DNA of 64,000 bases, taken from assembly GCA_019239415.1 (NCBI GenBank), contig JAFAZW010000039.1:25018-89017 (forward strand), given 5' to 3'. Shown here one piece after another: positions 1-64,000 of the stretch. How positions within the stretch are numbered: position 1 is the first letter of the stretch; the number at the start of each line of letters is the position of its first letter. Both the position numbers and the translations under genes were made by a program. The notes below the pieces were generated by a model that saw nothing but the letters and a program-made list of their open reading frames with translations, was not told the origin of the DNA and made no database searches. Origin of the DNA: Alphaproteobacteria bacterium (lineage in GTDB: Bacteria; Pseudomonadota; Alphaproteobacteria; Sphingomonadales; Sphingomonadaceae).

Positions 1-1313
1 CCCTCGGTCTCGACGAAGACGAGTTCGTTCGCGCTACCAAGGCGACGTTCAAGCTCGGCATCGAATTCGTCGGCTGGCGCGGCGACGGTCATCGCTACAT
101 GCACGCCTTCGGGCCGGTCGGGCGTGAGCTCGGCATCGTCTCCTTCCACCATTATTGGCGCCGCGCGCGTGCGCTCGGGCTTGCCCAGGAGCTCGGCGCC
201 TACAGCTTCAACGCGGTCGCCGCGCAGCAGGACCGGTTCGGCCGCACCCTCCCCGCCGGCACCAGCCTCGCCGCGCCGCCCTACGCCTTCCATTTCGACG
301 CCGGCCTCTACGCCGCTTTCCTGCGCCGCTATGCCGAAGCGCGCGGCGTCCGGCGGGTGGAGGGCAAGGTCGTCGAAGCCGCCAGGGGGGACTCCGGCAT
401 CGCGAGCGTCAGGCTGGAGAGCGGCGAGAGCGTCGCGGGCGAGCTGTTCATCGACTGCTCCGGATTTCGCGGCCTGCTCATCGAGCAGGCGCTCGGCGCG
501 GGATTCGAGGATTGGTCGCACTGGCTCCCGTGCGACCGCGCCATGGCGATGCCGTGCGCGCATAGCGGCGGCTTCACGCCCTACACCCGCGCCACCGCCC
601 GTTCCGCCGGCTGGCAGTGGCGGATTCCGCTCCAGCACCGGATCGGCAACGGCTACGTCTATTCCTCCGCCCACCTCTCCGACGACGAGGCCGCCGCCGC
701 CCTGCTCGCCAACCTGGACGGCGAGCCGCTCGGCGACCCGCGCGCGCTGCGCTTCGCCGCCGGCCGCCGCCGCAGCGCCTGGGTCGGCAATTGCGTCGCT
801 CTCGGCCTCGCCGCGGGCTTCCTCGAGCCGCTCGAATCGACTTCCATCCACCTTGTCCAGTCGGGCCTCGTCCGGCTGCTTCAGTTGCTTCCTTCGCCCA
901 GCGGCATCGGCGCCGCCGAGGTGGCCGAGTACAACCGCCAGACCCGCTTCGAATGGGAGCGGATCCGCGACTTCCTGATCCTCCACTACAAGGCGACGGA
1001 TCGGCCGGAGCCGCTGTGGCGGGCGGCGGCGGCGATGGAGATCCCGCCGTCGCTCGCCGACAGGATATCGCTGTTCCGCGAGGCGGGCCGCGTCTTCCGC
1101 GAAGGCGAGGAGCTGTTCACCGAAAACGGGTGGGTGCAGGTGCTCATCGGCCAGGGCATCGTCCCCGAGAGCTGGCACCCGCTCGCCGAGCTCTTGAGCG
1201 AGGATGAGCTCGGCGGCTTCCTCGCCACCGTCAAGCGCCAGATCGACCACCATTCCGCGGCCTGGCCGCTCCACCGCGACATCGTCGCCCGCATCGCCGG
1301 AAGCCCCGCATGA
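1..1313 (+). CDS. Tryptophan halogenase family protein, 3' part
   Basis: The gene is cut by the left window edge; the reading frame is open from base 3 and the start lies outside. The family are FAD-dependent enzymes that use reduced flavin, oxygen and chloride or bromide to halogenate aromatic rings. Visible family features are FVGW followed by Y-M-H-A-F-G near the left edge and the late LESTSIHLVQ stretch that closes the flavin site. The N-terminal FAD-binding GxGxxG segment is not in the window. The stop overlaps the start of the GH31 gene by four bases (ATGA), so the two are probably co-translated. In related bacteria such genes often sit in TonB-dependent sugar-uptake loci, and the real substrate may not be tryptophan. 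Confidence 0.85.
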   Translation, partial: LGLDEDEFVRATKATFKLGIEFVGWRGDGHRYMHAFGPVGRELGIVSFHHYWRRARALGLAQELGAYSFNAVAAQQDRFGRTLPAGTSLAAPPYAFHFDAGLYAAFLRRYAEARGVRRVEGKVVEAARGDSGIASVRLESGESVAGELFIDCSGFRGLLIEQALGAGFEDWSHWLPCDRAMAMPCAHSGGFTPYTRATARSAGWQWRIPLQHRIGNGYVYSSAHLSDDEAAAALLANLDGEPLGDPRALRFAAGRRRSAWVGNCVALGLAAGFLEPLESTSIHLVQSGLVRLLQLLPSPSGIGAAEVAEYNRQTRFEWERIRDFLILHYKATDRPEPLWRAAAAMEIPPSLADRISLFREAGRVFREGEELFTENGWVQVLIGQGIVPESWHPLAELLSEDELGGFLATVKRQIDHHSAAWPLHRDIVARIAGSPA

Positions 1314-3721
1314 TCGTCCGCCTGCTCGCCGCTCTCCTCCTGCTCCTCGCCGCCGGCCACGCCTCGGCGGCGCCGCTGACGCACCGCGCGGACGGCGTGG
1401 AGCTGCGGACGCCGGCGCTCGCCTGGCGAGTGACGGCCCTCACCGACCAGATCCTGCGCGTGCGCATCGGCCCCGCCGGCCGCTTTGCCGAAGATGCGAG
1501 CTGGGCGGTGCCGGCGGCGGTCCGCGCACAACATGTCGCGGTCGCCGCGACCGCCGACGGGTTCGCGACGGCGGCCCTGCGGGTGCGCTTCGCCGGCGGC
1601 CGCCTCGTCGTCGAGGACAAAGCCGGCAGAGCGATTGCCGTCGACGATGGGGCGCCGGTGAAGCTCGACGGGGGCGCCTTCACCCTGCGCAAGCGGCTGC
1701 CGCTGGGCACCCACATCTTCGGCCTCGGCGACAAGACCGGGGGGCTCGACCGGCTCGGCAAGACCTTCGTCGACTGGAACACCGACGCTTTCGGCTTCTC
1801 CTCCGCCGACGACCCGATCTACAAGTCGATCCCGTTCTTCATCGCCGTCGGCGGGGAAGCGGGCAGCTACGGCATCTTCCTCGACAACACCCGCCGCACC
1901 TGGTTCGATTTCGGCCACAAGGAGGAGGGCGTCCTCGCCTTTGGCGGCCCCGGCGGCCCGATCGACTATTACATCATCGCCGGTCCGAGCACCGCCGAAG
2001 TCGTTCGCCGCTATACCGACTTGACCGGCAAGGCGCCGCTCACCCCGCTCTGGGCGCTGGGCTACCAGCAATCGCGCTACAGCTACATGTCGGCGGACGA
2101 GGTGCGGCAGGTCGCCGCGCGCCTGCGCGCCGAGCGGGTCCCCACGGACGTCCTGTGGATGGACATCGATTATCAGGATCGCAACCGGCCCTTCACGATC
2201 AACACCGGGACGTTCCCCGACATGAAGGGACTGGTCGCGGGCCTGCGCCGCGACGGCTTCCGGGCCATCACCATCACCGACCTCCACGTCGCCCACCTGC
2301 CGGGTCAGGGCTACGCGCCCTATGACGGCGGCGCGGCGATCGATGGGTTCGTCCACAATCCGAACGGCAGCGTGTACGTCGCGCCCGTCTGGCCGGGCCC
2401 CTCCGTCTTTCCCGACTTCACCGACGCGAAGGTGCGCGCCTGGTGGGGCACGTTGTTCCGCCGCCAGGTCGAGGACGGCATCGCCGGCGCCTGGAACGAC
2501 ATGAACGAGCCGGCCATCTTCGAGACGCCGACCAAGACGATGCCGCTCGACGTCGTCCACCGCATCGCGTCGGACGATTTCAAGCCGCGCAACGCGAGCC
2601 ACGCCGAGATCCACAACGTCTACGGCATGGAGAATACGCGGGCGACCTGGGAGGGCCTCCGCCGCCTCGCCCCCGACGAGCGCGCCTTCGTCATGACACG
2701 CGCGAGCTATGCGGGCGGGCAGCGCTACGCCGTCACCTGGACCGGCGACAATTCGGCGACGTGGGACCATTTGAAGCTGTCCGTCCAGCAGATCATCAAC
2801 CTCGGCCTGTCGGGCTTCTCCTACAGCGGCGCCGACGTCAGCGGCTTCGCGGGCGGGCCGTCGCCCGACCTCCTCACCCGCTGGTTCGAGATCGGCGCCT
2901 TCTACCCCGTCTTCCGCGACCACAGCGCAACGGGCACGCCGCGGGTCGAGCCGTGGGTCGACGGACCCGAGCACCTGGCCATCCGCCGCCGCTTCGTCGA
3001 GGAGCGCTATCGGCTGCTGCCCTATCTCTACGCGCTCGCCGACGAGAATGCCCGCCTCGGCGACCCGATCCTGCGGCCCGTCTTCTACGATCATCCCGGC
3101 GCGCTGAAAATGGGCTGCGACCAGTCCTTCGCCTTCACGCTCGGCCGCGACCTGTTGATCGCGCCGCCGCCGCATCCGGAGAGCCCGGCCAAGTACGATA
3201 TCTGTCTGCCGCCCGGGGGCTGGTACGATTACTGGATCGGGCTTCCCGCCGGCACGGCGGCCGGTGCGGCGAAGGGGGAGACGATCCAGGCGCTGCCGGC
3301 GCTCGACCGGCTGCCCGTCTTCGTCCGGGCGGGCGCGATCGTCCCGCGCCAGCCGCTCGTCCAGTCGACCGCCGAAACGCCGCAGGGCCCGCTGCGCCTC
3401 GATATCTACCCCGGGCCGGACTGCCGCGGCACGCTCTATGCCGACGACGGCCATTCGACCGCCTACGAGAAGGGAGGCTTCTTCCGCCAGGCGGTGCGCT
3501 GCTTCTCGGACCAGGGGGGCCTGCGCATCGCCTTCTCGGCGCCCGAAGGACGCTTCCAGCCCTGGTGGCGCGATATCGCCGTCACCGTCCACGGCCGTGC
3601 CGCCCCGGCGCACGTAAGTAGCGGCGGCCGCGATGTGAATACGCACTATGATGAGCGTGCGCGCACGGTCGCGTTCACCATCGAAAGTCCACGGGAAACG
3701 ACTATCCTGCTTCACGACTGA
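1310..3721 (+). CDS. Exported GH31 family alpha-glucosidase
   Basis: An 803-residue glycoside hydrolase of family 31, which releases glucose or related sugars from the non-reducing end of alpha-glucans with retention. Residues 1-21 form a signal peptide (hydrophobic LLAALLLLLAAG, then ASA-A), so the enzyme probably works in the periplasm. The core barrel carries LWMDIDYQDR, the nucleophile motif GAWNDMNEP with Asp397, and WTGDNSATW with the likely acid/base Asp480. A C-terminal beta-sandwich ends in the typical DDGHSTAYEKG region. It overlaps the halogenase gene upstream by four bases. Exact substrate (maltose, isomaltose, xyloside) cannot be told by eye. Confidence 0.93.
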   Translation: MIVRLLAALLLLLAAGHASAAPLTHRADGVELRTPALAWRVTALTDQILRVRIGPAGRFAEDASWAVPAAVRAQHVAVAATADGFATAALRVRFAGGRLVVEDKAGRAIAVDDGAPVKLDGGAFTLRKRLPLGTHIFGLGDKTGGLDRLGKTFVDWNTDAFGFSSADDPIYKSIPFFIAVGGEAGSYGIFLDNTRRTWFDFGHKEEGVLAFGGPGGPIDYYIIAGPSTAEVVRRYTDLTGKAPLTPLWALGYQQSRYSYMSADEVRQVAARLRAERVPTDVLWMDIDYQDRNRPFTINTGTFPDMKGLVAGLRRDGFRAITITDLHVAHLPGQGYAPYDGGAAIDGFVHNPNGSVYVAPVWPGPSVFPDFTDAKVRAWWGTLFRRQVEDGIAGAWNDMNEPAIFETPTKTMPLDVVHRIASDDFKPRNASHAEIHNVYGMENTRATWEGLRRLAPDERAFVMTRASYAGGQRYAVTWTGDNSATWDHLKLSVQQIINLGLSGFSYSGADVSGFAGGPSPDLLTRWFEIGAFYPVFRDHSATGTPRVEPWVDGPEHLAIRRRFVEERYRLLPYLYALADENARLGDPILRPVFYDHPGALKMGCDQSFAFTLGRDLLIAPPPHPESPAKYDICLPPGGWYDYWIGLPAGTAAGAAKGETIQALPALDRLPVFVRAGAIVPRQPLVQSTAETPQGPLRLDIYPGPDCRGTLYADDGHSTAYEKGGFFRQAVRCFSDQGGLRIAFSAPEGRFQPWWRDIAVTVHGRAAPAHVSSGGRDVNTHYDERARTVAFTIESPRETTILLHD

Positions 3722-3823
3722 ACGTAAAACGAAATCATCGTCGCGGAGCCTCGACAACACGACCAATTTACATCAGTCTCTTTGTGATCCGTCTCAGGGG
3801 CGAGACGAGGCAAGGGGGCTGAT

Positions 3824-5920
3824 ATGGTTGCTGGTCTTTCGCGCAAGCAAATTCTTCTTTTTGCAACGGCTTTGACCGCCGCGTCGGCGGCGGCGGCGGC
3901 ACCGCCGGCGCCCGCGCAGGACGTCGTCAGCCCGCCGGTGCTCCGTGCCACCAATGCACCGCCCAGCGCGAAGCTGCTTACCGCGACGCCGCGCGCACCG
4001 GCCGCCCAGGGCACGCGGGTCCTCGACCTCAACATCGAATATGTCGACAACAAGATCTTCAACCCGGCGGAAGGCCGCGCCGATCCCGTGCACCTGCGCG
4101 GCTATACCGGCACCGGGATGGACCCGAACGCCCCCTATGTGTCGCCGACCATCGAGATCCGGCCCGGCGAGACGGTGCGGATCAACCTCAACAACAAGCT
4201 GAAGCCGGTCACGGACCCGCGCTTCGACCATGGTTGCGGTCCGGCCGACCAGCATCCCGATACGCCGCACTGCTTCAACGGCACCAACCTCCACACCCAC
4301 GGCCTGTGGGTGAATCCCTCGGGCAATGGCGACAATGTGCTGCTGTCGATCAATCCCGGAGTGAAGTTCACCTACGAATATAATATCCCGGACGACCATC
4401 CCTCCGGGACCTTCTGGTATCACACGCACCGCCACGGCTCGACGGCGCTGCAGGTCTCGAGCGGCATGGCCGGCGCGCTCATCATCCGTGGCGACCGGTT
4501 GCCCACGGCAAGCGCGAACGGCGACCTCGACACGCTGCTGCACGGGATGACGGAACGCGTGCTCGTCTTCCAGCAGATCCAATATGCCTGCCTCGACGCG
4601 CAGGGGAACGCGAAGACGAACGCCGACGGCACCTATCGCTGCGATCCTGCCCATGACGGCAAGCCGGCGGATGTCGGCGTGATCGAGAATTACGGCGTGT
4701 TCGGCCCCGGCTCCTGGCCCGCCTCCGGGCGCTACACCTCGATCAACGGGCTCGTCATCCCGACCTTCCACACCCGGCAGGGGCAGATCGAGCGGTGGCG
4801 GATGATCCACGGCGGCGTGCGCGACACGATCAGCCTGCGCTTCGTCAAGGCGGTGCCGAACATCAGCCAGATCCGCGCGCCCAAGGGCTCGAAGGAGCTC
4901 ATCGCCTCGGCCTGCACCGGGGCGACGCTCCCCTACGAGCTGGTCGCCGCCGACGGCCTCACCCTCGCCGCGGCTCAGAAGGTCCCCGTGGCGGTGTTCC
5001 AGCCCGGCTACCGGTTCGACGCCCTGATGGTGTTCCCGGAGCCCGGCACCTATTGCGTCCTCGACCAGGAATCGCCGTCGCAGGGGACGGTCGGCGGCGC
5101 CAAGGTGCCGACGGCGTTGATGGGCTTCGTCGAGGTCGCGCCGGGGACGCCGGTCGGCCCCGATCCCACCCCCTACGTCCAGAAGGCGCTCGTCGCGGCC
5201 GCGGGCCTGGCGATGCCGCCCGCGGTGCGGCCGGCGGTCGTCGCCGACCTCGAGCGCGGCCTGCGCTTCACCCGCTTCGTACCGCACCCGACGATCCCGG
5301 CCGGCGAGGTGACCGGGACGCAGGAGCTGACCTTCTACATCGACGTCACCAATCCCAGCGCCGGCGTGAAGTTCGAGGTCGGCAACACGCTCCAGACCGC
5401 GAGCGTCAGGCCCTACGATCCGAACCGGATCGACCGCCAGTTGAAGCTCGGCGGGGTCGACGAGTGGACTCTCCAGTCCCATTTCGTGAGCCACCCGTTC
5501 CACATCCACGTCAATCCGTTCCAGGTGGTGTCGATCACCGATCCCACCGGCAAGGACGTCAGCGCCGCCGGGGCGGTGGACGATTACGGGGTGAGCATCA
5601 ATCCGGGCATGCTGCCGGACCCGCAATATCCGGGCCTCAAGGGCGTCTGGAAGGACACGTTGTGGATCAAGAGCCTGATCGGCGACGGCAGCAACATCCC
5701 GCCGGGCACCAGCGGCATCTACACGATCAAGGTCCGCACCCGCTACCAGCGCTATATCGGCGAATACGTTCTCCACTGCCACATCCTCGACCATGAGGAC
5801 CAGGGCATGATGCAGAACGTCGCGGTGGTGCTGCCGCAGGGCGATTATGCCGCCAGCGCGCGCGGCGAGGCGGCCGGCGCCGGCACCGCCAGCGGCCCCA
5901 ACCCCCACGGACCGCATTGA
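3824..5920 (+). CDS. Exported multicopper oxidase
   Basis: A 698-residue multicopper oxidase with all four copper-binding motifs: H157-T-H159 in NLHTHGLW, H200-T-H202-R-H204 in WYHTHRHG, H557-x-x-H560-x-H562 in HPFHIH, and H651-C652-H653 with H657 and axial M662 in HCHILDHEDQGMM. Such enzymes couple one-electron oxidation of phenols, bilirubin-like pigments or metal ions to reduction of oxygen to water. An N-terminal hydrophobic stretch ending in AAAAP suggests export. It is longer than typical laccases (about 500) because of loop insertions between the second and third domains. The preceding gap of about 100 bp suggests its own promoter. Confidence 0.93.
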   Translation: MVAGLSRKQILLFATALTAASAAAAAPPAPAQDVVSPPVLRATNAPPSAKLLTATPRAPAAQGTRVLDLNIEYVDNKIFNPAEGRADPVHLRGYTGTGMDPNAPYVSPTIEIRPGETVRINLNNKLKPVTDPRFDHGCGPADQHPDTPHCFNGTNLHTHGLWVNPSGNGDNVLLSINPGVKFTYEYNIPDDHPSGTFWYHTHRHGSTALQVSSGMAGALIIRGDRLPTASANGDLDTLLHGMTERVLVFQQIQYACLDAQGNAKTNADGTYRCDPAHDGKPADVGVIENYGVFGPGSWPASGRYTSINGLVIPTFHTRQGQIERWRMIHGGVRDTISLRFVKAVPNISQIRAPKGSKELIASACTGATLPYELVAADGLTLAAAQKVPVAVFQPGYRFDALMVFPEPGTYCVLDQESPSQGTVGGAKVPTALMGFVEVAPGTPVGPDPTPYVQKALVAAAGLAMPPAVRPAVVADLERGLRFTRFVPHPTIPAGEVTGTQELTFYIDVTNPSAGVKFEVGNTLQTASVRPYDPNRIDRQLKLGGVDEWTLQSHFVSHPFHIHVNPFQVVSITDPTGKDVSAAGAVDDYGVSINPGMLPDPQYPGLKGVWKDTLWIKSLIGDGSNIPPGTSGIYTIKVRTRYQRYIGEYVLHCHILDHEDQGMMQNVAVVLPQGDYAASARGEAAGAGTASGPNPHGPH

Positions 5921-5925
5921 GCCTC

Positions 5926-5954
5926 TGCCTCCCCGTCCTGCGGACGGGGAGGCA
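5926..5954. terminator. Bidirectional intrinsic terminator-like hairpin
   Basis: A perfect 13-bp stem (TGCCTCCCCGTCC and its complement) with a TGC loop lies between the convergent multicopper oxidase and pbpC genes. There is no strong T-tract, but the position and stem strength suit termination from both sides. Confidence 0.65.
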
Positions 5955-5956
5955 AC

Positions 5957-8080
5957 TCACCGCATCGTGAAGACGCTCTTGTCGAGGATGCGGCCGCCGG
6001 GATCGACGAGCGCCAGGGTGTGGCGGCCGGGGCCGGGCAGGACGAGGGGCCCCTCGGCGGCCTCGCCGGCGTCGCGGCCGTCGAGGCTCAATCGCTCACC
6101 CGACACGGCCCCCACCGTCTTCAGCCGGACGCGCTGGCTCCTGACCGGGATGTCCGGGTCGAGGGCGTAGACCGTTCCCGACAGCGGGCTGACGATGCGC
6201 GGACGGCGCGCCGCGGGCGGCGCTTCGGCGAGATTTGGCTGGCCGGTGCCGGCGAGGAACCATTCGCGCCGCGCCGGCTCGTTGGGCCCGCCGAAGGCGA
6301 CCGCGCGCGTTTCGATACCCCCCGGCGGTGCCGGCCGGGTGCCGGGGCGGCCGGCGTGGAGGGCGAGCATGACTTCGCGCCATACCGGCGCCGCGCCGCT
6401 GGCGCCCGACACGCGGGTCATGCTGTCGCCTTCCGCATTGCCGATCCACACGGCGACGGTGAAGCGGCTCGAGAAGCCGACGCACCAATTGTCGCGCATC
6501 CCCTTCGACGTGCCGGTCTTGGCGGCGGCCCAGAAGGGCAGGCGGAGCGCGGAATCGAGGCCGAAGGTCCCGGCGCGGGCCCCGGCGTCGGCCATCATGT
6601 CGGCGACGATCCACGCCGTGCGCGGGTCGGCGACCGGGCGCGGCTCGCCGGGCGCGTCGTCCATGCGGAGCCGAAGCGGTCGATAGCGGCCGAGCTCGCC
6701 GAGCGCGCGATAGGCGGCGGCCTGCTGCAGCAGGGTGACCTCCGCCGAGCCGAGCGCGAGGCTGTAGCCGTAATAGTCGCCGTCCTGGGTCAGGCCCTTA
6801 TAGCCGAGGTCCCACAGCCGGTCGCGAAAGTCCTCGACGCCGTCGAGCAGAAGGGCGCGCACCGCCGGGACGTTCAGCGATCCGGCGAGGGCGGTGCGGA
6901 CGCTGACCGGCCCCTTGAACTCGTGGTCGTAATCTTTGGGCACGTAGAGGCCGGAGGCGGTGTCGAGCTGGACCGGGCTGTCGTCGAGGATCGACGCGGC
7001 GGTGAGGAAGCCGCGCTCCATCGTCTGCGCGTAGAGGAAAGGCTTCAGCGTCGAGCCGGCCTGCCGATACGCGTCGGCATTGTCGACCGACGGCGCCGTC
7101 GAGGCGCCGCCGGCGACGCCGCCGACATAGGCGAGCACGTCGCCGGTGGCGTTGTCGACCACCACGACCGAGCCGTCGCGGGCGCGGTCGCCGAGGCCGA
7201 GGAGCTGGCGGCGCAGCGCCCCGGCGGCGAGACGCTGAACCCCGGCATCGATCGTGGCGACCACCGTCTCCCCCGGATGGTCGAGCAACTTGCGGGCGAG
7301 ATGCGGGGCGAGGCCGGGATCGTCGGCGAGGCGGCGGTTCGGTCCGGTCATCTCGGCCGCGGCGGCGGTCAGGCTGGCGCAGTCGGCCCGGTGCGCGAGC
7401 CGGCAGGCCCGCCGCGCCACGGCGCCGGGATCGGCCTGCGGCGCGGGCAGCAGGGCGGCGAGCAGCAGCGCGTCGTCCGGGCCGAGCGCGGCGGGGCTGC
7501 GACCGAACAAGGCGCGCGCGGCGGCGCCGATCCCCTGCACTTCGCCGCGGAACGAGGCGAGGTTGAGATAGGCTTCGAGGATCTGGTCCTTGCTCCAGCT
7601 CGCCTCGACGGCGCGGGCGGCGCGGAGCTGGCGGATCTTTTCGCGCAGCGAGCGGGCGCCCGGCCCGCCGAGCTGCGGCGCGAGGAAGCCCGCCACCTGC
7701 ATCGACAGGGTGCTCGCCCCGCGTGCGTGGCGGCCGCGCACCGCCGCCCAGGCCGCCCCGGCGAGCCCGCGCCAGTCGACGCCGTTGTGGCTGGCGAACC
7801 GCCGGTCCTCCGCCTGCACGACCGCCTGCCGGACCGAAGGCGCGACCTGCCCGAGCGGCACCCATTCGAGCCGCCGCACGGCCATGTCCAGCCGCACCGT
7901 CTGCAGCAGCCGACCGTTGCGGTCCCTGAGCCACGCCTCGCTCGGTCGCCATGCCGCCTTGGCCTCGTCGTAGGAGGGGAGGGGCGGCGGCGCGGTCCAC
8001 AGGTCGAGCGCCGCGAGCAGCAGCAAAGGCGTCAGCACCCACAGGCTCGGCCTGCGCCGCAGCCACGCGGCCACCGTCAC
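5957..8080 (-). CDS. pbpC: Penicillin-binding protein 1C (bifunctional glycosyltransferase/transpeptidase)
   Basis: A 707-residue class A PBP of the PbpC type, anchored by one N-terminal membrane segment (about residues 11-28). The GT51 domain shows Glu91 in QAEDRRF and GASTLSMQ at 121-128. The transpeptidase domain has the serine motif S343-T-L-K346, S401-L-N and K521-T-G-T-S. The final 90 residues are the BiPBP_C domain (IVSPLSGTVYALDPDIP onward). The GTG start overlaps the stop of the alpha-2-macroglobulin gene (GTGA). The open frame extends upstream, but that part is shadow sequence of the neighbour. Pairing with an alpha-2-macroglobulin matches the known pbpC-yfhM association, thought to protect or repair the envelope after protease or host attack. 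Confidence 0.95.
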   Translation of the reverse strand: MTVAAWLRRRPSLWVLTPLLLLAALDLWTAPPPLPSYDEAKAAWRPSEAWLRDRNGRLLQTVRLDMAVRRLEWVPLGQVAPSVRQAVVQAEDRRFASHNGVDWRGLAGAAWAAVRGRHARGASTLSMQVAGFLAPQLGGPGARSLREKIRQLRAARAVEASWSKDQILEAYLNLASFRGEVQGIGAAARALFGRSPAALGPDDALLLAALLPAPQADPGAVARRACRLAHRADCASLTAAAAEMTGPNRRLADDPGLAPHLARKLLDHPGETVVATIDAGVQRLAAGALRRQLLGLGDRARDGSVVVVDNATGDVLAYVGGVAGGASTAPSVDNADAYRQAGSTLKPFLYAQTMERGFLTAASILDDSPVQLDTASGLYVPKDYDHEFKGPVSVRTALAGSLNVPAVRALLLDGVEDFRDRLWDLGYKGLTQDGDYYGYSLALGSAEVTLLQQAAAYRALGELGRYRPLRLRMDDAPGEPRPVADPRTAWIVADMMADAGARAGTFGLDSALRLPFWAAAKTGTSKGMRDNWCVGFSSRFTVAVWIGNAEGDSMTRVSGASGAAPVWREVMLALHAGRPGTRPAPPGGIETRAVAFGGPNEPARREWFLAGTGQPNLAEAPPAARRPRIVSPLSGTVYALDPDIPVRSQRVRLKTVGAVSGERLSLDGRDAGEAAEGPLVLPGPGRHTLALVDPGGRILDKSVFTMR

Positions 8081-11000
8081 GGCGCGACCTCGAGCGGCGC
8101 GTTCGGCACGCTCGCGCGGATTTCGGGCGAGTACATCGCCTCGACATGGGTCGGCGGCAGCTGGAAGCGACCGGTGCTGTTGATCCGCACGGCATATTCG
8201 ATGCTCGTCTTCCCCCGCGGCAGCCAGCCGTAATAGGCCCGCCAATAGCCGTGGCTGCGCTCGATGTAGCTCGGCCACCAGCCGTCTGTCCCGCTCGCCT
8301 TCTCGGCCAGCAGCGACGACTGGCCGCCGCCGCCGACGATCGAGCCGCCGGCCGGAACCGGATCCTCGACCACCACCCAGCTGCGTGCGGCGAACGCCTC
8401 GATGGTGAGCCGCACTTTCATCACGTCGCCGCGGCTGACCGCGTTCGGCGCCTTCCGAACGAGGAAGCTCACTTCCCGCGAGACGCGGTAACCCGCGAAG
8501 CTCGGCGCCGTCAGCGGCACCGCCGCCCGCACGGAGACGAACGCCCAGGGCTGGGGCCCGCCGCTGTGCGAAAGCAGCAAAGGCGTCTCCGCCGCCGGCA
8601 GCGCGAAGTGCGCCGGCTGCGGGTTCGGCCACGGCCGGCTCAGCGTCTCGCCGCGCAGCTGCACCGTCGTCACCCCGGTCGCCGCGCCGGGATAGGCCGC
8701 GGCGAAGCGGCGGACGGCAAGCGTGCCCCAGGCATTGGCGGGAGTGGTGTCCCAATGGCCGCGCTGCTGCCGCATCGCGACCCCGATCATCATCTTCGGC
8801 GCCTCGTCGTTCCAGCCGGGCCGTCCCGTCGCCACCATCAGCGCGCGGATCGCCATCTCGTCGCCGCTGATCATCATCCACCACGGCGCGGTGCCGTTGT
8901 CGGTGACGTCGAGCCGCGTGCCCTCATAGGCAAGGTGCGAGCGCAGCGCCTGCTCCGCCGCCTGCTTCGGCCGTGGGCCGACGCCGGGCGTCTTGTCGAG
9001 GATGACGATCCAGTCGGCCAGCGCCGACGTCGGCATGTCCCTGAGCGGCATCGCCACGCGGAGCGCCATCGCCGGGGTCGACCGGTTGTTGCGGGCGAGC
9101 GCGGCGAGCGCGGCGATCCGCAGCACCCGCGCGTCGTAAGGCGCCTCGGTGGCTTCCTTGAGCCGTCCGTCGACGACGTTGCGCAACGCCTCCATCATCT
9201 TGGCGTGCGGTACGTCGGGCCATGCGAGCCCCGCCTCCGCGGTGATCGATGCCGCATAGGCGGTGAGCGCGATCGAGCCTTCCTGATGGTCGCCGGGCCA
9301 GTAGCGCAGCAGGCCGTTGTCGGCGACGTAGTGCGGCAGCTCGGCCATCAGCTTGGTCCAGGCGTCGCGGTCGTCCAGCGCGATGAGCTTCGACAGCCGC
9401 TGCTCGAAGCAGCCGTAGGGATAGGCCGCCATATAGGCTCGTACGCCGGTCAGCGACGGCGCGGGCGAGGCGGTCAGCGCCACCTCGATGCCGCCGCGCC
9501 CGGGCAGCGCGCCGCCGGGCGGACCGACGGGCAGGCTGAGGTTCGGCGACAGGCGCAGGAAGGTCGCCGCCCATGTCTCCTCGGGCACCGGCGGCACCAC
9601 CTGCTGGTCGACGACGATCCGGTCGCCGGCCTGGCCGCCATTGACGCGCGCGCTGACCGTCCAGCGCAGCGAGTCCGTCTCCGGCGCCGTCACGCGCCAG
9701 GAGACCGGCACGGCGCCGCCGGCGGGAACGGTGACCGTCTGCGGCTTCAGCCCGCCCGCGAGCGGGGTCACTTCCGCGGTGGCCGTCACCTTGAGGTCGC
9801 GCTCGGTGCTGTTTCTCAGCGTGAACACCGTGTCGAACGCATCGCCCGAGCGGACCAGCGGCGGCACGCCGGAATAGAGGCCCAGGTCCTGCACCGTGCG
9901 GATGTTGGCGGAACCGGTGCCGAACAGATCCTCGCCCGCCGTCGCAACGGCGACCAGCTTGTAGGAGGAGAGCGCGTCGGCGAGCGGCACCTGCACGGTG
10001 GCGCGGCCGTGCTCGTCGAGCGGGACACGCCCCTTCCACACCAGCAGCGGCCGGAAGTCGGAGCGGGCGAGCGCCGACAGGTCGCCGCCGCCGCCGCCGC
10101 CGGCGGCGAGCGCCTTGCGGCCGTAATGGCGTTTGCCGACCACCTGCATCTGCGCGGTCGAGGTGAGGACCGAGAGCGGCCTTTCCTCCATCATCGAGTC
10201 GAGCAGGTCCCAGCTGTCGTTGGGCGACAGGATCAGCAGCGCCTCGTCGACGGCGGCGAAAGCGATCTCCGCCTCGCGCGGCGCCTTGCCGCCGGGGCCG
10301 GTGACCTGGACGGCGACGCTCGCGGTGTCGCGGACATGATATTTCTCGCGCTCGGGCTTCACCGCGACCTTCAATTCGTGCGCTTCCCAGCCGACCTTCA
10401 CCTTGGCGATGCCGAGCCGGTAGGCAGGCTTGGCGAGGTCGACGAGCGCGGTCGGCTGGGAGGGATCGTTGAAGAAGGGCAGGTGCCACTTCTTCGCGAA
10501 TTCGGCGATCCACACGCGCCAGCCGGAGACGCGGCCCCTGACCGCCATCACCGATATGAAGGCGTCGGGCGCGTAGCTTCCCGCCATCGGCACCTCGATC
10601 ACCGGGTCCTTGCCCGAAATCTGCGTGACGAAGGAGGAAAGCACCCCTTCGCGCTCCACCGTGACCAGCGCCGTCGCTTCGCGGAACGGCATGCGCACCT
10701 GCAGCCTGGCCGTGTCGCCCATATGGTAGGATTTGGCGTCCGGAATGACGTCCATGCGGTCGCCATTGTCGCCGCCGAACCACCAGTCGTCGTCGCCCGC
10801 GAGGTAGACGGAGGTGACCGCGCGCGCCTCGTTGCCGGCGCTGTCGCGGGTCGTCGCCATCGCCAGCACCTCGCCGGAGACGCCCGGGTCGAGCGTGCAT
10901 TCGACCATGCCCTGCGCGTCGGTGACGCCGCCGCAATGCGCCGCGAGCTTCGTCGTGCGCGCATTGTTGTCGAAGGCGTAGAAGCCGCCGATCAGCCGTC

Positions 11001-13794
11001 GCCGCGCCGAGAGGATTTCGCGGGTGAAGAGCTGCACGTCGACCGGCTGGCCGCGCACGATCCGGCCGTCGAGATCGAGCGCGACCACCTTGAGCCGCAT
11101 GTCGCCCGCGCGCTGCATCCAGCCGTCGGGCTTGATGCCGAGCCGGACCGCCGACGTGTAGAGCGGAATCGAGGTGCCGGTGGTCAGCGTCTCGCCGTTC
11201 GCATCCTCGTAATCCATCTCGACGCGCAGCCGCACCGAGTCCTGGAGCTCGGGAATGTCGAGCTCGGTCCTGAGCGCGCCCTGGCCGCCGAGCGTCAGCG
11301 GCACCGTCGCCGAGGACGGAAGATGGCCGGAGCCGTCCTCGCCTTCCTCCTCGTCGAGCGGCGAGGTGCCTTCGCGCACCGGCGCGCCGCCGAAGGTCCA
11401 GCCGTCCCAGTCGTCCGGATGATCGCGCAGCGTCTCATATTCGGTGCGCAACTTGATCGGCGCGCCGCCCGCGCCGCCGCCGGCGAGATAGCCGACATAG
11501 AGGTCGAGCGGCAGCCGCCGCGGCCGCGGCGCCGGGTTCTTCGGCCCCGCGATCGTCGCGCGCATCGTCGGCAGCCGATATTCGTCGACGCGGAATTGCT
11601 GGTTGGTGTCGTGGAGCTGGTCGCCGACCTTCCACTTGACGGCATAGGAGCCGCCCGGCGCGTCCTTTGGCGCCTGCCACTCGCTCTCGCCGATGCCGTC
11701 GCCGCCCAGGCTGAGCGGCAGCTCGTAGGCGGTGTCGGAGCCGAGATGCTGGAGGACGAGCACGCCCTTGAGCGCCCCGCCCGAGCGGAAGCCGGCCGGC
11801 GTCGGCGCGCGATAGACGTGCTTCATGTGCACGGTCTCGCCGGCGCGGATGAGGGTGCGGTCGAGGATGGTGTGGAAGACCGGGTCGGCGTCGCGATAGC
11901 CGTAGGGCAGGTCGAAATCGTAGGGGCCGATGCCCTCGCTCCAGGAGGAGAGGACGAAGGAGAAGTCGCCGCCGAGGCGCGCCGAAACCATCAGCGGCGG
12001 GGAATCGTCGCTGGCGCCGTCGCAGCCGCTGCGCGAGGAGGGGGCGGGGAGGCCGCTCTTCACCGCCAGCCGGCCCTGGCCGTCGGTGGTGCCGGCGGCG
12101 AGCAGGCGGCCGGAGCAGCTGTCGGTGATCCGCACCGAGGCGCCGGGCACGGGGGCGCCGCTGTCGAGCCCGGTCACCCAGACGAGCGAGGTCGCCCGTC
12201 CCCACTTGAAGTGGACCGACATGTCGGTGACCAGCGCCGCCGCCGCCACGTAGCGGGTCGCCGGCCGGCCGAGCAGGGCGCGGCCGAGGGTCGGGCTGGC
12301 GAGCTCGACGACGTAGAAACCGGGCCGCGAGAGCGGCATGCCGACCACTTCGAATTGCCGGCCCTTGCCGGGGAGCGCGAGCTGCATGCGCTGCACCGGC
12401 CCCGGCGCGCCGGGCGCGAAGACCGAGCGGTCGCCCGTATGGTTGACCCGGACCTTGGCCTTGCCGCGGCCCTCCTCGCGGATGTCGTCGCGCTGTGCCT
12501 TTTCGATCTTGCGGATCCAGCCGGCGATCGCGCCGTCGTCGCCGTCGACGCGCGCCGTGCCGCCGCCGATCGTCTGCACCGCCTCGCCGAGCTCGGGCTC
12601 GACGCCCCGCACCGTCACCGGCAGCACGCCGCCCTGCTTCGCCTCGAGGATGCCGAACGGCGCGGCGAATTTCACGAGCGGCGGCGGCTGGTCGATCGCG
12701 ACGTCGAGCGGGAAGCGGCGGGCGTTGGCGAGCGGCCGGCCGGAAAGGTCGGTCAGCCCCGCCGGCATCACCAGCTTCGCCACCGTCGAGGCCGGCAGCG
12801 GCGGCTTGAACTTCAACGTCGCGAGCGTCGCTTCGTGGCCGGTATCGACCGGCGCGAAGCTGCGCCCGCCCGCCTCGAGCCGCACCGCCAGCGCCTGGGC
12901 GCGCGGCACCGGCGCGGAGAATTCGACCTTGACCGGCTCGACGGGGTCGCAGCCGGCCTGCGGATTGCTGCGGCCGCACGAGAGGCGCGCGCTGAACTCC
13001 TTGCGCACACTATAGTCGAAGCGCTGGTCCGAGCCCGCGGCGCGGCCGGCGGGCGAACGGATCGACGCGCCCCAGACGACGGCCATGTCATGGCCCGGCG
13101 GCAGCGGCCGGCGGCACTTCAAGCCGACGACATGGGCCAGCGCCGCCTTCTGCGCCGCCGCGTCCTTCGGGACCTCGTTGTCGGGCGAGACCGCCTCGAT
13201 CATCTCCTCGCGCCGGTACTTGGTGAAGGAGGCGACCACGCGCTGCACCGTCGCCTGCGGGAGGAGGTCGACGGCGATCCGTTCGCCGATCCCGTCCACC
13301 GCGCAATAGGCGCCGGCGGCGACCGAGGCGCGGTCGACCGGCCCGTTCGGCACGACGAGGAAGGCCTGCTCCTCCTCGATCTCGTCGTCGCCCTCGTTGG
13401 GGAGGATCATCGCCGCATAGGGACCGCCCGTGTCGATGGCGAAGCTGCGCGCCCCCGTGACGAGCCGCCCCGCCAGCGTCTTGAGCCCGGCGACCAGGGT
13501 GGCGCGGCAGGTCATGCCGGCCTCGAGCGCCTTGTCATACTCCCAGACGAAGGTCGCCGGGTCGGTCCAGCGGCCCTTGCCGGAGGTGGCGCAGGCCATG
13601 GCGATCGGCGCGGGCCGCTGCTTGCCGAGCGGGGTCATCGGCTCGGAGAAGCGCAGGGTGAACCGCCCGATCTGCCGGTTCATGAGCCCGGGCGTCGCGG
13701 TCAGCACCGTCGGCGGCGTCACCGCGCTCGCGCCGAGCGGCGCCAGCAGCGCCAGAGGGACCAACAACCCGAATCGCTTCAGCCAGTCCCGCAT
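8077..13794 (-). CDS. Bacterial alpha-2-macroglobulin family protein
   Basis: A 1905-residue bacterial alpha-2-macroglobulin of the large (YfhM/type 1) class, a periplasmic protease trap. It starts with a signal peptide (MRDWLKRFGLLVPLALLAPLG, cleavage near ASA-V). The thioester motif is present as C1462-F-E-Q in YPYGCFEQ. The bait-region and MG domains precede it, and a terpenoid-cyclase-like helical domain and receptor-like domain follow. E. coli YfhM is a lipoprotein, but no lipobox cysteine is seen here, so this one is probably soluble. It is translationally coupled to pbpC downstream. The long opposite-strand frame here is an Arg-rich shadow. Confidence 0.95.
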   Translation of the reverse strand: MRDWLKRFGLLVPLALLAPLGASAVTPPTVLTATPGLMNRQIGRFTLRFSEPMTPLGKQRPAPIAMACATSGKGRWTDPATFVWEYDKALEAGMTCRATLVAGLKTLAGRLVTGARSFAIDTGGPYAAMILPNEGDDEIEEEQAFLVVPNGPVDRASVAAGAYCAVDGIGERIAVDLLPQATVQRVVASFTKYRREEMIEAVSPDNEVPKDAAAQKAALAHVVGLKCRRPLPPGHDMAVVWGASIRSPAGRAAGSDQRFDYSVRKEFSARLSCGRSNPQAGCDPVEPVKVEFSAPVPRAQALAVRLEAGGRSFAPVDTGHEATLATLKFKPPLPASTVAKLVMPAGLTDLSGRPLANARRFPLDVAIDQPPPLVKFAAPFGILEAKQGGVLPVTVRGVEPELGEAVQTIGGGTARVDGDDGAIAGWIRKIEKAQRDDIREEGRGKAKVRVNHTGDRSVFAPGAPGPVQRMQLALPGKGRQFEVVGMPLSRPGFYVVELASPTLGRALLGRPATRYVAAAALVTDMSVHFKWGRATSLVWVTGLDSGAPVPGASVRITDSCSGRLLAAGTTDGQGRLAVKSGLPAPSSRSGCDGASDDSPPLMVSARLGGDFSFVLSSWSEGIGPYDFDLPYGYRDADPVFHTILDRTLIRAGETVHMKHVYRAPTPAGFRSGGALKGVLVLQHLGSDTAYELPLSLGGDGIGESEWQAPKDAPGGSYAVKWKVGDQLHDTNQQFRVDEYRLPTMRATIAGPKNPAPRPRRLPLDLYVGYLAGGGAGGAPIKLRTEYETLRDHPDDWDGWTFGGAPVREGTSPLDEEEGEDGSGHLPSSATVPLTLGGQGALRTELDIPELQDSVRLRVEMDYEDANGETLTTGTSIPLYTSAVRLGIKPDGWMQRAGDMRLKVVALDLDGRIVRGQPVDVQLFTREILSARRRLIGGFYAFDNNARTTKLAAHCGGVTDAQGMVECTLDPGVSGEVLAMATTRDSAGNEARAVTSVYLAGDDDWWFGGDNGDRMDVIPDAKSYHMGDTARLQVRMPFREATALVTVEREGVLSSFVTQISGKDPVIEVPMAGSYAPDAFISVMAVRGRVSGWRVWIAEFAKKWHLPFFNDPSQPTALVDLAKPAYRLGIAKVKVGWEAHELKVAVKPEREKYHVRDTASVAVQVTGPGGKAPREAEIAFAAVDEALLILSPNDSWDLLDSMMEERPLSVLTSTAQMQVVGKRHYGRKALAAGGGGGGDLSALARSDFRPLLVWKGRVPLDEHGRATVQVPLADALSSYKLVAVATAGEDLFGTGSANIRTVQDLGLYSGVPPLVRSGDAFDTVFTLRNSTERDLKVTATAEVTPLAGGLKPQTVTVPAGGAVPVSWRVTAPETDSLRWTVSARVNGGQAGDRIVVDQQVVPPVPEETWAATFLRLSPNLSLPVGPPGGALPGRGGIEVALTASPAPSLTGVRAYMAAYPYGCFEQRLSKLIALDDRDAWTKLMAELPHYVADNGLLRYWPGDHQEGSIALTAYAASITAEAGLAWPDVPHAKMMEALRNVVDGRLKEATEAPYDARVLRIAALAALARNNRSTPAMALRVAMPLRDMPTSALADWIVILDKTPGVGPRPKQAAEQALRSHLAYEGTRLDVTDNGTAPWWMMISGDEMAIRALMVATGRPGWNDEAPKMMIGVAMRQQRGHWDTTPANAWGTLAVRRFAAAYPGAATGVTTVQLRGETLSRPWPNPQPAHFALPAAETPLLLSHSGGPQPWAFVSVRAAVPLTAPSFAGYRVSREVSFLVRKAPNAVSRGDVMKVRLTIEAFAARSWVVVEDPVPAGGSIVGGGGQSSLLAEKASGTDGWWPSYIERSHGYWRAYYGWLPRGKTSIEYAVRINSTGRFQLPPTHVEAMYSPEIRASVPNAPLEVAP

Positions 13795-14587
13795 CTTTGC
13801 GCCTCCCTGACGGCGCTTGTGATGCCCTAATCCTTCCCTGTCGTCTAGCGGTGAACCGTTATTTTTTTACGACGAACGGAGCCGGGGCCGAAGCCGTTGA
13901 CGCGGCGCCTTTTCTCGCTCTCCGCAGGCTCGCCGGGGCGGCGACCGGAGGCGCGTTGTCAGGCGTGGTCGCGACGTAGGTCCGAGGTGCGCGCGGCGGG
14001 GAAGTTTCGAAGTTTCGCGTTCGAAAAATCCCTTCCGATCAATCCCGTCCCTTTTGATCGGTTTTCCCGATCAGTGCCGCGCCCGCCGAAGCGCGGGCCG
14101 AGGCCGAGTCGGTGCTTCTCACCGTGTCAAAGAACGCGCAGCTGTGGCGACCGCAGGAACATAGCACAAACGGAGACGGGATGCGACCTGTTTGTGCGGG
14201 CACGCGTCTGCCGCGGCGGCGGCTCCGGCGGGTGCGGATGCCGGGCCGAGGCGGGGTCGTTGCCTTGCGCGTGCCGGGCGCGTGCCGGGCGCATGCCGGG
14301 TCGTCACCGCCCGGGAACCGCGGGTTTGCCGGCGGAAACCGGCGTTGCGATGCGCCGTCGGGGCCCCGCAAAATGCACCCGGGGAGTGCCTCTGGAGCGG
14401 GCGCCGGAGGCGAAGCTGGATCCCCATTCAGGTTCAGGTGCGGGCTCGGCCCCGAAGAAAAGGCCTGCGGCCGGGGGCGGGGCTCGGACCCTTCGGGTTC
14501 TTCGGGCCTTCGGGCGAACCGACACCGGCGATGGAGGGGCTGCGCCTGCACGGATGAGGATTGGTGCGGGTGGAGCGGCGGGACCGG

Positions 14588-14750
14588 GTTCACGCGAAGA
14601 CGCGAAGACGCGAAGACGCGAAGGCGCGAAGGGCCGAGCCCTTCCCGTTGCGGAGCGATTATTCTTCGAGGCGAGGGCCGGCGGCGAGGCTTTCGGAGGA
14701 GTGGCCTGCGGCCGGGCCAAACTCGGACCCTTTGCGTCTTTGCGTGAGAC
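14588..14750. repeat. Miniature inverted-repeat element, GGTTCACGCGAAG type
   Basis: Imperfect terminal inverted repeats: the left end GGTTCACGCGAAGACGC is mirrored by GCGTCTTTGCGTGAGAC at the right end, about 160 bp apart. The left end carries the 8-bp tandem GCGAAGAC. No coding capacity is recognised. It is probably a non-autonomous mobile or REP-like unit. Confidence 0.5.
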
Positions 14751-14783
14751 ATTCGGGCTGCGGTGCGGGAGGAGGCCGCACTC

Positions 14784-14940
14784 GGTTCACCCGAAGGCCC
14801 GAAGGGCCCGAAGAGGCCGAGATCACGCATCGCGGGGCGACATCTCGCTGAACGCCGATGCGGGTACGGTCGGCGAGGATGGGCCGGCGGCCGCTTGCAG
14901 AGCACGGACCCTTCGGGTTCTTCGGGCCTTCGGGTGAGAC
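14784..14940. repeat. Miniature inverted-repeat element, GGTTCACCCGAAG type
   Basis: About 30-bp terminal inverted repeats (14784-14813 and 14911-14940) match with few differences; their outer parts read GGTTCACCCGAAGGCCCGAA and its near-complement. They flank a roughly 100-bp core without coding features. The right end is also repeated at 14491-14520, which suggests a third, partial copy. Confidence 0.55.
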
Positions 14941-14975
14941 GGAACCGGCGATAGAGGGGCTGCTGCGTGCGCGGT

Positions 14976-15413
14976 TCAGGAAAGGCGCCTCGCGTCCGCC
15001 TTGATCGCCTGCATGGCGGCGAGGTCGCCGAGATATTCGACGACGCGCTCGTCCAGGGCGAGGTCGAGCTTGAGGGCGAGCGCGGCCACGTCGGGGGCGG
15101 GGGTGCGGAGGAGGTGCTGGAGGGCGTCGTGATGGCGAGAGCCGAGGCGGTCGTAGAGATCCTCGTCCTCGGTGTGCGCGACGGCGGCGAGGGCGGAGTC
15201 GGCGCGGCGATATCGGGCGAGGGCGCGCTTCCATCCGTCATCCCGGCGAAAGCCGGGATCTCCATTCGGAAAGGCGCCGTGCGGGTCTCCGGGAGATCCC
15301 GGCTTCCGCCGGGATGACGGGGAAGCGGCCTCCGCGCCGGCCGCCGCGAGCGCAGGCGCCGCGCCGGCGGCTAGCAGCGCGCGGCGGGTCAGGCTAAGCT
15401 GCCCAGCAGCCAT
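14976..15413 (-). CDS. Small exported protein with an in-frame palindromic repeat insertion
   Basis: A 145-residue protein of unknown function with a good AAGGAGG ribosome site before its ATG. Residues 1-30 (LTRRALLAAGAAPALAAAG core) form a Tat-like or Sec signal peptide. Residues about 31-60 (SPSSRRKPGSP...GDPGFRRDDG) are encoded by a palindromic intergenic repeat (15236-15320) that interrupts the gene without breaking frame. The remainder (from WKRALARY) is a helical domain rich in Ala, Asp and Leu. The insert lies just after the signal peptide, where extra residues would be tolerated. The cargo function is not recognised. Confidence 0.7.
   Translation of the reverse strand: MAAGQLSLTRRALLAAGAAPALAAAGAEAASPSSRRKPGSPGDPHGAFPNGDPGFRRDDGWKRALARYRRADSALAAVAHTEDEDLYDRLGSRHHDALQHLLRTPAPDVAALALKLDLALDERVVEYLGDLAAMQAIKADARRLS
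15236..15320. repeat. REP-like palindromic element (CCCGGCGAAAGCCGGG family), inside a gene
   Basis: The left arm CGTCATCCCGGCGAAAGCCG is mirrored by a right arm ending CGCCGGGATGACGG, separated by about 30 bp. Both arms are themselves hairpins, which gives a REP-doublet organisation. Members of the same family occur at 16656-16684 (half unit), 19924-20047 and 63236-63316. Confidence 0.8.
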
Positions 15414-15485
15414 CCTTCGCCTCCTTTTCGAGGGAGTCGTGGGCGGGTCGGTGCCGAAGGCGTCAGCCTCGGCTTCTTGATTGGT

Positions 15486-15500
15486 TTAGGTGTTACCTAA
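15486..15500. promoter_or_regulatory. Palindromic operator-like site
   Basis: TTAGGTGTTACCTAA is a perfect dyad (6-bp arms, GTT spacer) between the divergent small exported-protein gene and the ribbon-helix-helix frame. It begins 32 bases upstream of the latter's presumed start. It may bind the RHH protein or another regulator; this is inference from symmetry and position. Confidence 0.45.
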
Positions 15501-15517
15501 TCCTTGGGGGCGGGTCA

Positions 15518-15703
15518 ATAGCTGACGAGCAAAAAAGACGCCCGGGCCGGCCCGCCACCGGGAAGGACCCGGTGCAGACGGTGCGGCTTTCGGTGAAGCT
15601 GCAGGCGGAGATCACGGCTTGGATTGAGCGGCAGCCGGAGCCGAAGCCTTCGCGGTCCGAGGCGATACGGGCGCTGATCCACGCGGGCTTAAGGAGGAAC
15701 TGA
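15518..15703 (+). CDS. Putative ribbon-helix-helix protein with an ATA in place of the start codon
   Basis: The open frame encodes about 61 residues: ADEQKRRPGRPATGKDP, then a beta strand VQTVRLSVKL and a helix-turn-helix-like part PSRSEAIRALIHAGLRRN. This is the layout of a small ribbon-helix-helix DNA-binding protein. No ATG, GTG or TTG is available near the expected N-terminus. The codon at the expected position is ATA, preceded by a purine-rich GGGGGCGGG. Either the protein starts at the rare ATA, a GTG inside the frame is used, or the gene is inactivated by a start-codon mutation. The adjacent dyad at 15486-15500 would fit autoregulation. Confidence 0.5.
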   Translation: MADEQKRRPGRPATGKDPVQTVRLSVKLQAEITAWIERQPEPKPSRSEAIRALIHAGLRRN

Positions 15704-15799
15704 GCTGGAAGAGGCGATGAGGTCATCTTATCGCACCTGCTTGGGGTAGTGCGGTGTTACTGACAGCAGCCCTCGACTGCGCGCGGGAAGGAGGCAAAT

Positions 15800-16570
15800 T
15801 TGGTTGACAGATCGTTGGGAGGCGACCTGCCTATCGCGCTTCCAGTGACCGTAGATCTGATGAAAGTTGCTACGTCACTGCGAGATAAGGTGGCGCGCAG
15901 GAAATTGGTCGGGTGCATCCGGACTGCCTGGACGACTCAGTCGTGTCTAGCTGACCTTCGCCAAGCCGCCGGAGCGTGCGATGCTATTGATGCGCTCTCC
16001 ACCACGTCCTCTACACTAGATGGTTACGTGCGCACGCACCTACAGAGCGCCACTTTGGCGTCAGCGATCATAATGTACGTGAGAGCGACTACGAGTGGAG
16101 GCAAGCGTTCCGGTGAGCGGGGCTCCGTTCAAATCGATCCGGCGAAACTCACCAAGAGGCAGCAAGAAGACCACGGGACCCTCGTTAGAATAAGGAATTC
16201 AGCGCTCGGGCATGTCGAGGTGAATGCCGACATCGCGGGAGACTACTGGCATCGTGACCTCGTGTTCGCGAAACGATCAGGCGCAGCGAACTGGGAGGTT
16301 GCTAGCTCTTCCCACGCGATCGGCTTTCATAAACCCGCTTTCGAAATCCTTAAACGCCAGGTTCCGGTAGCTATTGAGCACCTCAAAGAAAAATGCCGCC
16401 AGCGCATCGCGGGGGTAATTGAGATGATCAATGAGTTAAAGCTCTGCGATGCTGATCTAATGACGCATCAAGTGAATCCCATCGAGTGGTTCGGTTCAGC
16501 GAGAGCAGCCGTAATAGCTCTTGGAACGAAGCCGGGTGAAGAAGCGTCAGGGTGGACACCTCTGATTTGA
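15800..16570 (+). CDS. Hypothetical protein with a HEPN-like RNxxxGH motif
   Basis: A 256-residue protein starting at TTG, 5-6 bases after an excellent AAGGAGG site. Its codon use is clearly less GC-biased than the neighbours, which suggests recent acquisition. It is mostly helical. R132-N-S-A-L-G-H138 fits the R-N-x(3-5)-H signature of HEPN-domain RNases found in many defence and toxin proteins; the rest gives no recognised domain. It lies among toxin-antitoxin genes and a putative RHH gene in a small accessory patch. Function is unknown; the HEPN assignment is tentative. Confidence 0.6.
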   Translation: MVDRSLGGDLPIALPVTVDLMKVATSLRDKVARRKLVGCIRTAWTTQSCLADLRQAAGACDAIDALSTTSSTLDGYVRTHLQSATLASAIIMYVRATTSGGKRSGERGSVQIDPAKLTKRQQEDHGTLVRIRNSALGHVEVNADIAGDYWHRDLVFAKRSGAANWEVASSSHAIGFHKPAFEILKRQVPVAIEHLKEKCRQRIAGVIEMINELKLCDADLMTHQVNPIEWFGSARAAVIALGTKPGEEASGWTPLI

Positions 16571-16655
16571 ACGCATGGGGTGCAGTCACGCGAGTGTCCC
16601 CTTCTTCGGTCTTGGAGACATTCGCAGTGACGGAAGGGGCTCGGGCGGGTCTCCT

Positions 16656-16684
16656 GCAGATCCCGGCTTCCGCCGGGATGACGG
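16656..16684. repeat. Half REP-like palindromic unit
   Basis: Only the right arm of the CCCGGCGAAAGCCGGG family is present (GATCCCGGCTTCCGCCGGGA and following TGACGG), downstream of the HEPN-like gene and upstream of the RelBE-like pair. It is probably a decayed or single-unit copy. Confidence 0.7.
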
Positions 16685-16789
16685 CATAGCAGCCGTGCCC
16701 AGAGTTGGCGCCGCGTGGACGGGTGGCACGCGCAACCACTCGCCCGCCGCCCGAGGATCGCCTATATCGGGCAGGCGAAAGGACGTGCG

Positions 16790-17008
16790 ATGCTGGCCAT
16801 CAAGATCGATGCGGCGACCGAGAAGCGGCTGGCCGAGGCGGCGCGGCGGCTGGGGGAGGCTCCGGACGCGCTGGCGGCGCGGGCGCTCGAATCCTACCTT
16901 GAGGACGTCGAGGATTATGCCAGCGCGGTCGAGGCGTGGAACGCGCTCGATCCGGCCGACCTGACCTCGCTTGCCGACATGAAGCGTGAGCTCGGACTGG
17001 ACGGTTGA
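16790..17008 (+). CDS. RelB-like ribbon-helix-helix antitoxin
   Basis: A 72-residue protein beginning MLAIKIDAATEKRLAEAARR, a beta strand plus helix of an RHH DNA-binding domain, followed by an acidic tail (LESYLEDVEDYASAVEAW). The ATG follows AAAGGA. It overlaps the RelE-like toxin start by 23 bases, typical of type II modules, where the antitoxin binds the toxin and represses the operon. The longer open frame upstream is not needed. Confidence 0.82.
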   Translation: MLAIKIDAATEKRLAEAARRLGEAPDALAARALESYLEDVEDYASAVEAWNALDPADLTSLADMKRELGLDG

Positions 17009-17258
17009 GATCGCGCCGCCGGCGCGACGCGCGCTCCGCAAGCTTGATCGCAAGGCGGCGGCGCGGATCGTTGCGTGGCTCGAAACGCTGACCCGCGAGC
17101 GGGACAATCCACGCTCCACGGGTAAGGCGCTGGCCGGCGAGTTGGAAGGCTTTTGGCGCTATCGCGTCGGCCCCTATCGGCTGATCTGTCGGATCGAGGA
17201 CGAGCGGCTGGTCGTCCTGGTGCTAAAAATCGGGCATCGGCGAGAGGTTTACCGCTGA
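16986..17258 (+). CDS. RelE/ParE family toxin
   Basis: A 90-residue protein starting at GTG (MSSDWTVEIAPPARRALRKL). The fold signature is clear: an N-terminal strand and helix with A-R-R-A-L-R-K-L-D, GELEGFWRYRVGPYRLICRI in the centre, and the C-terminal VLKIGHRREVYR. RelE proteins cut mRNA in the ribosomal A site; the related ParE group poisons gyrase. The arginine-rich core and GFWRYRVGPYR favour RelE. Its start lies inside the antitoxin gene. Confidence 0.85.
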   Translation: MSSDWTVEIAPPARRALRKLDRKAAARIVAWLETLTRERDNPRSTGKALAGELEGFWRYRVGPYRLICRIEDERLVVLVLKIGHRREVYR

Positions 17259-17324
17259 TGGCTGCTGCGGGGGCAACGGGTGGGGTGACGACAGGGACCT
17301 ACGCGTCGTCACCGTTCGTCATCT

Positions 17325-17666
17325 TTACGCCTCCGCAAGCTCCTCCCTTTGCGCCGGCGGCTTGAGGCGGAAGTCGATCTCCAGGCCGAGCGCGGGGAGG
17401 ACGGTCATCAGGGTTTCGAGCGTGGGATTGCCCTGGGGGCCGAAGGACTTGTTAAGCGTCTGCCGCTTGATCCCCGTCTCACGGGCGAGGCGGCTCAGAC
17501 CGCGCGCGCGGGCCACGGCGCCGATCGCGGTGGCGAGATAATGGGCGTTGCCGCTCTCGGCGGCGTCGCGAAGGAGGTGGATCTGGGAGCTTTCGCGCCC
17601 GAGATAGTCGGCGGGGTCGAAGTCGCAGACTTCGAGCGCCGCGGGATCGAGATCGGCTTCGGTCAT
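17325..17666 (-). CDS. HigA-like addiction-module antidote protein
   Basis: A 113-residue protein of the probable addiction module antidote family. An N-terminal segment (DFDPADYLGRESSQIHLLRDA) precedes a helix-turn-helix domain (LSRLARETGIKRQTLNKSF) and NPTLETLMTVLPALGLEIDF. It starts at ATG right after the truncated toxin remnant upstream on the same strand. The antitoxin looks intact, so it may now act as a stand-alone regulator or solitary antidote. The open frame continues far upstream but only as shadow sequence. Confidence 0.8.
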   Translation of the reverse strand: MTEADLDPAALEVCDFDPADYLGRESSQIHLLRDAAESGNAHYLATAIGAVARARGLSRLARETGIKRQTLNKSFGPQGNPTLETLMTVLPALGLEIDFRLKPPAQREELAEA

Positions 17667-17668
17667 CG

Positions 17669-17863
17669 TTAGCTGGCCCTCCATGGCGGCCCTGCACCCA
17701 CGTCGACGCGGAATTCGCCCACCTTCTTTCGGACCGACTTCGTATCGCCCAGCAGACCCGACTGGATGCGCGCGATCCGGGTGACGATCGCGTCCTGCGC
17801 AAGCTCGTCGGTCAGATTCCTCAGCCAGCTGTCGGAAGCGGCCGTTCTCTGCACGACGATCAT
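17669..17863 (-). pseudogene. Truncated RelE/HigB-type toxin (addiction module killer)
   Basis: A 64-residue fragment starting MIVVQRTAASDSWLRNLTDE and carrying DAIVTRIARIQSGLLGDTKSV and GEFRVDVGAGP, the first two thirds of the TIGR02683-type killer family (about 100 residues). After GAGP the expected strand with the tyrosine/arginine core and the LLxGGDK segment are missing. The frame ends PWRAS-stop two bases before the antitoxin start. A deletion joining the middle of the toxin to the antitoxin gene is the simplest explanation; activity is unlikely. Confidence 0.7.
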
Positions 17864-18034
17864 GTGACGCGTATAAGCGTCGGAGAGTCGATCGTGAACT
17901 AAAAGCTTCACCCTGTCGGCGGCATCCTTCGGCCCCCACCGCCGCCTTGCCCGATCCGTCACGGTCCTGTAACCGTAAGGGCAAGTCACGGCGGCGGTCC
18001 GCCCGGCGCCGGCAGGATATAAGAGTATCGAGCC

Positions 18035-19183
18035 ATGGCGCAGCAGGCCGCGACGGTTTCGCCTTCTCCCGAGTCCGGGGCCCCACCCGCATTGACGCCT
18101 GCCGCCGCCGCGGCGGATCTGCCCCTCGAAGGGCCCTCGCCTGGCGGGGCGCCCGCGAGCGCGTGCGGGGCCGTCGACGCCGCCGCGCTCCCGGCCTTCC
18201 CTCACCGCCGCGAGGCGCCCCGGCCCTGCTACGGCGCGCTCGATCTCGGCACCAACAATTGCCGGCTGCTCATCGCGCGGCCGAACGAGGAGGGGTTCAC
18301 CGTCATCGACGCCTTCTCGCGGGTGGTGCGGCTGGGGGAGGGGCTGGCGACCTGCGGCAAGATCAGCGAGGCGGCCCAGGACCGGGCGGTCGCCGCGCTC
18401 GGCGTCTGCGCCGAGAAATTGCGGCGGCGGCGGGTGACGCTGGCGCGCTCGGTCGCGACCGAGGCGTGCCGGCGGGCGGTCAACGGCCGCCAGTTCGTCG
18501 AGCGGGTGCGGCAGGAGACCGGGGTGGTGCTCGAGATCATCTCCCCCGAGGAGGAGGCGCGGCTCGCCATGCTCGGCTGCCACCGGCTGCTCGAGCCGGG
18601 CGACGGGCCGGCGCTCATCTTCGACATCGGCGGCGGGTCGACCGAGCTCGTGCTCGTCGACACGGACGGCGACGAGACGCCCCGGATCAAATGCTGGTGG
18701 AGCGCGCCGTGGGGCGTGGTGTCGCTGACCGAGAGCGAGGGGCGCGTGTTCGCCGATGCGGCCGAGCGGCTGGCGGCGTTCGGGCGGATGAAGGAGCGGG
18801 TGCGCCACGCCTTCCGCCGCTTCGCCGAATTGCTCCCGGCCGACAAGGCGAACATCCGCCTGCTCGGCACGAGCGGGACGGTGACGACGCTCGCCAGCGT
18901 CTATCTCGCGCTGCCGACCTACGACCGGCGAATGGTCGATGGGCTCCTTATGCCGGTCAGTGCGATGCGCGAGGTCAATGCGATGCTGTCGGCGATGAGC
19001 GTCGAGGAGCGTTCGCAGCTCCCCTGCATCGGCCACGACCGCGCCGACCTCGTCGTCGCGGGCTGCGCGATCCTCGATGCGATCATGGACATGTGGCCGG
19101 CGGAGACCCTCGGCGTCGCCGACCGCGGCATCCGCGAGGGGATCTTGCGCACCCTCATGGCGCGGGACGGGTATCGGCTGTGA
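18035..19183 (+). CDS. Ppx/GppA family phosphatase (exopolyphosphatase)
   Basis: A 382-residue Ppx/GppA phosphatase of the ASKHA fold, which hydrolyses polyphosphate and/or pppGpp. The conserved part starts near residue 68 with CYGALDLGTNNCRLLIAR (phosphate 1 loop), continues with EIISPEEEARLA (catalytic Glu region) and FDIGGGSTELVLVD (phosphate 2 loop), and contains the GTSGTVTTLASV segment. The first 65 residues are Ala/Pro-rich and not conserved, so a later start is possible. It is followed by rlmE after a palindromic repeat. Confidence 0.9.
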   Translation: MAQQAATVSPSPESGAPPALTPAAAAADLPLEGPSPGGAPASACGAVDAAALPAFPHRREAPRPCYGALDLGTNNCRLLIARPNEEGFTVIDAFSRVVRLGEGLATCGKISEAAQDRAVAALGVCAEKLRRRRVTLARSVATEACRRAVNGRQFVERVRQETGVVLEIISPEEEARLAMLGCHRLLEPGDGPALIFDIGGGSTELVLVDTDGDETPRIKCWWSAPWGVVSLTESEGRVFADAAERLAAFGRMKERVRHAFRRFAELLPADKANIRLLGTSGTVTTLASVYLALPTYDRRMVDGLLMPVSAMREVNAMLSAMSVEERSQLPCIGHDRADLVVAGCAILDAIMDMWPAETLGVADRGIREGILRTLMARDGYRL

Positions 19184-19197
19184 AGAGGGGGAGGAGA

Positions 19198-19264
19198 GGG
19201 GACAGTCACTTTTCCCCGCGGCGGGTTCCGATGATTGCGACCGTACGGAAAAGTGACTGTCCCC
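19198..19264. repeat. GGGGACAGTCACTTTTCC inverted-repeat element
   Basis: An 18-bp perfect terminal inverted repeat (GGGGACAGTCACTTTTCC and its complement) around a 31-bp core, between ppx and rlmE. The same ends flank a different core at 28575-28640. The element ends 10 bases before the rlmE start codon, so it forms most of the rlmE leader. Confidence 0.8.
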
Positions 19265-19274
19265 GGCGGGCGTC

Positions 19275-19910
19275 GTGAAGCGCCTGCGCACGGCCAAGGG
19301 CCGCAAGGTGAGCTCGACCAAGTGGCTCGAGCGGCAGCTGAACGACCCCTATGTGAAGCGCGCCAAGGCGGAGGGCTATCGCTCGCGGGCGGCGTACAAG
19401 CTGATCGAGCTCGACGACCGGTTCGGGTTCCTCAAGGGGGCGGAACGGGTGGTGGACCTGGGCGTCGCGCCGGGGGGGTGGACGCAGGTGGTGCGGGGGC
19501 GCGTGCCGAAGGCGACGGTGGTGGGGATCGACTTCCTGCCGACCGAGCCGATCGAGGGCGCGACCCTGCTCCAGCTCGACTTCATGGACGAGACCGCGCC
19601 GGACCGTCTCAGGGAGGCGCTCGGCGGCCCCGCCGACCTCGTCCTCTCCGACATGGCCGCGAACACGGTCGGCCATCCGCAGACCGACCATCTGCGCACC
19701 ATGGCGCTGGTCGAGGCCGGGCTGGACTTCGCCGGCGAGGTGCTGAAGCCCGGCGGCGCCTACGTCGCCAAGGTGCTGGCCGGGGGCGCTGACAACACTC
19801 TCGTCGCGGAGCTCAAGCGCCGCTTTGCGACGGTCAAGCACGCCAAGCCGCCGGCGAGCCGCAAGGGCTCGTCGGAATGGTATGTCGTGGCGCAGGGCTT
19901 CAAGGGGTAG
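19275..19910 (+). CDS. rlmE: 23S rRNA 2'-O-ribose methyltransferase RlmE
   Basis: A 211-residue FtsJ/RrmJ-type methyltransferase that methylates the 2'-OH of U2552 (E. coli numbering) in the 23S rRNA A loop, late in 50S assembly. The SAM-binding motif is [15 protein letters not shown]. The K-D-K-E catalytic set is visible as Lys42 (SRAAYKL), Asp126 (LVLSDMA), Lys166 (AYVAKVL) and Glu201 (SSEWYVVA). Translation starts at GTG just after a palindromic repeat. Confidence 0.95.
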
Positions 19911-19923
19911 ATCCGGAGTCCGC

Positions 19924-20047
19924 CGTCATCCCGGGAGGGCACCCATCGAAGTGCTACTTCGATGGGACCCCGAAAGCCGGGATCTCGTCGGGTGAAGAAC
20001 GCCGGCGCCTCTCCTCGGGGAGATCCCGGCTTTCGCCGGGATGACGG
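19924..20047. repeat. REP-like doublet with a nested palindrome in one arm
   Basis: The outer arms belong to the CCCGGCGAAAGCCGGG family. The left arm is interrupted in its loop by a second hairpin at 19942-19966 (arms CCCATCGAAGT/ACTTCGATGGG), giving a nested structure. It lies between convergent rlmE and the flavoprotein gene and may also act as a terminator. Confidence 0.75.
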
Positions 20048-20053
20048 TTGAGT

Positions 20054-20668
20054 TCAGCCCGACCCCGGATACGGCTGGTCCTTGAGCAGCCGCGCCAGGT
20101 GCGCGGCGTTGGAGGCGCACATCGCCGCCGTCTCGCGCACCTTGTCCGGCGCCTTCGGCAACTGGTTGAAGTCGGTCTTCGCCATCGCCTCGCCGACCCA
20201 GTAGCAGACCGCCGCGGCGGGGATCGTCCAGCCGGTGTCCGAGAGCGCCTGGTAGAGCTCGGCCGAGACATGGTGGGCGCCGTCCTCGTTGCCGACCACC
20301 GCGACAAGCGCGACCTTGCCGGTGCTCGGCATCCGCCCCTTGTCGTCCGTCTCGGAGAGAAAGGCGTCCATCCGCTCGAGGACGCGCTTGGCGATGCTGG
20401 AGGGCTGGCCCATCCAGATCGGCGTGCCGAAGAGGAGGATGTCGTGGTCCAGGATATTGCGGCGGAGGGCCGGCCACGCGTCGCCCTCGCCCTCGTCGGA
20501 ACTGACGCCCGGCTTGACGTCGTGGTCGGCGATGCGGATCGTGCCGCCGAACGCGACTGCGCGCTTCGCGAGTTCCGCGATGAGCAGGCCGATCATCGCG
20601 TCGGTCGAGCTGTCGCCGCTGCCGCGGCGTTTGAGGCTGCAGTTGATCGCGATCGCGCTCAGCGGCAT
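20054..20668 (-). CDS. Flavodoxin-like NAD(P)H-dependent oxidoreductase
   Basis: A 204-residue flavoprotein of the NADPH-dependent FMN reductase/flavodoxin-like fold. It begins with the strand-loop AIAINCSLKRRGSGDSST that binds the FMN phosphate, continues with ILLFGTPIWMGQPSSIAKR (flavin ring contact) and VALVAVVGNEDGAHHVSAEL. Such enzymes reduce quinones or other acceptors. Specific substrate is unknown. It is transcribed convergently to rlmE. Confidence 0.8.
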   Translation of the reverse strand: MPLSAIAINCSLKRRGSGDSSTDAMIGLLIAELAKRAVAFGGTIRIADHDVKPGVSSDEGEGDAWPALRRNILDHDILLFGTPIWMGQPSSIAKRVLERMDAFLSETDDKGRMPSTGKVALVAVVGNEDGAHHVSAELYQALSDTGWTIPAAAVCYWVGEAMAKTDFNQLPKAPDKVRETAAMCASNAAHLARLLKDQPYPGSG

Positions 20669-20796
20669 GCCCTTCCTCCTGTTCCGTTCAGCCTATCGGG
20701 CAGACGCGCCGGCGCGCCGTCCGTTCCCGCGGCGCAACCAAAGCGTCCCCCGATCATTGCAGCCCCGTCACTCCTCCAGAGAAGGACTTTGACGTT

Positions 20797-21180
20797 ATGC
20801 GTAAACTTGTGATGTGCGCCCTCCTCGCGGCGGCGCCGCTCTCCGCCTGCACGACCTATGGCGACGGCTACGGCTATCGCGACGGCTATCGCGACGGTTA
20901 CGGCTATGCCCCGCGCGGCGATTGGGCCGCCGAATATCGCGAAGGCGCGTACGAGCCTTATGCGCTCGGCGCGAACGACTATGTCTATCGCGGCCAGGAC
21001 GGCCGCTATTATTGCCGCCGCCATGACGGCACGGTCGGCCTCGTCATCGGCGCCGGCGTCGGCGCGTTGCTCGGCAACGCCATCGCGCCCCGCGGCTCGA
21101 AGACCCTCGGCGCGATCCTCGGCGGCGCCGCCGGCGGCGCCGTCGGCTATTCCGCCGACCGCGACGTCCGCTGTCAGTAA
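20797..21180 (+). CDS. Glycine-zipper 2TM lipoprotein
   Basis: A 127-residue outer-membrane-type lipoprotein with signal peptide and lipobox L15-S-A-C18. A Tyr/Gly/Asp repeat follows (GYRDGYRDGYGY). The C-terminal half is a glycine zipper (GLVIGAGVGALLGNAIAPRGSKTLGAILGGAAGGAVG). Related proteins (17 kDa antigen family) are envelope lipoproteins of unclear function. A terminator-like hairpin follows the gene. Confidence 0.85.
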   Translation: MRKLVMCALLAAAPLSACTTYGDGYGYRDGYRDGYGYAPRGDWAAEYREGAYEPYALGANDYVYRGQDGRYYCRRHDGTVGLVIGAGVGALLGNAIAPRGSKTLGAILGGAAGGAVGYSADRDVRCQ

Positions 21181-21188
21181 GGCGATGA

Positions 21189-21212
21189 GGGGAGGGCGTT
21201 CACGCTCTCCCC
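21189..21212 (+). terminator. Terminator-like hairpin
   Basis: A 10-bp stem GGGGAGGGCG/CGCTCTCCCC (one G-T pair) with a TTCA loop, just after the glycine-zipper gene. It lacks a long T-tract. Confidence 0.55.
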
Positions 21213-21420
21213 GCCCGCGTCGGCGCCGACGCTCCCAAATCGCGCGCTTTCGCCCTCACGCGCCCTTGACTCGCCGCGTGCCGGAACCTATCTGCCGGCC
21301 ATCCCGATAACCGGCCGACCGGCGGCGCCTCCGTGCGCTCGCCGCTTTTGTCCGTGTCCGGGACTGACGCTTTGAGATGGGAGGGTCGCCAGCCCTCCTG
21401 TGGAGCAGGAGATAGAGTGT

Positions 21421-21789
21421 ATGGCACGTATTGCGGGCGTGAACATCCCGACCAACAAGCGCGTTGAGATTGCCCTGACCTACATCCACGGGATCGGGCG
21501 GACCAAGGCCAAGGAGATCACCCACAAGCTCGGCATCGCCGCCGAGCGCCGGGTGCAGGATTTGACCGACCAGGAAGTCCTCCACATCCGCGAGATGATC
21601 GACAGCGACTATAGCGTCGAGGGCGACCTCCGCCGCGAAGTGGCGATGAACATCAAGCGGCTGATGGACCTCGCCAGCTATCGCGGCCTCCGCCACAGGA
21701 AGGGCCTCCCCGTCCGCGGCCAGCGCACCCACACCAACGCGCGCACCCGCAAGGGCAAGGCCAAGCCGATCGCCGGAAAGAAGAAGTAA
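21421..21789 (+). CDS. rpsM: 30S ribosomal protein S13
   Basis: A 122-residue S13, complete from [20 protein letters not shown] to the basic tail [10 protein letters not shown], with the helix-hairpin-helix [12 protein letters not shown] and the head/tail motif [18 protein letters not shown]. The ATG at 21421 lies shortly after a GCAGGAG ribosome site. S13 contacts 23S rRNA and P-site tRNA in the 30S head. It is the first gene of an rpsM-rpsK-rpoA cluster; secY or adk, the usual upstream neighbours, are absent here. Confidence 0.98.
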
Positions 21790-21876
21790 GGCGCCCGCGC
21801 CTCCTTCCTTCCGCCGGAGCAGGCCGAAGCCCGCCTCCGCGCCAGTCAACTGATCAGGTTAGGGACTACCAACCAA

Positions 21877-22266
21877 ATGGCACGCGAACCCCAGCGCCTC
21901 CGCCGCCGCGAGCGCAAGAACATCACCGCCGGCGTCGCCCACGTCAACGCCAGCTTCAACAACACGATGATCACCATCACCGACGCGCAGGGCAACGCCA
22001 TCGCCTGGTCGTCGGCCGGCATGATGGGCTTCAAGGGGTCGCGCAAGTCGACTCCCTATGCCGCCCAGGTCGCCGCCGAGGACGCCGGCAAGAAGGCCGC
22101 CGAGCACGGCGTCCGCACCCTCGAGGTGGAAGTGAAGGGCCCCGGCTCCGGCCGCGAGAGCGCGCTCCGCGCCCTCCAGGCCGTCGGCTTCCAGATCACC
22201 TCGATCCGCGACGTCACGCCGATCCCGCACAACGGCGTCCGGCCGTCCAAGCGCCGGCGCGTCTGA
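21877..22266 (+). CDS. rpsK: 30S ribosomal protein S11
   Basis: A 129-residue S11 with the conserved [20 protein letters not shown] start, [20 protein letters not shown] core and the terminal [19 protein letters not shown]11 forms part of the 30S platform near the Shine-Dalgarno duplex. Between this gene and rpoA lies a tandem hairpin repeat (22272-22330). Confidence 0.98.
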
Positions 22267-22271
22267 TTCTC

Positions 22272-22330
22272 GGGGACACGCTATTGCGTGTCCCCGCCGC
22301 AGAAGTGGGGACACGCAATAGCGTGTCCCC
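22272..22330. repeat. Tandem mirror-image hairpins between rpsK and rpoA
   Basis: Two 24-bp hairpins (22272-22295 and 22307-22330) with GGGGACACGC/GCGTGTCCCC stems; the second is the exact reverse complement of the first. Both would fold in the mRNA between rpsK and rpoA. They belong to the GGGGAC...GTCCCC palindrome group also seen at 40073-40109 and 63169-63205. Confidence 0.85.
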
Positions 22331-22358
22331 GTCGGAACACGAAAGCCAGAGGAAGCAC

Positions 22359-23426
22359 ATGGCCGTCAACGCAAAGAACTGGCAGGAAATGAAGAAGCCC
22401 AACGCCCTCGAGAAGAAGGCCGCCGGCGGCGACGCGCGCCGCCGCGCCACCTTCGTCGCCGAGCCGCTCGAGCGCGGCTTCGGCCTCACCCTTGGCAACT
22501 CGCTGCGCCGGGTGCTGCTGTCGTCGCTCCAGGGCGCGGCGGTGACCTCGATCCGCATCGAGGGCGTGCTGCACGAGTTCAGCAGCCTCGCGGGCGTGCG
22601 CGAGGACATTACCGACCTCGTCCTCAACGTGAAGCAGATCGCGCTCAGGATGGAGGGCGACCAGCCCAAGCGGCTGCAGCTGTCGGCGACCGGCCCCGGC
22701 GAAGTCACGGCCGGCCAGATCGCCACCACCGGCGACATCGAGGTGATGAACCCGGGCCTGGTGCTGTGCCACCTCGACGAGGGCGCGACGCTCAACATGG
22801 AGCTCGCGGTCGAAGCCGGCAAGGGCTACGTCCCCGCCGCCGCCAACCGTCCGGCCGACGCGCCGATCGGCCTCATCCCGGTCGACGCGCTGTACAGCCC
22901 GGTGCGCCAGGTCAGCTACAAGGTCGAGAACACCCGCGTCGGCCAGGAGCTCGACTACGACAAGCTGACGCTGACCATCGAGACCGACGGCACCGTCACC
23001 CCGGACGACGCGCTCGCTTATGCCGCGCGGATCCTCCAGGACCAGCTGCAGCTGTTCGTCCACTTCGACGACGGCATGACGATGGTGAGCGCCCCCGCGG
23101 GCGGCCTCTCCTCGGTCTCCTCGGCGGACGCCGACCACGACGCCAACCAGCTCAACCGCTACCTCCTGAAGAAGGTCGACGAGCTGGAGCTGTCGGTCCG
23201 GAGCGCCAACTGCCTCAAGAACGACAACATCATCTATATCGGCGATCTCGTGCAGAAGACCGAAGCGGAGATGCTGCGGACTCCCAATTTTGGCCGCAAG
23301 TCTCTCAACGAGATCAAGGAGGTCCTTTCCAGCATGGGGCTGCGGCTGGGGATGGATATCCCGGGCTGGCCGCCGGAAAATATCGAAGAGATGGCGAAGA
23401 AGCTCGAGCAGGAATTGCTTGGTTAA
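22359..23426 (+). CDS. rpoA: DNA-directed RNA polymerase subunit alpha
   Basis: A 355-residue alpha subunit. The N-terminal assembly domain holds [25 protein letters not shown] and the C-terminal domain (from about residue 265) holds [22 protein letters not shown] and the DNA/activator-binding [21 protein letters not shown]. The ATG at 22359 follows GAGGAAG. A strong terminator hairpin follows. rplQ, the usual next gene, is not present here or elsewhere in the window. Confidence 0.98.
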
Positions 23427-23818
23427 CTTCCCATTGAGTGTGAATGGCACGAAAGGCCGTCCCGAGAGGGGCGGCCTTATCGCATCTCTCAACGTCCATA
23501 GACGGCACCCCGGCAGGTCCTCCGGCCCAGACGCGGAGAAGAGCCGTTTTGAATTCACCGGCGTGCCCGCTTGGTGAAGGGCGGCAACGCGAGTCAGCGA
23601 AGCTGACGGACGGAAACTGGACGGGGGCCGTGCGGTCTACCGTCGCTGATCGCGAGGTGCGAGCGGCGCCTAGCAACCGCTGGGCGACTTTATTTCCCAA
23701 GCGAAGCTGGTACAACCTCCCCATCCCGCGGCGTAAGTGATGATGTCCAACTCTCCGATGCTACGGCAGATCAATAGCGGCGTGACCATAGCATCGGATA
23801 AGTAAGGGTGGGCGACCG
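23427..23818. other. Intergenic region after rpoA, no gene recognised
   Basis: Apart from the rpoA terminator, this 390-bp gap holds a short perfect hairpin (GTCAGC-GAA-GCTGAC at 23593-23607) and no credible coding frame. No rplQ remnant was seen. It forms the left flank of the CHAT/MBL module and probably holds its promoter. Confidence 0.6.
23453..23478 (+). terminator. rpoA operon terminator
   Basis: An 11-bp stem AAGGCCGTCCC/GGGGCGGCCTT (one T-G pair) with a GAGA loop, 26 bases after the rpoA stop. The downstream T-tract is weak. Confidence 0.7.
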
Positions 23819-26743
23819 ATGAGTCCGGAATTTCTGGCCGACTGGCTCAGGGGCGTGGACGAGGCGGCGCGTCCATCGGCGGTCTTCGGTCTCGGCGTGA
23901 TGGTCGACGGACGTTGGACACTTTCGCAAGCCGATTGGGCGGAGGCGAAGAGTCTGGCCGCAGCCGGTCCCGAAGCCATCGCGTCATGGTTCCGGTCACG
24001 ATGGGCCGAGCTCCAGCGCTCCGATCATTGGAGGGCGCGCCTGACATGGAGCGGCGGCGACCACGAGGCTTGGGAAGCGCTGCGGGCGATCTTCGATGCA
24101 GCCGCGGTTTCGGGAGCCTGGCGCGAGCTCGCGCGCCATGCCGACAGCGCCCCCCGCGCGGGGCGCGGCGTCGATCTGGAAATCCGATTCGATTTCGAGC
24201 GGCCGACTTCGGAAGCCGAGGCAGTGTTCCGCTGGCTCAGCGAGCTCGCCTGGAAGCCGGGCTCGGGGATCGGCGGATGGTATCTCGCCGGTTGGCGCTG
24301 GGGCGCCGACGGACGCTCGTCCTGGCATTGGCCGCTGCGGCTGGGCTTCCTTGCGGACGAAGGTTCGCAAATGTTGGTCGATGCCTATCGCGGAATGGAC
24401 GACCACTCCTGGGTGAGGAAGCTCAGCGTCGCGGTCGAGGTGGAGCGACTCGGGCTCCCCTGCGATCTGCTGCTTTCGCCGCTCGATGTGGGCGCCACGG
24501 AGGAGGCGCTGCGCCGCGCCAGGACGGAGGCGAGCGCCGTGCTGCTCGTCGGCGCGGACAACCTGCCGGGCGAGCTGAGCGGTCCGGTGGGAACGCTCAA
24601 GGATCTCAGCAACGCCGCGACCGTCGGATTCATTGCGCGGCCGCTCGACGTGGCTTTTGTGGTCGAGCTGGTCCGACATCTCAGCCACGACGATTTTCTC
24701 GACGCTGCGCTCGCCCGCACCTGCGAAGGCAGCGTCGCTCCCCCGGTCATCGCCTCCAACCCGCACGCGATGGTCCGGACGCGGATCAGCCGGTTAGGCG
24801 GTCGATGGTCGCATCGGCTGGAGCGGCGCGGCGATGCCTCGGGCGCAGCGCGCATGCGAAGCGTGGCAGAATCGCCCTTTCTCGCCGAGGACGGCGCGGC
24901 GAGCGCCATGCTCGAAGTCGCGGAGTCGACCGGCGCGCTCCGCCGGACACCGCGCTATTTGAACGCGGGCGTCTGGGCGCTCGATCCTGACGCCCGCTGG
25001 CAGGAGGAGCTGGATCCGGCGCCCGCGCTCCATCGCAATGCCTGGAGCATCGTCGCAGCGGGCCTTGGCTCAACGCCGCCACGCGAATCCGAAGCCGTCA
25101 CTCCATTCCCCGACGAGTCGATCGACTGGGACGGAGTGACGCGACTCACCATCGCCGTCGCGGCACCCGGGTGCGATGTTCAGGCGGCCTATGAGGCCGA
25201 CGCGCTTGTCGCAAGGGACGGGCGGCTCTTCACGAGGGACCGCGGAGCCAGGAGACGACCGGTTCTAGCGCCCTTTGACTTTGGCAAGTTCGAGGATACG
25301 GCCGTCGGCGAGATCGCCGCCGGCGAGACAGGCGGCAGCAGCCTGGCGGCGTTCTTCGTCCGGCCACGCGGCGAACTCGAGACGTTCAAAGCGCGCATCC
25401 TGGTGATGCACGGCAATCGTGTCCTCCAGACTGCGATCCTCGAGGGCGCCATCGACGACGCTGCTGTACGACCGCCGAGACTCGTGCGGGGGAGCATCGG
25501 CGAAGGGCGACGGGATGAACGCCCCACGACCATTCGCCTGCGCACCGAAGGAGTCGTCCGGGCCGATTTGGGGGATCTCGACGATCGGCGCCCGTTCGAC
25601 TTGGCGATCCTCACCAACGACAGCCTGACCGGCGATCGGCAATGGACGGCGATCGCCGACGGACAGGTGATGCTGCGCGATTTTGGTGACCTGGAGGGCG
25701 TTCCGGCGCGAATTCAGAAGCGGCTGCAGCAATTGGTGTATGAGCCCGAACGCTTCGCCGAGCCGGGATGCGAAGCGTCGACAGTCGCGCTCAAGCAACT
25801 GGCGAACGAAGGCGTGCTGATCCGCGACGCGCTCAAGGATGCGGGTCTGGGGCGGATCCTCGAGCGTGATCCGCAGCGGATCCAGCTGGTCTCGGCAAAG
25901 CCCGACGCCATCCTCCCGATCGAGTTCGTCTATGACGGGTTGGCCCCGGAGGACGGGGCGGTGGCATGTCCAGGAGAGGCTCAAGCGCTCGCGAAGGGCG
26001 ATTGCGGCCAATGTCCGCATCGCGCGAGCAGGCTGCACATCTGCGCAATGCGGTTTTGGGGGGTGCGCAAGGTCATCGAGCGGCAGCTCTATGACGCGGC
26101 TTCCGCACCCGACCGGGACACCGTCGCGATGAGCCCGTCGCCGGCCGGCCGGCCGTTCGCCCGACCAGCAATGCGGCTCTTCGCCTGCGCGGATCGGGCG
26201 GCGTCGCATCCTGCGGGCGCCGACGCGATCCGCACGCTTTGCGCACGGCTCAGCGGCGCGACCGCGGGAACCTGGGATGAGTGGCGTGAACGGATCGCCA
26301 AGGATTCGCCCGGCCTGCTGCTGCTGCTCCCGCATACCGACAGCGACGAAAACGGCGAATATCTCGAAATCGGTACCGGCCAGTTGCTGGGAAGTGCCCA
26401 GATCGCCTGCGATGTGGTTGGCAGCGAAGAGCCCGTTCTCGTCGTTCTCCTCGGTTGCGAGACCGCCGCGGCCGACATCTCCTATGCCAAGTTCATCGGC
26501 AGGTTTCGCCATGCGCGCGCGTCGGTCGTGATCGGGACGCTGATGCCGGTGCTCGGCCGTCATGCGGCGCCGGTCGCGGAGTCGCTGCTCGCCCAGCTCG
26601 AACATTACTGGGAGCGGCCGGGCGGCGCGGCGACGGTCGGTGACGCGATCGCGGCGATGCGGCGCGACCTCCTCGAGAAAGGCTTGCCGGTCGGCCTCGC
26701 CGTCGTGGCGATCGGCGATGCCGACTGGCTGATAGGAGGCTGA
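23819..26743 (+). CDS. Large protein with C-terminal CHAT-type (caspase-like) protease domain
   Basis: A 974-residue cytoplasmic protein without signal peptide or membrane segments. The C-terminal 200 residues (from MRLFACADRAASHP) look like a CHAT protease: His839 in LLLLLPHTD and Cys880 in VLVVLLGCETA form the expected catalytic pair, followed by VVIGTLMPVLGRHAAPVAESLL, as in caspase-like folds. Just before it is a probable zinc site, C717, C729, C732 and C742 (with H734, H740), next to FWGVRKVIERQ. The first 700 residues are not recognised and probably serve sensing or regulation. The next gene, 16 bases downstream, is an MBL-fold hydrolase. CHAT proteases act in bacterial conflict systems (for example with type III-E CRISPR); a defence role here is inference. 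Confidence 0.8.
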   Translation: MSPEFLADWLRGVDEAARPSAVFGLGVMVDGRWTLSQADWAEAKSLAAAGPEAIASWFRSRWAELQRSDHWRARLTWSGGDHEAWEALRAIFDAAAVSGAWRELARHADSAPRAGRGVDLEIRFDFERPTSEAEAVFRWLSELAWKPGSGIGGWYLAGWRWGADGRSSWHWPLRLGFLADEGSQMLVDAYRGMDDHSWVRKLSVAVEVERLGLPCDLLLSPLDVGATEEALRRARTEASAVLLVGADNLPGELSGPVGTLKDLSNAATVGFIARPLDVAFVVELVRHLSHDDFLDAALARTCEGSVAPPVIASNPHAMVRTRISRLGGRWSHRLERRGDASGAARMRSVAESPFLAEDGAASAMLEVAESTGALRRTPRYLNAGVWALDPDARWQEELDPAPALHRNAWSIVAAGLGSTPPRESEAVTPFPDESIDWDGVTRLTIAVAAPGCDVQAAYEADALVARDGRLFTRDRGARRRPVLAPFDFGKFEDTAVGEIAAGETGGSSLAAFFVRPRGELETFKARILVMHGNRVLQTAILEGAIDDAAVRPPRLVRGSIGEGRRDERPTTIRLRTEGVVRADLGDLDDRRPFDLAILTNDSLTGDRQWTAIADGQVMLRDFGDLEGVPARIQKRLQQLVYEPERFAEPGCEASTVALKQLANEGVLIRDALKDAGLGRILERDPQRIQLVSAKPDAILPIEFVYDGLAPEDGAVACPGEAQALAKGDCGQCPHRASRLHICAMRFWGVRKVIERQLYDAASAPDRDTVAMSPSPAGRPFARPAMRLFACADRAASHPAGADAIRTLCARLSGATAGTWDEWRERIAKDSPGLLLLLPHTDSDENGEYLEIGTGQLLGSAQIACDVVGSEEPVLVVLLGCETAAADISYAKFIGRFRHARASVVIGTLMPVLGRHAAPVAESLLAQLEHYWERPGGAATVGDAIAAMRRDLLEKGLPVGLAVVAIGDADWLIGG

Positions 26744-26759
26744 GACGCTCACGCTGACC

Positions 26760-27818
26760 ATGCTGCCGGCGCGACAGGGCGACTGTATCTGGATCGAATA
26801 TTCGGCCGGGAATGCCACTCATCATCTGGTGATCGACGGTGGGCCAGAGCACGCTGGCGCTCTCACGCACGAAGTCGCACGCCGCCTCCGCGCATCTGAC
26901 GAGGGGGGCCTCCACATCGACCTGCTCGTGGTGACCCATATCGACAACGATCACATCGGGGGCGTAGTCGATCTGATCGAGGGGCTGCCCGCCGGGCTGA
27001 GCTTCGGCGACATCTGGTTCAACGGCTTCAGGCATCTCGTGCCGACGGACCGGTTGGGAACCGCCCAGGCCGACCGGCTCTCAGATGCGCTCGCCGCCAG
27101 CGGCCTCCCATGGAACGAGGCTTTCGACCACGGCCCAGTCACCATCCCCGCGCAGGGAGCGCTACCTCGGATCCGGCGCCAGGGCGTGCTGGACCTAACA
27201 CTGCTCGGGCCCGGAGAGGACGCGCTCGTGCGGCTTGCACGCGAATGGGATGAGGACGTCCGGCAAGGGCGGACCGAGCCGCACCGAGCGACCCCGTCGG
27301 ACTTCATGGGCCGCAAGGACAAATGGCCCCCCGATGTCGACGCCTTGTTAAAGGAGCGCTTCGAGGCCGATGCCGGCGCCCCCAACGGCTCCAGCATTGC
27401 ACTGCTGCTCGGCTATTGCGGAAGGCAGATCCTGCTGAGCGCCGACGCTCCGGCAGATCCGCTCGCGGAGTCGATTCGCCGCCTTCTCGCCCAGAGCGGC
27501 GGTATGGAACGATTAGCTCTCGACGCCTGCAAGGTTTCTCATCACGGCAGCAAGAAAAGCACCAGCTGCGACCTGCTGGGACTATTGCGCTGCAATCACT
27601 GGCTGATTTCTACCGATGGGAGCTATTTCGGGCATCCAGACTCTGCGGCAATAGCGCGCCTCATCACGCATGGCGGGCCGAAGCCCGAGCTGATATTCAA
27701 TTCGCGCAAGGAATTCTCCTCGCGCTGGGAAAGGGCAAACCCGTCGAACCGCGCGAAGTTCTCGGTCCGCCTGCCGACGGAGGAAGGGTCGCCGGTGACG
27801 ATGAATTTTCCCGTCTGA
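26760..27818 (+). CDS. ComEC-like metallo-beta-lactamase fold hydrolase
   Basis: A 352-residue MBL-fold protein. The metal motif is T-H60-I-D62-N-D64-H65, the ComEC-like variant in which the second His of HxHxDH is Asp. Later ligand regions are NGSSIALLL, ILLSADAP, KVSHHGSKKST and DGSYFGHPDS. Related proteins are DNases or phosphodiesterases. The likely first beta strand (LTMLPARQGDCIWIEY) begins a few codons before the ATG, and the GGAGG site at 26734 is 21 bases upstream, so a non-ATG start at 26745-26754 is possible. It forms a two-gene module with the CHAT protease, and the pairing suggests a regulated nuclease/protease system. Confidence 0.85.
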   Translation: MLPARQGDCIWIEYSAGNATHHLVIDGGPEHAGALTHEVARRLRASDEGGLHIDLLVVTHIDNDHIGGVVDLIEGLPAGLSFGDIWFNGFRHLVPTDRLGTAQADRLSDALAASGLPWNEAFDHGPVTIPAQGALPRIRRQGVLDLTLLGPGEDALVRLAREWDEDVRQGRTEPHRATPSDFMGRKDKWPPDVDALLKERFEADAGAPNGSSIALLLGYCGRQILLSADAPADPLAESIRRLLAQSGGMERLALDACKVSHHGSKKSTSCDLLGLLRCNHWLISTDGSYFGHPDSAAIARLITHGGPKPELIFNSRKEFSSRWERANPSNRAKFSVRLPTEEGSPVTMNFPV

Positions 27819-27849
27819 ACGTCGCGGCGAGTTCGGCCCGCCCGCGCCC

Positions 27850-28473
27850 CTAGTGCCCCATGTGGGGCCGCAGGAAGTCGGTGACGGCGGTGTTCGAGAG
27901 GGAGGCGTAGTCGTCGACCGTGCCTTCCGAATCGCTGGTGAAGATCAGCATCGGGCATTCGGTGTCGGTCGCCTCGACGCTCTTCCGGTCCAGCTGGCGG
28001 CCGGTCTTCGCTTCCCTGAGCGTCAGCTCGTAGGTCGCCGTATGCCAGCGGATCTTGTTCTGCGACGGCTTGCCGTCCTTCTGGTACTTGTCGCAGACCC
28101 TGACCTCGCGGGCGGCCGTGCGGCGGGCGCAGACGACGAGGTCGATCGCCTTGAACGGGTCGCCCCTGGCCGCATATTGCACCGTCCAGTCGGCCGGCAG
28201 CGACGACGAATGGTCGGACATGTCGTCCTTGTAGGTGGCGAAATAGAGCGCCTTGTGGGCCTTGCCGGCGGCGTCGTAGGCGCTCGCCGCCGAGGCCGAC
28301 GCGCCCGAGCACACGCCCTTGAAATCGTCGGGGAAGAGCTGGGCCGGCAGCTCGGCGGGGATGCCGGAGGCGCTCTGCCCGGCGCTGTTGCCGCCCTTGC
28401 CGCCGCACCCGGCGACGGCGGCGACCGCCAGCATGGCCGGCAACGCGGACAAGCCGCCCGCAGTCTTCGCCAC
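27850..28473 (-). CDS. Lipoprotein of unknown function
   Basis: A 207-residue lipoprotein. The GTG start is preferred because it follows AAGGGGGG at good distance and gives a clean signal peptide with lipobox V20-A-G-C23. The mature part starts GGKGGNSAGQSASGIPAELPAQLFP and contains several cysteines (VCSGAS, VVCARR, VCDKYQ, TECPML) that could form disulphides. The family is not recognised. Convergent with the MBL gene, 31 bases away. Confidence 0.7.
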   Translation of the reverse strand: MAKTAGGLSALPAMLAVAAVAGCGGKGGNSAGQSASGIPAELPAQLFPDDFKGVCSGASASAASAYDAAGKAHKALYFATYKDDMSDHSSSLPADWTVQYAARGDPFKAIDLVVCARRTAAREVRVCDKYQKDGKPSQNKIRWHTATYELTLREAKTGRQLDRKSVEATDTECPMLIFTSDSEGTVDDYASLSNTAVTDFLRPHMGH

Positions 28474-28574
28474 GCCGAGATCCCCCCTTCCCGATGCTGG
28501 TCGAGCGATCAGATGCGCCGGCGCGGCCATTGTCAATGGCGGTGCGGGGAGGGGAAAGGGGACAGGAGGGGAGA

Positions 28575-28640
28575 GGGACAGTCACTTTCCGGCACGCGAC
28601 GCGAAGATGAGCGCCATCGTGCGTGAAAGTGACTGTCCCC
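28575..28640. repeat. GGGACAGTCACTTTC inverted-repeat element, second copy
   Basis: Terminal arms GGGACAGTCACTTTC and its complement flank a core different from the copy at 19198-19264. It lies between two minus-strand genes. Confidence 0.8.
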
Positions 28641-28663
28641 GGCGCTCTGTCCCCGCCGTGCCC

Positions 28664-28927
28664 TCAGGGCCTGGTTGCATCCTCCTCGGCGCGGCGCCTC
28701 GCTTCGTCGCGAGCGGCGGCGGCGCGGAGGGAATCCTTCTCGCTCGCTTCCTTGCGCAGCGCCGCATTCTCGGCCTCGAGGCGCTTGACCTCGTCGCGGC
28801 GCAGGTCCGCCTCCTCGCGGTAGCGGGCCTTCCACTTGCCGCCGCTCCTCAGCGCCATGCCGACGACGAGGCCGAGCAGGAAGACGAGGCCGACGACCAG
28901 CCACTGGTTGGGGGTGAAATCGGGCAC
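28664..28927 (-). CDS. Small membrane protein with coiled coil
   Basis: An 87-residue protein with one N-terminal membrane segment (WLVVGLVFLLGLVVGMAL, about residues 9-26) and a highly charged helical tail (YREEADLRRDEVKRLEAENA onward) likely to form a coiled coil in the cytoplasm. No function is known. It lies just downstream of the Tad locus, beyond a terminator, and may be unrelated to it. Confidence 0.7.
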   Translation of the reverse strand: MPDFTPNQWLVVGLVFLLGLVVGMALRSGGKWKARYREEADLRRDEVKRLEAENAALRKEASEKDSLRAAAARDEARRRAEEDATRP

Positions 28928-28984
28928 TTGGCTCCTCCTTCGCGCCGCGCGTGGCGCGTCCTTTTCAGGAGCGGAAAAGGCGGC

Positions 28985-29007
28985 GGGGGCGGGATTGTTC
29001 CGCCCCC
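28985..29007 (-). terminator. Tad operon terminator
   Basis: An 8-bp GC stem GGGGGCGG/CCGCCCCC with a 7-base loop just after tadC. On the minus strand it is followed by GCCGCCTTTTCC, a short T-run. Confidence 0.65.
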
Positions 29008-29025
29008 GTGTCCTTTTCGCGCGGC

Positions 29026-30027
29026 TCAGTTCTTCAGGAGGTTGTCCGAGATCGAGCAGCTCGCCGGGCCGAGGATGACGATGAACAGCACCGGCAGGAT
29101 GAAAAGGATGAGCGGCACGGTCATGATCGCCGGCAGCCGCGCCGCTTTCTCCTCGGCGCGCATCATCCGCTCGTTGCGGAACTCGGCCGAGAGGACGCGC
29201 AGCGCGGAGGCGAGCGGCGTGCCGTATTTCTCGGTCTGGATCATCGTCGTGACGACGCCGCGGATCGATTCGAGATCGATGCGGGTGGCGAGATTCTCGA
29301 AGGCGAGGCGGCGGTCGGTCAGGAAGCCCAGCTCGATCGAGGTCAAGGCGAATTCGTCGCCGAGCTCGGGATAGGCCTTGCCCAGCTCGCGGGCGACGCG
29401 GCTGAAGGCGGCGTCGACGGTGAGGCCGGCCTCGGCGCAGATGACGAGCAGGTCGAGCGCGTCGGGGAGGCCCTTGCGGATGGCGTGGGTGCGCTTGGTG
29501 ACCTTGTTCTTCAGCCAGATGTCCGGCGCCTTATAGGCGAGGATCAGGGTGCCGGCGACGAGCCCATATTTCTTGAATGCGCCCCACGCCGGGAACCAGT
29601 CGAGGACGTAGACGCCGACGATGACGATCGTCCCGAGCACGACGGGCAGCACGAGACGCGCAAAGATGACCACGAAGGCGAGGTCCTTGGAGCGGATCCC
29701 GGCCTGCATCAGCCGGCGCTGCGCCTTCGTCACCTGCTCGTCCTGCAGCATCTTCAGGGAGCCGAGCACGCCGCGGACCTTGTCCGCCATCTCGTTCTTG
29801 TTGGTGATGTTGCGGCGTCGCTTCGAGCTCGAGGCGACGATGCCCGCCTTCAATTGCTCACGCCGCTCGTTGAGGGCCTTGACGCGCTTGGCCATCGGGT
29901 CGCGCACCGTCGCCGCCGCATAGACGGCGACGAGCACGGCGAAGGTCGCGAGGGCGGCGAGGAAGGTCGCCACCATCAGCACGTCGACGCCCAACAAGGT
30001 GGGATGCGGGGGAGGGACGTCCTGCAT
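29026..30027 (-). CDS. tadC: Tad pilus inner-membrane platform protein TadC
   Basis: A 333-residue type II secretion F-domain protein. N-terminal membrane segments (LMVATFLAALATFAVLVAVY and one near 125-155) precede the F domain (LPDALDLLVICAEAGLTVDAAFSRV), and a hydrophobic C-terminal hairpin ends the protein (IMTVPLILFILPVLFIVIL). With TadB it forms the platform on which the motor extrudes Flp pilin. It is the last gene of the locus, one base from tadB. Confidence 0.92.
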   Translation of the reverse strand: MQDVPPPHPTLLGVDVLMVATFLAALATFAVLVAVYAAATVRDPMAKRVKALNERREQLKAGIVASSSKRRRNITNKNEMADKVRGVLGSLKMLQDEQVTKAQRRLMQAGIRSKDLAFVVIFARLVLPVVLGTIVIVGVYVLDWFPAWGAFKKYGLVAGTLILAYKAPDIWLKNKVTKRTHAIRKGLPDALDLLVICAEAGLTVDAAFSRVARELGKAYPELGDEFALTSIELGFLTDRRLAFENLATRIDLESIRGVVTTMIQTEKYGTPLASALRVLSAEFRNERMMRAEEKAARLPAIMTVPLILFILPVLFIVILGPASCSISDNLLKN

Positions 30028-30028
30028 G

Positions 30029-31006
30029 TCAGATCTCGAAATCCACCATCTTGGCCATGATGAACACGCCGATGCCCATCCAGATGAGGCCGCCGCAGCC
30101 GACGATGATCAGCCGCTGGTCGACGAAAAAAGTGTGCATGTAGTTGGGGTTGATCCACAGCACGAGGGTGAAGACGATGAAGGGGAGGGCGCCCACGATC
30201 CAGGCCGAGGCCTTGGATTCGGACGACATCGCCTTGATCTTGAGCTTCATCTGGGCGCGCTTCCTGAGCACGTCGGCGAGGTTGGCAAGGGTCTCGGCGA
30301 GGTTGCCGCCGGTCTCGCGCTGGATGGCGAGCGTGATGACGAAGAACTGGAATTCGGGCGTGCCCATCCGATCCGCCGCTTCCTGCAGCGCGGCCTCCAT
30401 GGTGCGGCCGATCTTCATCTTGTCGGCCACGGCGCGGAACTCGTCCTGGATCGGGCCGGGGACCTCGGCGGCGACGACGTTCATCGTCTCGGAGATGGGG
30501 AGGCCCGATCGCAGGCCGCGCACCATCAGTTCCAGGGCGTCCGGGAAGCGGCTGTTGAACTGGGCGATGCGGCGCTTGATCAGCTTGCCGACGACGTAGT
30601 GGGGGAGGCCGATGCCGGCGAACAGGCCGACGAAGACGGCGAGCAGCATCGGCATGCCACGCATCGCCAGCAGGAAACCGACGATCACCATCAACGCCAG
30701 CGAAGCGAGGGCATATTGGCCGAGCGACCACGACTTGCCGGTCTGCTGGAGCCGTGCGGTGAGGACCGCGGGGTTCGGGATGAAGCGCTGGGCGAGACCG
30801 TCCATCCGGTTCTCGGATCGATTGGCGAGGAGCCGCTTCAATTGCGCCTGGGTGGCGACCTCGTTGGATTTGCTGTGCCGTTCGCGAACGGTCTCGAGGC
30901 GCCGGCTGAGCGCCTTCGAGCGGGACGGGCCGCTGACTGCCGCGAGGACGAGCAGCCCGCTGCCCAGCAAGCCCGCCACCAGCATCAGGAATTCAAAGCT
31001 CAGCAC
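30029..31006 (-). CDS. tadB: Tad pilus inner-membrane platform protein TadB
   Basis: A 325-residue F-domain protein: one N-terminal membrane segment, two central ones (ALASLALMVIVGFLLAMRG, MLLAVFVGLFAGIGLPHYV), the domain FPDALELMVRGLRSGLPISETM, and C-terminal membrane segments. It partners with TadC. The gene directly upstream is cpaE, only 40 bases away, where the ATPase cpaF would normally lie. Confidence 0.92.
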   Translation of the reverse strand: MLSFEFLMLVAGLLGSGLLVLAAVSGPSRSKALSRRLETVRERHSKSNEVATQAQLKRLLANRSENRMDGLAQRFIPNPAVLTARLQQTGKSWSLGQYALASLALMVIVGFLLAMRGMPMLLAVFVGLFAGIGLPHYVVGKLIKRRIAQFNSRFPDALELMVRGLRSGLPISETMNVVAAEVPGPIQDEFRAVADKMKIGRTMEAALQEAADRMGTPEFQFFVITLAIQRETGGNLAETLANLADVLRKRAQMKLKIKAMSSESKASAWIVGALPFIVFTLVLWINPNYMHTFFVDQRLIIVGCGGLIWMGIGVFIMAKMVDFEI

Positions 31007-31046
31007 ATCCGTGTTCCCGTCTCAGGCAAGGGCCGCCGGCCCGGGC

Positions 31047-32330
31047 TCAAGCCTCCGCCTTCACCTTCGGCGACTTCGCAAGCAGCGACTTGAGGTTCAG
31101 CTTGTCGATCAGCGACACCGCGGCCTTGGCCTCGTCGCCGGCCGTGCGCTCGCCGCCCTCGACGGCCGAGACCGTCGTGGTGACGAGTTGGCCGAGCGGC
31201 TGGGCGATCTTGGCCGCGGTCGCGACCTTGGCGAACGGTTGTCCCAGCTTGGCCGACTGCGCGGCAGCCTTGGCGTCCAGGGGGATGGAGATGTCGACGG
31301 CGCGCTCGATCGATTGCTCGAAATCCTTGCGGCTGATCTCCTGCTGCGTGCCGGCGACGCGGTTCGCCACGACGACCACCTTCGCCTGCGGCGCATTGGC
31401 CTTGAGCCAGGACAGGAGGCGGATCGCGTCGCGGGTGGCCGCGAGCGTATATTCGACGACCACGAACGCGACATGCACGTCGTGGACCAGGTGCGGATGC
31501 TGGATGAGCATCGACCGCGGCAGGTCCATGACCGTGCTCTCGAAGGCGTTCCGGATCTCCTCCTGCAGCTGATAAAAAGCGCTGCCGTCGTTCATCAACG
31601 GCTGGTTGAGGGGCGCTTCCGCCGAGAGGATGCACAGCTTCTCGTTCGCGCGCACCATGGCGCGCTCGATGAAGAGGCCGTCGATGCGGCTCGGATTCTC
31701 GATCGCGTCGGTGAGGCCGCGGCCCGGCTCGATGTCGAGCGCGAGCGCGCCGGTTCCGAAGTGGATGTCGAGGTCGAGAAGGGCGGTCGAGCGGCTGGCC
31801 TTGTCGCCCAGCAGCCACGCGAGCGACGTCGCGAGGGTCGAGGCGCCGACGCCGCCCCTGGTGCCGATCACCGCGGCGACGACATGCGGCTTGTCGGTCG
31901 CCGAGTCGTTCACGCGCGGGCCGGAAATGGTCAGTTGGGCATGGGCGAAGGCGTCCCGCACGTGGTCGGGGGTGAAGGGCTTGAGCAGATAATCCTGGAG
32001 GCCGGAGGCGACCAGGTCGCGGTACAGGCGCACGTCGTTGACCTGGCCGGCGGCGATGACGACCGTCCCGGGCTCGCACACCTCCGCCAACGCGTTGATG
32101 TCGTTCAGCGGGTCGCCGCTTTCCGAAAGGTCGACGAACAGGATGGACGGGCTCGCGGACACCGAGAGCGTCTGAATGGCGTTGCGAAGGCCGCCCTTGT
32201 TGACCTTTTCCGGCGCCCATCCGTGTTCGACCACGACCGGGCGCAGCATCTCGGCCGTGGCATCGTCGCAGACGAAGGCGGAGAAGGGATCGCGGAGGCT
32301 CGCGCGCGAGGCGTTGAAGGGCGCGTTCAT
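31047..32330 (-). CDS. cpaE: Pilus assembly protein CpaE/TadZ
   Basis: A 427-residue CpaE. An atypical receiver-like domain (about 1-135; FAFVCDDA is replaced here by FSAFVCDDATAEML, ending LQDYLLKPFTPDHV) is followed by a MinD/ParA-like ATPase with the deviant Walker A loop IGTRGGVGAST and the switch-like ALLDLDIHFG. The Asp in VMDLPRSM fits the Walker B/B-prime region. CpaE/TadZ places the Tad machine at the cell pole. Start overlaps the cpaD stop by one base. Confidence 0.92.
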   Translation of the reverse strand: MNAPFNASRASLRDPFSAFVCDDATAEMLRPVVVEHGWAPEKVNKGGLRNAIQTLSVSASPSILFVDLSESGDPLNDINALAEVCEPGTVVIAAGQVNDVRLYRDLVASGLQDYLLKPFTPDHVRDAFAHAQLTISGPRVNDSATDKPHVVAAVIGTRGGVGASTLATSLAWLLGDKASRSTALLDLDIHFGTGALALDIEPGRGLTDAIENPSRIDGLFIERAMVRANEKLCILSAEAPLNQPLMNDGSAFYQLQEEIRNAFESTVMDLPRSMLIQHPHLVHDVHVAFVVVEYTLAATRDAIRLLSWLKANAPQAKVVVVANRVAGTQQEISRKDFEQSIERAVDISIPLDAKAAAQSAKLGQPFAKVATAAKIAQPLGQLVTTTVSAVEGGERTAGDEAKAAVSLIDKLNLKSLLAKSPKVKAEA

Positions 32331-32974
32331 TACTTGCCACCTCCCTGGGTGTTCATCGTGGTGAGGCCCTTGGTGCCGGTCGGCGGGGTCTCGCGATAGA
32401 CCTTGATCGCCTTGGCGGCCGTGCCGGTATCCCGCGCGCCGCTCCCGGCATGACCGAGCACCAGGTCGGACGGATCGGCGACCATTGCGGCGAGGTTCGA
32501 ATTGACGCTGCAGCCGTAATTGGCCGACGTGACGCTGGGCCCGCGGGTCTCCCCGAACGGGCAGCCCGGCACGTAGGCGAAGCTCCGGCTGACGATCACC
32601 CGCACCGAACCGGGGGCGACGCTGCCGGGGGTGACGGGCGCGCCGTCGGAGAGGAGCAGGCCGTATTCGGCGGCGATCCGGGCCACGTCTTGGCGGGCGC
32701 CGGTCGGGCCATAGGCCTCGTCCACCCAGATGCGGTCGCCATAGCCGACGCCGAGCGAGCCGAACCAGGCGTTGAGCCGGCTGCGCTCGGTCGGCGACAA
32801 CCGGTCCTCGCGGGCGGCGAGGTCCATCACATAGTCGGTGCGCTGGACGACCGGCTGGGCGGGCGAGTCGAGGCCGTGCTCGACACCTTGGGGCCGGCGG
32901 CGTGCATCGGCCGGGCCGGCCACCACCGTGCCGGCGGCGAGGAGGGCGATCAGGAGATTACGAGTCGCGTTCAT
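32330..32974 (-). CDS. cpaD: CpaD family pilus assembly protein
   Basis: A 214-residue exported protein with a signal peptide (LLIALLAAGTVVAG) and the CpaD core: DYVMDLAAREDRLSPTERSRL, VRVIVSRSFAYVPGCP and the terminal NYGCSVNSNLAAMVADPSDLV. No clear lipobox Cys follows the signal peptide. CpaD assists the CpaC secretin. It lies between cpaC and cpaE with minimal spacing. Confidence 0.9.
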   Translation of the reverse strand: MNATRNLLIALLAAGTVVAGPADARRRPQGVEHGLDSPAQPVVQRTDYVMDLAAREDRLSPTERSRLNAWFGSLGVGYGDRIWVDEAYGPTGARQDVARIAAEYGLLLSDGAPVTPGSVAPGSVRVIVSRSFAYVPGCPFGETRGPSVTSANYGCSVNSNLAAMVADPSDLVLGHAGSGARDTGTAAKAIKVYRETPPTGTKGLTTMNTQGGGK

Positions 32975-32998
32975 GTCGAGAGATCCTCTACCTGTCGC

Positions 32999-34585
32999 TC
33001 AGAAGCTGAAACCGGGAGCGGCCGAAGCGGACGCCTGGGGCTGCGCGGGCCGGACCCCCGGCTGCTGGGCGAGCTTCGGCACCGCGGGGGCGGCGGGCCC
33101 GGGCACCGGTGCAGCGCTGCCGATCCCAGGAGCCGCCTGCGGCGGCGCCATCGTCGGCACCGGTCGGCGGACAGCCGTCGCATTATGCTCGTTCTGGTCG
33201 AGCAAGACCCGGTCGAGCGCCGTCCCATTGCGGATGTTGTCGGTGGGGAGCGCGATCTGGTTGGCGTTGACCGGCCGCACCAGATAGGGCGTGATCACGA
33301 TCACCAGCTCGGTCTCGTTGCGCTTGAAGGCGTTCGACTTGAACAGCGCCCCGATGATCGGCAGGCTGCCGAGCAGCGGCGCCTTGTTGGTGGTGTTGCC
33401 GGTCGAGTTGCGCAGCAGGCCGCCGATCATGAAGCTCTGGCCCGAGCCGAGCTCGACCGTCGTCTCCGCGCGGCGCGTCGTCAGCGACGGCACGGAGAAG
33501 CCGTTGAGCTGGATCGCGCCGGCGTCCGACAGCTCCGAAACCTCGGGCCGGACGCGCATGGAGATGCGGCCGTCCTCCAGCACGGTCGGGGTGAAGGCCA
33601 GGCTGACGCCATATTGCTTGAACTCGACGCTGACGCCGTTGAGGCCGCTCGAGGTGGGGATCGGAAACTCACCGCCGGCCAGGAAACTCGCCGTCTCGCC
33701 CGACAGCGCGGTGAGGTTCGGCTCGGCGAGGGTGTGGACCGCGCCGACCTGCTCGTTGAGCTTCAGCGTCGACAGGATATCGAGCCCCAGCAGGTGCCCG
33801 GCACCCACCAAGGTCGTGCCGGGGCCCTGGTTGAACGTGTAGGTCGGGACGGGGCGATTCGTCACCGGATCGAGGGCGCCGGTATAGGTGATCGTGCCCG
33901 GGTTGCCCTGCGACGCTCCGAACAGGAAGCCGCCATTGTTGTTCGCCTTCGAGAGCAGGTTCATCCCGATCTCCTTGACGAGCGTGCGGCTGACCTCCGC
34001 GATCGTGACCTTCAGCGTTACCTGGAGGGGCGTCGCGGTCTTGAGGCGGCTGATGACCTGCGTGTTGGCGCCGACGAAACCCTGCACGAGGCGGGTCGCC
34101 TCCTCGACGTCCGCGGGGGCGGCGACGGTGCCGGTAAGGAGCACGATGCCGTTGACCGGCGTGGCGCGGATCTGCGCTTCCGGCATCGCCACGCGGAGCA
34201 GCTCGTCGAGCGATCCCATGTTGGTGCCGACGCGGACGTTGGCCGAGAAGATCGTGCGGCCGCCCTTGTCGGTCGCGAACACGGTGGTCTCGCCCGGCGC
34301 CTTGCCGAACACGTAGATCTGGTTGTTCGACCGGACCTGGACGTCGGCGATCGCGTCGTTGGCGACGAAAAGGTCCGTCATCTGGCCGTCCAGGCGCACC
34401 ATGCGGCCGGTGCCGACCGAGAGGGTCAGATCGCTCGACGGCCGGACCGAAGGCGCCGCGCGGGGGCCGGCCGGGGCAGGCGCGAGGCTGGGCTGCGCCT
34501 GGGCTGCGCCGGCCACGCTCGCGCCGAGCAGGGCCACCGTGGCGGTGCCGGACAGGACGCGGCGGGCGAAGTTCGCATGGGTCAT
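32999..34585 (-). CDS. cpaC: Tad outer-membrane secretin CpaC
   Basis: A 528-residue secretin. The signal peptide (to AQAQP) is followed by a pilus-specific N domain (DLTLSVGTGRMVRLDGQ), a BON-like domain (VNGIVLLTGTVAAPADVEEA) and the secretin domain with VHTLAEPNLTALSGETASFL, GGEFPIP and VIVITPYLVRPV near the end. The tail is Pro/Ala-rich. It forms the outer-membrane channel for the Flp pilus. Confidence 0.95.
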   Translation of the reverse strand: MTHANFARRVLSGTATVALLGASVAGAAQAQPSLAPAPAGPRAAPSVRPSSDLTLSVGTGRMVRLDGQMTDLFVANDAIADVQVRSNNQIYVFGKAPGETTVFATDKGGRTIFSANVRVGTNMGSLDELLRVAMPEAQIRATPVNGIVLLTGTVAAPADVEEATRLVQGFVGANTQVISRLKTATPLQVTLKVTIAEVSRTLVKEIGMNLLSKANNNGGFLFGASQGNPGTITYTGALDPVTNRPVPTYTFNQGPGTTLVGAGHLLGLDILSTLKLNEQVGAVHTLAEPNLTALSGETASFLAGGEFPIPTSSGLNGVSVEFKQYGVSLAFTPTVLEDGRISMRVRPEVSELSDAGAIQLNGFSVPSLTTRRAETTVELGSGQSFMIGGLLRNSTGNTTNKAPLLGSLPIIGALFKSNAFKRNETELVIVITPYLVRPVNANQIALPTDNIRNGTALDRVLLDQNEHNATAVRRPVPTMAPPQAAPGIGSAAPVPGPAAPAVPKLAQQPGVRPAQPQASASAAPGFSF

Positions 34586-34586
34586 C

Positions 34587-35636
34587 TTACTTGGCTCCGA
34601 CCGGAACGATGGTGATGGAATTGCCGCGGGCGACGCGGACGACGGGGCCCGTGGGCACGGCCGGCGAGGCGGCGGGAGCGCCCTTGCCGGTCAGCGCGCC
34701 AGCGAAGGAACCCATCGCCTTGGCCCACTGGTCGGCGGGATTGGAGCTCTCGCCGCCGCCGTTCCCGCCCTTCGAGGGGACCGTGCTGCGCTGGAAGCGC
34801 GAGACCTCGGCGCCGACGGTGTAGGTCGACTTGCCGTCGATCGGATGGTTGGCGACAGGCAGCAGCACCTGGCCGTCCTTGCCCTTCACCACCTCGCCCG
34901 CGGCGACGGCCTTCTGGAGGTCGCCGCTGGTGTCGGCGAGCGAGCGCAGCGACAGCGACAGCTGGCCGATGGTCTGGGCGACGGCGATCTTCTCGGCCAT
35001 CTTGGGCGTCGCCTCGAAGGTGACGAGGGAGAAGGGCTCGACGACCGGCTTGCCGTCCTTGTCCTGCGCGCTCATCCGCTGGTTGGTGGCGAGGACGCGC
35101 AGGTTGCGCATGATCGTCTCGGAGACCTTGAGCGGCGGGCCTTCGCCGCCGCCCGTCACCGCCTGCGTCAGGACGACGTCGACCCGGTCGCCCGGGAAGA
35201 CGAAGCCGGCGACGCCGCTGGTCACGGAAACGGGGACGGTGACGGCGCGCATGCCCGGCGACAGGGCCGCGGCGAGGAAGCCGCGTTCGCCCGGCTTGAT
35301 CACCGAGCCCTGGGTGATCGGCTGGCCGGCGGTGATCTCGTTGCGCACCACCGTGCCGATCAGCTGCTGCGGGTTCACGCCCGGCTTGCCCTTGATGAAG
35401 TAGGCGGTCTGGACGAGCCCCTCCGGCCAGCGCTGGTAGCGGAAGGATTCCGCGTCGAGGATCGTGCCGACGGGGAGTGCCTTGGTGGCGACGAGCACTT
35501 CGGGCCCGGTGGGCACAGGGGCGGCGGCGACGGCGGCAGGGGCGGCGGCGCCGCTGAACATCTTGCGCGCCGTGACGGCGGTGACCGCGGCGACGACGAG
35601 CGCCCCGATCAGCAGCACGAGCTTTTTCACATCCAT
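34587..35636 (-). CDS. cpaB: Flp pilus assembly protein CpaB
   Basis: A 349-residue CpaB/RcpC protein with one N-terminal membrane anchor (LVLLIGALVVAAVTAVTA), an SAF domain (VLVATKALPVGTILDAESFR) and the RcpC/CpaB domain (AVTVPVSVTSGVAGFVFPGDRVDVV). It likely modulates the secretin in the periplasm. One base separates its stop from the cpaC start codon. Confidence 0.93.
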   Translation of the reverse strand: MDVKKLVLLIGALVVAAVTAVTARKMFSGAAAPAAVAAAPVPTGPEVLVATKALPVGTILDAESFRYQRWPEGLVQTAYFIKGKPGVNPQQLIGTVVRNEITAGQPITQGSVIKPGERGFLAAALSPGMRAVTVPVSVTSGVAGFVFPGDRVDVVLTQAVTGGGEGPPLKVSETIMRNLRVLATNQRMSAQDKDGKPVVEPFSLVTFEATPKMAEKIAVAQTIGQLSLSLRSLADTSGDLQKAVAAGEVVKGKDGQVLLPVANHPIDGKSTYTVGAEVSRFQRSTVPSKGGNGGGESSNPADQWAKAMGSFAGALTGKGAPAASPAVPTGPVVRVARGNSITIVPVGAK

Positions 35637-35679
35637 GACGCCAGTCGCCTCCTAGAAGCCCTTCGAAAAGCGGGCTCGT

Positions 35680-36153
35680 TCATCGGACAAATTGGTTAAG
35701 AAACGGTTCGCCAAGCAGCCACAGGCCGGCGAAAGCGATTGCGATTCCGTAGGGAATTTCGAGCGCGCCCTCGGCCCTGGACAGGCGGTGGCGCAGCACC
35801 ATGGCCAGCGTCAGCGCGCCGCCGGCCAGCGACATGATCACGATCAGCTGGACGGCGGCGAGCGGCGGCAGCCAAAGGGCCAAAGCGGCGAGCATCTTGA
35901 CGTCGCCGCCGCCCATCATGCCGAAGTGGAAGGCGAGGGCGAAGAGGGCGAAGATGGCGGCGGCGACGGCGAGGTGGATCGCGGCGTCCGGCCAGAGCGG
36001 CGTGCGGGTCGCCAGCCAGAAGGGGAGGGCGCCGAGCGCGATCGCCGCGTTCAGCCAATTGGGGATGATCCGGCTGCGCCAGTCCATCGCCGCCGCGGCG
36101 ACGAGGCCGCAGGCGAGCAAGGCGAGAAGCAAGAAAGCGGGACCCCCGGTCAT
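35680..36153 (-). CDS. cpaA: Prepilin peptidase CpaA (A24 family)
   Basis: A 157-residue integral membrane aspartic peptidase lacking the N-terminal methylase part of larger PilD enzymes. Catalytic aspartates are Asp24 (MDWRSRIIPNWLN) and Asp84 in the GGGDVKML motif. It cleaves the Flp prepilin leader. It is the first gene of the locus; no flp pilin gene is visible upstream, where a divergent hydrolase begins 50 bases away. Confidence 0.92.
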   Translation of the reverse strand: MTGGPAFLLLALLACGLVAAAAMDWRSRIIPNWLNAAIALGALPFWLATRTPLWPDAAIHLAVAAAIFALFALAFHFGMMGGGDVKMLAALALWLPPLAAVQLIVIMSLAGGALTLAMVLRHRLSRAEGALEIPYGIAIAFAGLWLLGEPFLNQFVR

Positions 36154-36202
36154 GGTGAACAGGCTCTAGACGGAGGGTGTTGCGAAACCGTAACCGGCCG
36201 CA

Positions 36203-37141
36203 ATGCCCGCTATCCCCTTCGACCGCCGCGCGATTCCCGAAGGCGCGGCGCTCTCCCGATGGGCGGCGCCGGACGGGTGGAGCCTGCGGCGGCTCGACTG
36301 GCGGCAGCCGGCGGGCGCGCCGGCGCGCGGCAGCCTGCTCTTCGCCGGCGGGCGCGGCGACTTCATCGAAAAATATCTGGAAGCGGCGGCGCACTGGCAC
36401 GAGCGCGGCTGGAACGTCACCAGCTTCGACTGGCGCGGCCAGGGCGGCTCGCGCGGCGACATCGAAGGCGGCCATTACGACAGCTTCGACCCGGTCGTCG
36501 CCGACCTCGATGCGCTGATCGCGGCGTCGGCGGCGGAGACGCCGGGGCCGCACGTCGCGATCGGCCATTCGATGGGCGGGCACATCCTGCTGCGCGTCCT
36601 CGCCGAGCGGGCGCCGAGGCTGGAGGCGGCGGTGCTCGTCGCGCCGATGATCGGCATCAACAGCGCGCCGATGCCCGCCTTCGCCGCCGCGGCCACGGCG
36701 AGCCTGATGACCGCGATGGGGATGGGGCGGCATCCGGCCTGGCACCAGTCGCGCGAGGCGCCGGAGGCCGGGTCGCTGCGGCAGCGTATCCTGACCGGGT
36801 GCGCCGAGCGCTATGCCGACGAATTGTGGTGGTGGGAGCGGGAGCCGGGTTACGATCTCGGCGCGCCGAGCTGGGGGTGGCTCAAGGCCGCCTACGATTC
36901 GATCGCCCGGCTGACGTCGGCGCGGCTGGCGGCGGTGACGCTGCCGGTGCTGCTGCTCGCGGCGGAGGAGGACCGGCTGGTGAGCGTGCCGGCGATCCGC
37001 TGGGCGGCGCGGACGCTGCCGCGCGCCGAGCTGGTCACCTTTCCGGAGGCGGGGCATGAGCTGCTGCGCGAGGCGGACCCGGTGCGGCTCGCGGCGCTGG
37101 CGGCGATCGACGGCTTCTTCGACCGGCACGCCGGGCGATGA
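36203..37141 (+). CDS. Alpha/beta hydrolase (lysophospholipase-like)
   Basis: A 312-residue serine hydrolase of the PldB/monoacylglycerol-lipase type. The nucleophile elbow is G-H-S-M-G-G, the oxyanion region FAGGRGDFIEKY, the acid AAEEDRLVS and the His in EAGHELLRE. SFDWRGQGGS is a family hallmark. It overlaps the following oxidase gene by four bases (ATGA). The natural ester is unknown. Confidence 0.88.
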   Translation: MPAIPFDRRAIPEGAALSRWAAPDGWSLRRLDWRQPAGAPARGSLLFAGGRGDFIEKYLEAAAHWHERGWNVTSFDWRGQGGSRGDIEGGHYDSFDPVVADLDALIAASAAETPGPHVAIGHSMGGHILLRVLAERAPRLEAAVLVAPMIGINSAPMPAFAAAATASLMTAMGMGRHPAWHQSREAPEAGSLRQRILTGCAERYADELWWWEREPGYDLGAPSWGWLKAAYDSIARLTSARLAAVTLPVLLLAAEEDRLVSVPAIRWAARTLPRAELVTFPEAGHELLREADPVRLAALAAIDGFFDRHAGR

Positions 37142-38217
37142 GCCGGCGCTTCGACATCGCCATCGCCGGCGCCGGCATGGCCGGGGCGAGCCTTGCCGCG
37201 GCGATCGGGGAGGCGGCGCGGGTGGTGCTGCTCGAGGCGGAGGCGCAGCCCGGCTATCACGCGACCGGGCGCTCGGCCGCCTTCTGGTCGGAAAGCTATG
37301 GCGGGCCGTTCGTCCAGCCGCTGACCACCGCCTCGGAAGGCTTTCTCAGCGAGCACGGCTTCCTGCGGCCGCGGGGCGGGCTGCATCTCGCCCCCGACCC
37401 CGGCGCGCTGGCGGCGCTCGCGGCGGAGCATGCGGGCAGGGTCCGCCTCGAGCCGCTGGGGCGGGCCGAAATCGCGGCGATGGTGCCGGGCGTGCGGCCG
37501 GGCTGGGACGCGGCGCTGTACGAGCCGAGCTGCCGCGACATCGACGTCGCGGCGCTGCACGCTTTCTACCTGGCCGCGGCGCGGCGGGCGGGCGCGGTGC
37601 TGCTGACGGACGCGGCGCTGCGCGGCGCGCGGCGCGAGGCCGGGCGGTGGCGGCTCGACACGGCGGCGGGCGCGGTCGAGGCGGACCTGCTGGTCGATGC
37701 CGCCGGCGCCTGGGCCGATGCGGTGGCCGGGCTTGCCGGCGCGCGGCCGCTCGGCATCAGGCCGTACCGGCGGACCGTCGCGCAGCTGCGCGTCGACCCG
37801 CCCGCGCCGGCCGATCTGCCGCTGGTGATGGACGCCGCCGAGAGCTTCTACTTCAAGCCCGAGGCCGGCGGCCGGATCTGGCTCAGCCCGCAGGACGAGA
37901 CGCCGTGCCCGCCGGGCGACTGCGCCGCCGAGGAGATCGACGTCGCCGTCGCGATCGACCGGCTCGAGCAGGCGGTCGACTGGAAGGTGCTGCGCGTCGA
38001 GCGCGCCTGGGCGGGCCTGCGAAGCTTCGCGCCCGACCGGCTGCCGGTCTACGGGTTCGATGCGCGCGCGCCGGGCTTCTTCTGGTGCGCCGGGCAAGGC
38101 GGCTTCGGCATCCAGACCGCACCGGCGGCGGCCGACCTCGCGGCGGGACTGCTGCTGGGACGCGGAGGCGCGGCGGACGCCGGCCCCTATCGGCCGACGC
38201 GGTTCTCAGACCGCTAG
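37138..38217 (+). CDS. FAD-dependent oxidoreductase (D-amino acid/glycine oxidase family)
   Basis: A 359-residue DAO-fold flavoprotein. The dinucleotide-binding motif is IAIAGAGMAGASLAAAIGE, followed by GYHATGRSAAFWSESYG, where the family has its FAD-contacting segment; the C-terminal FWCAGQGGFGIQTAPAAADL closes the FAD site. Such enzymes oxidise amino or imino groups to the oxo acid. Translationally coupled to the hydrolase upstream and followed by a terminator-like hairpin. Confidence 0.88.
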   Translation: MSRRFDIAIAGAGMAGASLAAAIGEAARVVLLEAEAQPGYHATGRSAAFWSESYGGPFVQPLTTASEGFLSEHGFLRPRGGLHLAPDPGALAALAAEHAGRVRLEPLGRAEIAAMVPGVRPGWDAALYEPSCRDIDVAALHAFYLAAARRAGAVLLTDAALRGARREAGRWRLDTAAGAVEADLLVDAAGAWADAVAGLAGARPLGIRPYRRTVAQLRVDPPAPADLPLVMDAAESFYFKPEAGGRIWLSPQDETPCPPGDCAAEEIDVAVAIDRLEQAVDWKVLRVERAWAGLRSFAPDRLPVYGFDARAPGFFWCAGQGGFGIQTAPAAADLAAGLLLGRGGAADAGPYRPTRFSDR

Positions 38218-38222
38218 GGCGT

Positions 38223-38241
38223 TGAGCGATTTCTCCGCTCA
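38223..38241 (+). terminator. Terminator-like hairpin
   Basis: A stem TGAGCG/CGCTCA with a 7-base loop, followed by GCCTTTCTT, just after the FAD oxidoreductase. Confidence 0.5.
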
Positions 38242-38298
38242 GCCTTTCTTCACCGTTGACCGATAGCCTCGGCGAAAACGTCTTCGGGGGGCAGGAAC

Positions 38299-38730
38299 GT
38301 GAAGGCCTTTCTCATCCTGGCTGGGCTCGTGGTCGCCGTCGTCGGCTTCGGCAGCCCCTATCTGTCGAGCGTCGCCGCCGGGTGGGGCGCCAGCGGGTTT
38401 CCCAAAGCCGGCCGCTACGCCGTCGCGAGCGAGCGCAACGGCCGGAGCGAGACGAGCGATACCTATGTCGACGCCTCGACCCGCGCCAAGTTCGAGGCGA
38501 TGGTCGCGCACGACGACGGCACACGCTGCCGCGACCGGCAGGTGACGATCGGCGCCGGCGCGTTCAGCGTCTCCATGACCTGCGACGCCTATGACGGCGA
38601 CATCCACAATATCGGCATCGAGCGGCGCGGCACTTATTCGGAGCGGTCGTTCGAGATGGTGTCGACCACCAGGCTGTGGGGCATGCCGATCGTCGAGAAG
38701 GCGACCTATCGGCTGCGTGAGACGGAGTGA
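38299..38730 (+). CDS. Hypothetical exported protein
   Basis: A 143-residue protein with an N-terminal hydrophobic segment (FLILAGLVVAVVGFG) that may be a signal anchor. The rest is beta-rich with two cysteines (RCRDRQ and MTCDAY) and the phrases KAGRYAVASER and GTYSERSFEMVSTTRL, reminiscent of small periplasmic DUF3617-like proteins. Function unknown. Confidence 0.6.
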   Translation: MKAFLILAGLVVAVVGFGSPYLSSVAAGWGASGFPKAGRYAVASERNGRSETSDTYVDASTRAKFEAMVAHDDGTRCRDRQVTIGAGAFSVSMTCDAYDGDIHNIGIERRGTYSERSFEMVSTTRLWGMPIVEKATYRLRETE

Positions 38731-39044
38731 GGACGGTGCCCGCCCGTCTGAGCGCATTGTGCTCGGGGCCCGCCTCGAGCTGAGCCTGTCGGAGACGAAA
38801 GGCAGGGCTTCGACTGGCTCAGCCCGAACGGTGTTTCCGGAGTCGAGCGGCCAAGGGAGGGGACACGTGTTCCTGTAACAAAGACTGTCCCCTCGGGGTC
38901 CTTTGCCCGTTCGGGCTGAGCCTGTCGAAGCCCTGTCTTTTCCCTTTCCTCCCGGAGAAGCAGGACAGGGCTTCGACAATGATTCAGGTGCGGATGTACC
39001 CCGGACATCCGCAGCCATGTCCGGGGGACATGGCGACCTGATCA
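38731..39044. repeat. Cluster of nested palindromic repeats
   Basis: This gene-free stretch is built from inverted copies of GTTCGGGCTGAGCCTGTCGA (38911-38931 and diverged or inverted copies at about 38776, 38811 and 38960), a GGGGACA...TGTCCCC element (about 38854-38893) and a CCCCGGACATCCG/ATGTCCGGGGG dyad (about 38999-39028). The right-hand GTTCGGGCTGA copy provides the stop codon of the small frame at 39045-39161. Confidence 0.7.
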
Positions 39045-39161
39045 TCAGCCCGAACGGGGTTTGCAAATCGGGGCGCTCTTCCCGCCGCCGCAGAGCGCCC
39101 GTTCCAGCCGTGCCGCCACCAGCGGCCGCTCCGCCAGGACGAGGAGCGCGCCGGGGATCAT
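39045..39161 (-). CDS. Possible small protein ending in a repeat
   Basis: A 38-codon frame that starts in the stop of the glyoxalase-like gene (ATGA overlap) and reads MIPGALLVLAERPLVAARLE then RALCGGGKSAPICKPRSG. The hydrophobic start and coupling suggest a real small gene, but the last codons and the TGA are provided by the palindromic GTTCGGGCTGA repeat, so it may be a truncated remnant. Confidence 0.35.
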   Translation of the reverse strand: MIPGALLVLAERPLVAARLERALCGGGKSAPICKPRSG

Positions 39162-39544
39162 GCCGCCGCCGCGTAGCTGACCACCTCGAACTCGATGCCG
39201 TCGCGGTCGAAGAAGTAGAAGCGGCGGCCGGGTTCGTAGTCGCCGTGCGCGAACGGGGTGAGGCCAGCCTCGGTGACGCGCGCCTCGACGGCGGCGAGGT
39301 CGTCGACGACGAGCGCGACGTGGTTGAGCGGCAGTCCCTTCTTCCAGCCGCGCGGGGTGCCGTCGCCGCCGGCGGCCGCATAGAGGGCGAGATACTGGTC
39401 GTCGGTGCCGACATGGACGGTGCGGCCGCCGGCGATCGACGCCCCCGCCCAGCGGATGCGCCACCCGAACAGCGTCGCGAGCAACGCCGCCGTCCGGTCC
39501 GGATCGGCCACCGTCACGTTCACATGCTCCAGCCTCGCCTGCAT
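39158..39544 (-). CDS. VOC family (glyoxalase/bleomycin-resistance-like) protein
   Basis: A 128-residue vicinal-oxygen-chelate protein with two beta-alpha-beta-beta-beta modules. Metal-ligand positions are visible: His in LEHVNVTV, His in LNHVALVV and Glu in IEFEVV. It is divergent from soxR, and a SoxR box lies in the shared promoter region, so it is a likely SoxR target in redox or electrophile stress. Its exact substrate is unknown. Confidence 0.85.
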   Translation of the reverse strand: MQARLEHVNVTVADPDRTAALLATLFGWRIRWAGASIAGGRTVHVGTDDQYLALYAAAGGDGTPRGWKKGLPLNHVALVVDDLAAVEARVTEAGLTPFAHGDYEPGRRFYFFDRDGIEFEVVSYAAAA

Positions 39545-39586
39545 TTCGCTCCTCCGTCAAACCGTCGTGCTTGCCGAGTCGTGCAA

Positions 39587-39604
39587 CCTCGACCTAAGTT
39601 GAGG
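39587..39604 (-). promoter_or_regulatory. SoxR box
   Basis: CCTCGACCTAAGTTGAGG is an 18-bp dyad matching the consensus SoxR operator CCTCAA-G/C-TTAACTTGAGG. On the minus strand it overlaps a TTGACC -35 element, the typical arrangement for a SoxR-activated promoter facing the glyoxalase-like gene. Confidence 0.75.
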
Positions 39605-39632
39605 TCAAGCTTCTTTTTCGCGCGGGCAGGAC

Positions 39633-40091
39633 ATGGCGGGACTGCTGACGATCGGGGACATTGCGCGGCGGACGGGGCTCTCCGTCTCGGCGATCCGCTT
39701 CTACGAGGCGAAGGGGCTGCTCAACCCGATCCGGACCGCCGGCAACCAGCGCCGCTACCTGCGCTCGGACATCAGGCGGCTGTCCTTCGCGATGATCGCG
39801 CAGAAGCTCGGCCTCAGCGTGCGCGAGATCGAGGCCGAGCTCGCCTGCCTGCCGATGGGGCGCGCGCCGACGCCGGCCGACTGGCAGGCGATCAGCGAGC
39901 GGATCCGGGCGCGGCTCGATGCGCGGATCGCCCTGCTCGAGCGGACGCGCGACCGGCTGGCCGGCTGTATCGGCTGCGGCTGCCTCTCGCTCGATCGCTG
40001 CGCGCTGTACAATCCCGGCGACGCCGCCGCCGCCGAGGGGCCGGGGCCGCGCTTCCTGCTCTCGGAGAATTTGGGGACACGTACCTTTTGA
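39633..40091 (+). CDS. soxR: Redox-sensitive transcriptional activator SoxR
   Basis: A 152-residue MerR-family regulator. The N-terminal helix-turn-helix reads TIGDIARRTGLSVSAIRFYE; the [2Fe-2S] ligands are C112-x2-C115-x-C117-x5-C123 (CIGCGCLSLDRC). Oxidation by redox-cycling compounds turns it into an activator. The final codons (LGTRTF) and the TGA come from a GGGGACACGTACC palindrome, so the native C-terminus was replaced or extended by the repeat. It is divergent from the VOC gene with a SoxR box between. Confidence 0.93.
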   Translation: MAGLLTIGDIARRTGLSVSAIRFYEAKGLLNPIRTAGNQRRYLRSDIRRLSFAMIAQKLGLSVREIEAELACLPMGRAPTPADWQAISERIRARLDARIALLERTRDRLAGCIGCGCLSLDRCALYNPGDAAAAEGPGPRFLLSENLGTRTF

Positions 40092-40109
40092 CAAAAGGTA
40101 CGTGTCCCC
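40073..40109. repeat. GGGGACACGTACCTTTT palindrome overlapping the soxR end
   Basis: A perfect 17-bp stem (GGGGACACGTACCTTTT and complement) with a GAC loop, followed by another GGGACGTGTCCCC unit to 40135. The left arm codes for the last residues and stop of SoxR. It may double as terminator. Confidence 0.85.
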
Positions 40110-40140
40110 GTTCCCTACGAAAGGGACGTGTCCCCGATTC

Positions 40141-41670
40141 CTACCGCTCGTCGGGATTGTCGTATTTGAACGGGTCGGTTTCGTTCGGCTGCGTCGGCAG
40201 CACGGCGTGGGGCAGCGGCTTGTCGGCGTTCGCCGCGGACAGGAGCAGGCTGGCGAGGATCACCGACGCCTGTCGCAGGTCCTGCGCGCGCAGATGGTCG
40301 AACGTGTCGAGGTTCGAGTGGTGGACGATCGACTCATATTCCAGCGGGTCCTGGATGAACTGGAAGGCGGGGACGCCGAGCCGCGCCATGCCGACATGGT
40401 CGGTGCCGCCGGTGGTCTGCGCCACGACCGCGCCCGCGCCCATGCTGGCGAAGGGCGACAGCCAGTCCTTCAGCACCGGCACGGCGGCGAGATTGCCTTC
40501 GGCATAGACGCCGCGGATCTTGCCCGAGCCGTTGTCGATGTTGAAGTAAGCGTTGAGGTCGCGAAAGCCGGGGCGCGGCGTCACCGGATAGGAATAGAGG
40601 TTCGAATAGGGTCCCGCCGCGGCGACGTCGGGATTGGTCGCCGGCGGCCGGGTGGCGAGATTCCGGTCGATCCAGGCGAAGGAGCCGAGCAGGCCCTGCT
40701 CCTCGCCGGCCCAGAGGGCGAAGCGGATGGTGCGCCTGGGCCTGATGCCGAGGCTGGCGATGAGCCGCGCCGCCTCCATCACCACCGCGCTGCCGGCGCC
40801 GTTGTCGGTGCCGGGAATCTCGGCGAAGATGTTGTAGGCGTTGCGGTCCGTGTCGGCGAAATGGACGTTGGCGTCGATCTCCAGCGTCACCGGGCCGGTC
40901 CTGGCAAGGCGGGCGAGCCGGCGATAATCCTCGGCGGCGATCTCGATCCCCGGCAGCGCCGGCGTCTCGCCGACCTTGTAGAGATAGCCCTCGCCGTGGA
41001 GGAGGCCGTTCGGCCGGTACGACATGCGTGCCCAGGCGACGGCGCCCTCCGCCTTGAGGAAGGCGTCGAGCTGGGCGGGGAAGGCCCGCCGCTTCGCCCG
41101 CCGCTCGAGCCCGTGCGGATCGTTGTTCGCCTGCGGATAGTCGTTGAGCTTCGCGATCTCCGCGTCGCCGAGGCGCGCGAAGTTCGGCGTCATGTTGTCC
41201 TTGGGATCGGCGGGGAGGGTGACGAGCACGATCTTGCCGCGCAGCTTGCCCCGCCACGCGTCGAAGTGGCGCACCTCGCTCATCGGCGCGACGACGACCG
41301 GCGCCGAGACCGGGCCGTTGGTCCCCGGCGTCCAGGCGACGGGGATGGCGCGCAGCGCCAGCGGCCGCGGCGCGGTCATCCTGATGCTCGCGCTCTCGAT
41401 CCACCAGCCGCGGCCGAAGTCGAACGGCTCGGCATGGACGTTCCTGAGGCCCCAGTCGCGGAATTGCTGCTGCGTCCACCTTTCCGCCTCGCGCATCGCC
41501 GGTGAGTTGGTGAGGCGCCCGCCGATCCGGTCGGCGAGATAGGCGGCCGTCTCCACCACCTGGCCATGGTTGAACTCGGCGTCGGCGAGGCGGTTGGCGG
41601 TCTCCGGGTCGGCGGCGGCCGCCGCGAACGGCATGGCGGTCAGCAACAGGGCGGCGGCGAGCTTGTGCAT
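40141..41670 (-). CDS. M28 family peptidase lacking an active-site segment
   Basis: A 509-residue exported protein (signal peptide to AAAAAD) of the M28 zinc peptidase family with a PA domain insert. The core reads NIFAEIPGTDNGAGSAVVMEAARL, then LWAGEEQGLLGS (catalytic Glu region), YFNIDNGSG and GGTDHVGM with later metal ligands. In family members a segment of some 20-25 residues with the H-x-D-S zinc/catalytic motif sits between IPGTD and the ATDNGAGS region. Here GTD runs directly into NGAGS, so the first zinc His and catalytic Asp are missing. The frame is otherwise intact; the enzyme is probably inactive or altered. Confidence 0.85.
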   Translation of the reverse strand: MHKLAAALLLTAMPFAAAAADPETANRLADAEFNHGQVVETAAYLADRIGGRLTNSPAMREAERWTQQQFRDWGLRNVHAEPFDFGRGWWIESASIRMTAPRPLALRAIPVAWTPGTNGPVSAPVVVAPMSEVRHFDAWRGKLRGKIVLVTLPADPKDNMTPNFARLGDAEIAKLNDYPQANNDPHGLERRAKRRAFPAQLDAFLKAEGAVAWARMSYRPNGLLHGEGYLYKVGETPALPGIEIAAEDYRRLARLARTGPVTLEIDANVHFADTDRNAYNIFAEIPGTDNGAGSAVVMEAARLIASLGIRPRRTIRFALWAGEEQGLLGSFAWIDRNLATRPPATNPDVAAAGPYSNLYSYPVTPRPGFRDLNAYFNIDNGSGKIRGVYAEGNLAAVPVLKDWLSPFASMGAGAVVAQTTGGTDHVGMARLGVPAFQFIQDPLEYESIVHHSNLDTFDHLRAQDLRQASVILASLLLSAANADKPLPHAVLPTQPNETDPFKYDNPDER

Positions 41671-41808
41671 GAATGTCCCCTCTTCTCTTCGGACCGCCGG
41701 TTAACCGCGCGGGGGCGCCCGGCGCAATCGCGCGATTGGGGCAATTAGGTGTGGAAAACGCGGCCGCGCCGGTTTGCGATTCGCCGGGGAGCGCCCATAA
41801 GTCCGGCC

Positions 41809-44800
41809 ATGGCCGCGCCCTACGTCCCGCTTCGCATCTTCTCCTGCTATTCGATGCTCGACGGCGCGATCGAGCCCAAGGCGATCGCGAAGCAGGCGAA
41901 GAAGCTCGACTTCCCGGCCGCCGCGCTGACCGACCGCAACGGGCTCTACGCGGCGATGGCCTTCACCGACGCGTGCAAGGCGGAAGGGGTGCAGCCGATC
42001 GTCGGCACGATGCTCGCGGTGGCCCGCCCGGGGACGCCGGAGGGCAAGGCGCCGGTCTTCGACTGGCTCGCCCTCTACGCGCAGAACGATCGCGGCTACG
42101 ACAATCTGTGCACCCTGGTGTCGGCGGCGCATCTGGGCCGGCCGCCGGAGGATCCGGCGCATGTCCTGCTCGGCGCGCTCGAGGGTCGGACCGACGGCCT
42201 CATCGCGCTCACCGCGGGCGCGGAGGGCGGGCTCGCGCGGCTCCTCGCCGAAGAGCAGGAGAAGCCGGCGCTCGAGCTGCTCGAGCGGCTCGAGGCGCTG
42301 TTCCCCGGGCGGCTCTACGTCGAGATCTGCCGGCGCGGCAACGACATCGAGGAGCGGTCCGAAGCCGCCCTCGTCGACCTCGCTTATGCGCGCGATCTGC
42401 CGCTGGTCGCCACCAATCCGGCCCAATATGGCGACGCGCCCTTCCACCCGGCGCACGACGCGATGCTGTGCATCGCGCAATCGAGCCAGATCGACCGCGA
42501 CGACCGCCAGCGCTCGTCGCCCGAGGCGTGGATCAAGCCGGCGGCCGAGATGCGGCGGCTGTTCGAGGACCTGCCCGAGGCGACCCAGAACACTGCCGTC
42601 GTCGCCCGCCGCTGCGCATTCGGCGCACCCAAGCGCAAGCCCATCCTCCCCTCCGTCGCGGGCGACCTCGAAGGCGAGGCCGAGCAGCTGAGGCGGGATG
42701 CGCGCGCGGGGCTGATCGAGCGGCTGCAAACCCTCTCCCTGCAGGGGAGAGGGACAGCGGGAGCGGAGCGACCGCAGGGTGAGGGGAGTGCGGGCCCTCA
42801 CCCGGCAGTGCCTGACGGCACTGCCACCCTCTCCCCTGCAGGGAGAGGGTTGGAAGAGCAGTACAAAGTGTATTTCGATCGGCTCGACTACGAGGTCGAG
42901 ATCATCGTCGGCATGGGCTTTCCAGGCTATTTCCTGATCGTCGCCGACTTCATCAAATGGGCGAAGGAGAACGGCATTCCGGTCGGGCCGGGCCGCGGCT
43001 CGGGAGCGGGCTCGGTGGTCGCCTGGGCGCTCACCATCACCGACCTCGACCCGATCCGCCTCGGCCTGCTGTTCGAGCGCTTCCTCAACCCCGAACGCGT
43101 GTCGATGCCGGACTTCGACGTCGACTTCTGCGAAACCCGCCGCGGCGAGGTGATCCGCTACGTCCAGCAGCGCTACGGCGCCGACAAGGTCGCGCAGATC
43201 ATCACCTTCGGAAAGCTGAAGGCCCGCGCCGTGCTCAAGGACACGGGCCGCGTCCTCCAGATGCCCTACGGCCAGGTCGACCGGCTGGCGAAGCTCATCC
43301 CCAACCACCCGACCGACCCGTGGACGCTGGAGCGGGCGCTGAACGGCGTCTCGGAGCTGGCCGAGGAATATCGCAGCGAGCCGGACGTGCGGCGCCTGTT
43401 CGACCTCGCGATGAAGCTGGAGGGACTGCCGCGCCACAGCTCGACGCACGCCGCCGGCGTCGTCATCGGCGACCGGCCGCTCGACAAGCTCGTCCCGCTG
43501 TACCGCGACCCGCGCTCCGACATGCCGGTCACGCAGTTCGACATGAAATATGTCGAGGCCGCGGGCCTGGTGAAGTTCGACTTCCTCGGCCTCAAGACCC
43601 TCTCGGTCCTCCAGAAGGCGGTGCAGATGCTCGCGAAGCGCGGCATCGCCGTCGACCTCGACCGCGTCGCCTGGGACGATCCGGCCGTCTACGAGCTCCT
43701 CAAGCGGGGCGACACGGTCGGCGTGTTCCAGCTCGAATCGGAGGGCATGCGCCGCACCCTCGCGGCGGTGAAGCCGACCTGCTTCGAGGACATCATCGCC
43801 CTCGTCTCCCTCTACCGGCCGGGGCCGATGGACAACATCCCGACCTTCGGCGCGCGCAAGAACGGCCGGGAGGACATCGCCTACCCGCACCCGATGCTCG
43901 AGAACGTGCTCAAGGAGACCTACGGCATCTTCGTCTACCAGGAGCAGGTGATGGAGGCCGCGAAGGTGCTCGCCGGCTACAGTCTCGGCGAGGCCGATCT
44001 GTTGCGCCGGGCGATGGGCAAGAAGATCAAGGCCGAGATGGACGCGCAGCGCGAGCGGTTCGTGACCGGTTGCGCGGCCAACGGCATCGCCGGGCCCAAG
44101 GCCAACGAGCTGTTCGACTTGATCGACAAGTTCGCCGGCTACGGCTTCAACAAGAGCCACGCCGCCGCCTACGCCCTCGTCGCCTACCAGACGGCGTGGC
44201 TGAAGGCGCACCATCCGGTCGAGTTCTTCGCCGCCTCGATGTGCTTCGACATGCACCAGACCGACAAGCTCGCCATCTTCATCGACGACATGCGGCGGCT
44301 CGAGGTCGAATGCCTGCCGCCGTCGGTCAACGACAGCGAGGCCGAGTTCGCGGTCGAGGAAGCGGCGGAGGGCAAGCTCGCCGTCCGCTACGCGCTCGGC
44401 GCGCTCAAGGGCGTGGGCGAGAGGGCGATGGAGCAGCTGGTCGACGAGCGGCGGGGCAAGGGCCGGTTCAAGTCGCTCGACGATTTCGCCGAGCGCGTCG
44501 ACCCGCGCCTCCTCAACCGCCGCCAGATCGAAAGCCTCGCCGGCGGCGGCGCCTTCGACGCCCTCAACCCGAACCGCTCCTCGGTGTTCGCCGCGGCGGA
44601 GACGATCCTCGCCCACGCCGCCAGCGCCGCCGACGCGCGCGAGAGCGGGCAGGGCGGCCTGTTCGGCGGCGAAGCGAACGTCGTCCCGATCCGCCTTCCC
44701 GTCGCGGCCGCCTGGACGCTGGCGCAGCGCATGGCGGCGGAGAAGGAGGCGTTCGGCTTCTACTTCTCCGCGCATCCGGTCGACCGCTACCGCCACCTCG

Positions 44801-45393
44801 CCGAAGCGCATGGCGCCAGGACCTATGCCGCCCTCGCCGCCTTGCCTGCGCCGGCGGACGGCGGCCGGACCAATGCCGTCATGGCCGGCCTCGTCGAGGA
44901 TGCGCGCTGGCGCACCTCCGCCAAGGGCCGCCGCTACATGATGGCGACGATGTCCGATTCCTCGGGCCAGTTCGTCGCCACCGTGTTCGACGACATGGCT
45001 TCGGCCGAGGTGGAGGGCGCCGCCAAGTCCGGCGCCTGCGCGCTCCTTAACGTCGAGCTCGACCGCCGCCCCGGAGAGGAGGCGCCGCGCGTCACGGTCC
45101 GTTCGCTGCAGCTGTTCGAAGCCTTGTCCAAGCGCACCCGCCTCCAGCTCGAGGTCGAGGTGGACGAGGCGGACGCCGTCCACCGCCTCGCCGAAGCGGT
45201 CGGCGACGAGCGGGGCGGCAACGGCGAGCTGCGCCTCAAGGTCCGTCTCGAGGACGGGCGCGAGGCGGAGCTGGTGCTGGGCCGCGACTTCCGCCTCGAC
45301 GCCGAGCTGGCCGCGCGGATCGAGCGCGTCCCCGGCGTCGCCGCCGTCCGCCTCTCCGCCGCCGCCCCGCCGCGGCTTGCGCTCGTCGGCTGA
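41809..45393 (+). CDS. dnaE: DNA polymerase III subunit alpha with in-frame repeat insertion
   Basis: A 1194-residue replicative polymerase. Domains in order: PHP (PLRIFSCYSMLDGAIEPKAI, LTDRNGLYAAM), palm with catalytic PDFDVDFCETRRGEVIRY, fingers (HSSTHAAGVVIGDRPLDKLV, FQLESEGMRRTLAAVKPT, LYRPGPMDNIP), and C-terminal helix-hairpin-helix, OB (NAVMAGLVEDARWR) and tau-binding parts. The ATG at 41809 fits conserved MAAPYVPLRIF. Residues about 308-347, between GLIERL and EQYKVYFDRLDYEV, are coded by a palindromic repeat (42731-42849) absent from the normal family. The gene must be functional if it is the only dnaE, so the insert is apparently tolerated. Confidence 0.96.
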   Translation: MAAPYVPLRIFSCYSMLDGAIEPKAIAKQAKKLDFPAAALTDRNGLYAAMAFTDACKAEGVQPIVGTMLAVARPGTPEGKAPVFDWLALYAQNDRGYDNLCTLVSAAHLGRPPEDPAHVLLGALEGRTDGLIALTAGAEGGLARLLAEEQEKPALELLERLEALFPGRLYVEICRRGNDIEERSEAALVDLAYARDLPLVATNPAQYGDAPFHPAHDAMLCIAQSSQIDRDDRQRSSPEAWIKPAAEMRRLFEDLPEATQNTAVVARRCAFGAPKRKPILPSVAGDLEGEAEQLRRDARAGLIERLQTLSLQGRGTAGAERPQGEGSAGPHPAVPDGTATLSPAGRGLEEQYKVYFDRLDYEVEIIVGMGFPGYFLIVADFIKWAKENGIPVGPGRGSGAGSVVAWALTITDLDPIRLGLLFERFLNPERVSMPDFDVDFCETRRGEVIRYVQQRYGADKVAQIITFGKLKARAVLKDTGRVLQMPYGQVDRLAKLIPNHPTDPWTLERALNGVSELAEEYRSEPDVRRLFDLAMKLEGLPRHSSTHAAGVVIGDRPLDKLVPLYRDPRSDMPVTQFDMKYVEAAGLVKFDFLGLKTLSVLQKAVQMLAKRGIAVDLDRVAWDDPAVYELLKRGDTVGVFQLESEGMRRTLAAVKPTCFEDIIALVSLYRPGPMDNIPTFGARKNGREDIAYPHPMLENVLKETYGIFVYQEQVMEAAKVLAGYSLGEADLLRRAMGKKIKAEMDAQRERFVTGCAANGIAGPKANELFDLIDKFAGYGFNKSHAAAYALVAYQTAWLKAHHPVEFFAASMCFDMHQTDKLAIFIDDMRRLEVECLPPSVNDSEAEFAVEEAAEGKLAVRYALGALKGVGERAMEQLVDERRGKGRFKSLDDFAERVDPRLLNRRQIESLAGGGAFDALNPNRSSVFAAAETILAHAASAADARESGQGGLFGGEANVVPIRLPVAAAWTLAQRMAAEKEAFGFYFSAHPVDRYRHLAEAHGARTYAALAALPAPADGGRTNAVMAGLVEDARWRTSAKGRRYMMATMSDSSGQFVATVFDDMASAEVEGAAKSGACALLNVELDRRPGEEAPRVTVRSLQLFEALSKRTRLQLEVEVDEADAVHRLAEAVGDERGGNGELRLKVRLEDGREAELVLGRDFRLDAELAARIERVPGVAAVRLSAAAPPRLALVG
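42731..42849. repeat. Palindromic repeat inserted in dnaE
   Basis: A 119-bp element whose ends are inverted copies of CCCTCTCCCTGCAGGGGAGA (each itself palindromic), with inner hairpins GTGAGGG...CCCTCAC and GGCAGTGCC...GGCACTGCC. The CCCTCTCC/GGAGAGGG type is common between genes in proteobacteria; here it lies in frame inside dnaE and is read as SLQGRG...SPAGRG. Confidence 0.85.
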
Positions 45394-45440
45394 TGCGAGA
45401 ATTCACTCCTCGTTGAGACGTGTCGGTTACGAGGATCCCC

Positions 45441-46121
45441 ATGCTCCGCCCGTGGGTCATCGCCGTCGCAGCCGCCGCTACGATGGCGGCATCCTCCGCA
45501 CCTGCCGCTGAGCCCGGGGACCCGATCCAGTTCGCGACGGCGCGCTACGGTGGCTGGACGGCTACGGCGACGACGTATGTCGAGTATGGCCGCATCAAGG
45601 AAAACGCCTCGCTTCCGGCCGTGAGGGACGTCCGCTGCAGCGTCAGCCGAAATGGGTTGGCCATCGGCCTCGACCGCGACGGAAATTTCTCCGTCAACCT
45701 GGCAGGCGATGACGCTACTGCGGACGAAGATAATCGCGTCTTCTCGACGGTGAACGTCCGGTGGCTCAAGCTGGACGGGCGGCGGCTGGACGTCAAAGTG
45801 GTGCAGACGCTCTACCATCGCTGGAAGCTGAACGGGGTTCCCTACCCGCACGTCGACGGCGAAGAGGTGATCCTTCCGGTGTTTAGCGGTCACTTGATGG
45901 TCAGGACGGGCCCGCGCGATCCTTGGTTCCACATCTCCAGTCTCATCGATGACCTTGCCAATGGCCAGACGCTGACGGTGGGGCACGGAAAGACGATCGA
46001 TGACCGCATCCCGCGGGTCTACGCCTTCACCGTTCCGCTCGAGGGGCTGAAGCCGGCGCTCACCTGGTGCGGGCAACAGGTCGAGTCGGAAGCAGCCTAC
46101 CGCCTTCCTCAGCCCCTTTGA
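45441..46121 (+). CDS. Hypothetical exported protein
   Basis: A 226-residue protein. The ATG at 45441 follows GAGG and gives a good signal peptide (LRPWVIAVAAAATMAAS, cleavage near PAAEP). The mature part is beta-rich with one Cys early (DVRCSV) and one late (LTWCGQQ), and phrases RYGGWTATATTYVEYG and NVRWLKLDGRRLDVKV. No family recognised. Short spacing places it between dnaE and an acyl-CoA ligase. Confidence 0.65.
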   Translation: MLRPWVIAVAAAATMAASSAPAAEPGDPIQFATARYGGWTATATTYVEYGRIKENASLPAVRDVRCSVSRNGLAIGLDRDGNFSVNLAGDDATADEDNRVFSTVNVRWLKLDGRRLDVKVVQTLYHRWKLNGVPYPHVDGEEVILPVFSGHLMVRTGPRDPWFHISSLIDDLANGQTLTVGHGKTIDDRIPRVYAFTVPLEGLKPALTWCGQQVESEAAYRLPQPL

Positions 46122-46197
46122 CAACGTGTCGCGGATAGGAAAGGCTGGCACGCGGGCGACCCGGCGGCTGAGGCCGCCGACTTTCGGGGAGGCGCCG

Positions 46198-47802
46198 ATG
46201 CTGGGCGGGATGCAGGACTGGCCGCTGAGGGTGATGCGCATCCTCGACCATGCCGAGCGCGAGCATGGCGGGCGGGAGATCGTCTCCCTCTGGGCCGACC
46301 ACAGCCAGACCCGCACCACCTATGCCGGCCTCGCCCGCGACGCGCGGCGGCTGGCGGCCGCGCTCACCCGGCTGGGGCTGAAGCGGGGCGACCGCGTCGC
46401 CACGCTGGCGATGAACCACAGCCGCCACATGGCCGCCTGGTACGGCGCGATCGGCGCCGGCGGCGTCATCCACACGATCAACCCGCGGCTGTTCGACGAG
46501 CAGCTCGCCTATATCGCCAACCATGCCGAGGACCGGGTGCTGTTCTACGACGCGGCGTTCGCGCCGATCGTCGAACGGCTGAAGCCGCAGTGGCGGACGA
46601 TCGAGCATTTCGTCTGCTTCGATGCTCCGGCCGGGGAGGACGGCTACGAGGCGTTGATCGCCGGCGAGGCCGACGGTTTCGCCTGGGTCGAGGGCGACGA
46701 GCGCGAGCCGTGCATGCTCTGCTATACGAGCGGGACCACCGGCAATCCGAAGGGCGTCCTCTACGAGCACCGCTCGACCCTGCTCCACGCGCTGACCGAA
46801 ATCTCGCCCGACGTCTTCAACCTCTCCGCCCGCAGCGTCGCCCTGCCGATCGTGCCGATGTTCCACGCCGCCGCCTGGGGCCTGCCCTTCGCGACGCCGC
46901 TGGTCGGCGCCAAGCTCGTCTTCTCCGCCGATTATACGCCCGACCTGATGTGCCGGCTGTTCGCCGAGGAGAAGGTCACGCACAGTGCCGGCGTGCCGAC
47001 GGTCTGGCTGGCGATGATCGCCCATGTCGAGGCGACCGGCGCGGAGCTCGGCGCGCTCCGCCACGTCACGATCGGCGGTTCGGCCGCGCCCCGGGCGATG
47101 ATCGAATGGTTCCACGCCCGCGGCATCGACGTCGGCCACGCCTGGGGGATGACGGAAATGTCGCCGATCGGCACCGTCGGCGCGCCGCCGTCGGGCTGGG
47201 AGGAGATGAGCCCGGCCGACCGGCTCGCCTACGTCTGCCGGCAGGGGCGGGTGCCGTTCGGGGTCGAGCTGCGCATCGTCGACGAGGACGGCCAGGTGCT
47301 GCCGCGCGACGGCGTCGCCTCCGGCCGCCTGCAGGCGCGCGGGCCATGGATCGTGAAGCAGTATTTCCAGGACGAAGGCGGCCCGGCCGCCGCGGCCGAC
47401 GGCTGGTTCGACACCGGCGACGTCGCCATCCTCCACCCCGACGGCGTCATGCAGATCACCGACCGCTCGAAGGACGTCATCAAGTCGGGCGGCGAATGGA
47501 TCAGCTCGATCGACCTCGAAAATGCCGCGGTGGGCTGCGCCGGCGTCGCGGAGGCCGCGGCGGTCGGCGTCTACCACCCGAAATGGGACGAGCGGCCGCT
47601 GCTGCTCGTCGTGCGCAAGGACGGCGCCGAGGTGACGGCCGAGCAGATCCTCGCCCACCTCGCCGGCCATGTCGCCAAATGGTGGCTGCCGGACGAGATT
47701 CTGTTCGTCGACAGCCTGCCGCACACCGCCACGGGCAAGCTCCTCAAGACGGCATTGCGCGAGCAATATCGGGACTATCGGCTCGCCGGCATCGCGGCCT
47801 GA
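46198..47802 (+). CDS. Long-chain fatty acyl-CoA ligase (AMP-binding)
   Basis: A 534-residue ANL-superfamily enzyme that activates a fatty or related carboxylic acid to acyl-AMP and then acyl-CoA. Motifs: P-loop [36 protein letters not shown], the hinge [15 protein letters not shown] and the catalytic Lys in TATGKLLK. The ATG at 46198 after GGGGAGG is preferred to one 24 codons upstream. Chain-length preference is unknown. Confidence 0.92.
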
Positions 47803-47865
47803 CCAAGAGGGCTTTCGCAATGGCCCCGGCGGGGCTATGCTGTGCCCGATCGAGAGGGAAATAAC

Positions 47866-48159
47866 ATGAAGTCTGTCAATATGTTGCTGCTTTTCGCGGC
47901 GGGTGCGGTCGCGGCGCCGGCCTTCGCGCATTCGGACGTGGCCGCGCCGCCGGCGGCGAAGCCGAAGAAGGAGCACAAGATCTGCCGCGCCGACCCCCGC
48001 TCCGGCTCCCACATCGCCAAGATGATCTGCCACACCGCGCGGGAGTGGAACCAGGAAGCGGAGCAGCGCGACGAGTCCGGCAGCGACATCGCGGCCAATC
48101 GCGAGGCGACGGGCCGCGCCATCAACATGGGCACGCCGGGGAGCTCGCCGCCGCGCTGA
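47866..48159 (+). CDS. Small exported protein, first of a tandem pair
   Basis: A 97-residue protein with signal peptide (LLLFAAGAVAAPAFA). The mature part is Lys/Pro-rich and then KICRADPRSGSHIAKMICHTAREW, with two cysteines, ending GRAINMGTPGSSPPR. The gene 40 bases downstream is a paralogue with the same signature and the same last nine residues, so the pair arose by tandem duplication. Function unknown. Confidence 0.75.
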   Translation: MKSVNMLLLFAAGAVAAPAFAHSDVAAPPAAKPKKEHKICRADPRSGSHIAKMICHTAREWNQEAEQRDESGSDIAANREATGRAINMGTPGSSPPR

Positions 48160-48198
48160 CGCCGGAAGGGCGGATCAATCGCAAGTGGGGGGACGTCT

Positions 48199-48492
48199 AT
48201 GAAAGCCGGAACATTCTTGTTGGCCCTCGCGACGGCCTCATTGGCCGTGCCCGCGACGGCAAAACCGGCCGCGGCGCCGCAGGGCGCAGAGAAGCCGAAG
48301 AAGGAGCCCAAGATCTGCCGGACCGACACCCGCTCGGGCTCGCATATCCCGAAGACGACGTGCAAGACGGCCAAGGAGTGGGCCGCCGTCGCGGACCAGC
48401 TCGAGGCGTTCCCGACGGACGTCACCGGCAATCACGAGGCAACCGGACGCGCCATCAACACCGGCACACCGGGCAGTTCGCCGCCGAGGTGA
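48199..48492 (+). CDS. Small exported protein, second of a tandem pair
   Basis: A 97-residue paralogue of the preceding gene: signal peptide (FLLALATASLAVPATA), then KICRTDTRSGSHIPKTTCKTAKEW and the C-terminus GTPGSSPPR. The conserved K-I-C-R-x-D-x-R-S-G-S-H-I and C-x-T-A-x-E-W blocks define the family; the two Cys may form a disulphide. Function unknown. Convergent with the radical SAM gene. Confidence 0.75.
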   Translation: MKAGTFLLALATASLAVPATAKPAAAPQGAEKPKKEPKICRTDTRSGSHIPKTTCKTAKEWAAVADQLEAFPTDVTGNHEATGRAINTGTPGSSPPR

Positions 48493-48498
48493 TCGCGC

Positions 48499-49575
48499 TC
48501 AGAAGAGGCTGAGCTGCGGCCCCTGAGGGGGCCGGAACAGGTCCGTCCGCAGCGGCCTCTTGTCGGTGTTGAGGCCGTGCTTGCGCACGGCCGCGTCGAA
48601 CCGCGCGCGCATCAGCTGCGCCCACGGGCCGAAGCCCTGCATGCGGGTGAACCAGTTCGGGTCGTTGTCCTTGCCGCCGCGCAGCTGGCGGATGATGTTC
48701 ATGACCTTGTGGGCGCGGTCGGGGAAATGCTCGTCCAGCCAGGCGCGGAACAGGGGCGCGACCTCGAACGGCAGCCGCACCGGCAGGAAAAACGTGCCGC
48801 GCGCGCCCGCCTCGGCCGCCGCCGCCACGATCCGCTCGACCTCGTGGTCGGTGATCCCCGGCACCACCGGCGCGATCGCGACGCCGACCGGCACGCCGGC
48901 GGCGGCGAGCGCCTTCACCGCGGCGAGCCGCTTGCGCGCCGCCGGCGCACGCGGTTCCAGCGTCCGCGAGATGTCCGGGGTCAACGAGGTGATCGAGATC
49001 GCCACGGAGACGAGGCCCTCGGCGGCGAGCGGCGCGAGCAGGTCGAGGTCGCGCAGCACCCGGTCCGACTTGGTGGTGATGGTGAACGGGTGCTTCGTCT
49101 CCTTCAGCACCTCGACGATCGACCGGGTGATCCGCCATTTCGCCTCGATCGGCTGGTAGGGATCGGTGTTCGTCCCCATCGCGATCGGGCGCGGGCTGTA
49201 GCCCGGCTTCGCCAGCTCGGCGCGCAACAGCTTCGCCGCGTCGGGCTTGGCGAACAGCTTCGTCTCGAAATCGAGGCCCGGCGACAAATCGTGATAGGCG
49301 TGGGTCGGCCGCGCGAAGCAATAGATGCAGCCATGCTCGCACCCCCGGTAGGCGTTGATCGACCGGTCGAAACCGATGTCGGGGGACGTGTTGCGGGTGA
49401 TGATCGTCCGCGGCGTCTCGACCGTCACGCTGGTGCGCGTCGGCGCCGCCGCGCCGTCCACCTCGTCGCGCGCGTCCAGCCAATCGCCGTCCGCCTCCCG
49501 GGCGGGAAGGTTGAAGCGGGTGGGCGTCCGGTTTTCGGGCGCGCCGCGGCCGGATTGGACATCGGGGCGACTCAC
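48499..49575 (-). CDS. PA0069-type radical SAM protein
   Basis: A 358-residue radical SAM enzyme. The [4Fe-4S] motif is C-x3-C-x2-C in CEHGCIYCFARPTHAYH. Further family blocks are MGTNTDPYQPIEAKWRITR, TITTKSDRVLRDLDLL and RLPFEVAPLFRAWLDEHFP near the C-terminus. The family is related to SplB-like DNA photoproduct lyases, but its reaction is not established. It lies convergent to the tandem small genes. Confidence 0.88.
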   Translation of the reverse strand: MSRPDVQSGRGAPENRTPTRFNLPAREADGDWLDARDEVDGAAAPTRTSVTVETPRTIITRNTSPDIGFDRSINAYRGCEHGCIYCFARPTHAYHDLSPGLDFETKLFAKPDAAKLLRAELAKPGYSPRPIAMGTNTDPYQPIEAKWRITRSIVEVLKETKHPFTITTKSDRVLRDLDLLAPLAAEGLVSVAISITSLTPDISRTLEPRAPAARKRLAAVKALAAAGVPVGVAIAPVVPGITDHEVERIVAAAAEAGARGTFFLPVRLPFEVAPLFRAWLDEHFPDRAHKVMNIIRQLRGGKDNDPNWFTRMQGFGPWAQLMRARFDAAVRKHGLNTDKRPLRTDLFRPPQGPQLSLF

Positions 49576-49606
49576 CCGCTCCTGATGCGCCGGTACGCGG
49601 AACCTT

Positions 49607-51397
49607 TCAAGAACTTTTCGGGGCGCTCGGTGGAACGGCGATCGGTGCCGGCAGGACCGGAGGCGGCGGCAGCAGCTTCGGCACCGGCTCCGCCCTCATC
49701 CGCACCGTCCGCGGCCCGGGCAGGCCGGGGAAGCGCGGCCACAGCCCCTGGACGAGCGCCGCCCGGCTGCCGCCGTCGCGGCCGATCTCCTGCTCGTAGA
49801 TCCAATAATTGCGCAGCACGCTCGGCACGTAGCCGCGGGTCTCCCAATAGGGGATCGACTCGATGTAGAGGAGCGGGTCGCCCTTGTCGAAGCGGCGCGT
49901 GTTCCACTCGGCGACCGGCACCGGCCCGGCGTTGAAGGCGGCGATCACCTTGGGAAGCAGGCCGCCGGTCGCGCCCTGGTCGCGCAGGCCCTCGATATAG
50001 GTCTGGCCATATTCGAGGTTCGCGTTGGGCTCGGCCAGCTGGCGGATGTCGAAGCTCTCGCCGCGGCTGCGGGCGATGTCGCCGGCGGTGCCGGGGCGGA
50101 CCTGGAGCAGGCCCTGCGCGCCCGCCGGGCTCACCGCGCGGCGGCGGAAGCTCGATTCCTGGAGGGCGTGGGCGAAGAGCAGGGCGCGGTCGACCCGAAA
50201 GCCGCGGTTGGGCCGCCAGTCGGGCCGCGGATAGCGGGCGGCGACGTTGACGCTCGCCCCCTTCGGCGCGTTGTGGGCGAGCCAGAATTGGGTCGCAGGC
50301 AGGTTCAAGTCGGCGGCGAGGTGGAGGAGCGCGCTGTGTTCGCCCGGGCCGCCGATCCGGCATTCGTGACGCAGGTAGAGGTCGGCCAGATCGTCCTCGC
50401 CGAGCTGGGCGAAGGCGACCGCGGCGCGCACGTTCGGCCGCGACGCGATCGCCCGCCACTCGGCGTCGCCATAATCGTGCAGCCCTTCCCAATTGGGCGT
50501 GCGGATGCCGAGCGCCGACGCGGCGAGCAGGCCGTAGAAGGTCTCCTTGTAGGCGGCGGCGCTGCGCAGATGCGGTTCGACCCGCTCGGGCTTGGCGCAG
50601 GCCGTCTCGGCCCGCGCCGCCCAATAGTGACCGGCGGCGGCGAGGTCGCTGTCCGCGGTGCGGGTGGCGACCGTGTTGAAGGCGTCGGCGGCCTCGCGGC
50701 AGCGGTTGGTCCGCCAGGCGGCCAGCGCCGACACCCAGGCCGACTGCACCGCCCATTCGCCGCCGCCGAGCCGGCCTTCCTCGGCCATCCGCCACGCCGC
50801 CTCGTCGTCGCCGACGATATAATAGGACCAGGCGATGCGCTGGCGGAACTCGGTTTGCGCATCGCCCGGGATGTCGGCCTGGCGGGCGCGGAAGGCGGCC
50901 TCCGCCTCGACCGGGCGGTTGGCGACGATCAGCGGCTGGACCTGCGCGTCGAGCGCGAAGGAGGGCGCGTCCTTGAGTACGCTCCGTACCTTGTCCCGCC
51001 GCGGCTGGCTGCCCTGCCACACCAGATCGTAAAGCGGCGGCAGGGGCGGCAGCGCAGTCGCGCCGCGCGTCGCCGCGAGGCGGGCGAGCTGGTCCGCCTT
51101 GGGCATGTCGGGCGCCTTGGCGAGGAGCGCCGTGAGCGGCGCGAGCTCGACCTTCGGCGATCCCTTGGCGAGGTAGAGCTCGGCCCTCAGCGCAGCGTGG
51201 AGCGGGCCTTCCGGCGCGGCGTCGAGCTTCGCCGCGGCGCCGGCCCAGTCGCCGGCGCGGATCGCGTCGAGAATCGCCCGATAGTCGGCGCGCTGCGCGT
51301 CGCTCAGCACCGTCGGCACGCCGTCGCGCGGCGCGGCGGCGGCCGGCACCGCCGCGAGCGCCAGAGCGGCAGCCGCGAAGAGGGAGCCGAGCCTCAT
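49607..51397 (-). CDS. Soluble lytic murein transglycosylase
   Basis: A 596-residue Slt70-like enzyme: signal peptide (MRLGSLFAAAALALAAVPAA), an alpha-helical superhelical region of some 370 residues, then a lysozyme-like GH23 domain with catalytic Glu in FAHALQESSFRRRAVSPAGA, QGLLQVRPGTA, NLEYGQTYIEGL and AFNAGP. It cleaves peptidoglycan between MurNAc and GlcNAc, making 1,6-anhydro ends. A Pro-rich tail ends the protein. The ATG overlaps the UDG-like gene's stop (ATGA). Confidence 0.92.
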   Translation of the reverse strand: MRLGSLFAAAALALAAVPAAAAPRDGVPTVLSDAQRADYRAILDAIRAGDWAGAAAKLDAAPEGPLHAALRAELYLAKGSPKVELAPLTALLAKAPDMPKADQLARLAATRGATALPPLPPLYDLVWQGSQPRRDKVRSVLKDAPSFALDAQVQPLIVANRPVEAEAAFRARQADIPGDAQTEFRQRIAWSYYIVGDDEAAWRMAEEGRLGGGEWAVQSAWVSALAAWRTNRCREAADAFNTVATRTADSDLAAAGHYWAARAETACAKPERVEPHLRSAAAYKETFYGLLAASALGIRTPNWEGLHDYGDAEWRAIASRPNVRAAVAFAQLGEDDLADLYLRHECRIGGPGEHSALLHLAADLNLPATQFWLAHNAPKGASVNVAARYPRPDWRPNRGFRVDRALLFAHALQESSFRRRAVSPAGAQGLLQVRPGTAGDIARSRGESFDIRQLAEPNANLEYGQTYIEGLRDQGATGGLLPKVIAAFNAGPVPVAEWNTRRFDKGDPLLYIESIPYWETRGYVPSVLRNYWIYEQEIGRDGGSRAALVQGLWPRFPGLPGPRTVRMRAEPVPKLLPPPPVLPAPIAVPPSAPKSS

Positions 51398-52116
51398 CCG
51401 TCGAGCGCCTTCCGCAGCAACTGGAGGTCGGCCCAGGCGTGCGCCTTCGCCGCCGGCTGGGCGAGGAGGAAGGCCGGCGGGAGCGTGACCAGGGCCTTCA
51501 CCGGACCCGCATGGGTCGCGAGCTCGTGCCAGCGGCCGCGGGCTTGCACGAGCGGCAGGCCGAGCAGCGCCTTCGAGGCGGCGTCGCCGAAGATCAGCAA
51601 GGCCTTGGGCATGACGAGCCCGGCGTGGTGGCGCGCGAGGGTGGCGCATTGCTTCGCCGTGTCGGTCGAGAAGCGGCCGTCGGGGGAACGCAGGCAGGAG
51701 AGGGCGGCGAGGTAGATGGTCTCGCGGCTCCGCCCGATCGCCGCCAGCATGCGGTCGAACAGGCGTCCCGCCTCGCCGGAGAGGAGGATGCCGGCGTTGC
51801 AATCCTCGCCCGTCGGCATGTCGGTGACGATCATCAGCCCGGCCGAGGGGTCTCCCGCCGGGCAGACGCGCGGCGCCGACGGCGCGGCGTAGGGCAAGGC
51901 CCCGCTGCTCGCGAGCCAGGCCTGGAACAGGTCGAGCTGGGCGGGGGGCTCGTCTCCGGCGGGCGGCGGCGCGGCCGGCGCGGCGGCCGGCGTTGCGGCG
52001 ACCGGCTTCAGCCAGTCGCGCGGCGCCTCGTCCAGCGCGACGTCGACGCCGGCCTCCTGCCACCAGGCGATCAGGCTCGCCGCCGCGCCGTTCAGATCGC
52101 TGTCGCCCCGCTCCAT
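51394..52116 (-). CDS. Uracil-DNA glycosylase superfamily protein with divergent motifs
   Basis: A 240-residue protein with a UDG-fold C-terminal domain (about 95-240). SGEAGRLFDRMLAAIGRSRE and IYLAALSCLRSP match family-4 layout, and four Cys (RVCPAG, EDCNAG, LSCLRS, KQCATL) could bind an Fe-S cluster. However, the GEAPG-like first motif reads TDMPTGEDCN and the usual His-Pro-S/A motif reads TLPPAFLL, without His, so glycosylase activity is uncertain. The N-terminal 90 residues are Ala/Pro-rich. The start at 52116 is preferred over a longer frame. Confidence 0.7.
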   Translation of the reverse strand: MERGDSDLNGAAASLIAWWQEAGVDVALDEAPRDWLKPVAATPAAAPAAPPPAGDEPPAQLDLFQAWLASSGALPYAAPSAPRVCPAGDPSAGLMIVTDMPTGEDCNAGILLSGEAGRLFDRMLAAIGRSRETIYLAALSCLRSPDGRFSTDTAKQCATLARHHAGLVMPKALLIFGDAASKALLGLPLVQARGRWHELATHAGPVKALVTLPPAFLLAQPAAKAHAWADLQLLRKALDG

Positions 52117-52215
52117 CCCGCCGCCTTTAGGAGGGCGGGCGGCCGGGCTGGTCAACCGCAAAATCAGCTTCTATCTGCCGGGACGTTGGCAGAGCGCGAC
52201 GGCAGGAGCGAGGGA

Positions 52216-53862
52216 ATGGCGGAACGCGAGTCGATGCCCTACGACGTCGTCATCGTCGGCGCCGGGCCGGCCGGCCTCGCCGCCGCGATCCGGCTCAAGC
52301 AACTGGCGAACGAGGCGGGTCGCGAGCTTTCCGTCTGCATCCTCGAGAAAGGCTCGGAGGTCGGCGCCCATATCCTCTCCGGCGCGGTGGTGGACCCACG
52401 CGCCCTCGACGAGTTGATCCCGAACTGGCGCGACCTCGACAGCCCGCTCACCGTGCCGGTGACGGAGAATCACCATTGGGTGCTGACGGCGAAGAAGAAG
52501 TATGCGCTGCCGCACCTGATGACGCCGCCCTTCATGCACAACAAGGGCACCTACACCCTCAGCCTCGGCAACCTGTGCCGCTGGCTCGCCGGCCAGGCGG
52601 AGGCGCTGGGGGTCGAGATCTTCCCCGGCTTCGCCGCCGCCGAGCTGCTGTTCAACGAGGACGGATCGGTGAAGGGCGTCGCCACCGGCGACATGGGGGT
52701 CGCCCGCGACGGCACCCACAAGCCGGACTACCAGCCCGGCATGGAGCTGCACGGCCGCTACACCTTCTTCGCCGAGGGCGCGCGCGGCCACCTCACCAAG
52801 GAGCTGAAGCGCATCTTCCAGCTCGACCGGGACAGCCAGCCGCAGGTCTACGGCATCGGCCTCAAGGAGCTGTGGGACATCGACCCCGACAAGCATGCCC
52901 CCGGTCGGGTCATCCACACCCAGGGCTGGCCGCTCGACGATGCCTGGGGCGGCGGCTTCCTCTACCACCAGGCGAACAACCAGGTGGCGCTCGGCTTCGT
53001 CGTCGCGCTCAACTACCGCAACCCCTACCTCTCGCCGTTCGAGGAATTCCAACGCTGGAAGCAGCACCCGGCGATCCGCGCCGTGCTGGAGGGCGGGCGC
53101 CGCGTCTCCTACGGCGCGCGCGCAATCAACGAAGGGGGCTGGCAGGCGGTGCCGACCCTCGCCTTCCCGGGCGGCGCGCTGATCGGCTGCTCGGCCGGCT
53201 TCGTCAACGTGCCGCGCATCAAGGGCAGCCACACCGCGATGAAGTCGGGCATGCTGGCGGCCGAGGCGGCCTTCGCGGCGATCGCGGCCGACCGCTCCGG
53301 GGACACGTTGTCAGCCTACGAGGACAATCTGCGCGCCAGCTGGGTCGCCGACGAATTGAAGACGGTGCGCAACGTCGAGCCGCTGGTGGCCCGGTTCGGC
53401 GGCACGATGGGCACCTTCCTCGCCGGCCTCGACATGTGGATGCGCACGCTCAGGATCGGGCTGCCCTTCACGCTGCGCCACCACCCCGACAATGAGAGCC
53501 TCTACCGCAAGGACCTCGTCCGTCCGATCGAATATCCGAAGCCCGACGGCGTGATCAGCTTCGACCGCCTCTCTTCGGTGTTCATCTCCAATACCAACCA
53601 TGAGGAGGACCAGCCGGTCCACCTGACGCTGAAGGATGCCGGCGTCCCGACCGAGGTCAACCTGCCGCTCTACGCGGGCCCGGAGCAGCGTTATTGCCCG
53701 GCCGGGGTCTACGAGTTCGTCGAAGAAGGCGGCGCCGTGCGGCTGCAGATCAACGCCCAGAATTGCGTCCACTGCAAGACCTGCGACATCAAGGACCCCA
53801 CCCAGAACATCAACTGGGTGGTGCCCGAAGGCGGCGGAGGCCCCAATTATCCGAACATGTAG
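52216..53862 (+). CDS. Electron-transfer flavoprotein-ubiquinone oxidoreductase
   Basis: A 548-residue ETF-QO, which passes electrons from acyl-CoA dehydrogenases via ETF to ubiquinone at the inner membrane. FAD-binding VVIVGAGPAGLAAAIRLKQL lies at the N-terminus; the ubiquinone-binding centre includes GGGFLYHQANNQVALGFVVA; the C-terminal [4Fe-4S] domain has RYCPAGVYEF and NCVHCKTCDIKDPTQNINW. The ATG at 52216 follows GGAG/AGGGA. The next gene (TPR) begins at or inside its end. Confidence 0.95.
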   Translation: MAERESMPYDVVIVGAGPAGLAAAIRLKQLANEAGRELSVCILEKGSEVGAHILSGAVVDPRALDELIPNWRDLDSPLTVPVTENHHWVLTAKKKYALPHLMTPPFMHNKGTYTLSLGNLCRWLAGQAEALGVEIFPGFAAAELLFNEDGSVKGVATGDMGVARDGTHKPDYQPGMELHGRYTFFAEGARGHLTKELKRIFQLDRDSQPQVYGIGLKELWDIDPDKHAPGRVIHTQGWPLDDAWGGGFLYHQANNQVALGFVVALNYRNPYLSPFEEFQRWKQHPAIRAVLEGGRRVSYGARAINEGGWQAVPTLAFPGGALIGCSAGFVNVPRIKGSHTAMKSGMLAAEAAFAAIAADRSGDTLSAYEDNLRASWVADELKTVRNVEPLVARFGGTMGTFLAGLDMWMRTLRIGLPFTLRHHPDNESLYRKDLVRPIEYPKPDGVISFDRLSSVFISNTNHEEDQPVHLTLKDAGVPTEVNLPLYAGPEQRYCPAGVYEFVEEGGAVRLQINAQNCVHCKTCDIKDPTQNINWVVPEGGGGPNYPNM

Positions 53863-53881
53863 GCTCCTCGTCGGCGCCCTC

Positions 53882-55501
53882 GTGGCCGCGCTCGCGGCCC
53901 CGGCGGCGGCGAATGTCGGCGACGCGGACGCCCTCGCCGCCTATGTCCGCGCCCGCGTCGCCGAAGCCGGGGGCAATCCCACCGATGTCGCCCACCGCTA
54001 CGGCGCCGCCCTGACGGCATCGGACGGGAATCAAATCGTCGCCGGCCGCGCCCTCACCCAGGCGATCGCCGCGGGCGACGAGGCGCTGGCGCTGCGCGCC
54101 GCCGCGGCCCTCGACCGGGCCGGCGAGCTGCCGGTCGAAGGGCGGCTGCTGCGCTACGAGGCGGCGCTCAAGGCGCGCAACTGGTCCGCCGCCAACGCCG
54201 CCGCCGACAGCCTCGCCAAGGACGAGGTCTTCTCCTTCCTGCCGCCGCTCCTTCGCGCCTGGACGGCGCAGGCCTCCGGCAAGGGCGATTCGTTCGCGCC
54301 GCTCGCCGACCCGCGCCTCGCTCCCGCCGGCGCCTACGTCGCCGAGCAGCGCCCGCTGCTGCTCGCCGCCGCCGGGCGCCGGGCCGAGGCGGTGGAGGCG
54401 GCGAAGCTCGTCGCCGCCGCCGCCGACGGGCGTGCGGAGCGGCTGCGCATGGCGGTCGCCGCCGTCCTCGTGCGCCAGGGCGGCAAGGCGGAGGCGCTGG
54501 CGACCCTCGCCGGCGGCTCCGACGTGCTCGCCGCCGCGCGCGCTCGGGTCGAGGCGGGGCAGCCGCTCGCCGGCGCCGACACGCCCGCCGCCGCGGGCAT
54601 CGCCCTCCTCTTCCTCGCCGTTTCGCGCGACCTCAATGCCCAGGAAGTGCGCGCCCCGGCGCTGACCTTCGCCCGCCTCGCCACCTTCGCCGCGCCCCAG
54701 CTGAGCGGCGGCTGGACCATGGCCGCCGAGCTGCTCGCCGCGCGCGGCGAGACCGACGCGGCGATGGCGGCGCTCGACCATGTCGCGCGCGGGGATCCGT
54801 TCGAAGCCGCGGCCGCCTCGCGCCGGCTCGAGCTGCTGGTCCAGGCCGGCCGCAAGACGGAAGCCCTCGCCGCCGCCCGCGCCGCCGCCGAGCGCGCGCC
54901 GCACGACGTCGAGGCGTGGACCGCCCTCGCCGACATCGAGACGCAGACCGGCGCCCATCGCGAGGCCGCGGCGGCCCTCGACAAGGCGATCGCGCTCGCC
55001 GCCGGCGGCGAGACCAACCGGCCGGAATGGGCGCTGCAGGTGATGCGCGGCAACGCCCTGCTCCAGGCCGGCGACTGGCCCGCCGCGCGCGCCGCGCTGG
55101 AGCGGGCGAACGCGCTGGCGCCGAACCAGCCGGTGGTGATGAACTTCCTCGGCTATACGCAGCTCGAGCGGCGCGAGAATATGGCGGCGGCGACCGCTCT
55201 GATCGAGCGGGCGAGCGCGCTGCAGCCCGACGACGCGGCGATCACCGACAGCCTCGGCTGGGCCTATTACATACGCGGCGAGCTGCCGCGCGCCATTCCC
55301 CTGCTCGAAAAGGCGGCTCAGGGCCAGCCCGCCGACGCAGCGATCAACGAGCATCTCGGCGACGCTTATTATGCCGCCGGCCGCCGCTTCGACGCGCGCT
55401 ACGCGTGGCGCGCGGCGCTGGTTTATGCGGAGGGCAAGGCGGTCGAGCGGCTCAAGGCGAAGATCGACCTCGGGCTGACGACGGCGCTCGCCGCGCCCTG
55501 A
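53882..55501 (+). CDS. Exported TPR repeat protein
   Basis: A protein of about 540 residues made of tetratricopeptide repeats, clearest in the C-terminal third (NQPVVMNFLGYTQLERRENM, AAITDSLGWAYYIRGELPRA, AAINEHLGDAYYAAGRRFDA). The hydrophobic signal-like stretch CRLLVGALVAALAAPAAA starts before the GTG chosen here and overlaps the end of the ETF-QO gene. Only ATT or ATC codons (53846, 53849) would give the whole signal peptide, so the true start is uncertain. The stop overlaps the ispE start (TGATG). It may act as an envelope scaffold; function unknown. Confidence 0.8.
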   Translation: MAALAAPAAANVGDADALAAYVRARVAEAGGNPTDVAHRYGAALTASDGNQIVAGRALTQAIAAGDEALALRAAAALDRAGELPVEGRLLRYEAALKARNWSAANAAADSLAKDEVFSFLPPLLRAWTAQASGKGDSFAPLADPRLAPAGAYVAEQRPLLLAAAGRRAEAVEAAKLVAAAADGRAERLRMAVAAVLVRQGGKAEALATLAGGSDVLAAARARVEAGQPLAGADTPAAAGIALLFLAVSRDLNAQEVRAPALTFARLATFAAPQLSGGWTMAAELLAARGETDAAMAALDHVARGDPFEAAAASRRLELLVQAGRKTEALAAARAAAERAPHDVEAWTALADIETQTGAHREAAAALDKAIALAAGGETNRPEWALQVMRGNALLQAGDWPAARAALERANALAPNQPVVMNFLGYTQLERRENMAAATALIERASALQPDDAAITDSLGWAYYIRGELPRAIPLLEKAAQGQPADAAINEHLGDAYYAAGRRFDARYAWRAALVYAEGKAVERLKAKIDLGLTTALAAP

Positions 55502-56358
55502 TGGACGAGATTGCCTATGCGAAGGTCAACCTCGCCCTCCACGTGCGGGGGCGGGAGGCGGACGGCTATCATCGCATCGAGACTGTCTTCGCCTTCTGCG
55601 AGGACGGCGACCGCCTCTCCGCCGTGCCGGCCGGCGCGCTGACCCTCGAGATGACCGGTCCCTTCGCCGCCGCCCTGGCGGGGGAGCGGGACAACCTCGT
55701 CCTGCGCGCCGCGCGCCTCTTCGCCGAGCGCTTCCGCGTCGGCGCCGGCGCCGCCCTTCGCCTCGCCAAGCGCCTGCCCGTGGCCTCCGGCATCGGCGGC
55801 GGTTCGGCCGACGCCGCCGCGGCGCTCCGCCTGCTCGACCGGATGTGGGGCGTCGGTGCCTCGGAAGCGGAGCTGCTTCCGCTCGCGGCGGAGCTTGGTG
55901 CCGACGTCCCGGCCTGCCTGCTGTCGCGGACACTGCGGGGCGAGGGGAGGGGCGACCGGCTCAGCGAAGACCGCGTGCCCGATGTCGCAGGCACGCCGGT
56001 GCTGCTCGTCAATCCCCGCATTCCCGTCGCCACCGTGGACGTGTTCCGCCGGTGGAGCGGGGCCGACGGCGGTCCGCTCCCGGCCGAACCCGCCGCCGCG
56101 CGCAACGATCTCGAGGCTCCGGCCTGCGCGGTCGCGCCGGCGATCGCCGATGTCCTCGCCGCCCTCCGCGCCGCCGGCGGAGCGACGCTCGTACGCATGT
56201 CCGGCTCCGGCGCGACCTGCTTCGGGCTGTACGCGGACGAAGCCGCTCGCGACGAAGCCGCCGCCGGGATCGCCCGCAGCCATCCCGGCTGGTGGCGATT
56301 CGTGTCCCGTTTTCGTGCCCCGCCTGTCCCGGAGCGGCACGCCGCCGACGCGGGTTAA
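55501..56358 (+). CDS. ispE: 4-diphosphocytidyl-2-C-methyl-D-erythritol kinase
   Basis: A 285-residue GHMP kinase of the MEP isoprenoid pathway; it phosphorylates CDP-ME at the 2-hydroxyl. Start IAYAKVNLALHVRGREADGY holds the catalytic Lys region; LPVASGIGGGSADAAAALRL is the ATP-binding glycine loop; ELGADVPACL and VRMSGSGATCFGLY are later family motifs. The start overlaps the TPR stop codon. Confidence 0.95.
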   Translation: MDEIAYAKVNLALHVRGREADGYHRIETVFAFCEDGDRLSAVPAGALTLEMTGPFAAALAGERDNLVLRAARLFAERFRVGAGAALRLAKRLPVASGIGGGSADAAAALRLLDRMWGVGASEAELLPLAAELGADVPACLLSRTLRGEGRGDRLSEDRVPDVAGTPVLLVNPRIPVATVDVFRRWSGADGGPLPAEPAAARNDLEAPACAVAPAIADVLAALRAAGGATLVRMSGSGATCFGLYADEAARDEAAAGIARSHPGWWRFVSRFRAPPVPERHAADAG

Positions 56359-56384
56359 CCACCGCAACCGGCCTCATACCGTCC

Positions 56385-56400
56385 TGGCATGCTCATTGCT
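56385..56400 (+). promoter_or_regulatory. Sigma-54 (RpoN) type promoter
   Basis: TGGCATGCTCATTGCT matches the -24/-12 consensus TGGCAC-N5-TTGCW with GG and GC separated by exactly 10 bases. Transcription would begin near 56411. It lies 27 bases after ispE and faces right, upstream of a terminator hairpin and the enoyl-CoA hydratase gene. Confidence 0.65.
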
Positions 56401-56410
56401 GCCGGCCAGC

Positions 56411-56534
56411 CGACGGGTCGAAGCCCATGACCGGGCCGACATCCGCCGCGCGGTCCCGACCAGGCGAGAGCGGGGAGGCGCCGCGGCGTATCGTTGGAGC
56501 CGGCCGGCCGCTCGTGGACGGCCGGCTCTTTTTT
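56411..56534 (+). ncRNA. Possible sigma-54-dependent small RNA or leader
   Basis: Between the sigma-54-type promoter and a strong terminator lies about 124 bases with no convincing frame. The expected transcript could be a free small RNA or a leader that attenuates the enoyl-CoA hydratase gene. No known RNA family is recognised. Confidence 0.4.
56497..56534 (+). terminator. Strong intrinsic terminator
   Basis: A 9-bp stem GAGCCGGCC/GGCCGGCTC followed by six T, 18 bases before the enoyl-CoA hydratase ATG. It is the best Rho-independent terminator in the window. Confidence 0.85.
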
Positions 56535-56551
56535 CGCCATCAGCGGCGGCG

Positions 56552-57277
56552 ATGTTCGACCTCGCCTTCGCCGGCGGCACCGCCCGCCTCCGCCTTGTCC
56601 GTCCCGAGGCGCGCAACGCCATCCCGGTCGCCGGCTGGGCGGAGCTCGCCGCGAAGGTCGCCGAGGCCGCCGCACGCGGCGCGCGCCTGCTGCTGCTGTG
56701 CGGCGATGCCGGGGCTTTCTCGGCCGGGGCCGACATTACGGAATTCCCCGCTTTGCTGGACGATCCCGCCGCGCGCACCCGCTTCCGCCGCGCGATGCGG
56801 GACGGGATCGAGGCCGTCGCCGAGGCGCCGATGCCGACCGCGGCGCTGATCGAAGGCCCCTGCTACGGCGCGGCCGTCGCGCTCGTCCTCGCCTGCGACC
56901 TGCGCATCGCCGGCCGCGGCGCCGCCTTCGCCATCACGCCGGCCAAGTTCGGCATCTCCTACCCGCAGGAAGACGTCCACCGGCTCGTCCGGCTGGTCGG
57001 CGCCGGCCAGGCCGCGCGGCTTCTCCTCACCGCCCGCCGCATCGACGCCGCAGAGGCGGCACGGATCGGCCTGGTCGAGATCGCCGCCGCCGACGGGGCC
57101 GGCGAAGCCGAGGCGCTCGCCGCGGCGATCGCCGCGTGCAGCGCGGCCAGCCAGGCCGAGCTGCGCCGCGCCATCCGGCTCGCCGCCGCCGGCATCGCCA
57201 CCGATGCCGAGCAGGACCGCCGCTTCGAGGCGTCGTTCGGCTCAGACGAGTTCGCCCGCCGCCTCCCCCGCCGCTGA
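56552..57277 (+). CDS. Enoyl-CoA hydratase/isomerase family protein
   Basis: A 241-residue crotonase-fold protein. The oxyanion-hole motif GDAGAFSAGADITEF and GPCYGAAVALVLACDLRIAG are present, as is FGISYPQED. It may hydrate enoyl-CoA or act on another acyl-CoA; of the two classical catalytic Glu positions, neither can be assigned with certainty by eye. The ATG is 18 bases after a terminator, an unusual position suggesting attenuation or a separate promoter. Confidence 0.85.
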   Translation: MFDLAFAGGTARLRLVRPEARNAIPVAGWAELAAKVAEAAARGARLLLLCGDAGAFSAGADITEFPALLDDPAARTRFRRAMRDGIEAVAEAPMPTAALIEGPCYGAAVALVLACDLRIAGRGAAFAITPAKFGISYPQEDVHRLVRLVGAGQAARLLLTARRIDAAEAARIGLVEIAAADGAGEAEALAAAIAACSAASQAELRRAIRLAAAGIATDAEQDRRFEASFGSDEFARRLPRR

Positions 57278-57297
57278 ACCTTGCGCCGGTCGGGGCG

Positions 57298-57720
57298 ATG
57301 CACCAGAAGCGGCGCATGAAGGCCGCTCCGCTCCTCGCCAGCCTCGCCCTTCTCGCCGGCTGCGGCGGCACGAAGACGAGCCAGCCGGCGGCGCCGAATA
57401 GCGCTGCGGAGACGAGCATTCCGGCGCCGGCCGCGACCGCAACGGTCGAGTCGCCCGACGATCGGATCGAGTGCGCGGTCGACGGCGCCGCCTTCGCCCG
57501 CGCTTGCACCGTCGAGCGCCTCACCGGCGACGAGGGCCTGGTCCTCACCCTCCGCGCGCCGTCCGGGAGCTTCCGTCGCCTGCTCGTGACCAAGGATGGC
57601 CGCGGCGTCGTCGCCGCCGACGGGGCGGAGCCGGCGAAGGTGACGGTGATCGGCTCCGGCCGCATCGAGGTCGCGATCGGCGGCGACCGCTACCGCCTGC
57701 CCGCCACCGTCAGGCCATGA
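57298..57720 (+). CDS. Small lipoprotein
   Basis: A 140-residue lipoprotein with lipobox L19-A-G-C22, counting from the ATG at 57298; an ATG at 57316 is also possible. The mature part starts GGTKTSQPAAPNSA and contains DRIECAVDGAAFARACTVERL, FRRLLVTKDGRGVVAADGAE and the strand-rich end RIEVAIGGDRYRLPATV. Family unknown. Its stop overlaps the nnrD/E start codon (ATGA). Confidence 0.75.
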   Translation: MHQKRRMKAAPLLASLALLAGCGGTKTSQPAAPNSAAETSIPAPAATATVESPDDRIECAVDGAAFARACTVERLTGDEGLVLTLRAPSGSFRRLLVTKDGRGVVAADGAEPAKVTVIGSGRIEVAIGGDRYRLPATVRP

Positions 57721-59099
57721 GGCCGATCCTCACGGCCGCCGAGATGCGCGCCGCCGAGGACCGCGCCGTCGCCGCCGGCACGTCGGTGGAGACGCTGATG
57801 GACCGCGCCGGGACCGCTGCCGCCGAGGCGATCCGCCGCTACGCCGGTTCGGCGCCGGCCCTGGTCCTGTGCGGTCCCGGCAACAATGGCGGCGACGGCT
57901 ACGTCATCGCCCGCCGCCTGCGCGAAGCGGGCGTCGCGGTGCGCGTCGCGGCGGTGGGGGAGCCCAGGGCCGGCGCGGCCGCGGCGGCGCGGGAGGCGTG
58001 GGCAGGGCCGGTCGAGGGCATCGGCGCGCCGGAGCCGGCGCCGGTCCTGGTCGACGCCCTGTTCGGCACCGGTCTCGCCCGCGGCCTCGATCCCACCCTC
58101 GCCGGCCAGCTCGCCCGCCTCGCCGCCGCCGCGCGCGTCAGGGCGGCGGTGGACCTGCCGAGCGGAGTCGCCACCGACGATGGCGCGCTGCTGTCGCCGG
58201 TCCCGGATTTCGACCTCACGATCACCTTCGCGACGCTCAAGCCCGCGCACCGCCTGCAGCCGGCGGCGCGGCACATGGGGCGAATCGTCGTCGCCGACAT
58301 CGGCATCGAGGCGGCCAGCCGGCTCGGCGAGATCGGCCGTCCCCGCCTGCCCCCGCCCGGCCCGGACGACCACAAATATACCCGCGGTTACGCGGCCGTC
58401 CTCGCCGGCGAGATGCCGGGCGCGAGCGCGCTCACCGCCGCCGCCGCCGCGCGCGCCGGGGCCGGCTACGTGCGCCTCATCGCGTCCAGCCACGTCGCCG
58501 GCACCCCGGACGCGGTCGTGCAGGCGGAAGGCTCCGCCCGCACCCTCCTGGCGGACGAGCGGATCGACGCGCTCGCCGCCGGCCCCGGCCTCGGACGCTC
58601 GGCGCGAGCGGACGCCCTGCTCGATCGCGCCCTCGCCGCCGGACACCGGCTCGTCCTCGACGCGGACGCGCTCGTGCTGCTCGCCCGCCGCGGCGAGGGG
58701 GCGCTGGACGCGCTCGCCGGGACGCCCATTCTCACCCCGCATGCCGGCGAATTCGCGCAGCTCTGGCGTGAGGCGGGCGGCAGCAAGGTGGAGCGCGCCC
58801 GCGCCGCCGCCGCGGCCTGGCGGGCGGTGTTCGTCTTCAAGGGCGCCGACACGGTGGTCGCGGCGCCGGACGGGCGCGCGGCGATCGCGGCGCCGGCCCC
58901 CGCCTGGCTCGCCAGCGCGGGCACCGGCGACGTCCTCACCGGCATCGTCGCCGCGTTGCGTGCCCGCGGGCTCGAGGCCTTCGACGCCGCGTGCGCCGCC
59001 GTCTGGCTCCAAGGGCGCGCCGCCGAGCTTGCCGGACCGGCCCTCATCGCCGACGATCTGCCCCGCGCCTTGCCGGCCGCGCTTGCCGAATGCCTCTAG
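57717..59099 (+). CDS. nnr: Bifunctional NAD(P)H-hydrate epimerase / ADP-dependent dehydratase
   Basis: A 460-residue fusion that repairs damaged NAD(P)H hydrates. The YjeF_N epimerase domain (1-210) has CGPGNNGGDGYVIARRL and VDALFGTGLARGL; the ribokinase-like dehydratase domain (about 220-460) has AGPGLGRSARAD, TPHAGEFAQLW, VFKGADTVVAAPDG and ASAGTGDVLTGIVAALRARG. The stop lies within the start of the next gene. Confidence 0.94.
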   Translation: MRPILTAAEMRAAEDRAVAAGTSVETLMDRAGTAAAEAIRRYAGSAPALVLCGPGNNGGDGYVIARRLREAGVAVRVAAVGEPRAGAAAAAREAWAGPVEGIGAPEPAPVLVDALFGTGLARGLDPTLAGQLARLAAAARVRAAVDLPSGVATDDGALLSPVPDFDLTITFATLKPAHRLQPAARHMGRIVVADIGIEAASRLGEIGRPRLPPPGPDDHKYTRGYAAVLAGEMPGASALTAAAAARAGAGYVRLIASSHVAGTPDAVVQAEGSARTLLADERIDALAAGPGLGRSARADALLDRALAAGHRLVLDADALVLLARRGEGALDALAGTPILTPHAGEFAQLWREAGGSKVERARAAAAAWRAVFVFKGADTVVAAPDGRAAIAAPAPAWLASAGTGDVLTGIVAALRARGLEAFDAACAAVWLQGRAAELAGPALIADDLPRALPAALAECL

Positions 59100-60304
59100 A
59101 GGAGATCGTCCGGCTCGCGGCCCGCGGCGACGGGGTGACGGCGAGCGGCCGCTACGTCCCGCTGACGGCGCCGGGCGATCTCGTCGCGGCCGACGGCGCC
59201 GTCACCCCCGGGCCGCACCGCCGGTCCCCGCCGTGCCGCCACTTCCCCGAATGCGGCGGGTGCCAGGTCCAGCAGGTCGACGACGAGGCCTATGCAGCCT
59301 ATCTCGCCGACCGCGTCGTCGCCGCCCTCGCCGCGCAGGGCCTCGCCGCCCGCGAGATCCGGCCGCCGCATTTGTCGCCACCGAACAGCCGCCGCCGCGC
59401 GTCGCTGAAGGCGGAGCGGCGGGGCAAGGCGGTGCTGCTCGGCTTCCACGCCGAGGCGAGCCACCGCATCGTCGACATGCGCGAGTGCCACATCCTGCGG
59501 CCGGAGCTGTTCGCGCTGGTGGCGCCGCTCCGCGCGCTGCTCGCGACCCTGCTCGGCCCGCGCGCCGGGGGCGGTGTCGCGATGACGCTCGCCGACCAGG
59601 GCGTCGACCTGCTCCTCGACCGGGTCGAGGCGGACGGCCTCGCCGCCACCGAGGCGCTCACCGCCTTCGCGCGCGAGCATCGCCTCGCCCGGCTGGGCCT
59701 CGACGACGGTTATGGCGCGCAGACGCGGTGGGAGCCGGAGCCGGTCACCGTGACTCTCGGCGGGGTGCCGGTGCCGTTGCCGCCCGCGGCCTTCCTCCAG
59801 GCGACGCGGGAAGGGGAGGCGGCGCTCGTCGCGGCGGTGGGGGAGGCGGTGGGGGAGGCGCGGATCGTCGCCGACCTGTTCGCCGGCCTCGGCACCTTCG
59901 CCTTGTCGCTCGACGGCCGGATCCTCGCCGCCGAGGGCGCGCGCGACGCCGCGCTGGCGCTGAAGGCCGCCGCGAACGCCGCCGGCCGGCCGCTGTTCGT
60001 CGACCATCGCGACCTCTTCCGGCGGCCCTATGATGCGACCGAGCTCGGCCGCTTCGAGGCGGTGGTCCTCGATCCGCCGCGGGCGGGCGCGAAGGAGCAG
60101 GTGGCGGCGCTCGCCGCCTCCACCGTGCCGCGCATCGCCTACGTCTCGTGCAACCCGGCCACCTTCGCCCGCGACGCGGCGACGCTCGCCGCCGGCGGCT
60201 ATGCGCTCGACTGGGTGCGGCCGGTCGGCCAGTTCCGCTGGTCGACCCATGTCGAGCTGGTCGGCGCCTTCAGCCGTGGAGGTGGACGTGGAGCAGGGCC
60301 ATAG
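59090..60304 (+). CDS. RumA-like class I SAM-dependent RNA (uracil-C5) methyltransferase
   Basis: A 404-residue member of the TrmA/RlmD/RlmC family. Fe-S cysteines appear as C-x5-C-x2-C in CRHFPECGGC plus RECHIL. The Rossmann part has PAAFLQATREGEAALVAAV, VADLFAGLGTFALSL, FEAVVLDPPRAGAKEQVAAL and the catalytic Cys in YVSCNPATFARD. Family enzymes make m5U in tRNA or 23S rRNA; which nucleotide cannot be told. It overlaps nnr at its start and converges with the MAPEG gene, overlapping by 35 bases. Confidence 0.92.
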   Translation: MPLEEIVRLAARGDGVTASGRYVPLTAPGDLVAADGAVTPGPHRRSPPCRHFPECGGCQVQQVDDEAYAAYLADRVVAALAAQGLAAREIRPPHLSPPNSRRRASLKAERRGKAVLLGFHAEASHRIVDMRECHILRPELFALVAPLRALLATLLGPRAGGGVAMTLADQGVDLLLDRVEADGLAATEALTAFAREHRLARLGLDDGYGAQTRWEPEPVTVTLGGVPVPLPPAAFLQATREGEAALVAAVGEAVGEARIVADLFAGLGTFALSLDGRILAAEGARDAALALKAAANAAGRPLFVDHRDLFRRPYDATELGRFEAVVLDPPRAGAKEQVAALAASTVPRIAYVSCNPATFARDAATLAAGGYALDWVRPVGQFRWSTHVELVGAFSRGGGRGAGP

Positions 60305-60713
60305 CCGCGTGGAGGGCGAGCGCGAGCAGCACCAGCGAGGCGAGGTTGAACAGCAGGAAGCGGTAGAAGATGATGTTCACGATCGCCTGCACCAGGCTGT
60401 GCACCACCCGGACGCCGACATAGGCCCAGGCCAGCCACAGGTTCAGCCCGCCACCGACGCCGAGCAGCGCGAGGGTGAGCGCCGTCGCGTAGAAGAGCGT
60501 CGGCTGCTCCAGCAGGTGGTTGTAATTGTGCGCCTTCCACTGGACATGGTCCTCGACGACGCCGTCGAGGATGCCGGGTCGGCCGCCGCGCCGGCCCTTC
60601 AGGCTGATCCCTGCCCGCCGCATCGCCGGCAGCCGCGTCGCATACATCCAGAGCTGGACCACCAGGGTCCACAGGACCAGCGCCACCACCGGCGCGAGGA
60701 TCGGACTGTGCAT
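60270..60713 (-). CDS. MAPEG family membrane protein
   Basis: A 147-residue four-helix integral membrane protein. Membrane segments are about 8-28, 76-98, 100-116 and 118-140. The motif VQWKAHNYNHLLEQPTLFYA after the first loop is the glutathione/eicosanoid-type MAPEG signature. Bacterial members have unclear roles, perhaps glutathione-dependent detoxification. Its 3' end overlaps the methyltransferase on the other strand. Confidence 0.85.
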   Translation of the reverse strand: MHSPILAPVVALVLWTLVVQLWMYATRLPAMRRAGISLKGRRGGRPGILDGVVEDHVQWKAHNYNHLLEQPTLFYATALTLALLGVGGGLNLWLAWAYVGVRVVHSLVQAIVNIIFYRFLLFNLASLVLLALALHAAMALLHVHLHG

Positions 60714-60808
60714 GACGTGTCTCCCCCTTTCGGAGCGAGGAGACTGGCTGCTAGGCTGGCGGCTGTCAAAGCACGCGATCCGCGCGGCGGCGACGGGAGG
60801 AGGAAGGA

Positions 60809-61225
60809 ATGAGGCTGACCCTATTGGCGCTGACGGCCGCGGCGGCGATGGCGGCGCCGACGGCGGCGCCCGGTGCGCCGCTCCCCAGCCGCGTGACCGG
60901 CCGCGCCCTGGCCGAGCTTTGCAACACCGACAGCGGCGCGTGCATGGGCTATGTCGTCGGCGCCGTCGACGCCTTCGTCGCGACGCAGCTGACGCGGGGC
61001 AATCCCGTCTACTTCTGCATTCCGCCGACGGTGACCAACCGGCAGCTCACCGAGACGACGCTCGCCGTGCTCCGCGCCCACCCGGAGCTCGCCAACGACA
61101 ATGCCGGGACGGTCGTCGTCGTCGCGCTGACCGCGGCCTATCGCTGTGCCGCCCCGCCGCCGCCCGCCGTGCCGGTCCGGCCGCAGCCGCAGCCGCAGCC
61201 GCCCCGTCCGGCGCCGCGGCGCTGA
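60809..61225 (+). CDS. Rap1a/Tai-like exported protein
   Basis: A 138-residue protein with signal peptide (LLALTAAAAMAAPTAA). The Rap1a-like domain shows LCNTDSGACMGYVVGAVDAF, YFCIPPTVTNRQLTETTLAVL and VVALTAAYRC with four Cys likely paired. In Serratia such proteins neutralise type VI secretion amidases, but most homologues are of unknown role and no T6SS is visible here. The C-terminus is a Pro/Gln/Arg tail (PVRPQPQPQPPRPAPRR). Confidence 0.8.
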   Translation: MRLTLLALTAAAAMAAPTAAPGAPLPSRVTGRALAELCNTDSGACMGYVVGAVDAFVATQLTRGNPVYFCIPPTVTNRQLTETTLAVLRAHPELANDNAGTVVVVALTAAYRCAAPPPPAVPVRPQPQPQPPRPAPRR

Positions 61226-61253
61226 AGCCGGCTTCGGCAACCGCGGGGACGAA

Positions 61254-62522
61254 GTGACGAGCGAAGCGTCAGCTGCGGTTCCGCCCCCGCCACGGCCGCG
61301 CCAGATCGCCGCCGTCGTCGCCGGCAACGCGCTCGAATTCTACGATTTCGTCACCTACAGCTTCTTCGCCGTCCAGATCGGCCGCACCCTCTTTCCCGGC
61401 GATGCCGACCAATCGCTGATGCTGTCGCTCGGCACCTTCGGCATCGGCTTCCTGAGCCGGCCATTGGGCGGCCTCGTCATCGGCCGCTATGCCGACCGCA
61501 GGGGCCGCAAGCCGGCCATGATCCTGTCCTTCGCGCTGATGGGGATCGGCCTCGTCGGCCTGGCGCTGACGCCGTCCTACGCGGCGATCGGCATGGCCGC
61601 GCCGGCACTGGCCGTGACCTTCCGCCTGATCCAGGGCTTCGCGCTGGGCGGCGAGGTCGGGCCGAACACGGCCTGGCTGCTGGAGGCCGCGCCGCCGGGG
61701 CGACGGGGGCTGTTCGTCTCGCTCCATGCCGCCACCGCCGATGCCGGCGTGCTGATCGCCGGCCTGGTCGGCTTCCTGCTCTCGACGACGCTGGCGCCGG
61801 CCACGTTCGACGCCTGGGGGTGGCGCGCCGCCTTCCTGCTCGGCGCGGCGATCGTGCCGTTCGGCCTCGCGCTCCGCCGCACCCTCGACGAGACGCTGCC
61901 GCCGGCGGCGGGGGAGGTGGCGTCCGGGCCGCTCCGGCCGGTGCTGGCGACCGCCGCCGCCGGGATGATCGTGCTCGGTGCCGCCACCATCGCCAATTAC
62001 ACGCTCCAGTACGTCACCACCTACGCCCAGACGACCTTGCACATGGCGGTCAACGTGGCGTTCGGCGCCACTCTCGTTCTCGGCGTCGTCAGCGTGCTGT
62101 GCGACCTCGCCGCCGGCTGGCTCGCCGACCGCTTCGGCCGCAAGCGGACGATCCTCCTCCCGTGGCTGGCGCTGATCGTCCTCGCCGTCCCCGCCTACCT
62201 GTTCGTCAGCGCCCTGCGGACGCCGACGGCGCTGTTCGCCACCACCGCCTTCCTCAGCCTCGTCCACATCCTCGGCTCGACGCCGGCCATGCTGCTCGTC
62301 CTCGAGGCGATCCCCGCCCGCGTCCGCGCCGGCGCCATGGGCCTGATCTACGCCTGCGCCATCTCCATCTTCGGCGGCAGCGCCCAGCCGCTCATCCGCA
62401 AGCTCATCGAATGGACCGGCAGCCCGCTCGCCCCCGGCTGGTACATGAGCGCCGCCGTCGCCTGCGGCCTGGCGGCGACGTTCGCGATCCGCGAGTCCGC
62501 TCGACCCTCTCGATCGCTCTAG
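61254..62522 (+). CDS. MFS transporter (metabolite:H+ symporter type)
   Basis: A 422-residue transporter with 12 membrane segments, starting at GTG after GGGGA. NALEFYDFVTYSFFAVQIGR is typical of the MHS (sugar-acid/dicarboxylate) branch; the loop 2-3 motif GRYADRRGRKPAMI and its repeat GWLADRFGRKRTIL are present. Substrate unknown, probably an organic acid. Its stop overlaps the end of vapC (CTAG, convergent). Confidence 0.9.
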   Translation: MTSEASAAVPPPPRPRQIAAVVAGNALEFYDFVTYSFFAVQIGRTLFPGDADQSLMLSLGTFGIGFLSRPLGGLVIGRYADRRGRKPAMILSFALMGIGLVGLALTPSYAAIGMAAPALAVTFRLIQGFALGGEVGPNTAWLLEAAPPGRRGLFVSLHAATADAGVLIAGLVGFLLSTTLAPATFDAWGWRAAFLLGAAIVPFGLALRRTLDETLPPAAGEVASGPLRPVLATAAAGMIVLGAATIANYTLQYVTTYAQTTLHMAVNVAFGATLVLGVVSVLCDLAAGWLADRFGRKRTILLPWLALIVLAVPAYLFVSALRTPTALFATTAFLSLVHILGSTPAMLLVLEAIPARVRAGAMGLIYACAISIFGGSAQPLIRKLIEWTGSPLAPGWYMSAAVACGLAATFAIRESARPSRSL

Positions 62523-62908
62523 ATCAACATCAATCCCAGATGTTCGGCGAACGGCCGGAAATCACCGTCGCGCGTGAGCAGCGGCCAATCCTCTTCGATG
62601 CAGCGTGTCGCGATGAGGGTGTCGACCGTCCCCCGCGGCGTGATGCCGAGGGTTCGCAGCGCCCGATAATTGTCCGCAGCCTTGAGGGCGATCTCCACTC
62701 CCGCAACGTCAATGACCGTGAGCGAGAGCAGGTGCTCGCGCGCGCGCCTCAATTGCCTTGGATGCACAATCCCTTGCAGAACTTCCGTCAGCACCAGATC
62801 GCCCACGACCAGCGGCTCATGCTCGAGGAGTTGATCCAGACGTTGCGTCTCCTCGGTCGAGGTCCCGCCAAACCAGTCGATCCAGACGCTCGAATCGACG
62901 AAGATCAC
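62519..62908 (-). CDS. VapC-like PIN-domain toxin RNase
   Basis: A 129-residue PIN nuclease, GTG start. Acidic residues Asp (VIFVDSSVW), Glu (LTEVLQG), Asp (GTVDTLIAT) and Asp (LLTRDGDF) form the metal site. Start overlaps the antitoxin stop (GTGA), so the pair is co-translated. VapC toxins cut tRNA or rRNA. The longer upstream frame is shadow. Confidence 0.9.
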   Translation of the reverse strand: MIFVDSSVWIDWFGGTSTEETQRLDQLLEHEPLVVGDLVLTEVLQGIVHPRQLRRAREHLLSLTVIDVAGVEIALKAADNYRALRTLGITPRGTVDTLIATRCIEEDWPLLTRDGDFRPFAEHLGLMLI

Positions 62909-63099
62909 CGGTCGCGGCGCATCCGGTCGAGGTCGCCTTCCCATGCGATCGCGCCGCGAAGCTCGCGCAACTTCGTTTGCGCGCCGAGACGGACGACGGT
63001 GCGGAGGGCCTGCTCCACGGCAGCACGCTTCGTGGATGCACCCGTCGCCTTGAGGGCGGCGTGCATGAGTTCGTCGTCAATCTCGATGTTCGTGCGCAT
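62905..63099 (-). CDS. VapB-like antitoxin
   Basis: A 64-residue antitoxin: RHH domain MRTNIEIDDELMHAALKATG with TKRAAVEQALRTVVRL, then a toxin-binding tail LRELRGAIAWEGDLDRMRRD. This is the DUF2191/VapB type. It directly precedes vapC. Confidence 0.88.
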   Translation of the reverse strand: MRTNIEIDDELMHAALKATGASTKRAAVEQALRTVVRLGAQTKLRELRGAIAWEGDLDRMRRDR

Positions 63100-63168
63100 G
63101 GTGTGTAGACCTTGGATTGTCATACACATCGTGCGCCGGAACCACAAACCCCGCCGCGCAAAGCCGAT

Positions 63169-63205
63169 GGGGACGCGTACCTTCTGAAAAAAAGGTACGT
63201 GTCCC
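63169..63205. repeat. GGGGACGCGTACC palindrome
   Basis: The left arm GGGGACGCGTACCTT pairs with AAAGGTACGTGTCCC with one mismatch. It is the same family as the soxR-end palindrome, here in the gap upstream of vapBC. Confidence 0.8.
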
Positions 63206-63235
63206 GCAGACTCCGTCATCCCAGCGTAAGCACAC

Positions 63236-63316
63236 CGTCATCCCGGCCTAAGCGGGATCTCCCGTCGGTGGGGCTCAGCGGGTCTCGCCGAGATCCCGGC
63301 TTTCGCCGGGATGACG
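63236..63316. repeat. REP-like doublet (CCCGGCGAAAGCCGGG family)
   Basis: The left arm CGTCATCCCGGCCTAAGCGG and the right arm GCTTTCGCCGGGATGACG enclose about 30 bases. A further half-arm (CGTCATCCCAGCG) lies at 63214-63226. It is located just after the end of the deoxyhypusine synthase-like gene. Confidence 0.8.
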
Positions 63317-63326
63317 TATGCGAGCT

Positions 63327-64000
63327 TCAGTCGAACAGCTTCGCGAAGCGCCGCTTCTCGCGGTCCTTCCACAGGCCGCGGTGATAGGCGTCGCTGGCGA
63401 GCAGCGGCATGACGCTGGTGGCCTCCGCGAACACCATCTGCTCGAGCGCGGTCGAGACCTTGCCCCAGCTCGCCGCCTCCTGGAGGGTCGAGGAGGAGCA
63501 GGCGCCGTCGCGCACGTCGGCGACGGTGATCTGCACCGCATATTTGTGGACGTCGACGTCGTGGCCGAGGATCTCGGCGCAGACCACCGTGTCCTGGGTG
63601 AAGTTCTTCGGCACGCCGCCGCCGATCATCAGGAGGCCCGTCGTGCCCGCCTCGATCTTGAGCTGGGTCAGCTCGCGGAAGTCGGCGATGGCGTCCAGCA
63701 CCATGTACGGCTTGCCGGCCTTCATCGCGTCGACCTGGTGCTTGACCAGGCCGAAGCCGGCCGAGCTGTCGACGAAGGCCGGGCAGAAGATCGGCACGTC
63801 ATGCTCGTAGGCGAGTTGGACGAGGCTGCCCTGCTTCTTCGCGTTACCCTCGCTCAGCCACTTGCCCATCTCGCGGATGAACGCGCGCGAGCTGTACGGC
63901 TTCGGCTCCAGGCCGTTCGCGATGTCCCCGATCGTGTGATCGGTCTGCTGGAGCTGCTCCTCGTCGATATAGGTGTCGTAGATCCGGTCGATGTAGAGCG
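63327..64000 (-). CDS. Deoxyhypusine synthase-like protein, 3' part
   Basis: The gene runs off the right window edge (start not visible). At least 224 residues are present: DRIYDTYIDEEQLQQTDHTI, SSRAFIREMGKWLSEGNAKK, PIFCPAFVDSSAGFGLVKHQ and GLLMIGGGVPKNFTQD with the active-site Lys, ending AYHRGLWKDREKRRFAKLFD. Eukaryotic relatives make deoxyhypusine on eIF5A; bacterial ones probably act on polyamines (homospermidine or guanidinylated forms), since bacteria lack eIF5A. The substrate is inferred only. Confidence 0.9.
   Translation of the reverse strand, partial: LYIDRIYDTYIDEEQLQQTDHTIGDIANGLEPKPYSSRAFIREMGKWLSEGNAKKQGSLVQLAYEHDVPIFCPAFVDSSAGFGLVKHQVDAMKAGKPYMVLDAIADFRELTQLKIEAGTTGLLMIGGGVPKNFTQDTVVCAEILGHDVDVHKYAVQITVADVRDGACSSSTLQEAASWGKVSTALEQMVFAEATSVMPLLASDAYHRGLWKDREKRRFAKLFD

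Follow-up and report, generated by a model that had tools for sequence, protein, structure and literature searches.

The dnaE gene of this member of the Sphingomonadaceae, located in a window of 64,000 nucleotides (the whole stretch of DNA analysed), carries a multicopy palindromic repeat in frame. The best explanation, to which a probability of about 0.8 is assigned, is a tolerated insertion at the predicted tip of a helical hairpin of DnaE, accompanied by a putative clasp at its base. The repeat probably entered dnaE by insertion. Read in frame, it would add to the hairpin tip a loop of 40 residues for which disorder is predicted, and it was likely kept because additional residues are better tolerated at the tip than elsewhere in the protein. 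In many DnaE proteins with a long linker, a Glu/Arg salt bridge appears to be replaced by a hydrophobic clasp of Ile/Val and Tyr/Phe, which would hold the stem shut beneath the added loop. The interest of the insertion lies in its recurrence and in a testable two-residue signature. Insert-free sisters, at least three repeat families, apparent remnants and the signature together provide a replicated natural experiment at one DnaE loop, and point to a place at which bacterial DnaE may accept additional loops.

The gene dnaE, encoding the DNA polymerase III alpha subunit, occupies 41809..45393 on the plus strand (1194 aa from the ATG at 41809), and its frame is already open from a GTG at 41749 (1214 aa to 45393). 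The product matches NCBIfam PRK05673 with 1329 bits (cut-off 1002) and Pfam DNA_pol3_alpha over residues 350-594. The check for a second dnaE gave a divergent DnaE-like polymerase on contig C3 (37% identity over residues 358-853) and no second dnaE of the same type in the genome.

The element is confirmed as a real, well-supported insertion in dnaE. It belongs to family C (CCCTCTCC type) and spans 123 bp on the plus strand (42729..42851), of which 42730-42849 is exactly 40 codons, DnaE residues 308-347. The inverted-repeat comparison gave a left arm AACCCTCTCCCTGCAGGGGAGAGGG at 42729..42753 and a right arm at 42827..42851, also on the plus strand, which is its perfect reverse complement over 25 nt; the inverted arms extend to 42724-42753 and 42827-42856 (30 nt, 93% complementary), and each arm is itself a near-palindrome centred on TGCA. 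RNA folding placed two inner hairpins between the arms, GGGTGAGGG ... CCCTCACCC at 42777..42803 and GGCAGTGCC-TGAC-GGCACTGCC at 42804..42825. As RNA, the element has a folding energy of -107.4 kcal/mol, whereas shuffled sequences average -61.3 (z -10.7), and none of 200 shuffles was as good. Its translation, TLSLQGRG...LSPAGRG, contains no stop, and four of the six frames of the element are open. The original prediction of a palindrome read in frame as about 40 residues was thus borne out, with the frame open throughout; the 119-bp element that it described is present at 123 bp, and its ends are inverted (reverse-complement) repeats, not mirror images as had been proposed.

Terminal inverted repeats of the MITE type are present in the form of the 25-nt perfect arms, and the repeat search found no direct repeat of at least 12 nt flanking them as a target-site duplication. 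The element ends in AACCCTCTCC...GGGTT with no GTAG/CGTC tag; GTAG occurs on neither strand, and CGTC occurs only internally, in the complement of an inner hairpin loop. The plasmid collection gave no match to the element at E 1e-8. The search of Rfam gave only two matches, both to one animal miRNA family, with 21 bits against a gathering score of 160, and these were discarded.

The arm pattern of family C gave 24 strand matches, representing 15 distinct places in the genome (two being the dnaE arms), while the reversed control of the pattern gave none, in agreement with the proposal that the element is of a dispersed-repeat type. With the whole element as query, 26 matches were obtained at E <= 0.01, counting the self match and both strands of each palindrome, and several longer copies are present elsewhere in the genome. 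Domain scans covered nine frames that span the repeat, from six of the 14 repeat loci listed. A copy of the same family was observed in frame in the pyruvate dehydrogenase E1-beta gene (L002 1501-1620, C97:53867-53986; ORF L002:381-2519, minus strand), between the lipoyl domain and the transketolase-like domain. One match to the Y1 (RAYT-type) transposase family PF01797 was found in the genome (L337 1414-2061, contig C35), apparently frame-disrupted, and no family A or C arms were found within the 3.3 kb fetched around this sole match.

In the genus, 26 genomes were searched and 25 matched; the dnaE linker was short in 23 of the 25 read, and repeat-derived inserts were present only in this genome and in G220. 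Compared with the short form, the dnaE studied here is longer by a net 105 nt (35 codons), with the element in place of about 18 nt of the relatives' linker. The insert is absent from most genus mates, and, as a correction to the original prediction, insertion at this loop is not peculiar to this genome.

At least three apparently unrelated palindrome families were found in the same DnaE linker of sphingomonads, in several frames; named carriers include Sphingomonas gilva ZDH117 and Sphingomonas sp. 37zxx. Family A gives linker peptides of the type VRPEPVEG...FDKLSPNG or, in another frame, FVPSEVEG...STSLGTN, family B gives PGESRGP...DPGLRRG, and family C is the type of the dnaE described here. 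Among the 120 DnaE proteins listed with the linker as query, 86 had at least 13 residues between the flank positions, a frequency that is overstated, as is the flank association in this sample, because the query itself held the insert, Ile303 and Tyr352; the long linkers of this sample mostly translate at least three families, judged by peptide signatures. This sample makes up most rows of the 224-row tree, the 190-protein column scan and the 13-pair test used below; the flank-residue counts of a family draw and a palm-chosen sample served as controls for its bias. In the family draw (the best 150 of 199 genomes searched, with 47 further genomes with a match and two without a match outside the count), palindromic inserts were present in 6 of 150 linkers, this genome included (inverted-repeat score >=13; next score 11). 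In loci L055-L106 of a scan across a genome collection, mostly named Sphingomonadales, they were present in 6 of 51 readable linkers (score >=12), namely L057, L060, L061, L065, L087 and L090. In the palm-chosen sample, whose query was the palm region of an insert-free relative, 28 of 115 linkers were long and 25 of these carried a family signature, with 28 to 103 residues between the flanks; 5 of the 120 proteins were not parsed, including the truncated P0189, which apparently has a long linker. The repeat-type labels of proteins are peptide patterns chosen by eye, and by this means L073 (short) and L015 (no palindrome) were wrongly labelled A, the label B of P0071 is doubtful, and the label A of the Novosphingobium-like long linkers L020, L024, L089, P0042 and P0084 marks at most an old palindrome.

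In every carrier genome counted, the inserted family is multicopy. Family A arms numbered 46+46 in G000, 67+65 in G171, 65+68 in G028 and 73+69 in G091, arms of a second A type 90+93 in G149, and family B arms 40+37 in G149 and 134+137 in the genome of L087, which has a B insert in dnaE and no arms of the first A pattern. The reversed-pattern controls for A, second A and B arms gave none in all 17 genomes of each count. These families are multicopy also in the insert-free genomes G129 and G053, and the inserted family can be outnumbered by another: G000 has more A than C arms and G149 more A than B arms. The insert type also differs between close DnaE proteins: outside the linker, identity is 96.4% between L011 (A) and L061 (C), and 91.8% between the DnaE of this genome (C) and P0007 (A).

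Several other linkers are noteworthy. P0026, a DnaE of 1299 aa, has two family B units in one linker. A long non-repeat linker is common to a Novosphingobium/Erythrobacter-like group (L016-L025, L092-L102), and the linker of G016 still forms a family A palindrome (ELVEAL...FDKLRANG), so this shared linker may descend from an old insertion. In L113, an alphaproteobacterial MAG outside the sphingomonad loci, the dnaE linker holds extra residues SDRPEEVEESSNDADRKRSLDCARGD with a weak palindrome score of 8, which we take to resemble another repeat family.

To place the insert in the protein, structure models and full-length alignments were compared. In the AlphaFold2 model of P0096, an insert-free close relative, helices at 286-305 and 313-333 are joined by a turn of 7 residues, with 351-400 poorly predicted. 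In that of the DnaE studied here, the stem is the same and helices are predicted at 287-315 and 343-351; the pLDDT falls below 50 at 315-341, and the immediately adjoining blocks average 89-95. The other stretches below 50 are 478-494, 498-503 and 543-548. Both models match solved DnaE structures, and in E. coli DnaE the insert site falls at about chain positions 306-320. The models thus put the insert, as a disordered segment, at the tip of a predicted helical hairpin. This site directly precedes the DNA_pol3_alpha match, in agreement with the placement between PHP and palm in the original prediction; the surface exposure that the latter assumed is probable, judging from the low pLDDT and the position at the tip. 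The reading of a dispersed palindrome absorbed by a loop is consistent with the relatives, the multicopy search and the structure model alike. In 87 full-length DnaE (including the one studied here), insertions of at least 20 residues were found in the linker of 10 and nowhere else, and linker insertions of at least 12 residues in 25; elsewhere, single insertions of 13 to 17 residues were seen three times, and an N-terminal extension of 16 residues once. At the position equivalent to residue 851, L065 has a 17-residue insertion with a CTCCCCT-GA-AGGGGAG hairpin, which may be a further small palindrome within its dnaE.

The flanks of the insert differ as well. Codon 303 (Ile, 42715..42717, plus strand) is Glu in most relatives without insert, and codon 352 (Tyr, 42862..42864, plus strand) is Arg. 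In a scan of 1,147 aligned columns in 190 DnaE (123 long), the columns most associated with the insert state were 352 (corrected mutual information 0.63) and 303 (0.47), followed by a next value of 0.19, with Tyr/Phe at 352 and Ile/Val at 303 where an insert is present and Arg and Glu where it is absent. In the palm-chosen sample, a hydrophobic 303 together with an aromatic 352 was present in 26 of 28 long linkers versus 1 of 87 short ones. The association was weaker in the family draw and mostly at 352, which was aromatic in 15 of 26 long linkers versus 2 of 117 (Fisher 1e-11, phylogeny ignored), while 303 was hydrophobic in 17 of 26 versus 31 of 117; seven Novosphingobium-like long linkers have Val/Ile at 352. 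It was weaker still in the named loci (7/24 versus 0/26). Nine linkers were not parsed when the flank residues were read, all of the short kind by eye. In 13 independent tree pairs on well-supported branches, both residues changed the same way in 7.5 on average and the opposite way in none (median p 0.016); the palm-chosen sample provided four such pairs, three the same and none opposite, which is not significant.

In the short form, the equivalents of 303 and 352 lie on facing helices, three positions from the turn, from which we infer the change from salt bridge to hydrophobic clasp. Among the 13 carriers of a palindrome at the DNA level, both residues have changed in six (G000, G220, L057, L060, L065 and L090). 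Only 352 has changed in G149, G091 and G171, G016 has Val/Val, L061 has Lys/Thr, and G028 and L087 carry palindromes yet keep the Glu/Arg flanks. As only six of the 13 carriers show both changes, the clasp is not required and would be at best helpful; any function of the insert loop and of the clasp is putative. A bolder reading treats the tip as a two-state adaptor, with Glu/Arg as a closed latch and Ile/Tyr as an open latch that accepts palindromes of any family. This is a tentative idea, more doubtful than probable, and it is weakened by the same count of only six in 13 carriers. If true, selfish repeats would have in sphingomonads a standing, reused port of entry into the replicative polymerase, whose sequence they extend, and the change of latch would compensate for such insertions and help them to survive.

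The chief rival for the flank pair is co-inheritance on short tracts, in which an old open form of the linker with Ile303/Tyr352 spreads by short-tract recombination and the repeats are swapped inside it. The flanks of the palm-chosen long linkers are mostly the same residues (Ile in 22/28, Tyr in 25/28), and motifs such as LE.KY are shared beside different inserts, as expected from such exchange, but Val, Leu, Phe and Trp also occur at the flanks. The trees bear on the same question. On a tree built from 224 palm regions, a few wrongly labelled rows among them, insert type requires at least 55 changes; the long-linker state in the palm-chosen sample requires at least 22. Both are FastTree trees with many weak branches, on which parsimony cannot tell gain from loss. 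Eight separate 100-column windows of the alignment, near and far from the linker and excluding the far C-terminal part, required 19-22 changes each (106 rows, 26 long). As none of them gave fewer than 19 changes, no long co-inherited tract is visible there. Allele exchange is on the whole unlikely, although it deserves the most serious consideration among the rivals.

A domesticated loop, by which the long-linker DnaE would gain a partner contact, speed or fidelity with the repeats as raw material, is improbable. Domestication would fit the fact that inserts persist in an essential polymerase, the altered flanks of many carriers and the long non-repeat linkers common to the Novosphingobium-like group. 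However, families, frames and lengths differ (the flanks are 28 to 103 residues apart in the 25 signature-bearing palm-chosen rows), P0055 and P0057 look like partly deleted remnants, and inserts of the same type are on average 56% identical where the rest of the protein is 89% identical (102 pairs, not independent). The short turn averages 52% identity in insert-free pairs (110, not independent), much like the inserts, so that insert conservation appears to give no sign of domestication.

A true target site, with a DNA sequence in this region of the gene recognised by the machinery that mobilises the repeats, is quite improbable. The linker is the single site of long insertions in the 87 full-length genes, and CCCTCTC is present in the linker of the insert-free relative G207, but the palindromes that arrive are of unrelated families, and their first residue lies at varying distances from the stem. 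Because of these two features a sequence-specific target is less likely; in addition, the other in-frame copy found in this genome also lies in an inter-domain linker, that of pdhB. The arrival of unrelated multicopy families at one tip indicates that the recurrence is probably due to tolerance filtered by selection and not to a target sequence.

An assembly artefact is very unlikely. Repeats are known places of misassembly, and the assembly of this genome comprises 103 contigs, but the contig in question is 89 kb long and has dnaE in one frame on both sides of the element, and the same architecture is present in separate records, including named strains (L060, L061). Equally remote is removal of the insert after transcription or skipping by the ribosome, which the very stable RNA hairpin (-107 kcal/mol) might suggest, since all 150 family-draw linkers, inserts included, are in frame without a stop, which removal would not need, and no intein family or domain is among the Pfam and NCBIfam matches of DnaE, the insert being of only 40 residues. 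In-frame TAG counts in G003, G134 and G063 were set aside, as they sit at the natural end of dnaE.

Tolerated insertion at the hairpin tip can be compared with known systems. Reports of intragenic palindromes in bacteria go back to about 2000 (Ogata et al., cited in PMC2229807) and for the most part list isolated cases. According to the sections available of PMC3767692, the Rickettsia palindromic elements RPE-4 and RPE-6 are present in the DNA polymerase III alpha gene (114 bp in R. japonica), and hotspot insertion is one of two possibilities discussed. The resemblance to these elements noticed in the original prediction is well founded at the gene level: RPEs are palindromes of about 115 bp in frame in conserved genes, DnaE included, they occupy solvent-exposed places, and different groups occur at or near one site, as here (PMC3767692, same sections). 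The dnaE element is likewise a palindrome of 100-150 bp in frame in a conserved gene. The differences are the sphingomonad host (the nearest named DnaE are those of Allosphingosinicella, Sphingosinicella and Sphingomonas, and not of Rickettsiales), the apparently unrelated families, the common insert-free orthologues and the flank change with the insert, and the RPE paper, in those sections, favours one common origin of the groups at each site (PMC3767692). A search with an AT-rich pattern for the Rickettsia insert position in 385 genomes of the class, followed by inspection of 20 regions and a closer search around one candidate, gave no genome recognisable as Rickettsia.

Intragenic REPs are reported in the accessible portions of PMC3733652 for S. 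alaskensis, E. litoralis, DnaE2 genes and the DnaE of R. conorii. These GTAG/CGTC REPs are multicopy dispersed palindromes inside genes, as is the dnaE element, whereas the latter ends without either tag; in the same portions, inserts in genes of one category lie at different sites, except for recB in two Xanthomonas species. The review by Delihas (PMC2229807, in part) deals with small mobile repeats fused in frame to genes, which resemble the present case as translated palindromes in conserved genes, and cites an RPE-bearing Rickettsia guanylate kinase that is still active with changed substrate affinity; that part of the review describes no recurrent use of one loop by several families. Intragenic palindromes, one in DnaE, were thus known already, and the multi-family recurrence at one loop and the residue pair appear to be new: a literature search that covered few subscription journals turned up neither the 303/352 pair nor any description of this linker as a recurrent multi-family site.

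A family A arm was also observed in the window upstream of dnaE, at 38916. The ORF with a TTG start at 38903-40507 begins with the translation of this arm, VRAEPVEA, and its call is therefore doubtful.
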